This document shows positions 1 to 35,563 of a stretch of DNA of 35,563 bases, piece after piece; positions within the stretch are counted from its first letter, which is position 1, and every line of letters starts with the position of its first letter. The DNA lies in the NCBI GenBank assembly GCA_029862085.1, contig JAOTXZ010000012.1, positions 1 through 35,563 of the forward strand, given 5' to 3'. The stretch is from Candidatus Nitrosopumilus sp. Lineage in GTDB: Archaea > Thermoproteota > Nitrososphaeria > Nitrososphaerales > Nitrosopumilaceae. The notes beneath the pieces are model-generated. The model worked only from the letters and a program-made list of their open reading frames with translations. It searched no databases and was not told the DNA's origin. Position numbers and translations under genes: made by a program.

Positions 1-46
1 CTTTTGCATTCCATGTGTTTATGATGATTGCTGATAAAATTTTCAT
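1..46 (-). CDS. Possible 5' end of a gene cut by the window edge
   Basis: On the minus strand an ATG at 46 opens a frame that runs without a stop to the window edge, giving 15 residues starting MKILSAIII. A TTTAAA-like stretch lies about 35 bases upstream. Fifteen codons are too few to identify a product or even to be sure it is coding; chance is a real alternative. The rest of 47-261 shows no gene that I can see. Confidence 0.2.
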   Translation of the reverse strand, partial: MKILSAIIINTWNAK

Positions 47-261
47 TTTTTGAGTTACCTGAGAAATTGTTGAATTTTTTTAAATTACCTGTAACAAAAC
101 AAAGTAATTTTGAAATTATTTTTTGGGAAGGATGAAAAATACGATAAACTCGTTTACACTTTATTATGTATTGCAGATTTTCTTTAGAAAAAAACAAGTT
201 TGATATTTAAAGAGCAGAGTGAAGACATTACATAATAACTTGGTTCTAAATGTGATTTGAT

Positions 262-672
262 TTGAAAAAAATAATAATATCTATTGGAATAATTTTGGTA
301 GTGTTACTAGCAGTAATAGCTGTTTCCTATCCTGCAGGTGAGGAGGAAAACAAACCAGAAGAGTCACAAAATACTATTGAGGCTGATGTTATAATGCCCA
401 CCAAAGTATCACGTCCAGGTTGTGAGGAAACCGATTCTTGCTACATACCATCAATATCTAATGTAAAACAAGGCCAAACAATTACTTGGAAAAATGAAGA
501 TGTCGCCTTTCATAGTGTGACTTCTGGAATTTATGGAAGCCCTACCCCGCTATTTGATAGTGGACATTTGGATCCAGAACAAAAATTCAGCTTCACTTTT
601 GATGAAAAGGGTTCTTTTGATTACTTTTGTACCTTGCATCCCTGGATGGCAGGCAAAGTGATAGTCGAGTGA
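262..672 (+). CDS. Membrane-anchored plastocyanin-like cupredoxin
   Basis: A 136-residue blue-copper protein, expected on the outside of the cell membrane as an electron carrier; ammonia-oxidising archaea carry many such proteins in place of cytochromes c. Residues 4-22 form one hydrophobic segment (signal peptide or N-terminal anchor), followed by a charged linker and a cupredoxin domain from about residue 41 to the end. The four type-1 copper ligands are visible: His84, Cys123, His126 and Met129 in the CTLHPWM motif. Two further cysteines (54, 60) could form a disulfide. The start is TTG, because an in-frame TGA sits three codons before it and no ATG precedes the hydrophobic segment. The electron partner is unknown. 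Confidence 0.85.
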   Translation: MKKIIISIGIILVVLLAVIAVSYPAGEEENKPEESQNTIEADVIMPTKVSRPGCEETDSCYIPSISNVKQGQTITWKNEDVAFHSVTSGIYGSPTPLFDSGHLDPEQKFSFTFDEKGSFDYFCTLHPWMAGKVIVE

Positions 673-683
673 GTTATCAAAAA

Positions 684-755
684 AGGTACCCGAGGGAGTC
701 GAACCCCCTTGTATAGGCTTTGCAGGCCCACGCATAACCGTTCTGCCAGAGTACC
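684..755 (-). tRNA. tRNA-Cys (GCA)
   Basis: Read on the minus strand, 755 to 684 folds into a full cloverleaf. The acceptor stem pairs GGTACTC with GGGTACC (one G-U pair), the anticodon stem is TGGGC/GCCTA with loop CTGCAAA, and the T arm pairs GGGGG with CCCTC around TTCGACT. The anticodon GCA (plus-strand 721-723) and discriminator U73 both fit cysteine. CCA is not encoded and no intron is seen. A TTAATTATT stretch near 779 is in place for a TATA box. Confidence 0.93.
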
Positions 756-794
756 GTTTTGAAAAACACAAAATGAATAATTAAACTCTTTAGA

Positions 795-1016
795 TTAGAA
801 TTTGGTAAACGGTTTTGATGCAAGTTTTACGTCTTCTGCTTTGACTGTTTTTCGTCCTGCATGAGACGACATATCTACTGCACTTTTTGCAATATCGATT
901 GCTACATCCTCTATAATTCTGCGTAGCTCATCAGCTGATTCGTCACTTACCCTTTCTGCACCGGCTTTTTTCAAAATTCTATACATTGCAGATAGGCCCA
1001 ATTCAGATGATTTCAT
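795..1016 (-). CDS. Archaeal histone
   Basis: A 73-residue protein that is essentially one histone fold: a short first helix (residues 6-18), a long central helix (about 25-52) and a last helix after the GRKTVKAEDV segment. It would dimerise and wrap DNA like HMfB-type histones. The length is slightly above the 66-70 residues of euryarchaeal histones, with a short KPFTKF C-terminus and no long tail. The ATG start fits a TATA-like TTTATC on the minus strand at 1040-1047, about 27 bases upstream. The gene is divergent from the TatD gene at 1113 and follows no operon partner. Confidence 0.92.
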   Translation of the reverse strand: MKSSELGLSAMYRILKKAGAERVSDESADELRRIIEDVAIDIAKSAVDMSSHAGRKTVKAEDVKLASKPFTKF

Positions 1017-1039
1017 TGCTTTGATTTTTTGTGTATCAT

Positions 1040-1047
1040 GATAAAAG
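1040..1047 (-). promoter_or_regulatory. TATA-like box of the histone gene
   Basis: Minus-strand CTTTTATC centred about 27 bases before the histone ATG, the distance expected for a leaderless archaeal transcript. Confidence 0.5.
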
Positions 1048-1080
1048 ATTATGAGTGAAAAAATATCACCAAGAAATCGA

Positions 1081-1087
1081 TTTATAC
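1081..1087 (+). promoter_or_regulatory. TATA-like box of the TatD gene
   Basis: TTTATAC centred 29 bases before the ATG at 1113. It lies only about 35 bases from the box of the divergent histone gene. Confidence 0.5.
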
Positions 1088-1112
1088 AGACTACTTTTAA
1101 AATTACAAGATA

Positions 1113-1868
1113 ATGACTTGGTTATTTGATTCTCACATTCATTTATCCGATCCAAATTATCACGAGGATCTAAATCATATAATCAAAGGAATGGAAGCTA
1201 TGCAAATCAAGGCTTGTTGTGTCTCTATGGATTGTGATAATTCTAGGAGAACTCTGGAAATAGCTAAGAAGAGTAATTTGATTTTGCCCTTTATTGGAAT
1301 TCATCCTGAATGTGCAAATGATGATTTAGATCAAATGCTAAATTTGATACAAGACAACTCTGATATTGTTTCAGGAATTGGAGAGATAGGTTTAGATCCA
1401 ACATATGTTAATTCAAATGAAGATAAAAAAAATCAAATCCACGTTTTTGAATCCCTTTTATCCATTGCAGAAAAATACAACAAACCCGTATCGATTCATT
1501 CAAGAAAAAGTCTTGATGATGTTTTTGAAATAATGACTTCTTATAAGGCAAAACACGCGTTGCTGCATTGGTTTGACGGGAACAAGAAACAACTGCAAAA
1601 GGCAATGGATATGAATTTTTTTGTTTCATATGGACCTGTTATGGTATATGCAAACGATAAACAGACTTTATTGACAAAGACAGAACAAGATAAAATTCTT
1701 GTAGAAACAGACGGTCCGGTAAGATTCTCAAGGTGTTTTGAAATGAAATCTGCCCAAATCGGTTTTATTCCAAGCGTGGTTTTCTGTTCTTCAAAAATTT
1801 TAAACAAAAAGTATGATGAAATGGCATCAATACTGGAGACAAATTCAAAAAATTTTCTTGGAATATAG
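1113..1868 (+). CDS. TatD-family metal-dependent hydrolase / deoxyribonuclease
   Basis: A 251-residue TIM-barrel hydrolase of the TatD family, two-metal enzymes that act as 3'-5' DNA exonucleases. The metal-binding residues are visible in order: the HxH of DSHIHLSD near residue 9, Glu in GIGEIGLD near 92, His in SIHSRKS near 129, His in LLHWFDG near 152 and Asp in LVETDGPV near 199. The length is that of the family. The ATG start has a TTTATAC box 29 bases upstream. The physiological substrate cannot be told from sequence; DNA repair or scavenging is a family-level expectation. Confidence 0.88.
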   Translation: MTWLFDSHIHLSDPNYHEDLNHIIKGMEAMQIKACCVSMDCDNSRRTLEIAKKSNLILPFIGIHPECANDDLDQMLNLIQDNSDIVSGIGEIGLDPTYVNSNEDKKNQIHVFESLLSIAEKYNKPVSIHSRKSLDDVFEIMTSYKAKHALLHWFDGNKKQLQKAMDMNFFVSYGPVMVYANDKQTLLTKTEQDKILVETDGPVRFSRCFEMKSAQIGFIPSVVFCSSKILNKKYDEMASILETNSKNFLGI

Positions 1869-1899
1869 GTATAAAAAACCCCAGTCTAGCATTTGAATA

Positions 1900-2250
1900 G
1901 TGGATAGAATAAAGCGTCTTTCATACGAAGTACTAGATCAACACAAATCAAAATTCACAGAAAATTTTACTGATAATAAAAAACTACTAGGAGATTTGAC
2001 AATCATTCGTTCAAAGGGATTAAAAAATGAAATTGCTGGATATATTACTAAATTTATTAAAAAAGAAAATTATGAACAGGAACTAAATGAAGCCAAAGCA
2101 GATTCTTCAAAGGATGAAAGCACTCCAATAGAGGAAACTGGAGAAGAGCAAATTTCAGCTCCTGAGGCAGAAGAGGATGTCATTGAAATTGGCGAAGAAC
2201 CAGTAGATGTTCCTGAAACCAAAGCCAAAGCAGAAGAAAAAACTGAATAG
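1900..2250 (+). CDS. rps17e: 30S ribosomal protein S17e with acidic C-terminal tail
   Basis: Residues 1-57 match archaeal/eukaryal S17e, with the RIKRLSYEVL start, the FTDNKKLLGDLTII segment and the conserved RSKGLKNEIAGYITKFIKK helix. S17e belongs to the small subunit. The start is GTG, with TATAAAA at 1870-1876 about 27 bases upstream. The protein is 116 residues, while archaeal S17e is usually 60-70. The additional C-terminal half is low-complexity and strongly acidic (Glu/Asp-rich with Pro, Ser, Thr), ending in a short KAKAEEKTE segment. This tail is unlike a ribosomal rRNA-binding tail and is probably disordered. Next gene follows after 41 bases with its own TATA box. Confidence 0.85.
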   Translation: MDRIKRLSYEVLDQHKSKFTENFTDNKKLLGDLTIIRSKGLKNEIAGYITKFIKKENYEQELNEAKADSSKDESTPIEETGEEQISAPEAEEDVIEIGEEPVDVPETKAKAEEKTE

Positions 2251-2261
2251 TTTTTCAAAAA

Positions 2262-2268
2262 ATTAAAT
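2262..2268 (+). promoter_or_regulatory. TATA-like box of the ubiquitin-like/Cgi121 gene
   Basis: ATTAAAT centred 27 bases before the ATG at 2292, supporting that ATG, and therefore the ubiquitin-like domain, as part of the product. Confidence 0.45.
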
Positions 2269-2291
2269 TCCTAACCAGAGTAATCCAAACT

Positions 2292-3068
2292 ATGGTAACT
2301 GTAAAACTAGTAGGTGGAGCAAAAAAACTATTTTCCACTGACCAATTAGAAATTGAAATAGATGATATTACTATTGAAAAATTACTAGAATTGCTCTTAG
2401 AGATTAAACCAAAAAATACGCCCACTCTGGATACAAATAACATTTTGATAGCAATTAACGGGGCTGATTCTTCTTCCATGGAGGGAAAATTGACTCAAAT
2501 TAAAAATAGTGACCTAGTAAGTATTATACCAATAATTCATGGAGGTTCTAATAAAAAAATTGTAATTAAAAATGGAAGAAAATTAATTCAGATAGTAGAG
2601 ATAAAAGGAAGCAAGGAAATTGATGTTTCTTTTCTTGATGGCCTTAGAAAAGACTTTCCTAAAATTAAATTTCAAGCAATTTCAAGTAAATTTATTCTAA
2701 ATTCATACCATTTAAAAAAAATCCTTTCGATATCTACAACTTCAGAGAAGGAAGATATTTTACTTTCAAACAAACTTGAAACAGACATTTTGATGCGTTT
2801 TGCAGCCACAAAACAAATTGCTGACGCGATTATTTCTGCAGGAATTAAACCAAACAATAATTTTATCTTAATAGCAATAGGAAACAAAGCAATATTGGAT
2901 AAGCTCTATCAAAAATTAAATCCATTTACTACAGAAATTTTTTCTAAAGATAATTCATCCTTTTTAAAAAAACACTTCAAAATAACCAAAAAACAATTAG
3001 ATTCCATTTATTCAAAGACACCTTTGGAAGATTTATTGATTGAAAAAGGGGCTATTCTAGTCAGATAA
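2292..3068 (+). CDS. cgi121: MoaD/ThiS-like (ubiquitin-fold) domain fused to KEOPS subunit Cgi121
   Basis: Residues 1-85 look like a MoaD/ThiS/SAMP beta-grasp domain: VTVKLVGGAKKLF opening strand, helix around 28-40, LIAINGAD hairpin, and the typical ending DLVSIIPIIHGG with the Gly-Gly at residues 84-85. In free family members this diglycine is the thiocarboxylated or conjugated C-terminus. Here the chain continues without a stop into a Cgi121-like domain (about 90-258), recognisable by LMRFAATKQIADAIISAGIKP and ILIAIG. Cgi121 is the KEOPS subunit that binds the tRNA 3' end during t6A37 formation. Sua5, which makes the KEOPS substrate, is encoded 0.5 kb away. The 3' end overlaps the convergent THUMP gene by 12 bases. 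Whether the protein is cut after Gly85 is unknown. Confidence 0.75.
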   Translation: MVTVKLVGGAKKLFSTDQLEIEIDDITIEKLLELLLEIKPKNTPTLDTNNILIAINGADSSSMEGKLTQIKNSDLVSIIPIIHGGSNKKIVIKNGRKLIQIVEIKGSKEIDVSFLDGLRKDFPKIKFQAISSKFILNSYHLKKILSISTTSEKEDILLSNKLETDILMRFAATKQIADAIISAGIKPNNNFILIAIGNKAILDKLYQKLNPFTTEIFSKDNSSFLKKHFKITKKQLDSIYSKTPLEDLLIEKGAILVR

Positions 3069-3578
3069 ACTTCGCTTAGTTTTTTCAACACTTAAAATAT
3101 CAGACTTTTTAAGAATTGAAATTCCTGTTCTTGCCCCCAAAATCTCTATTTGAACAACCTTGTCTGGATTTTCCAATGATACCTTGTTTTTGATTTTATC
3201 TGCAACTTTGGTAATCAATTCTTTACTTGAGATATCTGAATTTCTTTTTTCAATGGATATTCTGTAAGATTCTTCCTTTGAAATTGAATCTACCAATTCT
3301 GAAACTTTTTCTTCAATATCCTCAATGTTAGTATCTGATACTTTTTGTATGGGAATTATTCGAAGACAATATCTAATACTCCAAGGTTCTTCAATTATTG
3401 ACTCGTGAATTTTTCTTACTACCACAAAGGGATCTAACTCCGTCTCTGCAGTCAGGATTCCTGACATACTGGTTATCACTATTTTGGGTTCAGAATCGCC
3501 TAGCTCTTCCAAAATTCTTGCTATCTCTTCTTTGGTTTCAGGTTCCAGGTGTCTAGCGCAGGTAATTAATAAATTCAA
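3057..3578 (-). CDS. THUMP-domain protein, Tan1-like
   Basis: A 173-residue protein whose core resembles the THUMP RNA-binding domain: an N-terminal NLLITCARHLEPETKEEI module, then SIRYCLRIIPIQKVS near residue 90 and a C-terminal VVQIEILGARTGISILK strand-helix. Stand-alone THUMP proteins of this size are the archaeal relatives of yeast Tan1, which helps the acetyltransferase Kre33/Nat10 make ac4C12 in tRNA. There is no methyltransferase or thiolase domain attached. The gene overlaps the upstream Sua5 gene by 4 bases (ATGA) and is surely co-transcribed with it. The Tan1 assignment is by domain architecture, so a different tRNA-modification role remains possible. Confidence 0.75.
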   Translation of the reverse strand: MNLLITCARHLEPETKEEIARILEELGDSEPKIVITSMSGILTAETELDPFVVVRKIHESIIEEPWSIRYCLRIIPIQKVSDTNIEDIEEKVSELVDSISKEESYRISIEKRNSDISSKELITKVADKIKNKVSLENPDKVVQIEILGARTGISILKKSDILSVEKTKRSLSD

Positions 3579-4174
3579 ATGGATTCCATAATCTCCTCTT
3601 CTTTCAAGGCCCCAATCCTATGAAAAATTGAATTTCCTTGGTCCATTTCTAGAATTGTTGATTCCACGCCATTCTTAATATCTCCACCATCCAAAAAAAT
3701 ATCAAAATCTTGTACTTTTTGATAGCACTCTTGAGAATTTGTAAATGAATTTTCTCCAGAAATATTTGCGCTAGTTCCAACTAATAATTTACAATTTTTC
3801 AAAAGATCCAATAAACATTGATTATTTGGAACACGTATTGCTATTTTGTCTTCTAGATTTAGAGAATTTTTTAATTGCTCATCTTTTAATTTTAAAATTA
3901 ACGTTAAGGGTCCTGGCCAAAATCTTTCAGCAATTTTCTTTGAAATCTTATCGAATTCTATTATTTCAGATACAACATCCATTGAATATGCTAAAAGGGG
4001 AAATGGTTTTGATTTTGGCCTTTCTTTGATTTGATAAATTTTATCAACTGATTTTTTGTTGTAAGGATCACATCCCATTCCATAAACTGTATCTGTTGGA
4101 AAAACAACAATTCCACCATTTTTTACAACTTTGAGGGAGTTTTCAATACCCTCTTGGTCACATTTTACTTTCAA
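3575..4174 (-). CDS. sua5: Threonylcarbamoyl-AMP synthase (Sua5/YrdC/TsaC)
   Basis: A 199-residue YrdC-fold protein making threonylcarbamoyl-AMP from threonine, bicarbonate and ATP, the first step of t6A37 synthesis. Family features seen: GGIVVFPTDTVYGMGCDP near residues 19-36, the K-x-R-P-K-S-K-P-F-P nucleotide-binding segment near 50-59, RFWPGPLTLIL near 85, IAIRVPNN near 112, and VGTSANISGE near 132. It has the single YrdC domain and lacks the extra C-terminal domain of longer Sua5 proteins. The start is TTG; a TTAATTA box lies about 26 bases upstream at 4196-4205. It leads an operon with the Tan1-like gene and faces the Cgi121 fusion gene. Confidence 0.9.
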   Translation of the reverse strand: MKVKCDQEGIENSLKVVKNGGIVVFPTDTVYGMGCDPYNKKSVDKIYQIKERPKSKPFPLLAYSMDVVSEIIEFDKISKKIAERFWPGPLTLILKLKDEQLKNSLNLEDKIAIRVPNNQCLLDLLKNCKLLVGTSANISGENSFTNSQECYQKVQDFDIFLDGGDIKNGVESTILEMDQGNSIFHRIGALKEEEIMESI

Positions 4175-4195
4175 TTGGTTTTTCTTATTTTGTTC

Positions 4196-4231
4196 TTTAA
4201 TTATTCATTTTCATTTGAATAAGTTTTTAAT
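4196..4231. promoter_or_regulatory. Divergent TATA-like boxes for Sua5 (-) and the acidic microprotein (+)
   Basis: 4196-4205 reads AATAATTAAA on the minus strand, about 26 bases before the Sua5 TTG. 4224-4231 reads TTTTTAAT on the plus strand, 26-27 bases before the ATG at 4254. Both would give leaderless transcripts. Confidence 0.45.
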
Positions 4232-4253
4232 CTAAAGACACTACTGTTCTAAA

Positions 4254-4343
4254 ATGCTAAGTGAATCATCAGAGTATGAAGACAATGAATTCGAGGATGC
4301 TTTTGATGATGATTCAGATGAAACTGAGGAACCAGAAGATTAG
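4254..4343 (+). CDS. Acidic 29-residue microprotein (candidate)
   Basis: A short frame from ATG 4254 to TAG 4343 encodes 29 residues, about half of them Asp or Glu, starting MLSESSEYED. No function is recognised. Two things argue that it is real: a TTTTTAAT box lies 26-27 bases before the ATG, the same spacing as for the undoubted genes here, and its TAG interlocks in four bases with the stop codon of the convergent winged-helix gene, an arrangement repeated at four other gene pairs in this window. The composition resembles the acidic tail of S17e at 1900 but the sequence is not the same. Such short acidic frames can arise by chance, so this is only a candidate. Confidence 0.45.
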   Translation: MLSESSEYEDNEFEDAFDDDSDETEEPED

Positions 4344-4627
4344 ATAGTCAACCCAAAATTAGTTGCAAAGCCACTAAATTTGTGATATGCTTGCAAAAAC
4401 TCTCTTCCTGTTTGACTGATTTTATATTTGCGTGAACCTTGTGCATCTACTTTTTCTAATAATCCTTGAGATACTAAAACTCTTAATATTCTTGATATTC
4501 TTGAATGCGAAACATTTGCTTTCCTAATTAGATAAGTTACTGTTGCACCATCATCGTCTTGCAGATCATCACGGGTAGTTGAAAGTATATCTCCAATTAT
4601 TTTCATATGGGTGCGATATTCTACCAT
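4340..4627 (-). CDS. Winged-helix transcriptional regulator (HTH_45 type)
   Basis: A 95-residue single-domain DNA-binding protein. Helices span about 6-18, 27-35 and 39-55 (recognition part ANVSHSRISRILRVL), followed by the wing LEKVDAQGSRKYKISQTGREFL. This is the pattern of the small winged-helix proteins that are very abundant in Nitrososphaerota (Pfam HTH_45-like). No ligand domain is present, so the signal sensed is unknown; it probably dimerises. The ATG start has an AT-rich stretch at 4638-4652 that can act as a promoter. Its 3' end shares four bases with the acidic microprotein at 4254. Confidence 0.82.
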   Translation of the reverse strand: MVEYRTHMKIIGDILSTTRDDLQDDDGATVTYLIRKANVSHSRISRILRVLVSQGLLEKVDAQGSRKYKISQTGREFLQAYHKFSGFATNFGLTI

Positions 4628-4749
4628 TTTCCTCTGTTAATTATCATAATAATTTCTATGATAGTGACATGCTATTTTCCAATATACCAAAAAGATAAAA
4701 GAATTTGACAAATATGAAATTCTAAAAAAACTGAGCCTAATTTCCCAGA

Positions 4750-5391
4750 TTAATCAAAACTCTCATCAAATTTTATTTTGGTTAGAGGTATCTTACTAAC
4801 TGGGATAAATAGAGCAATCAATCCTGCAATTTTGATAATCATTGATACAAAATACAAAATTGATTCTGGGAAGACAAATGAATACCAACCCAAAAATTCA
4901 CCTAACGCTAAAAGTGAAAGGCCGATTGCAACTGAGATTGCTCCTTTGTTTCTATTTTCAAAATAAGATAAAGTGGTTTCAATTGCACCATATGCAAGCA
5001 AAATAAAAGAAACTGATCTAAAGATATGTTCTATTTGTACTGAAGATACAAGGAATAACGGAAGAATTCCAACGGATCTAAAGTATCTAGATTTTGGAAA
5101 AAGAGATTTAATACTATGCGAAAATGCAATGAAAAAGTATCCTACTGTTTGGATTGCAATACCAAGAGTCTGTATCCATCTTTCTAAATGGCCTGACTTT
5201 ATTACCAAATCTTCTACCATGTATCCCACCCATATCACAAAAAATCCTGCACTAATAGAACAAAAGGCAATCGCTAATCTAAACAAGGTTGGACTACCGG
5301 TGTTTCTGTATCCAATTATTGATACAACTCCAATTACCAATCCTACCAAAAACCCCACAAGGTTCAGAATATTTTCCACTAAAAATTCCAA
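4750..5391 (-). CDS. Seven-TM membrane protein of unknown function
   Basis: A 213-residue integral membrane protein with about seven hydrophobic segments (roughly residues 4-27, 34-59, 73-93, 104-120, 127-143, 151-170 and 176-197) and short charged loops. The C-terminus is a short hydrophilic tail ending KIKFDESFD. I do not recognise the family; similar membrane proteins of this size occur in Nitrososphaerota next to sensory or stress genes, but nothing here fixes a role. The start is TTG, with a TTAAAATAATT stretch at 5416-5425 on the minus strand as a probable promoter. No soluble domain or catalytic motif is visible. Confidence 0.7.
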   Translation of the reverse strand: MEFLVENILNLVGFLVGLVIGVVSIIGYRNTGSPTLFRLAIAFCSISAGFFVIWVGYMVEDLVIKSGHLERWIQTLGIAIQTVGYFFIAFSHSIKSLFPKSRYFRSVGILPLFLVSSVQIEHIFRSVSFILLAYGAIETTLSYFENRNKGAISVAIGLSLLALGEFLGWYSFVFPESILYFVSMIIKIAGLIALFIPVSKIPLTKIKFDESFD

Positions 5392-5450
5392 TTCTGTTTA
5401 GAAATTGCTAAAACTAATTATTTTAATCTGATGGACCTTTTTTCTATTTG

Positions 5451-5660
5451 TTAATCCCATTCATCCAAGGATCCAGCAGTTTGCCCCTCAGTGCTTCCAG
5501 TATAATCACCAAGAATGTCAGAGTATTTTTTTTCATTGTGAGCTACAAATTTTACATATTCCCCATAACTCATATCAAGATCACAGTGTTCGCATGTAAC
5601 CACGGAAAAGTCCATGGCCAATTCCGCGTTTTCGTTGCATTTGGGGCATTTTATCTTCAC
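5451..5660 (-). CDS. Small zinc-ribbon protein
   Basis: A 69-residue protein with two Cys pairs, CPKC at residues 5-8 and CEHC at about 23-26, that form a rubredoxin-like zinc ribbon. The rest is acidic, with a C-terminal Gly/Asp/Ser-rich stretch ending SLDEWD. The function is not known; such small ribbons often mediate protein or nucleic-acid contacts. The GTG start is chosen because a TTAATTATT box at 5680-5691 lies about 26 bases upstream on the minus strand. The gene sits between two membrane-protein genes on the same strand but appears to have its own promoter. Confidence 0.75.
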   Translation of the reverse strand: MKIKCPKCNENAELAMDFSVVTCEHCDLDMSYGEYVKFVAHNEKKYSDILGDYTGSTEGQTAGSLDEWD

Positions 5661-5698
5661 AGTTAATTTTGTTTTTGTTAATTATTATTACTTTACAT

Positions 5699-6445
5699 TC
5701 AGACAGTAATTTCATTTCCAGAATACTGTGGAGTCTTCTTTGGAACATCAAAGATCCTCAATGAATCCAAATATGCCAGTTGCATCGATATTGATTCAGT
5801 CTCGCCAAATGATATCAGTATTCGGTCATTATGCTCAATTACATATTGGGAAATATCTGAATGGTATTCCTGACCATTAACATAAAACACCAAAGACTGG
5901 TCTTTCTCTGAACAGAATTGACCTTTTGGAATCTCTGTAGATTCTCCATAGTCCAATATTATACAATCTGATGTTACCCTTATTCCAATAGATGCAAACA
6001 ACATCTCCAATGGAACATTTGTTGCGTGCTTGTGGATTTGGTAAGGATTGTGATTCTCAAAGTGAATGTATCTACTTGTAACCTGAAACTGTTGCAGACC
6101 AAAGTTTAGCTGTTCTCCCTCCACAAAAACTGCAATTGCGGCATGAGCATGGTCACTGCCATATTGACCCACACCATACTGATTTACCAATTTTTTTTCA
6201 GGATCATTGATTCTGTTCTGAATTATTCTAGAATCAATTTCACTTTGATTGATAAAATAAAATGAAAAAAATCCAATTGCAACAATCGCAAAAGCTACTA
6301 CAAATACCAAAATGGCTTTGTTGTTTGATTTTGGTTTGGAAGATAATACGTCAAAATTCTCTGAATTGCCTTCTTCAAGTCTACCAGGCAAGCTGTAATC
6401 CGACCCAAGGTCTTTAGGAAGTACTTTTTTGCTGTCTTCAGTCAA
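5699..6445 (-). CDS. Membrane-anchored extracellular protein, homologous to the domain found with thaumarchaeal DsbA/VKOR-type proteins
   Basis: A 248-residue protein with a cytoplasmic N-terminus of about 43 residues, one membrane helix at about 44-66 and an outside domain from 85 on. The outside domain has a DHAHAAIAVFVEGE start, HFENHNPYQIHKHATNV in the middle, a pair of cysteines (in SDCII and GQFCSE) and an NDRILISFGE end. I recognise this pattern from Nitrososphaerota exported proteins that are often encoded with, or annotated as, thiol-disulfide proteins, but no CxxC active site is present here. Many His residues (HAHA, HKH) could bind a metal. The TTG start fits a TTTATAGAAT box around 6470. 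The function is not established. Confidence 0.62.
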   Translation of the reverse strand: MTEDSKKVLPKDLGSDYSLPGRLEEGNSENFDVLSSKPKSNNKAILVFVVAFAIVAIGFFSFYFINQSEIDSRIIQNRINDPEKKLVNQYGVGQYGSDHAHAAIAVFVEGEQLNFGLQQFQVTSRYIHFENHNPYQIHKHATNVPLEMLFASIGIRVTSDCIILDYGESTEIPKGQFCSEKDQSLVFYVNGQEYHSDISQYVIEHNDRILISFGETESISMQLAYLDSLRIFDVPKKTPQYSGNEITV

Positions 6446-6586
6446 TCATGATACAGCAAGTTTGATTCTATAAATTTCCTAGAGTTAAACATCTTGAAAG
6501 AATAAAGGTAAATTTCTAATCTTTTCAAAAAATTATTTACAATTTCTTTAAAAAAAGATAAAAAGAGTTCATTCTTGCTTCAATAC

Positions 6587-6868
6587 ATGAGTCAAACCTG
6601 CACTAAATGTAAGAATCCAATTTCTGATAGCGAAGAATTAGACCCAATTGCCAGTAAATATCCAGTTTGCAACAAATGCTGGACTGAATGGAAGGAGTAC
6701 AGGGTAATGGTAATGAATGAAATGAGGCTAGATATGTCAATGCCAGATCATAGAAAACTATTAAAAAAACATGAAAAAATCTTTGCAGGTGTTCTTACTC
6801 CAGAAGGGGAAATTGTTGACTATACAAATGAAGATAATCGAAAACCAGACGAGAATCCAAACTCTTAA
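6587..6868 (+). CDS. YggX-like Fe(2+)-trafficking protein with N-terminal zinc ribbon
   Basis: A 93-residue protein. Residues 1-32 hold two Cys pairs, CTKC and CNKC, forming a zinc or iron ribbon. The remainder, WTEWKEYRVMVMNEMRLDMS followed by PDHRKLLKKHEKIFAG, closely parallels the core of bacterial YggX (Iron_traffic family), where a W-x-x-W, an INEKKLNM-type helix and an EHRKLL helix are conserved. YggX protects Fe-S proteins and is linked to iron supply and oxidative stress. The ATG at 6587 is preferred over an in-frame TTG four codons earlier because it follows an AAAAGATAAAAAGAG tract at promoter distance. The 3' end interlocks in four bases with the convergent gene. Confidence 0.6.
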   Translation: MSQTCTKCKNPISDSEELDPIASKYPVCNKCWTEWKEYRVMVMNEMRLDMSMPDHRKLLKKHEKIFAGVLTPEGEIVDYTNEDNRKPDENPNS

Positions 6869-7326
6869 AATTTCAAGTGTGCTTGAGCATTATCTGGAAT
6901 AACTAGTAACAATCTTCTTTTCCTTTCATCCTCTAAATTGTCAATAATTTTTTTAACCGATTGAGAAATAATGTTTTGTTTTTCGTTATCCAATAATAGA
7001 AAAATCTCTAAAATTCCGTCTAAATTAAAAGTAATTAGTTTCTGCGGATGCTCAGAAATCTCATCAACATATGCTGAAAATAATCCACTCCTCTGGTCTT
7101 CGGGCAATGTGGTTAGTATCTCTAACCAAGTCTTGAACAATTTTGCAAAATTTGGAAATGGAATTGTTGGACCTGCCTCCAATGCATTATTGATTAATTG
7201 TTTCCTTTCAAGATCTGGCATTTCAAAAAATTCCATCATTCTTTTTTTCAAAATCGGTGTTCTAAGAAAATCTGGAAGATTAGCTAAGATCACAATAATG
7301 TTTCCGGCGTAATTTGGTTCAGCCAT
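6865..7326 (-). CDS. Helical protein of unknown function
   Basis: A 153-residue soluble protein, predicted almost wholly alpha-helical, with short amphipathic helices separated by Pro or Gly (for example LERKQLINNALEAGPTIPF, and EDQRSGLFSAYVDEI). The spacing resembles HEAT-like helical repeats but I cannot assign a family. I start it at ATG 7326 because a TTTATTAT box on the minus strand at 7350-7358 lies about 27 bases upstream; frames extending to 7362 or beyond would begin inside or before that box. It is divergent from purA, and its stop shares four bases with the stop of the YggX-like gene. Confidence 0.65.
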   Translation of the reverse strand: MAEPNYAGNIIVILANLPDFLRTPILKKRMMEFFEMPDLERKQLINNALEAGPTIPFPNFAKLFKTWLEILTTLPEDQRSGLFSAYVDEISEHPQKLITFNLDGILEIFLLLDNEKQNIISQSVKKIIDNLEDERKRRLLLVIPDNAQAHLKF

Positions 7327-7378
7327 CGTTCTACTTCCATTGGTTGTTTGATAATAAATCATGTGCAACCACTTTAGC

Positions 7379-7385
7379 TTAAATA
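7379..7385 (+). promoter_or_regulatory. TATA-like box of purA
   Basis: TTAAATA centred 26 bases before the GTG at 7408; this supports that GTG as a leaderless start. Confidence 0.5.
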
Positions 7386-7407
7386 AACGGGATTTCAGTT
7401 CAGAATT

Positions 7408-8409
7408 GTGACGTCTACAGTAGTTGTCGGTGGTTTTTTTGGTGATGAGGGAAAAGGAAAAATTATTTCCTATCTTGCCATCAAAGATAATCCAAAAATC
7501 ATAGTCCGTGGAGGTGCGGGCCCAAATGCTGGTCACACAATTCGAGATGGCGACAAAGTCTACAAAGTTAGAATGCTTCCAAGTGGTTTTTTAAATAAAA
7601 ATGCCAAGGTCATGGTTGGACCAGGTGTAGTAGTTAATCCAGATGTTCTCTTAAAGGAAATTCAGGATTTTGGCGCAACGGGAAGATCATTTGTCGATAA
7701 AAATTGTGGAATAATTGAAGAAAAACACCTTACCAGTGATTCAAAAGGAGAATTAAAAGAGAAAATTGGTAGTACAGGCTCAGGAACTGGTCCTGCAAAT
7801 GCAGATAGAGCCATGAGAGTATTAAAAATGGCAAAAGAGGTAGATGTATTATCTTCTCTAATTATTGATGTGCCTGACGAAGTAAACTCTGCGATTTCTC
7901 AAAAGGAGAATGTTCTAGTCGAGGGTACTCAAGGAACATTCCTATCATTATGGCATGGAACCTACCCCTTTGTAACTTCAAAAGATGTTACTGCCTCTGG
8001 AATTTGTGCTGATGTTGGGCTTGGGCCTAAAAACGTAGATGAAGTCATTGTTGTTTTCAAAGCATATGTTACTCGTGTAGGCACCGGACCTTTGGCAAAC
8101 GAACTGTCACTTGAAGAGGCAGAGAAAAAAGGATGGTCAGAATTTGGAACGGTTACAGGAAGACAACGACGTGCAGCTGATTTTGATTTTGACTTAGCTA
8201 GGCGTGCAATAATGCTTAACAGTGCAACCCAAATTTCAATTACAAAGTTAGATGTACTTTTTCCAGCCTGCGCAGGAAAAACATCTTACGCAGAAATTTC
8301 TGATGAAGCAAAATCATTCATTGAAAACATTGAAGACAAATTAAAAACACCTGTAACAATAATTGGAACAGGCCCAGCCATTAATGATGTAATTGATAGA
8401 AGAATCTAG
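7408..8409 (+). CDS. purA: Adenylosuccinate synthase
   Basis: Converts IMP, aspartate and GTP to adenylosuccinate, the first committed step to AMP. The N-terminal VVVGGFFGDEGKGK holds the P-loop-like GDEGKGK with catalytic Asp13, and PNAGHTI carries the catalytic His. GSTGSGTGPANADR (IMP loop), VLVEGTQGTFLSLWHGTYPFV and TGRQRRAADFDFDL are further family segments. At 333 residues it is the short archaeal form, about 100 residues shorter than bacterial PurA. The GTG start follows a TATA-like box by 26 bases. It is followed at 8459 by a gene with its own promoter, so it may be monocistronic. Confidence 0.95.
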   Translation: MTSTVVVGGFFGDEGKGKIISYLAIKDNPKIIVRGGAGPNAGHTIRDGDKVYKVRMLPSGFLNKNAKVMVGPGVVVNPDVLLKEIQDFGATGRSFVDKNCGIIEEKHLTSDSKGELKEKIGSTGSGTGPANADRAMRVLKMAKEVDVLSSLIIDVPDEVNSAISQKENVLVEGTQGTFLSLWHGTYPFVTSKDVTASGICADVGLGPKNVDEVIVVFKAYVTRVGTGPLANELSLEEAEKKGWSEFGTVTGRQRRAADFDFDLARRAIMLNSATQISITKLDVLFPACAGKTSYAEISDEAKSFIENIEDKLKTPVTIIGTGPAINDVIDRRI

Positions 8410-8458
8410 CCTGAAAAAGTTTGGGTAAGTTTAATTTAGTATAACGCAAAAAACTCTT

Positions 8459-9118
8459 GTGGACAAATTACCTCGTTACATTCAAGTTTCCTCTACTTTA
8501 GAATTTTCAAGATTAGTTTGTGCTTTGGAGCGTGCTCCTCGTATTTCATTTCTTCATGATCATGAAGGAAGAAAAATTTTATCAGTACAAATGGATATTC
8601 TAAAAGAAAAACCTATTGTGTATTATACTCCACTTGAACATAATGGTCATTATCTCTGTTATGCTTTAAGAGGTGGAAAAGAGCAAACAGAAATTGTAGA
8701 TTCCACCTCTGATACTAGTAGGCTCTATTCTCCAATTGTTCGAATTAAATCACTTCCAGATACTCTAAAACCAGGAAATGGAACTGCCGACAGATATCAA
8801 CCTATTCAGCTTGAGGATTTGGCTAGTCTTGCAAAGTTAACCTGGGGATTTGATGAAAATCCCTTCCCATTGTTTCTATTTCCCCACAATGATAAATGGC
8901 TAGTAGGTGTTTTCATGAATTTCACTGAAGAAGGAACATCATATTTTTGTCACGTGGTTCTTGATGATGATCCCAAAAAACCATTCTTAAAATTTTCAAA
9001 TAACAATTCTGAGCCATCCTTTGTGAAAAATCCATCTGAACATGGATATTCTTATGTGAAAATTATAAAACTAAAAGACACTCATCCCCTAGTTGATTAT
9101 GGCCACCTTCAAAACTAG
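8459..9118 (+). CDS. Conserved-looking protein of unknown function
   Basis: A 219-residue soluble protein with no signal peptide or membrane segment. It is rich in aromatic residues and predicted beta strands (ISFLHDHEGRKILSVQMDIL, PIVYYTPLEHNGHYLCYALR, FLFPHNDKWLVGVFMNF). I do not recognise the family and see no catalytic signature. The start is GTG with a TTTAATTTAG stretch at 8430-8439 upstream. Its last 20 bases overlap the start of pyrF, so the two are co-transcribed and translation may be coupled; the overlap suggests, but does not prove, a link to pyrimidine metabolism. Confidence 0.68.
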   Translation: MDKLPRYIQVSSTLEFSRLVCALERAPRISFLHDHEGRKILSVQMDILKEKPIVYYTPLEHNGHYLCYALRGGKEQTEIVDSTSDTSRLYSPIVRIKSLPDTLKPGNGTADRYQPIQLEDLASLAKLTWGFDENPFPLFLFPHNDKWLVGVFMNFTEEGTSYFCHVVLDDDPKKPFLKFSNNNSEPSFVKNPSEHGYSYVKIIKLKDTHPLVDYGHLQN

Positions 9119-9839
9119 AATCTCCAAAATCTCAAAAAGCAACGGCGGGGTAATTCTTGCAAATGATTATGACAGTTCAATAAAGAATTTAGAATCCAAA
9201 ACAATTCAGAATATTAAAAAACTTCATCCATATCTTTGTGGAATTAAACTTAATTTTCATCTTTTATTACCACTGGGATCAAAACAAATTTCTAAAATTA
9301 ACAAAACAGCTCACGAACATGGAATACAAACAATTGCTGACATTAAACTAAATGATATTGGAAACACCAATAGAGTAACTGCTGAAAATTTATGGGATTT
9401 AGGATTTGATGCTGTAATTGCAAATCCAATAATGGGATTTGATAGTCTAAACAATCTTGTAAAAATCTCTCACAAAAAGGAAAAAGGAGTAATTACCCTA
9501 TGCCATATGAGCGCTCCTGAGGCTAGATTATCCTATGACATGGAAGTTAGAATGAAAAAAAAACAAAAATTATTCCAATTATTTCTAGATTGGGCTCTAA
9601 AATCCAAAGTAGATGGTATTGTTGTTGGTGCAACTTTTCCAAAAATTATTTCCTACTGTAAAAAACAAGCAGAAAAAAATTTGAGTATATACTCCCCAGG
9701 TGTTGGAACTCAAGGGGGAAAGGCAAACGAAGTAATTTCTGCTGGAACGGATTATTTAATTGTGGGACGTACCATTCTAAATTCTAAAAATCCTATTAAA
9801 ACCGCAAAGGATTTACAATTTCAAAGTTTTGGAAAGTAG
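9099..9839 (+). CDS. pyrF: Orotidine 5'-phosphate decarboxylase
   Basis: Last step of UMP synthesis. The 246-residue TIM barrel shows the early ILANDYDSS strand, the CGIKLNF Lys, and the catalytic charge array ADIKLNDIGNT (D-x-K-x-x-D). It also has the phosphate-binding end SPGVGTQGG and IVGRTILNS. The length is slightly above that of compact archaeal enzymes (about 210-230). ATG 9099 is preferred to a TTG six bases earlier. It overlaps the upstream unknown gene by 20 bases, and its 3' end overlaps the convergent NUDIX gene by 27 bases. PyrD and PyrK, which supply orotate, are encoded at 31787-33494. Confidence 0.9.
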   Translation: MATFKTRISKISKSNGGVILANDYDSSIKNLESKTIQNIKKLHPYLCGIKLNFHLLLPLGSKQISKINKTAHEHGIQTIADIKLNDIGNTNRVTAENLWDLGFDAVIANPIMGFDSLNNLVKISHKKEKGVITLCHMSAPEARLSYDMEVRMKKKQKLFQLFLDWALKSKVDGIVVGATFPKIISYCKKQAEKNLSIYSPGVGTQGGKANEVISAGTDYLIVGRTILNSKNPIKTAKDLQFQSFGK

Positions 9840-10238
9840 ATCATAGGACTTTGACAAGACAGTTTTTGCATTATCAAAAGTTGTTTTCTCCATAGCAGTG
9901 GTATAATCCATCCATGTAAAGTTCAAATGCTCATGAGAAATTTTTATATCCCTAGTTTTTGTTTCTCCTAGAAAAAAAACTACCTTTTTGTTAACAAGCT
10001 CTCCTTCGAATTGAAAGTTATATTGTATCCACTCTTCAAATCCATCTAAAAATTTTACATCTGTTATTCCTGTTTCCTCTTGGGTTTCTCTTATGGCAGT
10101 TTCTTTTTCCAATTCGCCTTTCTCCATTTTTCCTTTTACAAAATCCCAATGTCCTGAAGGATAATGAAGTAACAAAAACAAAATTTTTTCATTTTCTTTT
10201 CTGAACAAAACTACTCCAGCTGATGTTTCTTCTATCAT
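9813..10238 (-). CDS. NUDIX hydrolase, probably diadenosine tetraphosphatase-like
   Basis: A 141-residue NUDIX protein. The Nudix box is complete: GKMEKGELEKETAIRETQEE followed by TGI, near residues 36-58, with the REx2EE metal-binding core. The start EETSAGVVLFR and the following LLLHYPSGHWDFVKGKMEKGE are typical of archaeal and eukaryal Ap4A hydrolases, which cleave dinucleoside polyphosphates. Substrate is inferred from family resemblance only. ATG 10238 overlaps the upstream prenyltransferase stop by four bases (ATGA), so the two form an operon. The 3' end is antisense to the last 27 bases of pyrF. Confidence 0.85.
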   Translation of the reverse strand: MIEETSAGVVLFRKENEKILFLLLHYPSGHWDFVKGKMEKGELEKETAIRETQEETGITDVKFLDGFEEWIQYNFQFEGELVNKKVVFFLGETKTRDIKISHEHLNFTWMDYTTAMEKTTFDNAKTVLSKSYDLLSKTLKL

Positions 10239-11026
10239 TTTCCAATTCTCCTTTTTCTTTCTTGATATGTTCTAATAGCTCTCATCAAATCAATTTTTCT
10301 AAATTCGGGCCAAAAAATATCCATAAAAACTAATTCACTGTAAACGCTTTGCCACATTAGAAATCCACTTAACCTTTTTTCGCCAGAGGTTCTTAAAATC
10401 ATGTCTGGTGATGATTGGGGTAAATGAGAAGTATACAAATTTGATTCTATCTCTTTTTTGTCAATGTCGCTGACCTTAAGGGATCCATCTTTAATTTTTT
10501 CTCCAATTTTTTTTACTGCATCCACTAACTCAAATTGCCCACCATAAGCCAAGGCAATATTGAGAAAATGATTATCATATCCTTTTGTTGCATCATCTAA
10601 TCGTTGAAGAATTTCTTTTATAGATTCTGGTAATAGTTCAATTCTTCCAATTCCCTTTACTCTCATCTTATTTTTGTGAATTCTAGGATCTTGGTACAAC
10701 TTTTCAAGTCTCTGACGGATTAATTCATAGAGGTATTCTAATTCCTCATCGTTTCGATTTAGATTCTCCGCTGAAAGTGCATATAGAGTAATTATTTTTA
10801 TGTCGAGTTGCTCACACCAATCTAGCAAATTTTCTACTGCATCAGCTCCCCTCCAATGACCCATTTTGGTAATTGCAAGGTGTCTTTTTGCCCACCTTCT
10901 ATTCCCATCCAAAATTAGAGCAACATGATTTGGAATATCTCCACTCTTTATGTCGTTTTCAAGTTTTTTTGAATAAATTTTGTATAGACCTGATATTTGA
11001 AAAATGGTATCTTTTACCTTGTTAAT
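10235..11026 (-). CDS. uppS: Cis-prenyltransferase (undecaprenyl/polyprenyl diphosphate synthase family), non-canonical start
   Basis: Makes the long polyprenyl diphosphate used as lipid carrier for glycan assembly. Family motifs: HVALILDGNRRWAKRH with the catalytic Asp, YALSAENLNR, IALAYGGQFELVDA, and the C-terminal DMILRTSGEKRLSGFLMWQS with YSELVFMDIFWPEF. The only ATG/GTG/TTG in the uninterrupted frame is a TTG at 10912, one codon before the catalytic Asp, which would delete the first strand and its conserved His. The frame stays open for 38 more codons, encoding a sensible N-terminus (INKVKDTIFQISGLYKIYSK) back to a TAG at 11029-11027. I therefore place the start at ATT 11026 (263 residues). 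An ATG-GTG-ATT triplet lies before the TAG in the same frame. The product is certain; the start is not. Confidence 0.78.
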   Translation of the reverse strand: MNKVKDTIFQISGLYKIYSKKLENDIKSGDIPNHVALILDGNRRWAKRHLAITKMGHWRGADAVENLLDWCEQLDIKIITLYALSAENLNRNDEELEYLYELIRQRLEKLYQDPRIHKNKMRVKGIGRIELLPESIKEILQRLDDATKGYDNHFLNIALAYGGQFELVDAVKKIGEKIKDGSLKVSDIDKKEIESNLYTSHLPQSSPDMILRTSGEKRLSGFLMWQSVYSELVFMDIFWPEFRKIDLMRAIRTYQERKRRIGK

Positions 11027-11044
11027 CTAAATCACCATTGATTG

Positions 11045-11050
11045 TTTAAA
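11045..11050 (-). promoter_or_regulatory. TATA-like box before the cis-prenyltransferase
   Basis: TTTAAA, same on both strands, centred 21-22 bases before the ATT at 11026 and only about 10 bases before the ATG at 11038. It fits the ATT better than the ATG, although slightly short of the 24-29 bases seen elsewhere in the window. A second TTTTAAAA at about 11072-11079 would fit the ATG with a short leader. Confidence 0.35.
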
Positions 11051-11110
11051 GTATTGAAAATATCAGTGTTTTTTTAAAATTATTAACTATTCATCAGGAA
11101 TTGTTCCAAT

Positions 11111-12256
11111 CTAATCTGAAACCATTTCCTGATCCTTGTGTTTTCTGTATTTTTTGAATAAAATCGTGGCTGAAATCAAGGTTGCAGCAAGGCCTCCTAA
11201 CAATGGGGGAACCAAACTGAAGGAACTTTCATCATTTATCATAATGTTAGTAAACTGGAATACCGTTGGATACAACGCCACCAAAACAACTATCCTTAGA
11301 ATATCACTAATTTGTCGGGGGATACCTCCTATCCAATTACTAAGCAACATACCTGCAAATATTGCCCCTAAACCAATCCACAAAATAGGTAATGCCCCAG
11401 AAACAAATTGTCCTATGATCACCTTATTGGAAAAAACTGAAAGAATCTCAGTTTCTGATTCTAATAATTTTACATCAATTGAATTTATTCCAGCTGGTAT
11501 TGATGACAAAATTAACAAAACTCCTGCTACCATGGTAAAAATTCGAATGAACCCCATCGGTGTAGGTTTTGCCCAGTTAGACCATGCTCTATCAATGTCA
11601 AATGCTCTAATCAAAAACGAACCACCCAAAATACTAACTAACACTGCAGTAATTTCAGTAGTATAACCGACAACCGTAGCGATACCACCAATTAACAAAA
11701 GAATTCCTGGAACTCCCAAGAAAAACTTTGAGTATTTAGTATCATATGCTATCATTTTTAGATATTTACCAAAGACTGCATACGAATATTCTACACTTCT
11801 ACTAACTTTCATAACTACCCTCTGAACAGAAATAACAGGAAGAATATTCTGAATTACAGGTACTACACTTTCATCATCTTCCCCATCTGAAACAATAACT
11901 GCACCATTTGCAGAAAATTTTTCTAGGGCTTTCTTAGTTTCTTCAAGTATTTTCTCATCTGCTTGAACTCCTCGACTTTTTACTCCAGCTACTGTTATTA
12001 CTTCTGCCTGGTATCCTTTACTAATCAAATCTTCATATGTTTTAATGGCAGCAAAAATGGAATTAGAATCTGCATCCTCAGGGTCTTCTAAGGCCAATCT
12101 TTGAGCTGCTTCAATACATGCATCTCGTCCAATTACAGGAGTGATTATACCTGCTTTTTCCCCAACGTCATTGTCTCTGTCTATACAAATTACAAGCAGC
12201 TTATTGGAGGTTGATGCGCTAACATCCTTTTCTACCTTGTTTGGTTTTTGAGACAT
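11111..12256 (-). CDS. DUF373 family membrane protein
   Basis: A 381-residue protein. Residues 20-155 form a soluble domain that opens with LLVICIDRDNDVGEKAGI and continues with ITPVIGRDACIEAA, LEDPEDADSNSIFAAIKTY and GAVIVSDGEDDE, the hallmark of DUF373. The second half holds about six membrane helices with a SVEYSYAVFGKYLK linker. DUF373 proteins are widespread in archaea and of unknown function; the Asp-rich, Rossmann-like N-terminal part suggests nucleotide or metal binding, which is inference. The ATG start has a TTAAAAAGTA stretch near 12275-12284 (minus) at promoter distance. No operon partner is evident. Confidence 0.85.
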   Translation of the reverse strand: MSQKPNKVEKDVSASTSNKLLVICIDRDNDVGEKAGIITPVIGRDACIEAAQRLALEDPEDADSNSIFAAIKTYEDLISKGYQAEVITVAGVKSRGVQADEKILEETKKALEKFSANGAVIVSDGEDDESVVPVIQNILPVISVQRVVMKVSRSVEYSYAVFGKYLKMIAYDTKYSKFFLGVPGILLLIGGIATVVGYTTEITAVLVSILGGSFLIRAFDIDRAWSNWAKPTPMGFIRIFTMVAGVLLILSSIPAGINSIDVKLLESETEILSVFSNKVIIGQFVSGALPILWIGLGAIFAGMLLSNWIGGIPRQISDILRIVVLVALYPTVFQFTNIMINDESSFSLVPPLLGGLAATLISATILFKKYRKHKDQEMVSD

Positions 12257-12329
12257 TCTTTATATTATGACAAAATTACTTTTTAACGATTTCCAACTAG
12301 TCAAATTATTATTGATAGGTCTGAGGCTA

Positions 12330-12824
12330 TCATGGTCGTGAATTATCTGAATTTCGTATTAGCATTTCAGATTCAGACTTTAAGGATGAGATTTTTGCCA
12401 ATGATTCTTCCATTTGCTCTGTTTTTCCCTCTTTAACCAAATTTGCATAAACTTTAGTTTCAATCACATAAGAATTGAAATTTCTCAACGCCTCCATATA
12501 GCTAATGTAACTATCTTCCCATTCAGTTGGTGGTTTTGATATAACAAATTCACTTATCTTTGAAGAAACTTGTGATAACGTAACGTCTGCAATTTGGAGA
12601 TATTCATCAGGTGTTATTTGTTCATCCTTTAAATTTTGAAATTCTGTAGAAATGGTTTGATCTAAAATTGAATGGATTTCTTTGGTTCCATCAAGATAAT
12701 TTTCATGATCTGTTGTAATTAATGACATTTGGCTTTCCTGGGGAATTATCCAAAATAGAAAACTACCTGCAGTAATTGCTGCCAAAATAATGATAGTAAC
12801 TGCAATTCCTTTTTTTGATGCCAT
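12330..12824 (-). CDS. Small membrane-anchored protein of unknown function
   Basis: A 164-residue protein with a basic start (MASKKG), one hydrophobic segment at about residues 8-27 and a mostly alpha-helical outside part. The segment could be a signal peptide or an N-terminal anchor; no lipobox is seen. The family is not recognised. The helical, charged outside part (LDQTISTEFQNLKDEQITPD and a later EQMEESLAKISSLKSE) suggests a short helical bundle. The ATG start fits a TTATAAAC box on the minus strand near 12849-12856, about 27 bases upstream. The gene stands alone, followed by 73 bases before the DUF373 gene. Confidence 0.68.
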   Translation of the reverse strand: MASKKGIAVTIIILAAITAGSFLFWIIPQESQMSLITTDHENYLDGTKEIHSILDQTISTEFQNLKDEQITPDEYLQIADVTLSQVSSKISEFVISKPPTEWEDSYISYMEALRNFNSYVIETKVYANLVKEGKTEQMEESLAKISSLKSESEMLIRNSDNSRP

Positions 12825-13075
12825 TTCAAAATTGGTATAATTGGGGTGTTTATAACTGGTAATTTGGCCAATAATTTTATCCTAGATTAAAAAAAATAAA
12901 AAAAATTTAAAGTTTCATGATTCTCTTTAAAAAAAACAAAGATTTTTCATTTTTTATTGAAATTTCTTAGATTTCTTCTTTCCTAAACTCGTGAAAAATT
13001 TACACTCATCTAGTCTGTGGTTAAATAATTTTCACAGCCTCTTCCTAAATAGAACAAAGATTGACTTTTTTTAGA
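12825..13075. other. AT-rich intergenic stretch
   Basis: About 250 bases between divergent genes. It holds the promoter of the minus-strand gene (near 12850), A- and T-tracts at 12888-12950 and a CTAAAT element near 13047 in place for the DUF5679 gene. I see no reading frame, tRNA or C/D-box RNA in it. Confidence 0.6.
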
Positions 13076-13222
13076 ATGGTAACAGCATATTGTGTAAAAT
13101 GCAGAGCTAAAAGGGACATAAAAAATCCTAAAGAAACTAAACTAAAGAATGGACGTCCTGCCGTAAAAGGTACATGTCCAGAATGTGGAACTAATGTTTT
13201 CCGAATAGGAAAAATGGAATAA
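13076..13222 (+). CDS. DUF5679-type small zinc-ribbon protein
   Basis: A 48-residue protein, MVTAYCVKCRAKRDIKNPKE then a GRPAVKGTCPECGTNVFRIGK end. CVKC and CPEC form a zinc ribbon, with the basic strand between them. The layout matches DUF5679, small proteins found across archaea and some bacteria that resemble the C-terminal ribbon of topoisomerase I or ribosomal-type ribbons; the role is unknown but nucleic-acid binding is likely from charge. The ATG has a CTAAAT element about 27 bases upstream. The gene is short but the motif leaves little doubt. Confidence 0.82.
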   Translation: MVTAYCVKCRAKRDIKNPKETKLKNGRPAVKGTCPECGTNVFRIGKME

Positions 13223-13289
13223 TCTTAAAAATCCACAGGTTTCCTCTTTTTCAAAAACCCATATAGGGTTGACCCTGCTCTGAGAATAC

Positions 13290-13712
13290 ATGACCAAATC
13301 CGACTATGAAATACTACTAAAAAGAATTCAGGATAAAATTGGAGATACTAAAAAAGAGTCCACGGCAAGATTTGAATTGCCTGTGGTAGACGTCATGTGG
13401 GAAGGCCAAAAAACTTACCTTCGAAATTTCTCAGAATTTCCTAAAGTTCTCCGTAGAGATCCAGATAAAGTCCTACAATATCTTTCAAAAGAATTTGCCG
13501 TTCCTGCAGAACGTTTAGGGGATAAAGCCATGTTTGTAGGCAGAAGGGCTCCTGATGATTTTACCCGTCTTTTTCAAATTTATGTCAAAGACTATCTAGA
13601 ATGTCCTACTTGTAAAAGCCCAGATACCAAAATTGTAAAAGAAAACAGAATCTCCTTTTTAATTTGTGAAGCTTGTGGTGCCAAATCCACTCTAAAGGGC
13701 AAATATGCATGA
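13290..13712 (+). CDS. Translation initiation factor 2 subunit beta (aIF2-beta)
   Basis: The beta subunit of the heterotrimeric factor that brings initiator Met-tRNA to the small subunit. The 140 residues include an N-terminal helix, the central alpha-beta domain with FSEFPKVLRRDPDKVLQYLS near residue 47 and the C-terminal zinc ribbon with CPTC near 108 and CEAC near 128 plus the YVKDYLECPTCKSPDT lead-in. The length is typical of archaeal aIF2-beta. The ATG follows a CATATAG element at 13260-13266. Its stop overlaps the next gene by four bases (ATGA). Confidence 0.95.
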   Translation: MTKSDYEILLKRIQDKIGDTKKESTARFELPVVDVMWEGQKTYLRNFSEFPKVLRRDPDKVLQYLSKEFAVPAERLGDKAMFVGRRAPDDFTRLFQIYVKDYLECPTCKSPDTKIVKENRISFLICEACGAKSTLKGKYA

Positions 13713-14008
13713 TGCAATTTTCAGTAAAAGTTGCTGATTATCAAAAAAATCAAATGCTAAATATCTGTGACATTGATCTTTTAGGAAAAAATATTGTTCA
13801 AGATCAGTTAAACATGAATATTAGTAAAAGCTATTATGGAGAAAAAATAATTGAAGATGAAGAAGCTGAAAGTCTTTTAAAAAGTTCTTCAATAATCAAT
13901 ATGGTTGGAAAAAATACCATTACACTTTCATTAAAATTGGGTGTAGGTTCTGAAAATGGAGTTAAAGTAATTGGAGGTGTTCCATTTCTAATTGTTTTTA
14001 AAATGTAA
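13709..14008 (+). CDS. DUF424 family protein
   Basis: A 99-residue protein: MQFSVKVADYQKNQMLNICD, then LLGKNIVQD and MNISKSYYGEKIIEDEEAES, and GVKVIGGVPFLIVFK at the end. This is the DUF424 pattern, a small archaeal family often encoded beside aIF2-beta; the present ATGA overlap with that gene agrees. The function is not known, but the linkage suggests translation. The start could be either of two adjacent ATG codons (13709 or 13712). A longer frame back to 13673 lies inside aIF2-beta and is not used. Confidence 0.82.
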   Translation: MMQFSVKVADYQKNQMLNICDIDLLGKNIVQDQLNMNISKSYYGEKIIEDEEAESLLKSSSIINMVGKNTITLSLKLGVGSENGVKVIGGVPFLIVFKM

Positions 14009-14107
14009 GGTCAGAAATGGTTGGAGTTAGAATTACGTTTTCATTTATTTTTAATCATTAATCGAAAAAAAGAAATCCATTTTATCTAGTAAGAATAAAA
14101 CTGATTA

Positions 14108-14887
14108 TTGTCAGATGATATTAGCAGAAAACTAGAATCAAAACTTGATGAAAAAATATTTTCTCAATCAAGGAAAAAACAGCTTAAAGATGGTTTTAAG
14201 AAAGGCAAAGTAGTCAATGAGGTTTTAGATAAACCAACTGTAATGACACTATACAAACTAATCACTGATCATATTATCGCTTTTGTTAATGGTCCAATTA
14301 GTGCAGGAAAGGAATCTGTTGTGTTTTGGGCAGTTGATGAAAAAAATGTGGATGTTGCATTAAAAATCTATTTGGTAAGTACTTCGAATTTTAAAAAACG
14401 AGAAGCCTATATTTTAGGAGATCCTAGGTTTTCAAAATTAAAAAAAGGAACCAGAAATTTGGTTTTTCTATGGGCAAAAAAAGAATTCAAAAATCTTTCA
14501 AGATGTTATGATTGTGGAATACCTGTGCCTAAACCTATCCATTTGACTCGCAATGTGCTTGCGATGGAATTCGTGGGTAAAAATGGCTCTCCATGTAAGG
14601 TTTTGCTGGAATCTCAAATTGATGAAAACGATTACAATCAGGCCATTTCAATAATAAAAAATCTATACACAAAGGCAGAATTAGTTCATGGTGATTTTTC
14701 AGAGTATAATATTTTCAAAACTGACAATGGACTAGTTTTATTTGATCTTGGCTCTGCAGTTGATCTTAGACATCCTAATGCTCAAGAATTTCTTAAAAGA
14801 GATATTAATAACATCACTAGATTCTTTTCTAAACGAGGAATCCGTGTTAATGATCCGACAAATGTGTTTAAGGAAATGATATCATGA
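14108..14887 (+). CDS. rio1: RIO1-type serine kinase/ATPase
   Basis: An atypical protein kinase acting in the last steps of small-subunit maturation. The 259 residues contain an N-terminal helical region, GPISAGKESVVFWA (P-loop, residues about 62-75), ALKIYLVSTSNFKKREAYI with the ATP-binding Lys and the RIO1 flexible-loop sequence, the catalytic LVHGDFSEYNIF and the metal-binding LFDLGSAVD. These distinguish RIO1 from RIO2, which has an additional N-terminal winged helix. The TTG start has a CATTTTATC stretch near 14078-14086 upstream. It leads an operon with the Dim2-like KH protein (ATGA overlap) and topoisomerase VI. Confidence 0.92.
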   Translation: MSDDISRKLESKLDEKIFSQSRKKQLKDGFKKGKVVNEVLDKPTVMTLYKLITDHIIAFVNGPISAGKESVVFWAVDEKNVDVALKIYLVSTSNFKKREAYILGDPRFSKLKKGTRNLVFLWAKKEFKNLSRCYDCGIPVPKPIHLTRNVLAMEFVGKNGSPCKVLLESQIDENDYNQAISIIKNLYTKAELVHGDFSEYNIFKTDNGLVLFDLGSAVDLRHPNAQEFLKRDINNITRFFSKRGIRVNDPTNVFKEMIS

Positions 14888-15456
14888 TCTTTGAAAAATT
14901 AATTCGGATACCAAACGATCGAATAGCTGTATTAATCGGGAAATCTGGTACTGTAAAATCTAAAATTGAACAGATTTGCTATGTGACTTTAGATGTTGAT
15001 GGTGACACTGGGGAAGTTTTAATAAAATCAACTGACGATGTTGAAAAAGTTGAACCATTCAAAGCTATGGAAATTGTAACAGCAATCGGTAGAGGATTCT
15101 CCCCAGAAAATGCATTGACCTTAATCAATGGAGAAAATACTTTACATGTTATTAATTTGACCGAATTTGGAGGAAAATCAAGTGCAAATATTGAAAGAAT
15201 TAAAGGGAGACTTATTGGAGAAGGTGGTAAGGCTAGACGAAACATGGAAAATTTAAGTGGAACTCTAATCTCAATTTATGGAAAAACTGTTTCAATAATT
15301 GGAGACCCAAACAAACTGCGATTAGCAGTGGATGCAATTTCATCAATATCAAGTGGAAGTATGCATGGAGCTGTTTACAGCAAGTTAGAAGCAGCAAATA
15401 GACGTGGAAAACAAGAAAAAATGAAACTATGGGAAGATCAAAATGTCTTCGATTAA
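14884..15456 (+). CDS. KH-domain protein, Dim2/Pno1-like
   Basis: A 190-residue protein with two KH domains. The first has RIAVLIGKSGTVKSKIEQ near residues 12-29; the second has RIKGRLIGEGGKARRNMENL near 102-121 followed by SGTLISIYGKTVSIIG. This is the layout of archaeal Dim2/Pno1, which binds the 3' end of 16S rRNA during small-subunit assembly and works with RIO1. The ATG overlaps the rio1 stop by four bases, and the end overlaps Top6B by 14 bases. Pairing with rio1 strongly supports the ribosome-biogenesis role. Confidence 0.88.
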   Translation: MIFEKLIRIPNDRIAVLIGKSGTVKSKIEQICYVTLDVDGDTGEVLIKSTDDVEKVEPFKAMEIVTAIGRGFSPENALTLINGENTLHVINLTEFGGKSSANIERIKGRLIGEGGKARRNMENLSGTLISIYGKTVSIIGDPNKLRLAVDAISSISSGSMHGAVYSKLEAANRRGKQEKMKLWEDQNVFD

Positions 15457-17281
15457 GGAAAAATTTAACCAAATCTCACCAAGTGAGTTCTTTTATAGAA
15501 ATAGAGACCTTGCTGGATTTAGTAATCCTTCGAGGTCATTGTATACGGCAGTAAGGGAATTTGTGGAAAATGGCCTGGATGCATGTGATGCTAAAGGAAT
15601 TCTTCCTGATATTCACTTAACCATAAAGGCAGTTGACCCTGAAAAACCAGATCCCAAACAGTACATTTTGACAGTAAAAGACAATGGTCCAGGAATCGAA
15701 TCTAAACATGTACCTTTAGCATTTGGAACTGTTCTATATGGTTCTAAATTTGGATTGAAACAAGCCAGAGGAATGTTTGGTTTAGGTGCAACCATGGCAA
15801 TTCTTTATGGTCAAATAACAACAAACAAACCTGTAACAGTAAAAAGTTCTACTGATGCAAAAATATCTAATGAATATGAATTGTTGCTAGACATTCAGAA
15901 AAATAAACCTGTTATTTTAAAACACAAAACTAAAGAAGTTGCAAGAAAAGGTCTCTCTGTTAGTATTTTTCTAGAAGGAGATTATTCAAAAGCTGGATCT
16001 AAAATTAGAGATTATGTATATCAAACATCCCTTATTACTCCATATGCTTCTATAACTTTTGATGATCCTAAAGGGGAAAAATATCCATATCCTAGAATGA
16101 TTAACACTATGCCAAAACCCCCAACCATCATTCGGCCTCATCCATATGGAACAGATGTAGAAACAATTAGGAGAATGATGATTGAATCTCAATTTGAAAT
16201 TCCAACCATTGATGATGCAATGATTGAAAAAGTTAGAAAAGATTTAGGCCTTTCAAAAAAGAACCTAAGTTTTACGGCAATAATGGAAAAAGCTAGAAAA
16301 CGTTGGAAGACTCTTTCTAGGCAAGTTAGAGTTGTAATTGCTTTAATGTCATTTCTTAAAATGGATTTTGAGAAACTAAATAAAATTAGAATTGAAGACC
16401 TAGATGTACCAAATAAAAAATTATTCTATTGGGATTTTGGAGATTCCTCATCAAAATCGATAGACATGGATCCAGAAAGTCAATACTACAAACAATTAAC
16501 AAACACAGTTCAAGGCGAAACTTTGACTGCATTTTTGACAAAAAAATTCCAAAGGGTGGGTCCAACTACGGCAGTAAAATTTGCAGAATTTGCAAAATTC
16601 AAGCCTGAAAAACGAATTGGAACAATGACCAATCAGGAACTTGCCAAATTAAGTGATTCATTACAAAAATTCGAAGACTTTATGGGTCCTGATCCTAGCT
16701 GCCTTGCTCCCCTCGGAGAAGAACCACTTGAGAAAGGAATGAGGAAATTTTTCAAACCAGATTTTCTCACCGTAATTCAACGCAGTGCATCTGCATATTC
16801 AGGATTTCCTTTTGTTGTTGAAATGGGAATAGCATATGGTGGCGAAATCAGTACACGTGGAATCAAGGTTTATCGATTTGCTAATCGTATTCCATTACTC
16901 TATGACGAAGGAAGTGATGTTGTTTTGAAAGTAATTAATGACATTGATTGGAGTCGATATAAAGCCAAAGGAGATCCACCATTAGTTATTGTATCACACA
17001 TCTGTTCAACTAGAATCCCCTACAAAACAGCCGGAAAAGAAAATGTTGCAGATAGGCAAGAAATTGAAAGAGAACTGAGATTGGCTATTCAATTCATGGC
17101 TCGAAAATTATCTGTGTTTATGAATAAAAGAGGACAAGCAGAGGCTGCAAAAAAGAGAGCAAATCTTTATGCTAAGTATGTTCCTTTGATTGCTCAGTTC
17201 TGTACTGAACTTGCAGGAAAGAAAAAAGAACCCAACTTTCAAAAATTATTACAAGAGGAGAAACCAATAGAGAATGAGTAA
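15443..17281 (+). CDS. top6B: DNA topoisomerase VI subunit B
   Basis: The ATPase subunit of type IIB topoisomerase, which with subunit A relaxes and decatenates DNA by a double-strand passage. GHKL motifs are clear: FVENGLDACDAKGI (N box, about residue 37), TVKDNGPGIE (G1, about 76) and QARGMFGLGATMA (G2, about 108). The middle H2TH and the transducer domain follow, with the switch Lys region PYKTAGKENVADR near 534. The 612 residues are within the usual range and no intein is present. It overlaps the KH gene by 14 bases and Top6A by 8. Confidence 0.95.
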   Translation: MSSIKEKFNQISPSEFFYRNRDLAGFSNPSRSLYTAVREFVENGLDACDAKGILPDIHLTIKAVDPEKPDPKQYILTVKDNGPGIESKHVPLAFGTVLYGSKFGLKQARGMFGLGATMAILYGQITTNKPVTVKSSTDAKISNEYELLLDIQKNKPVILKHKTKEVARKGLSVSIFLEGDYSKAGSKIRDYVYQTSLITPYASITFDDPKGEKYPYPRMINTMPKPPTIIRPHPYGTDVETIRRMMIESQFEIPTIDDAMIEKVRKDLGLSKKNLSFTAIMEKARKRWKTLSRQVRVVIALMSFLKMDFEKLNKIRIEDLDVPNKKLFYWDFGDSSSKSIDMDPESQYYKQLTNTVQGETLTAFLTKKFQRVGPTTAVKFAEFAKFKPEKRIGTMTNQELAKLSDSLQKFEDFMGPDPSCLAPLGEEPLEKGMRKFFKPDFLTVIQRSASAYSGFPFVVEMGIAYGGEISTRGIKVYRFANRIPLLYDEGSDVVLKVINDIDWSRYKAKGDPPLVIVSHICSTRIPYKTAGKENVADRQEIERELRLAIQFMARKLSVFMNKRGQAEAAKKRANLYAKYVPLIAQFCTELAGKKKEPNFQKLLQEEKPIENE

Positions 17282-18389
17282 AAAAACTGATAGTAAAATA
17301 AAGGCTGCAAGTAAAAAAGCCCTAGACAAACAAAAAAATATTCTTGAAATGCTCAAAAGCCACGGTGCAAAAATATACAATGATTTAGATAAAGGTGAAT
17401 TTCCAAAATTTTCCATTCCAAGTAGATCCGTAAGCAACATTGTTTATGATAAAAAACTCCGTCAGTACATCTTAGGAAATTCCTCGGCATTGAGGAGTTC
17501 CAGAAATACATCTCAATTAAGATCTTTTACACAGCTAATGTGGTTGGCATTTTTTGCAAACAGATTAACAAATGAAAAAAAATCGTCTACCTTAAGGGAT
17601 ATCTATTATTCTTCTCAAGCTTTTGAAATTGATTTTGAGGACCAAAGTGAATCCGATAACATAATTGTGGATTTAGAGGCAGTAACTTCTAGGCCTAGAG
17701 AAGATTTTCATATCTTTCCTGAAGAACGCAGTTCTATTTTTGGTGACTTGAATATTGAATATACAATTCCTGGATATGAGGGAAAATCAATGAATTTGTC
17801 AAACCATCCGGATGGATATGCTATCGGACCCAGTCTGACTACAGCTGAATTAGTTGATACGAGCGCTGAAATTGTAATTGCGATTGAAAAAGGTGGATTG
17901 TTTACTCGGTTTGTTGAAGAGCAAGTTGATAAAAAATTCAAGTCCATTATTATTAATACAGGAGGCCAAGCTCCACGTTCTACGAGGACTCTTTTGAAAA
18001 GGTTACATGATGAAATGAATCTTCCAGTGATCATTCTTACAGATGGTGATGTATATGGAGAACACATTGCTATGGTGATAAAATCAGGTTCTGCAAACGC
18101 AGCACATCTAAGAGAATTAACAGTTCCAGATGCAAAATGGGTTGGAGTCTGGGCTACAGATATTGAAAAATATAAACTTCCTACCATTCCAATGACTGAG
18201 TCAGACATTAAGCGATGTTATGATTTGCAAAAAGATCCTAGATATCTGGATGGAATTTGGAAAAAAGAACTTGAGGTATTTTTGCGACTAAAAAGAAAAG
18301 CTGAACTTGAAGCCTTCTCAAAGTATGGATTGACAAATATTACTGATAAATATTTGCCACAAAAATTAGAATTAGCGAAAAGTCTCTAA
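17274..18389 (+). CDS. top6A: DNA topoisomerase VI subunit A
   Basis: The Spo11-related cleaving subunit. The winged-helix CAP domain carries the catalytic Tyr in the TLRDIYYSSQ motif (about residues 104-113). The Toprim domain shows the metal-binding Glu in IVIAIEKGGLFTRF and the DxD in LTDGDVYGEHIA. The 371 residues are of normal length. ATG 17274 lies 14-20 bases after AGAGGAG (17254-17260), a possible ribosome-binding site, and overlaps the Top6B stop by 8 bases. The stop interlocks with the stop of the convergent Hsp20-like gene in four bases. Confidence 0.95.
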   Translation: MSKKTDSKIKAASKKALDKQKNILEMLKSHGAKIYNDLDKGEFPKFSIPSRSVSNIVYDKKLRQYILGNSSALRSSRNTSQLRSFTQLMWLAFFANRLTNEKKSSTLRDIYYSSQAFEIDFEDQSESDNIIVDLEAVTSRPREDFHIFPEERSSIFGDLNIEYTIPGYEGKSMNLSNHPDGYAIGPSLTTAELVDTSAEIVIAIEKGGLFTRFVEEQVDKKFKSIIINTGGQAPRSTRTLLKRLHDEMNLPVIILTDGDVYGEHIAMVIKSGSANAAHLRELTVPDAKWVGVWATDIEKYKLPTIPMTESDIKRCYDLQKDPRYLDGIWKKELEVFLRLKRKAELEAFSKYGLTNITDKYLPQKLELAKSL

Positions 18390-18847
18390 TCTTTTTTGAT
18401 TCGAAGGGTCAAAACACCATTTCGATATTTGAAATCAAATATTTGCATATTATTTGATCCCTCAATGGGAACTTCTTTTGAGAAATTTCCTGAACCACGA
18501 ACATACAAAACACCATCAATTAGCCTTACCATAATCTTATCCTCAGGCCCTGGAACTTCGGCCACAAAAACAAAATCTCCGTCACCTTTGATAAGATCAT
18601 ACACCCAATTTTTCGCTTCTTGTTCTCTTGCTGAAAACGCAGGTTTTTGATCTTTGGTCATTTTTTTAAGAACTTTTACCCAATAAAACATCGTAATTGC
18701 GGCTACGCCAATCAAAATGAAACTAACAAATCCTGAACCTGATCTTTGAGTCATCACGTAAATTATTCCAAGAAAGAGAATTATCATTATAGGAATTACA
18801 AAGTTCAATGATTGTTCATTAGAATACGTTCCCTTGTAGCTTGCCAA
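18386..18847 (-). CDS. Membrane-anchored Hsp20/alpha-crystallin-like protein
   Basis: A 153-residue protein with two membrane helices near the N-terminus (about residues 15-32 and 39-58), a charged linker and a C-terminal domain of about 70 residues. That domain follows the small heat-shock pattern: FVFVAEVPGPEDKIMVRLID then GVLYVRGSGNFSKEVPIEG and YRNGVLTLRIKKD. The strand order and the final GVLTLRI match alpha-crystallin domains, which usually occur in soluble proteins. I use TTG 18847 because the TATA box at 18871-18879 lies about 28 bases before it; the TTG at 18871 overlaps that box. It could hold misfolded proteins at the membrane (inference). Confidence 0.65.
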   Translation of the reverse strand: MASYKGTYSNEQSLNFVIPIMIILFLGIIYVMTQRSGSGFVSFILIGVAAITMFYWVKVLKKMTKDQKPAFSAREQEAKNWVYDLIKGDGDFVFVAEVPGPEDKIMVRLIDGVLYVRGSGNFSKEVPIEGSNNMQIFDFKYRNGVLTLRIKKD

Positions 18848-18870
18848 ACAGAAAAAATTAGTTTTTGCCA

Positions 18871-18879
18871 AATATAAAG
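18871..18879 (-). promoter_or_regulatory. TATA box that sets the start of the Hsp20-like gene
   Basis: Minus-strand CTTTATATT, a near-perfect archaeal box. It overlaps the first available TTG (18871), so that codon cannot be in the mRNA, while the next in-frame TTG (18847) lies at leaderless distance. Confidence 0.55.
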
Positions 18880-18925
18880 TATCTTTGGTTTTTATTGTCA
18901 GAGAATATGGCAGATTCGTTGTCTG

Positions 18926-19147
18926 ATGAAAAAAAAAACAGATAAACTAACCAGGGCAGAAATTATTCTAAAAAGTACCATTATTGCACTTTTTGTAATT
19001 ATCCCATCACTGTCTGCATTCTTTTTGGCTTGGATAATTTTGGATGATCTTCTTCAAGCAATAATAATTGGTGGAATTGTTCATTTTATAGCCATGGGAT
19101 TTTCTTTGAAAATATCAAAAAAATTCTTTATAAAAAATCGAGATTAA
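18926..19147 (+). CDS. Small two-helix membrane protein of unknown function
   Basis: A 73-residue protein with a lysine-rich start, two hydrophobic helices (about residues 13-35 and 37-54) and a basic end FFIKNRD. No family is recognised. The ATG at 18926 is followed by a run of ten A residues. A second ATG at 18907 opens another frame, MADSLSDEKK, which would run into the same protein if the run held nine rather than ten A's; with ten it stops soon after. So either the protein starts at 18926, or the homopolymer has shifted or slips. Confidence 0.6.
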   Translation: MKKKTDKLTRAEIILKSTIIALFVIIPSLSAFFLAWIILDDLLQAIIIGGIVHFIAMGFSLKISKKFFIKNRD

Positions 19148-19186
19148 TTACTATCCTTTATTTATTTGAAATTTACTTCAAAAATT

Positions 19187-19540
19187 ATGGACACATTGAT
19201 AATTGAAGCGAAACTAATTTCTGAGATTAAATTAAATTCTATGCAAGCAAAAATATTTCTCTTGATTACATGTTATGGACAAATGAACATATCACAAATT
19301 GCAGAAAAACTAAACATTTCAAAAGATCTTGCTTTTAAAACAGCAAAGGAACTTATGACATTAGGTGCCTTTATTGATATGCCTGAAAAGGAATTTGAGG
19401 CAATGCATCCAAGATTTACTGCAGTCAATATGTATAGAAGATTATGTGAAAGGGAAAAAATTGAATTTAAGCGAAACAAAATAGTTGATAGTATAGGAGT
19501 AGTACTCGAGAAACCCTATGAAGATGCAAGAACTAAATAA
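19187..19540 (+). CDS. Winged-helix protein, TrmB/MarR-like
   Basis: A 117-residue DNA-binding protein: LNSMQAKIFLLITCYGQMNI leads into SQIAEKLNISKDLAFKTAKE, the helix-turn-helix (residues about 38-58), and a wing follows near EFEAMHPRFTAV. This is the pattern of the TrmB N-terminal domain without its sugar-sensing C-terminal domain. Signal and targets are unknown. I use ATG 19187 rather than TTG 19166 because a TTATTTAT box at 19158-19165 lies 25-26 bases before the ATG and touches the TTG. The next gene is 22 bases away with its own possible box, so an operon is uncertain. Confidence 0.72.
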   Translation: MDTLIIEAKLISEIKLNSMQAKIFLLITCYGQMNISQIAEKLNISKDLAFKTAKELMTLGAFIDMPEKEFEAMHPRFTAVNMYRRLCEREKIEFKRNKIVDSIGVVLEKPYEDARTK

Positions 19541-19562
19541 TGCAAGTTATTGGTGAACAACA

Positions 19563-19961
19563 TTGAGTATTGATACAGAGTCCTGTAAGCATCAACCAGT
19601 ATACTTTGGAGTAGTTAACATTAACATTGACGAGAGAACTATAGGTTCAGTTGATGTTTGGAGATGTGCTAGTTGCAAAAAGAGATTTTGTGAGGAAAAA
19701 CAACTAGGGATTGAGGAACTGGCTGACTTGGTAGGTATGCCAAAGATTGATCCTGATGCAAAATGGGCAGTTACTGTCTGTAAACTCCAGCAAGGAAAAT
19801 ACAAGTGGAAATTAGTACGATTAAAAGAAAATGATGAAATCAAACATGAGTGCCTAGATGAAAAGATTATCCCATTAAACGTCAAAGACTTCAAAGTTGA
19901 AGATGATAGTCATTGGAGCTTTTTAGTAGATGATCATGTTAACACAGCGGTAGAAATTTAA
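19563..19961 (+). CDS. Protein of unknown function with putative zinc site
   Basis: A 132-residue soluble protein. Near the N-terminus CKHQPV, then a WRCASCKKRFCEEKQ segment (residues about 34-48), offer Cys and His ligands for a zinc site. The second half has beta-rich charged sequence (KWAVTVCKLQQGKYKWKLVR) and ends in an acidic region. I do not recognise the family. TTG 19563 is chosen because a CTAAATAA element near 19533-19540 lies 26 bases upstream. It is followed after 8 bases by another small gene, probably in the same transcript. Confidence 0.62.
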   Translation: MSIDTESCKHQPVYFGVVNINIDERTIGSVDVWRCASCKKRFCEEKQLGIEELADLVGMPKIDPDAKWAVTVCKLQQGKYKWKLVRLKENDEIKHECLDEKIIPLNVKDFKVEDDSHWSFLVDDHVNTAVEI

Positions 19962-19969
19962 TCGTCAAA

Positions 19970-20254
19970 ATGAATCTCAAAGTCAACATTACTAATGTTC
20001 ATGGAAGTCAAATGGCTGCCAAAATTACAGGAAATTTTACCATTGATGAGCACTCTTTTCGATTCACGGCAATTGCTTTTGGTAGAATTGGAGGCCAAAA
20101 TATTGGAGCAAAAATATCAAAAACTACTGAAAAAGAACTAGAATCACTGGGGTACAATGTTGATGATGTAATAATGAATTTACAGAAAAATCTTTTACAT
20201 GGTGATCTAACCCTTCCCGATGGATTGAAAAGAGAATCTTTTGTTGATGATTAA
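19970..20254 (+). CDS. Small protein of unknown function
   Basis: A 94-residue soluble protein, with predicted strands in the first half ([20 protein letters not shown], and [20 protein letters not shown]) and two helices at the end ([20 protein letters not shown]). No cysteine and no known motif. It lies 8 bases after the preceding gene and is likely co-transcribed. Its stop interlocks in four bases (TTAA) with the stop of mtnP on the other strand. I have no basis for a function. Confidence 0.65.
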
Positions 20255-21042
20255 AATTCTGCCTCTGCTAAAGCTGCAGAGCATTTACATCCCCTTGTTG
20301 TAGGGATTTTTTCAATCAAATCTACTAAAATTTTTTTTGTTTTTTCAACATTTTTCCCAAGTGTTTCTAATACTTCTTTTGCAGTAACAGGTTTTTCTGC
20401 CCATACATCATAGTCAGTTACCGTAGAAATTGAGGCATAACACATTTGAGCTTCTCTTGCTAGTTGACATTCAGGAACTAGGGTCATTCCAATAATATCT
20501 GCATTTGTAGTTCTATAGAATTTAGATTCCGCTTTGGTTGAAAATCTTGGCCCCTCAATGCACACATAAGTACAATCCTGGTGAATTTTATCATCATGTT
20601 CATTTATTACTTTTTTAATTGAATTCTGTAATTCTGGACAGAAAGGATCAGCTACAGAAATATGAATAACTCGTCCTTCTTCAGAAAAGGAACCTATTCT
20701 TGATTTGGTAAAATCCAAAAACTGTGTTGGCAAGGCAAAATGTCCAGGCTCAATTTCTTGTTTCAAGCTTCCAACAGCAGAGGGAGCAATGATTCTTGAA
20801 ACTCCTAATTCCTTGAAAGCCCAAATATTTGCCCTATAGTTTATCATGTGTGGAGGAATAGTGTGTTTTTTTCCATGTCTTGGCAAAAAGACAATCTTTC
20901 TCCCTTTGAATATTCCAACTGTTATTGAATCTGAGGGTTTACCATATGGTGTATCGACGATTATTTCTTTAGGATTCTCAAGTAGACCTGAATCATAAAT
21001 TCCTGTTCCCCCAAAAATTCCAATCTCTACATCTTTTTCCAT
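20251..21042 (-). CDS. mtnP: S-methyl-5'-thioadenosine phosphorylase
   Basis: Splits methylthioadenosine with phosphate into adenine and methylthioribose-1-phosphate. The 263 residues show the family segments [35 protein letters not shown] (phosphate site), [37 protein letters not shown] and [12 protein letters not shown] purine nucleoside phosphorylase activity is possible in this superfamily, but neighbourhood favours MTA: its ATG shares one base with the stop of apt (TGATG), and Apt uses the adenine released. C-terminal GCKCSAAL carries two close cysteines, which in archaeal enzymes form a stabilising CXC disulfide. Confidence 0.88.
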
Positions 21043-21554
21043 CAGTATTTCACCAATGATTTACATTTGTATTTGCTAATTCCTTTGATTCCTCCCAATT
21101 CTGTTAATTCTATAATAAATGCAAAACCTGTTATTTTTCCACCAACATTCTCAATTAATTTTGCAGATGCTTTTGCGGTTCCGCCTGTTGCCAGTAAATC
21201 ATCGCAAATAACAATTTTTTGCCCTTCCTTTATCACATCTTTTTGAATTTCAATGGTATCCTTGCCATATTCGATTTTGTATGATAACTTGGTTGTTTTT
21301 CCTGGTAACTTGCCGGCTTTTCTTATCATGATCATTCCTTTGTTGTATCGAACAGCAAGAATACTTGCAAGTAAAAATCCTCTAGATTCAATTCCTGCAA
21401 ACAAATCAATATCTTTAGGATGAAAAATTTTTGTAAATTCATCGGCAATAAATGATAATGCAGAAGGGTCTTTCAAAAGAGGACTAAAATCACGAAATAA
21501 AATTCCTTTTTTAGGAAAATTGGGATATTCTGAAATTTTATCTTTTAGGTTCAT
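21042..21554 (-). CDS. apt: Adenine phosphoribosyltransferase
   Basis: Makes AMP from adenine and PRPP. The 170 residues include [18 protein letters not shown] near the start, [16 protein letters not shown] near 55, and the PRPP-binding [17 protein letters not shown] near 114. The ATG has a TTTTATTT stretch at about 21577-21585 on the minus strand. The gene precedes mtnP in one transcript with a one-base overlap, giving a two-step route from methylthioadenosine to AMP. Length and motifs are those of the bacterial/eukaryal APT type. Confidence 0.9.
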
Positions 21555-21593
21555 GAATTGATTCGAAATTAGGTGAAATAAAATTGTTTGAGG

Positions 21594-23735
21594 TTAATCT
21601 AGGAAATGTGTTGTTTCAGCATTGTCAAATGGGTCTTCTGCTTTGAAGGTATAAGTTCCAGGTTCTGTCCCTGGAGGAATGACCCAAGGCTGAATTACTT
21701 TACCTTCTTTTGAGGAGGGGAATCCAAGCTCTTCGATTATCTCCCCGTCCTCAGCGATAATATCGATATCTACTGTATGTTTTGCGCCTACAATTTTAAT
21801 TGTGAGGGTTTTTCCTATTCCTGGTATAAAATCTCCATCCTCCACTGATATGGCCAAGCCTTCTGCTTGAATGGCAGTTATATCCACTTCTACGTTATCA
21901 AAATTAGAGCCACTTTTTGCGTTAATGGTCCACTTTCCAGGAATTGCCTCAGAAGGCACTCTAAAGGAGTTCTCTGTAATCTTTCCTTGTTTGTCTGAGA
22001 ACGTTACTTTTTCTTTTACTTCATTTTCATTCGGATCAATTAAGGTTAATGTGAGAAGGATATTGGGTTTTGTTTGACCTAAAATCAAAATCGGCTCTCC
22101 TGGTTCATAACTTAGTTTAGTGGTACTAATACTAATTTCCCCAGAACCTGTTTGTAGACCTACTGTGAAAACTTCGGTATTCTTTGTAGTTCCCTTGCTA
22201 ACTACTGCAGAATAAACTCCAGAAGAAAATCCATTCAAATCCAAAGTGTGAACTGCTGTTCCATCAGGTTTTAAGGTAATTGGAATAACATCTCCTTTGG
22301 GTTTATCGGCCGGATCTATTATTAACAAAGTTAAATCTTCTGAGCCCTTTCCGGTAAAGGAAATTATTGCATCTTCTGTTGATTTGTAGTTTAGTTTGTT
22401 GAATTCCAAGTTTACAGGAATTGAGGGAAGTTCTCCCAATCCCACATAAATTAACTCTTTATGTTTTCCTTGAGTAGCTATCAATGTCCAAGTTCCCTCT
22501 TTGTCAATATTAGAAGTGGTAGGATATGAAAATTCTATAATTCCGGTATTATCTACATCAAAAATATCTGAAATTTTTTCAATACCCAATGGATCCTCCA
22601 GAATCAATTCTATTGGTTGATTGGGCAATGCTGTTCCATTGTACTTCAAACTCTCACCTGGTACAAATTTTAAATGGGTTGGAGCTATTACAATTACTTT
22701 GGAGGATTCTACAGTCCATGCTTTTAAGATGCTTTCTCTTCCATCTGAAATCTCAGCGCTATACTTACCAAATTCAGCATCTAAAGGCACAATTATTGGT
22801 TCTTCTAATTCCCATATTCCCTTTGCATCAACTTCTGCAGTTCTAGTGTTGATAATTTCATTGTCTGGATTTTTAATTGAAGCAGTTATTGCACTTCCTG
22901 GTTGAGCAGTTCCAAATATTTCCAAAAAGTCTCCCCTATACATTACATTTGGTAATCCCTTGATGGTCAGTTTCACAATTTCTGAATCAGGAATTTTGGT
23001 GCCCTCTTCTCCTAATCTAAGGCTATAAGGAATTTCCTGACCAATCCCGTCTTTAACCAAGAAATCTACCCGATCAACTTCTTGATTATCTGGAATTTGG
23101 AATGTGGTCATAAAATGACCTTTACTATCTGTACCAAATGATCCCATTTTCTGAGTGTTTATAAAAAAATCAAATTGTTGTGAAGGACCAAAATTATCTC
23201 CAGTTACTCTAATGAATCCTCCAGCATTTGGTTTATCGGGTATTATTCTAAACGAAGAATTTTCTAAAATCCCTTTGGTTGTACTTGTACTTGTGTTGGA
23301 TGACATTTTTACCTGATCAGCCCAATCATTTCCAATCGATTTTCCAATTTCTATTTCTTCTCCATCTTTATCTAAAGCCTTCCAATTAATTCCAGGATTA
23401 GGTTCATTTGTTTGGACTCCAAATTTTACGGACTCTCCTTTCTTAATTGGTTCAATTGAAGTAAAAATTATTACTCCTTGTGGTGTTCTTTCACCAACCC
23501 AACCATCTTCTGTTTTAAAAAATTCAAAATAATAATTATTGGCCAACCAAATTCTAAATGAGTTAACTTCTTCTGTTCCATTGTTTGTAATCTCTAAAAT
23601 TGTACCTTTCTCAAAGGATACACTTTTTACATTTATCTCATCAGCTGCAAATGCATCAATTGGAATTGAAATTACCGATAAAGCAAATATCAAAATTAAA
23701 GAAAGGAAAATTCCTCTCATAGAGGATTCATTCAT
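21594..23735 (-). CDS. Large secreted protein with tandem Ig-like domains
   Basis: A 713-residue exported protein. A signal peptide spans about residues 1-29 with a likely cut after the DAFA motif. The rest is predicted beta-rich, built of about six Ig/fibronectin-like units, each marked by a phrase such as FIPGIGKTLTIKI, YEPGEPILILGQTKPN or FVPGESLKYNGTALPNQPIE. There is no C-terminal membrane helix or sorting signal, so it may be free or attached to the S-layer. I start at ATG 23735 because the minus-strand TTTAATTTAG box (23756-23765) lies 26 bases upstream; ATG 23753 is too close. Adhesion or envelope structure is inference. Confidence 0.72.
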   Translation of the reverse strand: MNESSMRGIFLSLILIFALSVISIPIDAFAADEINVKSVSFEKGTILEITNNGTEEVNSFRIWLANNYYFEFFKTEDGWVGERTPQGVIIFTSIEPIKKGESVKFGVQTNEPNPGINWKALDKDGEEIEIGKSIGNDWADQVKMSSNTSTSTTKGILENSSFRIIPDKPNAGGFIRVTGDNFGPSQQFDFFINTQKMGSFGTDSKGHFMTTFQIPDNQEVDRVDFLVKDGIGQEIPYSLRLGEEGTKIPDSEIVKLTIKGLPNVMYRGDFLEIFGTAQPGSAITASIKNPDNEIINTRTAEVDAKGIWELEEPIIVPLDAEFGKYSAEISDGRESILKAWTVESSKVIVIAPTHLKFVPGESLKYNGTALPNQPIELILEDPLGIEKISDIFDVDNTGIIEFSYPTTSNIDKEGTWTLIATQGKHKELIYVGLGELPSIPVNLEFNKLNYKSTEDAIISFTGKGSEDLTLLIIDPADKPKGDVIPITLKPDGTAVHTLDLNGFSSGVYSAVVSKGTTKNTEVFTVGLQTGSGEISISTTKLSYEPGEPILILGQTKPNILLTLTLIDPNENEVKEKVTFSDKQGKITENSFRVPSEAIPGKWTINAKSGSNFDNVEVDITAIQAEGLAISVEDGDFIPGIGKTLTIKIVGAKHTVDIDIIAEDGEIIEELGFPSSKEGKVIQPWVIPPGTEPGTYTFKAEDPFDNAETTHFLD

Positions 23736-23835
23736 AGGTAATAGCTGCTTCATCTCTAAATTAAACCTTAATTGAATATTTTTTCACTTTTAGATTTGAA
23801 ATTTGAGTCTTTATCATAAGAAAACTTCATTAATC

Positions 23836-25929
23836 TCATTTTTGAGGCTTTTGAAATTTATCTAAATCAGGCTTGATAGCAGCGTTTTGATATTGTCGTA
23901 TTCTTTCAGCAATTAGACGGTAAAGAGAACGGAACTGATCTTTTGTTTTATCTGAAAGAAAATCAGTCTCGCCTAGTGTAATTTTTTCACAAATATACCT
24001 TGTAATTTCTTCATTATCAAATTCATTCCAATCATCATCTTTGTGTTCTTCCCAAATGGCAGCTAGATTTTCTATTACACCCTTCTTTTTCTGGGAAATA
24101 ATATTTTCAGGAATAATATTGGAGTATCCTTCATGTCTTAGTTTAATTTCGTAGGTTTGGTTTACTGCATGAAGATAATCCTCAAGAACAATATAATCCT
24201 CTATGGATTCTAAGGGTTTTCCATCTTTTTCAAAAAATATGGTTTGAATAGGTGAAAATTCATTTGATGCCAGCTGAGAAGAAATTTGTTTGGATTCTTC
24301 AGTATTATCTAATAAAATGAATGTATTGTATCCATGATTTCTATAAAATATAGCAAGTGGTAATACTGCATTTTTATTAAATGCAGGAACAATATTTAGT
24401 GGATTCATTGAAATATTTGGATCTTGCAAAAATTTATCAAAAGAATTTAGATACATTGAATCTGACATTGTTTCAACAATAATAACAGGTCTGGAATTTC
24501 TCCCAATTTCTCTATCTACTATAGAATCAACTAACCCTCTTGATAATCCATAAAGTATTGGTGTAAGTGTTTTATCATCTGCATTCCAATAGTCATAAAA
24601 TATTCTACTGAGGTGTTTTCTTTTATCCAATTCTACAACTAACAAATTACCGGGAGCATAATCAAAAATCATGAATGGTGAATGTGTTGCATATAGAACT
24701 TGATTGGATCCTGCTAGGTTTTTTAAAAGATCTGAAATTCCTCGTTGTTGAGTTGGATGAAGATTTCTTGCAGGTTCATCTAAAAGAAGTATTGCCTCTT
24801 TAAGTTCGGCTCTTTGAGTTTCGGCTGCAAAGTTTACAATAAAAGAAAAAGTCCATTTAAAACCTTCAGCTCTTCTATTTAGTAAACCAGTGTTTGTTAC
24901 GGTCCCATCTTTATGAACATCAGAAATTACAACACTCATTATGTTTCCTGGATTGTATCTTAATTCTACGTGGATTGGATCTCCTTTCCAGGCTGGGTTT
25001 AGTTTTTTTGTTAACCTGTTACTAGCGGTATTGAGAAGTTTGATACATCTGGATGGACTATCTTTTACAGCTTCTAATTCCTTAATGTCTAATTCTGCTA
25101 GATAGAAAAGATTTCTAACCGTTTCTGCCTTGTCAAATTCTTCAATATACTCTATTGATGGTCCTCTTTCCCTATTTTCCTCTCTGGTGTATTCATTTAG
25201 ATTGATATTTCCATAGATTTTCTTATAATCTGAAAAGTAAACAAATCTTGGATGTAGTTGATTTGAAAAAAAGTTCTCCAAAGCTGTTTTTTCACTGCCT
25301 CCTGAAAGCAAATTGAAAAATTGATTTTCTGGCTTTGCGTAAATTTTTTCCCACTCTTCTATTACTTTCGAGTCTTGTGTTGCTACAACATGAAATTGAT
25401 TGCTAAATTCGGAAAATCCCGTATCAAAATCTGCTCTATTTTTTGGAGGAGGATCGTCAAAAAATTTTGTATTAACTTGTATTCTAAGATGATTTGGAAT
25501 TGTTTCCAAAAAATCTAGTATTCGCTTTGAAAAATTTTCCCAAGAATTTAATCCCCCATCAGATTTTTCACTGATTTTAATATTTTCAAACTCATACTGA
25601 ATTTCTTGTTTTTTATTTGTCCTAAATATTTTAATTTTTTTTATTTCGGGTAAATTTGGAAATTTTTCTTTAACCATGTTAGTTTCACTTTGGTTTAATT
25701 CAAATTCTCCTTCGGCTAATCTTATCTCTTCTTTAAGCTCTTCAAACATTTCATCACAAAGATCCAGTTCTGAAATTACTTCGTCTTTATTTAGTAAAGT
25801 TAATGCTTGCAGGATTGTTGTTTTTCCACTTTCATTTCTTCCAACAAATGCTGCCAAATCACCTACGGTTATTTCTCCTGAATCATGAATGCAACGGTAT
25901 GCCCTAACTCTAAATTTTCTAAGTCGCAT
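23836..25929 (-). CDS. OLD-family ATPase with Toprim-like C-terminal domain
   Basis: A 697-residue ABC/SMC-type ATPase. Walker A is GRNESGKTT at about 30-38, Walker B is ILLLDEPARNLHP at about 381 and the switch His lies in YATHSPF near 415. After this comes a Toprim-like region: VETMSDSMYL near 484 offers the Glu, and ILLDNTEES near 541 sits where OLD proteins have DxD, but the second Asp is not present. OLD nucleases act in phage defence or DNA repair; the gene stands alone, with no UvrD-like helicase as in Gabija. ATG 25929 fits a GTTAAATC element at about 25952-25959; a TTG one codon before is possible. Confidence 0.75.
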   Translation of the reverse strand: MRLRKFRVRAYRCIHDSGEITVGDLAAFVGRNESGKTTILQALTLLNKDEVISELDLCDEMFEELKEEIRLAEGEFELNQSETNMVKEKFPNLPEIKKIKIFRTNKKQEIQYEFENIKISEKSDGGLNSWENFSKRILDFLETIPNHLRIQVNTKFFDDPPPKNRADFDTGFSEFSNQFHVVATQDSKVIEEWEKIYAKPENQFFNLLSGGSEKTALENFFSNQLHPRFVYFSDYKKIYGNINLNEYTREENRERGPSIEYIEEFDKAETVRNLFYLAELDIKELEAVKDSPSRCIKLLNTASNRLTKKLNPAWKGDPIHVELRYNPGNIMSVVISDVHKDGTVTNTGLLNRRAEGFKWTFSFIVNFAAETQRAELKEAILLLDEPARNLHPTQQRGISDLLKNLAGSNQVLYATHSPFMIFDYAPGNLLVVELDKRKHLSRIFYDYWNADDKTLTPILYGLSRGLVDSIVDREIGRNSRPVIIVETMSDSMYLNSFDKFLQDPNISMNPLNIVPAFNKNAVLPLAIFYRNHGYNTFILLDNTEESKQISSQLASNEFSPIQTIFFEKDGKPLESIEDYIVLEDYLHAVNQTYEIKLRHEGYSNIIPENIISQKKKGVIENLAAIWEEHKDDDWNEFDNEEITRYICEKITLGETDFLSDKTKDQFRSLYRLIAERIRQYQNAAIKPDLDKFQKPQK

Positions 25930-26031
25930 CAAGCGATATTTAGTTGACTACGATTTAACTCATTCGTCAAATTCCTCTTGAACCAAAATTTTGCTAAATA
26001 GATATAGGGGAATCATCTGTGAGAAATCAAA

Positions 26032-26493
26032 ATGGTTAGAGGCGCAACTTTTGTGGTGTTTGTTTTACCTGTAGTTTTTTCTGTAATTTTTGGTTCTGTG
26101 GTAATGATGGATATTCTTCAAGAACCAGGACGTGAACTAAATTTAATGCAATTTGATTCAATTGAAGAAAAATCACACAACGAACCATTGGAACTTGTTG
26201 GATTAAAAGAACAATATGCTGTTTCAGAGCCTGTTCAAATTCAAGTAATAAATGATAATTTAGCGTTTTCTTGTGGAGATCTCTATATCACAATATACAC
26301 AATTGATGATAATGCGATAACTCAAAGTGGTTATTTCCATCAATGTTTTGATGCGGGAAATTCGTTCCTTCCAATAGATGAAACATTTTCAGAAGTGATT
26401 GACATTCCTGGAGAGTATAAACTAGTAGTTGATTTTCTTGACCAAAACCAAAAGAATAGTATAACTACGAGTGAGAAATTTATTGTTAAATAG
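26032..26493 (+). CDS. Small exported or membrane-anchored Ig-like protein
   Basis: A 153-residue protein with a hydrophobic N-terminus (residues about 5-27) and a beta-rich outside part, ending EYKLVVDFLDQNQKNSITTS and SEKFIVK. Two cysteines (in FSCGD and FHQCFD) probably form a disulfide. The strand pattern LGLKEQYAVSEPVQIQVIND is not verbatim but similar to that of the large Ig-like protein at 21594. Function unknown. ATG 26032 has an AGATATAG element about 30 bases upstream. It is divergent from the OLD-like ATPase. Confidence 0.65.
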   Translation: MVRGATFVVFVLPVVFSVIFGSVVMMDILQEPGRELNLMQFDSIEEKSHNEPLELVGLKEQYAVSEPVQIQVINDNLAFSCGDLYITIYTIDDNAITQSGYFHQCFDAGNSFLPIDETFSEVIDIPGEYKLVVDFLDQNQKNSITTSEKFIVK

Positions 26494-26548
26494 GAATGAA
26501 TTATTTTATGAAGAAAATTAATAAATTTATTAAAAATGGGATGATCTA

Positions 26549-27331
26549 ATGGCAAAGAAAAAAAATGCGTTAATTGAAGAGGCAGCAAAAATCAAGGCAG
26601 AAATAGATGACTTGAAGAAAAAAACCAAAATTCTAGATACCAAATCAACCAAAACAAAAAAGACTAAGAAAGCTGAAAAACCAACCAAAGCAAAAAAGAC
26701 CACAAAGAAAGCTGAAAAACCAACCAAACCAAAAAAGACTACAAAGAAAGCTGAAAAACCAACCAAACCAAAAAAGACCACAAAAAAAGCTGAAGAGAAA
26801 CCCAAACCAAAAAAGACTACAAAGAAAGCTGAAAAACCACCTAAACCCAAAAAACTAACCAAGAAAGAATTAGCCGAAATTAAACGTGAAGAAGAAAAAA
26901 CACTAGAAGAAGAATTAGAAGAACAATTAACAGATAACGAAATTGAAAATTTTCAAATTGAAAAAGTCGACATGGAGCGATTAACTGCCAGAGTTTGTGA
27001 TATTTTAGCTGAAAAAGAATCAGATGGAATGTTCCAAGGTGACCTTTGGAAAAAGCTTAAACTAACTAGCCAAGTTGGTTCGCGTCTTGCATTAAAACTA
27101 GAAAGAATGGGAACAATATATCGTGAAAAACTTCTTGAAAAAGGTCGTTGGACTTACAAACTAATTTTAAAGAAAACTCCAATTAGCACTCAATCAATTG
27201 AAAATGCCCCATGTCTTGTATGTCCAGTTGAACAGAAATGTTCAATCGATGGAGAAATTAGTCCAAGAACATGTCAGTTAATTGAAGATTGGGTAATTGC
27301 TGAAATGAAAAAACCAACGAAAGCGAAATGA
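26549..27331 (+). CDS. RPC34/RPC39-like RNA polymerase subunit with lysine-rich N-terminal tail
   Basis: The C-terminal half (residues about 135-260) is a winged-helix domain followed by a four-cysteine motif, Cys222, Cys225, Cys231 and Cys242, in APCLVCPVEQKCSIDGEISP. This matches the Fe-S-cluster end of eukaryotic Pol III subunit RPC34/RPC39; orthologs in Crenarchaeota and Thaumarchaeota are known. Residues 36-100 are five 13-residue repeats of the KKTTKKAEKPTKP kind, similar to histone H1 tails, and then an acidic coiled segment. The ATG fits a TTAATAAATTTA box centred at 26523. It overlaps RlmE by four bases (ATGA). Probable role: transcription, perhaps at RNA genes. Confidence 0.8.
   Translation: MAKKKNALIEEAAKIKAEIDDLKKKTKILDTKSTKTKKTKKAEKPTKAKKTTKKAEKPTKPKKTTKKAEKPTKPKKTTKKAEEKPKPKKTTKKAEKPPKPKKLTKKELAEIKREEEKTLEEELEEQLTDNEIENFQIEKVDMERLTARVCDILAEKESDGMFQGDLWKKLKLTSQVGSRLALKLERMGTIYREKLLEKGRWTYKLILKKTPISTQSIENAPCLVCPVEQKCSIDGEISPRTCQLIEDWVIAEMKKPTKAK
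26654..26848 (+). repeat. In-frame tandem repeat, five 39-base units
   Basis: Five consecutive 39-base (13-codon) units within the RPC34-like gene encode KKTTKKAEKPTKP-type repeats. Units two and three are identical in protein; the first and the last two vary. The period is a multiple of three, so unit gain or loss would keep the frame. Confidence 0.8.
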
Positions 27332-27921
27332 GATTACAAGACGCAAGACGAGACTATTATAGAAATCTAGCTCATGAGCAAGGATTTCGTAGTAGAGCTA
27401 CATACAAACTCAAAGAACTAAATCAATCATACCGTCTTATTGGACCTGGATTTTACGTGCTGGATCTAGGATGTGCTCCAGGTGGATGGACCCAAATGGC
27501 AGTAAAGCTTACAGGGAACAAAGGAAAGGTGATGGGAATTGATTTATCGTATGTAGAAGAAATTCCTGGTGCCCATATTATACGAGGCGATATTGAAGAC
27601 GAATCTATCATTGATGAAATTTTGGATTATTTTGGTCGAAAAGTTAACGCAGTAATTTGTGATCTTTCTCCCCAAGTTTCTGGAAACTGGACAGTTGATC
27701 ATGCAAAACAAATCTCATTAAATTATGAATGTACAAAAATTATGGATAAAGTTCTCATGCATAAAGGAAATGCAGTCTTTAAAATTTTTGATGGAGAATA
27801 TTCTATGGAGTTTAGAGATTTTGTAAAGAAAAAATTTGCTCGAATAAATCTCACTAAACCTCCTGCAAGCAGGAAACAAAGTAGTGAATTATACGTTGTT
27901 TGTTTAGGATATACCGGTTAA
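27328..27921 (+). CDS. rlmE: RlmE/FtsJ-family rRNA 2'-O-methyltransferase
   Basis: A 197-residue SAM-dependent methyltransferase of the RrmJ/FtsJ family, which 2'-O-methylates a U in the A loop of 23S rRNA. The RSRATYKLKELNQSYRLI lead-in, the SAM motif VLDLGCAPGGWTQMA near residue 43, IRGDIED near 85, VICDLSPQVSGNW near 108 and FKIFDGEYS near 150 give the K-D-K-E tetrad region. Stand-alone archaeal length is typical. It overlaps the RPC34-like gene by four bases and shares stop bases with the convergent trm1. Confidence 0.9.
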   Translation: MRLQDARRDYYRNLAHEQGFRSRATYKLKELNQSYRLIGPGFYVLDLGCAPGGWTQMAVKLTGNKGKVMGIDLSYVEEIPGAHIIRGDIEDESIIDEILDYFGRKVNAVICDLSPQVSGNWTVDHAKQISLNYECTKIMDKVLMHKGNAVFKIFDGEYSMEFRDFVKKKFARINLTKPPASRKQSSELYVVCLGYTG

Positions 27922-29060
27922 TCAGAAAATGTTTTAATTATTTCTTTAATGTTAGCGTTTGTTCTAAAACCTGTTGGACTAAATGAAGTAGGACTAGACA
28001 GATAACCCTTATTTTGCAAATTTTTGATAGCATTTTCAAGTTTAGGGGGAGATGATTTCATTTTAGATGCAATTTCATCTAATGTGAAATAAATTCCAGG
28101 CATTTCTGATTCTGCCAAACATTTTTTCAAAGCTTTTTCACAACTTTTGTCTACATTTAATTCAGAAATTTTTAAAATCATTTCTTCTACAAAATTTTTA
28201 TCAAAAATTTTACCAATCCATAATAATCCTGCGTTATTATTTTGAGATTCACATAATTCACAGGAATTAATTTTTTCAAAAACTATTTTACGATGACCAC
28301 AATTTTTGCAATGCGTGATATATCCTAAGTTTACTTCTTGATCTGGTCTTTTATTGACTTTAACATATATTCTGTAATAATGAAAATTACTTTCTACATA
28401 AAGGGGGATAATTTCAAGGCCCAATCGACCTGCAACCATTCTGAGACATCCCAAGATAAGTCTAATTGCAATTTCATTTCCGTATTCGGTTCTAATGGGT
28501 ATTCCACCATATTTTCTAGCGCAGGCATTTTGAAAAAGTCCATTTAATACCTGTAAATCTGTGGCTGTACAGGATAAAATTCCGCCATGCATAGTAGCCC
28601 TTAAACCGCAATCAAAAAATTGAGCGGGCGAACCAAATGGATCAATATCGACAATAGATGCTCGACTACCTTTTTGTGAATATTGGCTAAAAAACCGGCA
28701 GATTTCATTTTCAGAAAATTCCACATTTTGTAAATCATTTAATTTTCCAGAACATTTTGCTAATTCCAACCCAGAAGGGTTTAGATCATTTAGGATTACG
28801 TTGTCTGTTTTTAATTCATTTGCTACACGTATTCCTCTTGCCCCAATTCCAGACAATCCTTCAAGAAAAATTTTCGGTCCTTCAAAATTTTTCAAGAAAG
28901 CTCCATATGCAATAATTGAAAAATCTCTGGTTAACTTTGCTTTTGGATTAAAAAATGCTGGTTTTTTTGGAGGCACTTTATCTGTAATTGATTTTTTTGG
29001 AACCATTAATTTTGTTTTACCCTCTATGATTTCTTCAAAGGACTCTCTGGTGATTTGCAA
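27918..29060 (-). CDS. trm1: tRNA (guanine-N2)-dimethyltransferase Trm1
   Basis: Makes m2,2G26 in tRNA. The 380 residues carry FLEGLSGIGARGIRVANEL (SAM motif I) near 66, NDLNPSGLELA near 91, the catalytic VDIDPFGSPAQFFDCG near 137 and SCTATDLQVLNG near 161. The C-terminal part has a zinc-binding HCKNCGHRKI and CELCES and ends in a winged-helix-like DEIASKMKSSPPKLENAIKN. The TTG start has its promoter in the short gap shared with rnhB. The last four bases overlap rlmE, tail to tail. Confidence 0.92.
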   Translation of the reverse strand: MQITRESFEEIIEGKTKLMVPKKSITDKVPPKKPAFFNPKAKLTRDFSIIAYGAFLKNFEGPKIFLEGLSGIGARGIRVANELKTDNVILNDLNPSGLELAKCSGKLNDLQNVEFSENEICRFFSQYSQKGSRASIVDIDPFGSPAQFFDCGLRATMHGGILSCTATDLQVLNGLFQNACARKYGGIPIRTEYGNEIAIRLILGCLRMVAGRLGLEIIPLYVESNFHYYRIYVKVNKRPDQEVNLGYITHCKNCGHRKIVFEKINSCELCESQNNNAGLLWIGKIFDKNFVEEMILKISELNVDKSCEKALKKCLAESEMPGIYFTLDEIASKMKSSPPKLENAIKNLQNKGYLSSPTSFSPTGFRTNANIKEIIKTFSD

Positions 29061-29080
29061 CGGTTATTCTATTTTTACTG

Positions 29081-29090
29081 TACGTATAAT
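29081..29090. promoter_or_regulatory. Shared TATA-like element between trm1 and rnhB
   Basis: CGTATAATGG on the plus strand is centred about 25 bases from both the rnhB TTG (29110) and the trm1 TTG (29060). Only 49 bases separate the genes, and this is the sole element seen at TATA distance for either, so it may serve both. Confidence 0.42.
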
Positions 29091-29109
29091 GGTTTAATAC
29101 TTGTAGTCA

Positions 29110-29748
29110 TTGACCACATTTGTGCAAATCTGTGGTATAGATGATGCCGGACGAGGTTCCATGTTAGGGCCTCTTGTTATTGCAGGAATATCAATAGATA
29201 AAAAAAAAATTCGTAAACTTTCTATTTTAGGAGTAAAAGATTCAAAAAAACTTTCACCAAAAAAACGTGAGGAACTTTACAAAAAAATAATTTCTCTGGT
29301 AGATAGCTACTATGTGTCAAAAATATCTCCAAAATCAATTGACACGAGTGTCGCAAAACACGGTTTGAATCAACTAGAGGCAAAACACATGGCTAAAGTT
29401 GTAACAAAACTAGATGCTGATACATCTTTTGTTGATTCATGTGATGTAAATCCTACAAGATTTGGAAAAGAAATTTCCAGATTATCAAATAATAAAAAAA
29501 TTCGATCTTACCATCATGCAGATTCTAGATTTATCGTAGTTTCTGCTGCCTCCATTTTGGCCAAAGTTACTAGGGATAGGGCGATTACTCGCCTTAGAAA
29601 AGATCATGATCTAGGAAGTGGATACCCTTCTGACACTAAAACCATCAAATTTGTAAAGCAATATTACAAAAATCAAAAAACTATTCCTAATTTTGTGCGT
29701 AAAAGTTGGAAACCAACCAAAAAAATTATTGGTAGAACCTATTCGTGA
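29110..29748 (+). CDS. rnhB: Ribonuclease HII
   Basis: Cuts RNA in RNA-DNA hybrids, including single ribonucleotides and primers. The 212 residues begin QICGIDDAGRGSMLGPLVIA, and later have DTSFVDSCDVNP and HHADSRFIVVSAASILAKVT, which carry the other acidic residues. Family members have DEAGRG at the start; here the Glu is Asp (DDAGRG). The Tyr/Ser-containing C-terminal part GSGYPSDTKTIKFV is conserved. TTG 29110 is the leaderless start implied by the box at 29081-29090. It ends 10 bases inside the fibrillarin gene, tail to tail. Confidence 0.92.
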   Translation: MTTFVQICGIDDAGRGSMLGPLVIAGISIDKKKIRKLSILGVKDSKKLSPKKREELYKKIISLVDSYYVSKISPKSIDTSVAKHGLNQLEAKHMAKVVTKLDADTSFVDSCDVNPTRFGKEISRLSNNKKIRSYHHADSRFIVVSAASILAKVTRDRAITRLRKDHDLGSGYPSDTKTIKFVKQYYKNQKTIPNFVRKSWKPTKKIIGRTYS

Positions 29749-30413
29749 AATTTAGCAATTACCATTGCATGATCCTTATCATATGGATGTAAATCAATGG
29801 TTTGTAAAATATCAAAACTTTCTTTTACTTTTTGAATTTCTTCGTCAATAATTCGTTTTGGTGATTTGGTTACATCGATGCTCCTAGTTTTGATTACCAG
29901 GAATAAGTAACCATTTTTTTTTAGGAACATTTTACAGTTTGCCATTGCTATTTCAGTTTGATCCGGTTGAGCAATATCTACATAAACTACATCTACTTTG
30001 CCAAAAATAGAAAAATATTCTTTGGGTTTTCTTGCATCTTGTAAAATGGGAATAATATTTTTTCTATAGGTTGCAACTCTATCTAAAAAATCTCTTGCTA
30101 CTCTACTTGCATGCTCAACACCAAAAATAATTCCACTAGGTCCTACAATATCTGAAATATGGCTAATCGTTGTTCCAGTTGAAACCCCAAGATACAATAC
30201 TTTTGATTTATTTTGAAATGGGAACACTTCTAGTCCATTCATAATTGATGCGGCCAATTTACTTCTAAATGGTTCCCAGAGTCTGAATTCTATTCCTTTT
30301 TTTGTAATTAATTTTTCTTTGTAAACTTGATTTCCTTCCACTAAATTTTGAGTGGCTAATTTTTTCGTACCTTCTGATTTTATCCAGAAAAATTCTTGAT
30401 TATCTTCTTCCAA
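29739..30413 (-). CDS. flpA: Fibrillarin, C/D-box RNP 2'-O-methyltransferase
   Basis: The methyltransferase of the C/D-box sRNP, which modifies rRNA and tRNA at guide-selected sites. KLAASIMNGLEVFPFQNKSK leads to the SAM motif VLYLGVSTGTTISHISDIVG, IFGVEHASRVARD, and VYVDIAQPDQTEI; the LVIKTRSIDVT strand follows. It has no Gly-Arg-rich N-terminus. I start at TTG 30413 (224 residues, MEEDNQEFFWIK): the fold begins here and the frame overlaps Nop5 by only 14 bases. The same frame is open back to 30608 inside nop5, but that sequence looks like a shadow of the Nop5 tail. Confidence 0.88.
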   Translation of the reverse strand: MEEDNQEFFWIKSEGTKKLATQNLVEGNQVYKEKLITKKGIEFRLWEPFRSKLAASIMNGLEVFPFQNKSKVLYLGVSTGTTISHISDIVGPSGIIFGVEHASRVARDFLDRVATYRKNIIPILQDARKPKEYFSIFGKVDVVYVDIAQPDQTEIAMANCKMFLKKNGYLFLVIKTRSIDVTKSPKRIIDEEIQKVKESFDILQTIDLHPYDKDHAMVIAKFHE

Positions 30414-31698
30414 ACTTTTTTCTCTTTTTATTCTTATTTGCTTTAGAATCTCTATTGCCCCTACGAGATCTATTTTCATTTCCTCTAGACTCTCCTCTAT
30501 TCCTTTGTGAAAATCCTCCACTTCTTCTATCATAGTCTTGTCTGTCTTGCCTAGCAGAATCAAATCTTCTGGGTTCCCTTTCCGTAGGCATTTCATATTT
30601 TTTACCAATTTCTTTTACTCGGACGTCTAGTTTTTCGAGAAGAGTCTCATTCAGTCCTTCTCCATAAACATCAACTCGAGCTGCAATCACAGCCTTGGCA
30701 GCAATTGCCCTTGCAATTTTTCCTCTTTGCCATCTAGGGGCAGCATGTACCATTGCATGTTGAAATAATATTCCATGTTTTGGCGGTTGAGCTCCAGTTT
30801 TCAAGGATCTAAATAGTGCTTTTTCTGCTCCAATTACCTGAACAGTACTTGCAGGCATTGATGCAAGTCTTGTTAAACTTCCTGCTCTTCCAAGTATCCT
30901 TGCACCAACAGCTGGTCCGAGAATGGCTGAAATGTTTGGTGCCACAATATCCATCTCTGACTCTACATGATCTTCTAAATTTTTTCTAAGCTCATGAAGA
31001 TCAAGCAATTGTTTTGCCATAAACTGAACAATTTTCAAGTTTTTCTCTGAAATATCGCCACCTCTGCTCTTTGAGGTAACTAAAGATAACATTTCTACTT
31101 TTGATTCCGGAAATCCTGCATCCTCAAAAACCTTTTTTGTTAAAGAGTCTCGCTTACCTGCAAGAACAATTTGGGCATATCCGTTGATACTATCAATTAC
31201 ATTTTCTAATTCTGGAAAATGTAATCCGTACCACTCTCTTAATCTGGAACTAATAGCATTTGCAATTTTATCAATTTCATCAAGTGAATTAATAGCTTGA
31301 ATTATGTGCAAGTCTGGACTTTCTGAAACTTTGGTAACCTTGGAGGAGGATAATCCAATAGCAAACTCTCTTAGTTTACCGAGAACTTCTGGAATATCTT
31401 TTGCATATCCTGATTCTACTATTATTTGAGGTTTGGTAGATTGAATTTGGTCTAGGTTTTCCTCTTCCATTAACTCTGCATCAATAGAATTTTTTTTTAG
31501 TAAATAAACCAAAGACGAATCATTGGTGGCAACTCCTCTTTGCAGAGGACCAAGAAAATCAACCAATTCATTTAATCTGATTTCTTTATTCTTAACAGAA
31601 AGGTAATCCTTTATTGGATCCGAAAACGGAAATGCTTTTTCAAGTTTCTCTTCGTTGAAAACTGAGATTCCAAATTCTGTTAAAATTACAGAATACAT
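30400..31698 (-). CDS. nop5: Nop5 (Nop56/58), C/D-box RNP scaffold
   Basis: The scaffold that joins fibrillarin to L7Ae and the guide RNA. The 432 residues have an N-terminal fibrillarin-binding domain, a coiled coil and a C-terminal Nop domain, with LSLVTSKSRGGDISEKNLKI, ISAILGPAVGARILGRAGSL and TVQVIGAEKALFRSLKTGAQ, then PPKHGILFQHAMVHAAPRWQ. The last 58 or so residues are Arg/Gly/Asn/Lys-rich and disordered. ATG 31698 fits a TTTTTTAAA box around 31721-31729 (26 bases); the TTG at 31713 is too close to it. Operon with fibrillarin (14-base overlap). Confidence 0.92.
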   Translation of the reverse strand: MYSVILTEFGISVFNEEKLEKAFPFSDPIKDYLSVKNKEIRLNELVDFLGPLQRGVATNDSSLVYLLKKNSIDAELMEEENLDQIQSTKPQIIVESGYAKDIPEVLGKLREFAIGLSSSKVTKVSESPDLHIIQAINSLDEIDKIANAISSRLREWYGLHFPELENVIDSINGYAQIVLAGKRDSLTKKVFEDAGFPESKVEMLSLVTSKSRGGDISEKNLKIVQFMAKQLLDLHELRKNLEDHVESEMDIVAPNISAILGPAVGARILGRAGSLTRLASMPASTVQVIGAEKALFRSLKTGAQPPKHGILFQHAMVHAAPRWQRGKIARAIAAKAVIAARVDVYGEGLNETLLEKLDVRVKEIGKKYEMPTEREPRRFDSARQDRQDYDRRSGGFSQRNRGESRGNENRSRRGNRDSKANKNKKRKKFGRR

Positions 31699-31720
31699 GA
31701 ATAGTTGATTCAAGGTCTCC

Positions 31721-31729
31721 TTTAAAAAA
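31721..31729 (-). promoter_or_regulatory. TATA-like box of nop5-flpA
   Basis: Minus-strand TTTTTTAAA centred about 27 bases before ATG 31698, which decides that start against the TTG at 31713. Confidence 0.5.
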
Positions 31730-31786
31730 GGTAACAGATAGGATCTGACTCAACTGTTATATTCAAATCTGCATGTATGATTCAGA

Positions 31787-32698
31787 GTGGAAATCAGTTT
31801 AGGTACTTCGGTTGGAAAAATAAATCTGGAGCGCCCCGTAATGCTTGCTTCCGGAATTTTAGGTATATCTTTAGACGTTTTTAACAGACTCTATCGGTCT
31901 GGCGCGGGAGCAGTAGTTACAAAGTCGCTCAGTAAAGAACCCTGGGAAGGATATCCCAATCCAACTATTTTCAGCGTCAATGGAGGGGGATGGATAAACG
32001 CAGTGGGTCTGTCAAATCCTGGAGCGCCCAATTTTGCAAAAATGATTGAACCAAACACCAAAGTTCCAATAATTGTTAGTTTAGTGGGCTCAATTCCAGA
32101 AGATTTTGAATTTATGATTAAAGAATTTGCTAATTGTAAAGTTGCAGGTTTTGAATTAAATTTATCATGTCCACATGTAGCAAAAGTTGGATTAGAAGTT
32201 GGGGATGATCCAGAATTGGTCAAAAAAATTGTAAGTGTAGCAAAAAAGTCTACAAATGTCCCAATAATTGCAAAGGTTGGATTAGGCACCATGAATTATC
32301 TTGAAACAGTAGGCGTAGCCATAGAATCTGGAATCGATGCAATCACCGCTATTAATACAGTTAGAGCAATAGCTATTGATGTAGAAACACAACGACCAAT
32401 ACTGAGTAACAAATTTGGAGGCCTTTCTGGCACTCCAATAAAACCAATTGCCCTTCGTTGCGTTTATGAAATTTCATCAAAATACAATATACCAATAATT
32501 GGATGCGGTGGCATATCTACTTGGGAAGATGCAGTTGAATTTTTCCTTGCAGGTGCATCAGCTATTCAAATAGGAAGTGCAGTGGGAGATAATTGGATGA
32601 ACATTTTTGATGACATCAATAACGGAATTTTGCGATACATGGAAAAAAAAGAAATTTCAAAAATTGAGGAGATGGTAGGCCTTGCAAAGAAATCCTAA
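31787..32698 (+). CDS. pyrD: Dihydroorotate dehydrogenase catalytic subunit (class 1B)
   Basis: Oxidises dihydroorotate to orotate with FMN. The 303-residue TIM barrel shows MLASGILGISLDVFNRL, VTKSLSKEPWEGYPNPTIF, FELNLSCPHVAKVGLEVG with the catalytic Cys of class 1, PIIAKVGLG, and the FMN phosphate site IIGCGGISTWEDAVEFFLAG. GTG 31787 fits a GTTATATTC box about 26 bases upstream (near 31756-31764). The following pyrK overlaps by 17 bases, so the enzyme is the NAD-linked PyrD-PyrK type. Confidence 0.92.
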   Translation: MEISLGTSVGKINLERPVMLASGILGISLDVFNRLYRSGAGAVVTKSLSKEPWEGYPNPTIFSVNGGGWINAVGLSNPGAPNFAKMIEPNTKVPIIVSLVGSIPEDFEFMIKEFANCKVAGFELNLSCPHVAKVGLEVGDDPELVKKIVSVAKKSTNVPIIAKVGLGTMNYLETVGVAIESGIDAITAINTVRAIAIDVETQRPILSNKFGGLSGTPIKPIALRCVYEISSKYNIPIIGCGGISTWEDAVEFFLAGASAIQIGSAVGDNWMNIFDDINNGILRYMEKKEISKIEEMVGLAKKS

Positions 32699-33494
32699 TC
32701 ATCCAACAATTTGTAAAATTGAAGAGGTAATTGATGAAACTCCAACTGTTAGAACTCTAGTTTTCTCAGATGAATTAATGTCAAATGTTCTACCAGGACA
32801 GTTTGCTATGGTGTGGATTCCGGGGATAAATGAGTTACCTATGAGTATAATGATTTCCCAAAAAACAGGAAAAGCTGCCTTTACTGTTAGGAAGCATGGA
32901 CCTGCATCAACTGGACTGTATAATCTAAAAGCAGGACAACAAATTGGGGTAAGAGGCCCTTACGGAAATTCTTTTGATTTAAAACAAGGAAAACTTTTGC
33001 TTGTTGGCGGTGGAACGGGTCTGGTCCCAATGATGCGATTACTTACTTTTGTTAAACCCGAGGATGATGTGACTCTCTTAATTGGCGCCAAAAGTAAAGA
33101 TGAAGTTTTTTTTGAGGATTTGGCCAACAATTTATTGAAAAACAATCCACACAAGGTAATTGTAACAACTGATGATGGATCCTACGGAGAAGAAGGTTTT
33201 GTAACTGACTTGGTAGAAAAATTAGTCAATCAAGGCAAGTTTGATGGCGTGTATACTTGCGGTCCTGAAAAGATGATGTACAAGACTGTAAAACTTGTAC
33301 ATTCAAAGGGATTTTTTGTGCAAGCAAGTCTTGAGCGCATGATGAAATGTGGAGTGGGAATATGTGGAAGCTGCTGTATTGGAGAAGACCTAGTTTGCAG
33401 AGATGGAACTATTTTTGATGGTGATCATCTTTTATCAAACCGAGAATTTGGTTATTTTTACAGAAATAAGGCTGGAATTTTAGAAAATTACTAG
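32682..33494 (+). CDS. pyrK: Dihydroorotate dehydrogenase electron-transfer subunit
   Basis: Moves electrons from PyrD to NAD via FAD and a 2Fe-2S cluster. The 270 residues contain a ferredoxin-reductase-like FAD domain (FTVRKHGPASTGLYNLKAGQ, then VRGPYGNSFD), an NAD-binding part (LLLVGGGTGLVPMMRLLTFV, VYTCGPEKMMYK) and the 2Fe-2S cysteines in MMKCGVGICGSCCIGEDLVC. The start is TTG 32682, 17 bases inside pyrD; coupled translation is likely. Confidence 0.9.
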   Translation: MQRNPNHPTICKIEEVIDETPTVRTLVFSDELMSNVLPGQFAMVWIPGINELPMSIMISQKTGKAAFTVRKHGPASTGLYNLKAGQQIGVRGPYGNSFDLKQGKLLLVGGGTGLVPMMRLLTFVKPEDDVTLLIGAKSKDEVFFEDLANNLLKNNPHKVIVTTDDGSYGEEGFVTDLVEKLVNQGKFDGVYTCGPEKMMYKTVKLVHSKGFFVQASLERMMKCGVGICGSCCIGEDLVCRDGTIFDGDHLLSNREFGYFYRNKAGILENY

Positions 33495-33536
33495 ACTCGA
33501 CCAGCAAGGTTTAAAATAAATCATGAAATTATTGCC

Positions 33537-35270
33537 GTGAAGGACATGGGTACTCCAAAAATTGTTCTAACAGCAGACCGAACTCTAATGTCGCCATATC
33601 GTGGTTTATCATTGGCAACCTTTTTTGGGTGTGCACCTGCACTTGATCCTCACAGGGATAAAAGCAGCTTTTGGTACAAAATTCTAAAAAATCAAGTTAC
33701 TCCAAAAATTCTCTTTGACTTTATCTGTAATTATATTCCACACACCAATGGTGTTGCAAATTATGCTCCATATGGTTTGAGAAAACTTGAAGCGGGTTTG
33801 CTTCGAGATGGCTTCCGACGAGATGAAGTAGTTGTGGCTCATCCAAATTACATTGAACAATTCATTGGCCCCGAAACTGAAGTAATCGGAACATATGAGA
33901 TGGATCCACTTGGAATGGGTCCTGTAACCATGACTTTTACTTATGGACGGAAACAAATCTCTTATGATGAATTGTACAACAGTGAATTACATCATAGAAT
34001 AAAAGCAGCTAAACAAAAAACAGGAAGTAAAGCCAAAGTAATTTCAGGCGCATCTGGTACTTGGCAATACAATTATGATCCTGAAAAAATTGAGGAATTT
34101 GGAATTTATGCCATTTTAGAAGGAGAACTAGGAGGTATTGCACCAGAAATAGATGGACATGCTGGTAGATTCTTCAACTATTTGATTAATGGCGATTTTG
34201 AAAATATGGATCCTTTTAGAAAACGAAGTGATTTCAAAGTAAACATTAAAGAATTTGAAAGAAACGGAACAAAAATTCATGGAAGATTTGTAAACTTTTG
34301 GGACAGACCAGACCTTGAGGACATTCCAGACATCATTGAACCAAGTATGCATGGAATGGTTGAGGTAATGAGAGGATGTGGTAGAGGTTGTAAATTCTGT
34401 GACGTAACTTTAAGATCATTACGATACTATCCACCTGAAAAAGTTGTTAAAGAAATTGAAATTAATATGAAAAAGGGTGGTTCTAAATCTGCTTGGATTC
34501 ATAGTGATGATATTTTTGTTTATGGAATGGACCCACGAACTGCAAAAGGAATGGAGCCAAACCGGGAAGCACTTGAAGAACTATTTACTGCAATCATGTC
34601 AACAGGAGTAGAGCACACTAATCCAACTCACGGAACTTTGGCAGGCGCTATTGCAGATGAAAGACTAATTCCAAATTTATCTAAAATTATAAAATCTGGT
34701 CCCGATAACATGATTGGAGTTCAGGCTGGATTTGAAACAGGAAGCTTGAGACTAATTGGAAAATATGCAGACAGAAAACTTGCTCCCTATGCACCTGAAG
34801 AATGGCATTGGGTAGTAAAAGAAGGAGTCAAGACACTGAACAAGGACTATTGGATTCCTGCCTTTACTTTGATTATGGGCTTGGATAACGACGAAACCCC
34901 AGAAGATTCATGGGAAACAATTCGTTTGATAAGTGAATTAGAACACGAACAACCAGATTCAATGTTTACTACTACTGCTCTAACATTTGTTCCAATAGGA
35001 TTACTAGAGAAATCTGATTTCTTTAACATCGGAAGTGAAATGACTCCTGCACAATTAGGTGTGTTATACAAAACTTGGCAACATAATTTCAAGTACGGCA
35101 TTCAAAAATTCATGACTAAAACAGGCTCTAAAGGCCCTCAAAGATACTTTTTTAACGCTATTGCAAGATCCCTTGGTGGTGTTCCATTAGGTGCAATGGA
35201 AAAATATGCTAGGCGAAAAAGTCGGGAACACGAACTAGTCATAGAGAAAGTCAAGGCAAAATACTATTAA
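33537..35270 (+). CDS. Radical SAM protein, B12-binding-like N-terminus, unknown substrate
   Basis: A 577-residue radical SAM enzyme. The cluster motif CGRGCKFC (C-x3-C-x2-C) lies at about residues 281-288, followed by the barrel with SAWIHSDDIFVYG and IGVQAGFETGSLRLIGKY. The N-terminal 250 residues resemble the cobalamin-binding-domain layout of YgiQ/COG1032-type proteins, without a clear DxHxxG, so B12 binding is uncertain. The substrate cannot be told. GTG 33537 is preferred: TTTAAA at 33511-33516 is 24 bases upstream, and ATG 33546 would be further. It stands alone between pyrK and S30e. Confidence 0.82.
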   Translation: MKDMGTPKIVLTADRTLMSPYRGLSLATFFGCAPALDPHRDKSSFWYKILKNQVTPKILFDFICNYIPHTNGVANYAPYGLRKLEAGLLRDGFRRDEVVVAHPNYIEQFIGPETEVIGTYEMDPLGMGPVTMTFTYGRKQISYDELYNSELHHRIKAAKQKTGSKAKVISGASGTWQYNYDPEKIEEFGIYAILEGELGGIAPEIDGHAGRFFNYLINGDFENMDPFRKRSDFKVNIKEFERNGTKIHGRFVNFWDRPDLEDIPDIIEPSMHGMVEVMRGCGRGCKFCDVTLRSLRYYPPEKVVKEIEINMKKGGSKSAWIHSDDIFVYGMDPRTAKGMEPNREALEELFTAIMSTGVEHTNPTHGTLAGAIADERLIPNLSKIIKSGPDNMIGVQAGFETGSLRLIGKYADRKLAPYAPEEWHWVVKEGVKTLNKDYWIPAFTLIMGLDNDETPEDSWETIRLISELEHEQPDSMFTTTALTFVPIGLLEKSDFFNIGSEMTPAQLGVLYKTWQHNFKYGIQKFMTKTGSKGPQRYFFNAIARSLGGVPLGAMEKYARRKSREHELVIEKVKAKYY

Positions 35271-35309
35271 TTTCCAAATACATAAATTCCAATACTATTA
35301 GATTTAATC

Positions 35310-35492
35310 ATGGCAACTCACGGTTCTCTTACCAAGGCAGGTAAAGTTAGAGGTCAAACCCCTAAAGTTGAAGGACGAAAAATTACTGGCACTAATTCCA
35401 GTCTTCGAAACAAGGGTAACTTCAAAAAAAGATTTGTGTTGGGTAGATTTCCAGGACAAAACAAGCCTGGACAAAGAAGAAAGAGACGATAA
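35310..35492 (+). CDS. rps30e: 30S ribosomal protein S30e
   Basis: A 60-residue, very basic small-subunit protein. MATHGSLTKAGKVRGQTPKV is the S30e signature (HGSLTKAGKVR-x-QTPKV), and the C-terminal GQNKPGQRRKRR is typical. In eukaryotes S30e is made as a fusion behind the ubiquitin-like FUBI; here it is free, with ATG 35310 and a CATAAATT element about 27 bases upstream. Confidence 0.93.
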   Translation: MATHGSLTKAGKVRGQTPKVEGRKITGTNSSLRNKGNFKKRFVLGRFPGQNKPGQRRKRR

Positions 35493-35545
35493 ACCATTTT
35501 CATAGATTTTAACTATACTTTCACGATCATTTCTTAAAACAGTAT

Positions 35546-35555
35546 ACTTATAAAG
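35546..35555 (+). promoter_or_regulatory. TATA-like element at the right edge
   Basis: TACTTATAAA near the end of the window, with no gene after it inside the window, may belong to a gene starting beyond the edge. Confidence 0.3.
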
Positions 35556-35563
35556 TACTGGTA

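Follow-up and report, generated by a model that had tools for sequence, protein, structure and literature searches.

The gene at 2292-3068 on the plus strand of the window (the whole stretch of DNA analysed, 35,563 nucleotides) reads from an ATG start into a protein of 258 aa in which a ubiquitin-like (Ubl) domain of the MoaD/Urm1/SAMP type is joined directly to Cgi121 of the KEOPS complex, with a His-Gly-Gly at the join that is invariant among the family loci read. On balance we lean towards regarding this protein as a linear Ubl precursor, which would have arisen by a stop-loss fusion and would be cut after Gly85 by a JAMM protease.

The original prediction described a beta-grasp-like N-terminus ending in IIPIIHGG that continues directly into Cgi121, and both parts of that description hold. 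The Pfam ThiS profile matches residues 4–85 with 30.0 bits (cut-off 22.5), Pfam CGI-121 (PF08617) matches residues 122–251 with 32.7 (cut-off 25), and the NCBIfam Cgi121 equivalog NF011465 scores 153 bits (cut-off 40); the fusion protein scores below the cut-offs of the NCBIfam MoaD, Urm1 and SAMP1 models. Structure alignments made with Foldseek and VIA-align place residues 1–85 on MoaD/Urm1/SAMP1 chains (Z about 8–12) and residues ~88–258 on chains of Cgi121 and of human TPRKB, with Z reaching 17.3, and thus the boundary between the two folds coincides with the Gly-Gly. The AlphaFold model of the fusion has a mean pLDDT of 89 and a pTM of 0.67, falling below 50 at residues 83–85, which are the HGG, at the position originally given for it. 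Throughout the fused family the Gly-Gly is internal and does not end the encoded protein; it would become terminal only after a cleavage.

A separate start giving Cgi121 alone, a possibility raised with the original prediction, was considered and rejected. No in-frame ATG, GTG or TTG occurs in the 35 codons behind the Gly-Gly of the window gene, and the in-frame start codons that 23 of the 34 genes scanned carry somewhere in those 35 codons vary in position and stand at no shared place.

Table 1. Features of the fusion gene and its neighbours in the window.
Feature	Coordinates	Strand	Evidence
S17e-like ribosomal protein, upstream neighbour	1900..2250	+	Pfam S17e; 79/80 named loci
TATA-like A/T-rich block, 23-33 bases 5' of ATG	2259..2269	+	by eye
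Ubl domain, residues 1-85, beta-grasp of MoaD/ThiS/Urm1/SAMP type	2292..2546	+	Pfam ThiS, structure alignment
His83-Gly84-Gly85, invariant tail, proposed cut site after base 2546	2538..2546	+	102/102 f1 loci; pLDDT <50
Variable short linker S-N-K, residues 86-88	2547..2555	+	high column variability behind the Gly-Gly
Cgi121 domain, residues ~89-258	2556..3065	+	CGI-121, NF011465, VIA-align
Stop codon of the fusion ORF	3066-3068	+	
Sua5/TsaC-type L-threonylcarbamoyl-AMP synthase (t6A pathway), convergent	3575..4174	-	TIGR00057 above cut-off

By eye, an A/T-rich block comparable to that of the window lies about 23–33 bases 5' of the ATG in nine upstream regions from the same genus, a comparison that, short of a promoter test, is supportive of the TATA box proposed earlier. 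The S17e-like neighbour scores narrowly below the cut-off of the NCBIfam S17e model and carries a long acidic C-terminal extension. The Sua5/TsaC neighbour is present in 77 of the 80 named loci, some of these being truncated, and the complete six-gene order is found in 67 of the 80. In the window, the minus strand at 3057-4174 encodes a THUMP-domain protein and Sua5/TsaC, both convergent to the fusion gene. One of the two seed patterns behind the 80 named loci contained HGG, and these loci were therefore used for neighbours and for no count of the Gly-Gly.

The window belongs to a 1.3 Mb assembly of 38 contigs that is 79% complete. Named relatives at the locus are Nitrosopumilus, Nitrosarchaeum and other Nitrosopumilaceae, from which we infer that the family treated here (f1) is Nitrosopumilaceae. 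A match to the fusion is present in 155 of 160 family genomes, comprising the genome of the window and 159 with at least 85% completeness. Counted as distinct genomes, 159 of 164 have a match; 102 of these sequences were read, E1-less and divergent genomes being taken first, and 57 were left unread. The ThiS profile gave no stand-alone Ubl gene in 37 family genomes: their 58 ThiS matches all lie in frames of at least 245 residues, which by coordinates are 34 Cgi121 fusions and 24 fusions with E1.

Conservation of Gly84-Gly85 among orthologs, which had been put forward as a check on the prediction, is complete, with HGG in 102/102 of the family loci read (97 of 98 by script, the split 98th, and 4 more). 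In the first 34 sequences, mean column entropy is 0.27 for the eight-residue tail that ends in Gly-Gly versus 2.25 for the next 20 columns; with 1.55 in the remainder of the Ubl and 1.60 in the remainder of Cgi121, those 20 columns vary most among the four regions. All four glycine codons occur at both Gly positions in the same 34 sequences. A tree of 96 family sequences was built by a quick method with the HGG letters masked, keeping two sequences without E1 status and leaving out the split sequence of G075 and the partial one of G029. This tree, computed from the fusion protein itself and standing in for a species tree, leaves 39 of 93 inner branches open; on it, parsimony counts 42 and 32 codon changes at the two glycines (74 in total) and zero amino-acid changes. 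The HGG columns are among 17 of 257 without any amino-acid change on that tree.

The genome search suggested for E1-like and JAMM proteins recovered both in the genome of the window: an E1 that is itself a Ubl-E1 fusion, and two JAMM proteins. Across the family, a PF00899 (E1) match is missing in 34 of 160 genomes, 14 of the 34 having been identified by comparing genome lists, and 10 further genomes are without a match of Ubl-E1 strength, 7 of them having matches only below the cut-off. G011, G022 and G113 have only matches of another E1 type (E 1e-39 to 1e-14) and may therefore still have an activating enzyme. HGG is kept in 33/33 of the E1-negative genomes with a fusion match (32/32 full sequences and the partial sequence of G185), G019 being the sole one of the 34 without such a match. 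It is likewise kept in 9/9 read of the 10 genomes without a match of Ubl-E1 strength, the tenth (G002) being without a fusion match.

Those nine were scored as E1-less in the tree analysis. With all 44 genomes of the two groups scored as E1-negative, 41 of them in the tree, E1 presence needs at least 23 changes. E1 was scored as lost wherever all tips below a branch were without it. On the branches so scored, the two glycines underwent 24 codon changes, none of which altered the amino acid, and for branches wholly inside E1-less clades the tally is 11 synonymous and 0 other; changes per column on E1-less branches are 5.28 in the Ubl domain versus 5.14 in Cgi121. These counts indicate that selection maintains the Gly-Gly even in genomes without a detected E1; if it does persist without E1, the motif must serve something other than E1 chemistry there. 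The E1 absences may partly be assembly gaps, none of the E1-negative genomes read being a single-contig assembly. As a control for such gaps, 34 of 160 genomes are without E1 compared with 5 of 160 without the fusion (Fisher p 6e-7), and only 1 of 160 is without a JAMM match.

The E1 fusion contains a second Ubl, placed N-terminal to E1 with an internal [AS]GG (L072:284-1624, own genome C13; L236-L255). The motif is kept at the Ubl-E1 join in 21/21 read, and G005 has two copies of the fusion. Matches to PF01171 are present in 158 of 160 family genomes, with many of the genomes having weak matches alone, including the one-contig assembly G072. Five genomes yielded a full-length NcsA/TtuA-like protein, which persists in the four E1-less ones examined; the one submitted to Pfam scores narrowly below the cut-off of TtuA_LIM_N. 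A molybdenum-cofactor role was rejected for the family, since MoaE matched in only 1 of 160 genomes.

JAMM proteins match in 159 of 160 family genomes, and in 33 of the 34 where E1 has no match at all. The two JAMM proteins encoded in the window's own genome exceed the Prok-JAB cut-off and, judged by eye, display the HxH...S..D pattern, and the gene has what a JAMM-processed precursor calls for, a Gly-Gly followed by a further domain together with a JAMM protein in the same genome. G028 (90% complete, 350 contigs) gave no match to E1 or to JAMM and keeps HGG; three JAMM matches were found in G066, of the same genus, and what is missing in G028 is probably, but not certainly, an assembly gap. 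Outside the family, G050 (L069/L268) has a fused Ubl-Cgi121 homolog without the Gly-Gly, proof that a fusion lacking the motif is possible. Its assembly, 82% complete and alone in its family, yielded no E1 and no JAMM. The link of Gly-Gly loss with absent JAMM and E1 is therefore one case only, and G028 opposes it. In G011, a JAMM-like match below the cut-off stands directly before the E1-like match of the other type (G011:C5:1244-2464), a pair that may represent a Ubl or defence system of its own.

Among 24 genomes of the same order outside f1, 14 have Ubl and Cgi121 as separate neighbouring frames, 3 have a Ubl without a Cgi121 match nearby (G042, G043, G044), 2 lack a Ubl match but have a Cgi121 (G039, G045), and the other 5 are the GG-less fusion of G050 and four genomes with no match (G047, G054, G058, G059). 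Ubl and Cgi121 also stand side by side in some distant families of the phylum. The unfused outgroup Ubls (n=17) end exactly at the Gly-Gly in 10 cases, one of them being AGG and not HGG; 6 carry 1–9 residues behind HGG, so that some already needed trimming, and that of G046 runs through HGG into a phosphoribosyltransferase domain (Pfam). The same Ubl-HGG-phosphoribosyltransferase arrangement (Pfam), with Cgi121 as the next gene, was seen at L060:976-1833, L256:289-1221 and L257:294-1205 in families f11 and f42.

In 4 of the 14 pairs (G038, G057, G055, G051), Cgi121 lies in the same frame as the Ubl and is open directly behind the Ubl stop. Given these unfused neighbours, four of them with an open Cgi121 frame, the fusion looks like the result of a lost stop codon, and in the simplest history two genes that had long been neighbours would have lost the intervening stop codon in the family's ancestor. 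Secondary breaks are present in two family genomes (G075, G100), both at most 10 codons after HGG and with the domains whole; in G075, a TGA one codon after HGG splits the gene (HGGA). Both breaks may be sequencing errors, and no inside stop occurs in the other full family matches among the matches listed.

We propose that the gene would encode a linear precursor with an Urm1/SAMP-like Ubl ending in HGG, head to tail with Cgi121. A JAMM-type metalloprotease of the cell would cut after Gly85 and free a Ubl with a C-terminal Gly-Gly, which may then have a role of its own, and the released Cgi121, starting within ~4 residues of its usual N-terminus, would join KEOPS for t6A synthesis. A stop codon lost between these long-standing neighbours would have been tolerated because the protease restores both products. 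The freely varying linker behind an invariant Gly-Gly, the low-confidence hinge and the position of the boundary at the Cgi121 N-terminus support this reading, as do the synonymous codon turnover at the two glycines, the near-universal JAMM matches, the outgroup Ubls that carry residues behind their Gly-Gly, the two breaks shortly after HGG and, as a single case, G050. Of the three functional options offered by the original prediction, release by a JAMM-type protease fits best. Its Ubl fold, internal Gly-Gly and Cgi121 domain were all borne out, and the JAMM and E1 proteins it proposed to look for are present, whereas its coupling of tRNA thiolation to t6A is weakened because the Gly-Gly is unchanged where no E1 was found; its fixed docking module is a less likely alternative.

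Some observations pull the other way. G028, which keeps HGG with no E1 or JAMM match and so is the opposite of G050, counts against a precursor. A sulfur carrier would also keep the Gly-Gly in genomes with E1, so conservation there does not single out cleavage. We know of no use for a free Ubl-GG where E1 is absent. It is conceivable, though somewhat doubtful, that in the lineages that have lost E1 the ubiquitin-fold protein retains a function and a strictly selected Gly-Gly with no activation at all, the motif being needed only for cleavage by a protease or as a non-covalent tail, KEOPS assembly then hanging on the JAMM cut and not on Ubl chemistry. On E1-less branches, conservation of the Ubl domain matches that of Cgi121, so that an uncut Ubl with a non-covalent role also fits.

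Precedents exist for the proposed cut. Haloferax HvJAMM1 cuts a linear SAMP1-MoaE after its GG both in vivo and in vitro, according to the sections available to us (PMC4443979). The present protein resembles SAMP1-MoaE (Ubl-MoaE) in its N-terminal Ubl, internal GG, complete enzyme domain and the presence of a JAMM in the cell; its partner is Cgi121 of KEOPS and not MoaE, and the cut demonstrated there is predicted here. Caldiarchaeum CsRpn11 cuts its own Ub precursor after Gly-Gly and leaves the SAMP precursors of C. subterraneum unprocessed, a separate CsJAMM being described as their partner in the available part of that study (PMC6043591). Not every JAMM, therefore, cuts every Ubl. Eukaryotes make ubiquitin-ribosomal protein fusions, precursors with residues behind the Gly-Gly that are processed by peptidases. 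Residues behind the Gly-Gly are common to these fusions, the CsUb precursor (PMC6043591) and the present gene, although its Ubl is closer to MoaD/Urm1 than to ubiquitin and the candidate peptidases searched for here are of JAMM type only.

The main alternative to a precursor is that the fusion is never cut, the Ubl being a permanent KEOPS module with a recruiting or regulatory role (towards NcsA/TtuA, the proteasome or tRNA, for instance) and the HGG a conserved flexible hinge or binding tail. Conservation of the Ubl domain where no E1 is found, the low confidence of the modelled hinge, the GG-less fusion in G050 and the HGG kept in G028 without a JAMM match would all suit such a module. It accounts poorly for residues that vary freely behind a Gly-Gly that does not, for unfused and re-split versions that keep the Gly-Gly at or near the end of the Ubl, and for outgroup Ubls with short tails behind it, and we regard a permanent module as rather unlikely.

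Release might also serve thiolation, the free Ubl acting as an E1-activated sulfur carrier for NcsA/TtuA (2-thiouridine) and linking wobble thiolation to t6A, with the E1-less genomes as recent losers whose Gly-Gly has yet to decay. The near-universal PF01171 matches, many of them weak, and the full-length NcsA/TtuA-like proteins point in this direction, as does the joint action of SAMP2, UbaA and NcsA in Haloferax (PMC4048286, in the part available). The 11 synonymous and 0 other glycine changes inside E1-less clades argue against mere lag, however, and E1 has a Ubl of its own, so that we find the carrier improbable. The least probable is a constitutive sampylation in which the linked Ubl holds Cgi121 inactive until a JAMM removes it, making t6A output subject to regulation. 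SAMP1-MoaE does need HvJAMM1 to support DMSO respiration (PMC4443979), Makarova and Koonin (2010; PMC2948915) raised regulation of KEOPS by SAMPylation, and Cgi121, which binds the CCA end of tRNA, has been proposed through its level as a control point of KEOPS (PMC7718258), all as given in the available sections of these papers; immediate removal of the Ubl would leave nothing to regulate.

The preferred reading, a precursor cut by JAMM, builds on an architecture already on record. Makarova and Koonin (2010; PMC2948915) reported a Ubl-Cgi121 fusion in all thaumarchaeal genomes then available, together with the S17 neighbour and a Ubl-E1 fusion, and suggested SAMPylation of KEOPS. The architecture was therefore already known, which answers a question that the original prediction had left open, and the present gene agrees with the 2010 fusion in architecture, S17 neighbour and lineage. 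Section 3.2 of that paper is without Gly-Gly conservation, E1 loss, a stop-loss origin or unfused relatives, all of which are treated here. Among open-licence PMC papers we found no later work on the function of the Ubl-Cgi121 fusion, and a Ubl fusion was not found in the available parts of three KEOPS papers (PMC9654439, PMC9889334, PMC10989989). As far as our searches show, the additions made here are selection on the Gly-Gly without a detected E1, the proposed stop-loss origin and the GG-less exception.

These results are relevant to the origin of Ubl fusions, ubiquitin-ribosomal protein genes included, and to the question of whether a Ubl is tied into t6A synthesis in ammonia-oxidising archaea. 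Should the Gly-Gly of the E1-less lineages indeed be needed for cleavage alone, KEOPS assembly in a widespread ammonia-oxidising lineage would depend on a JAMM cut.
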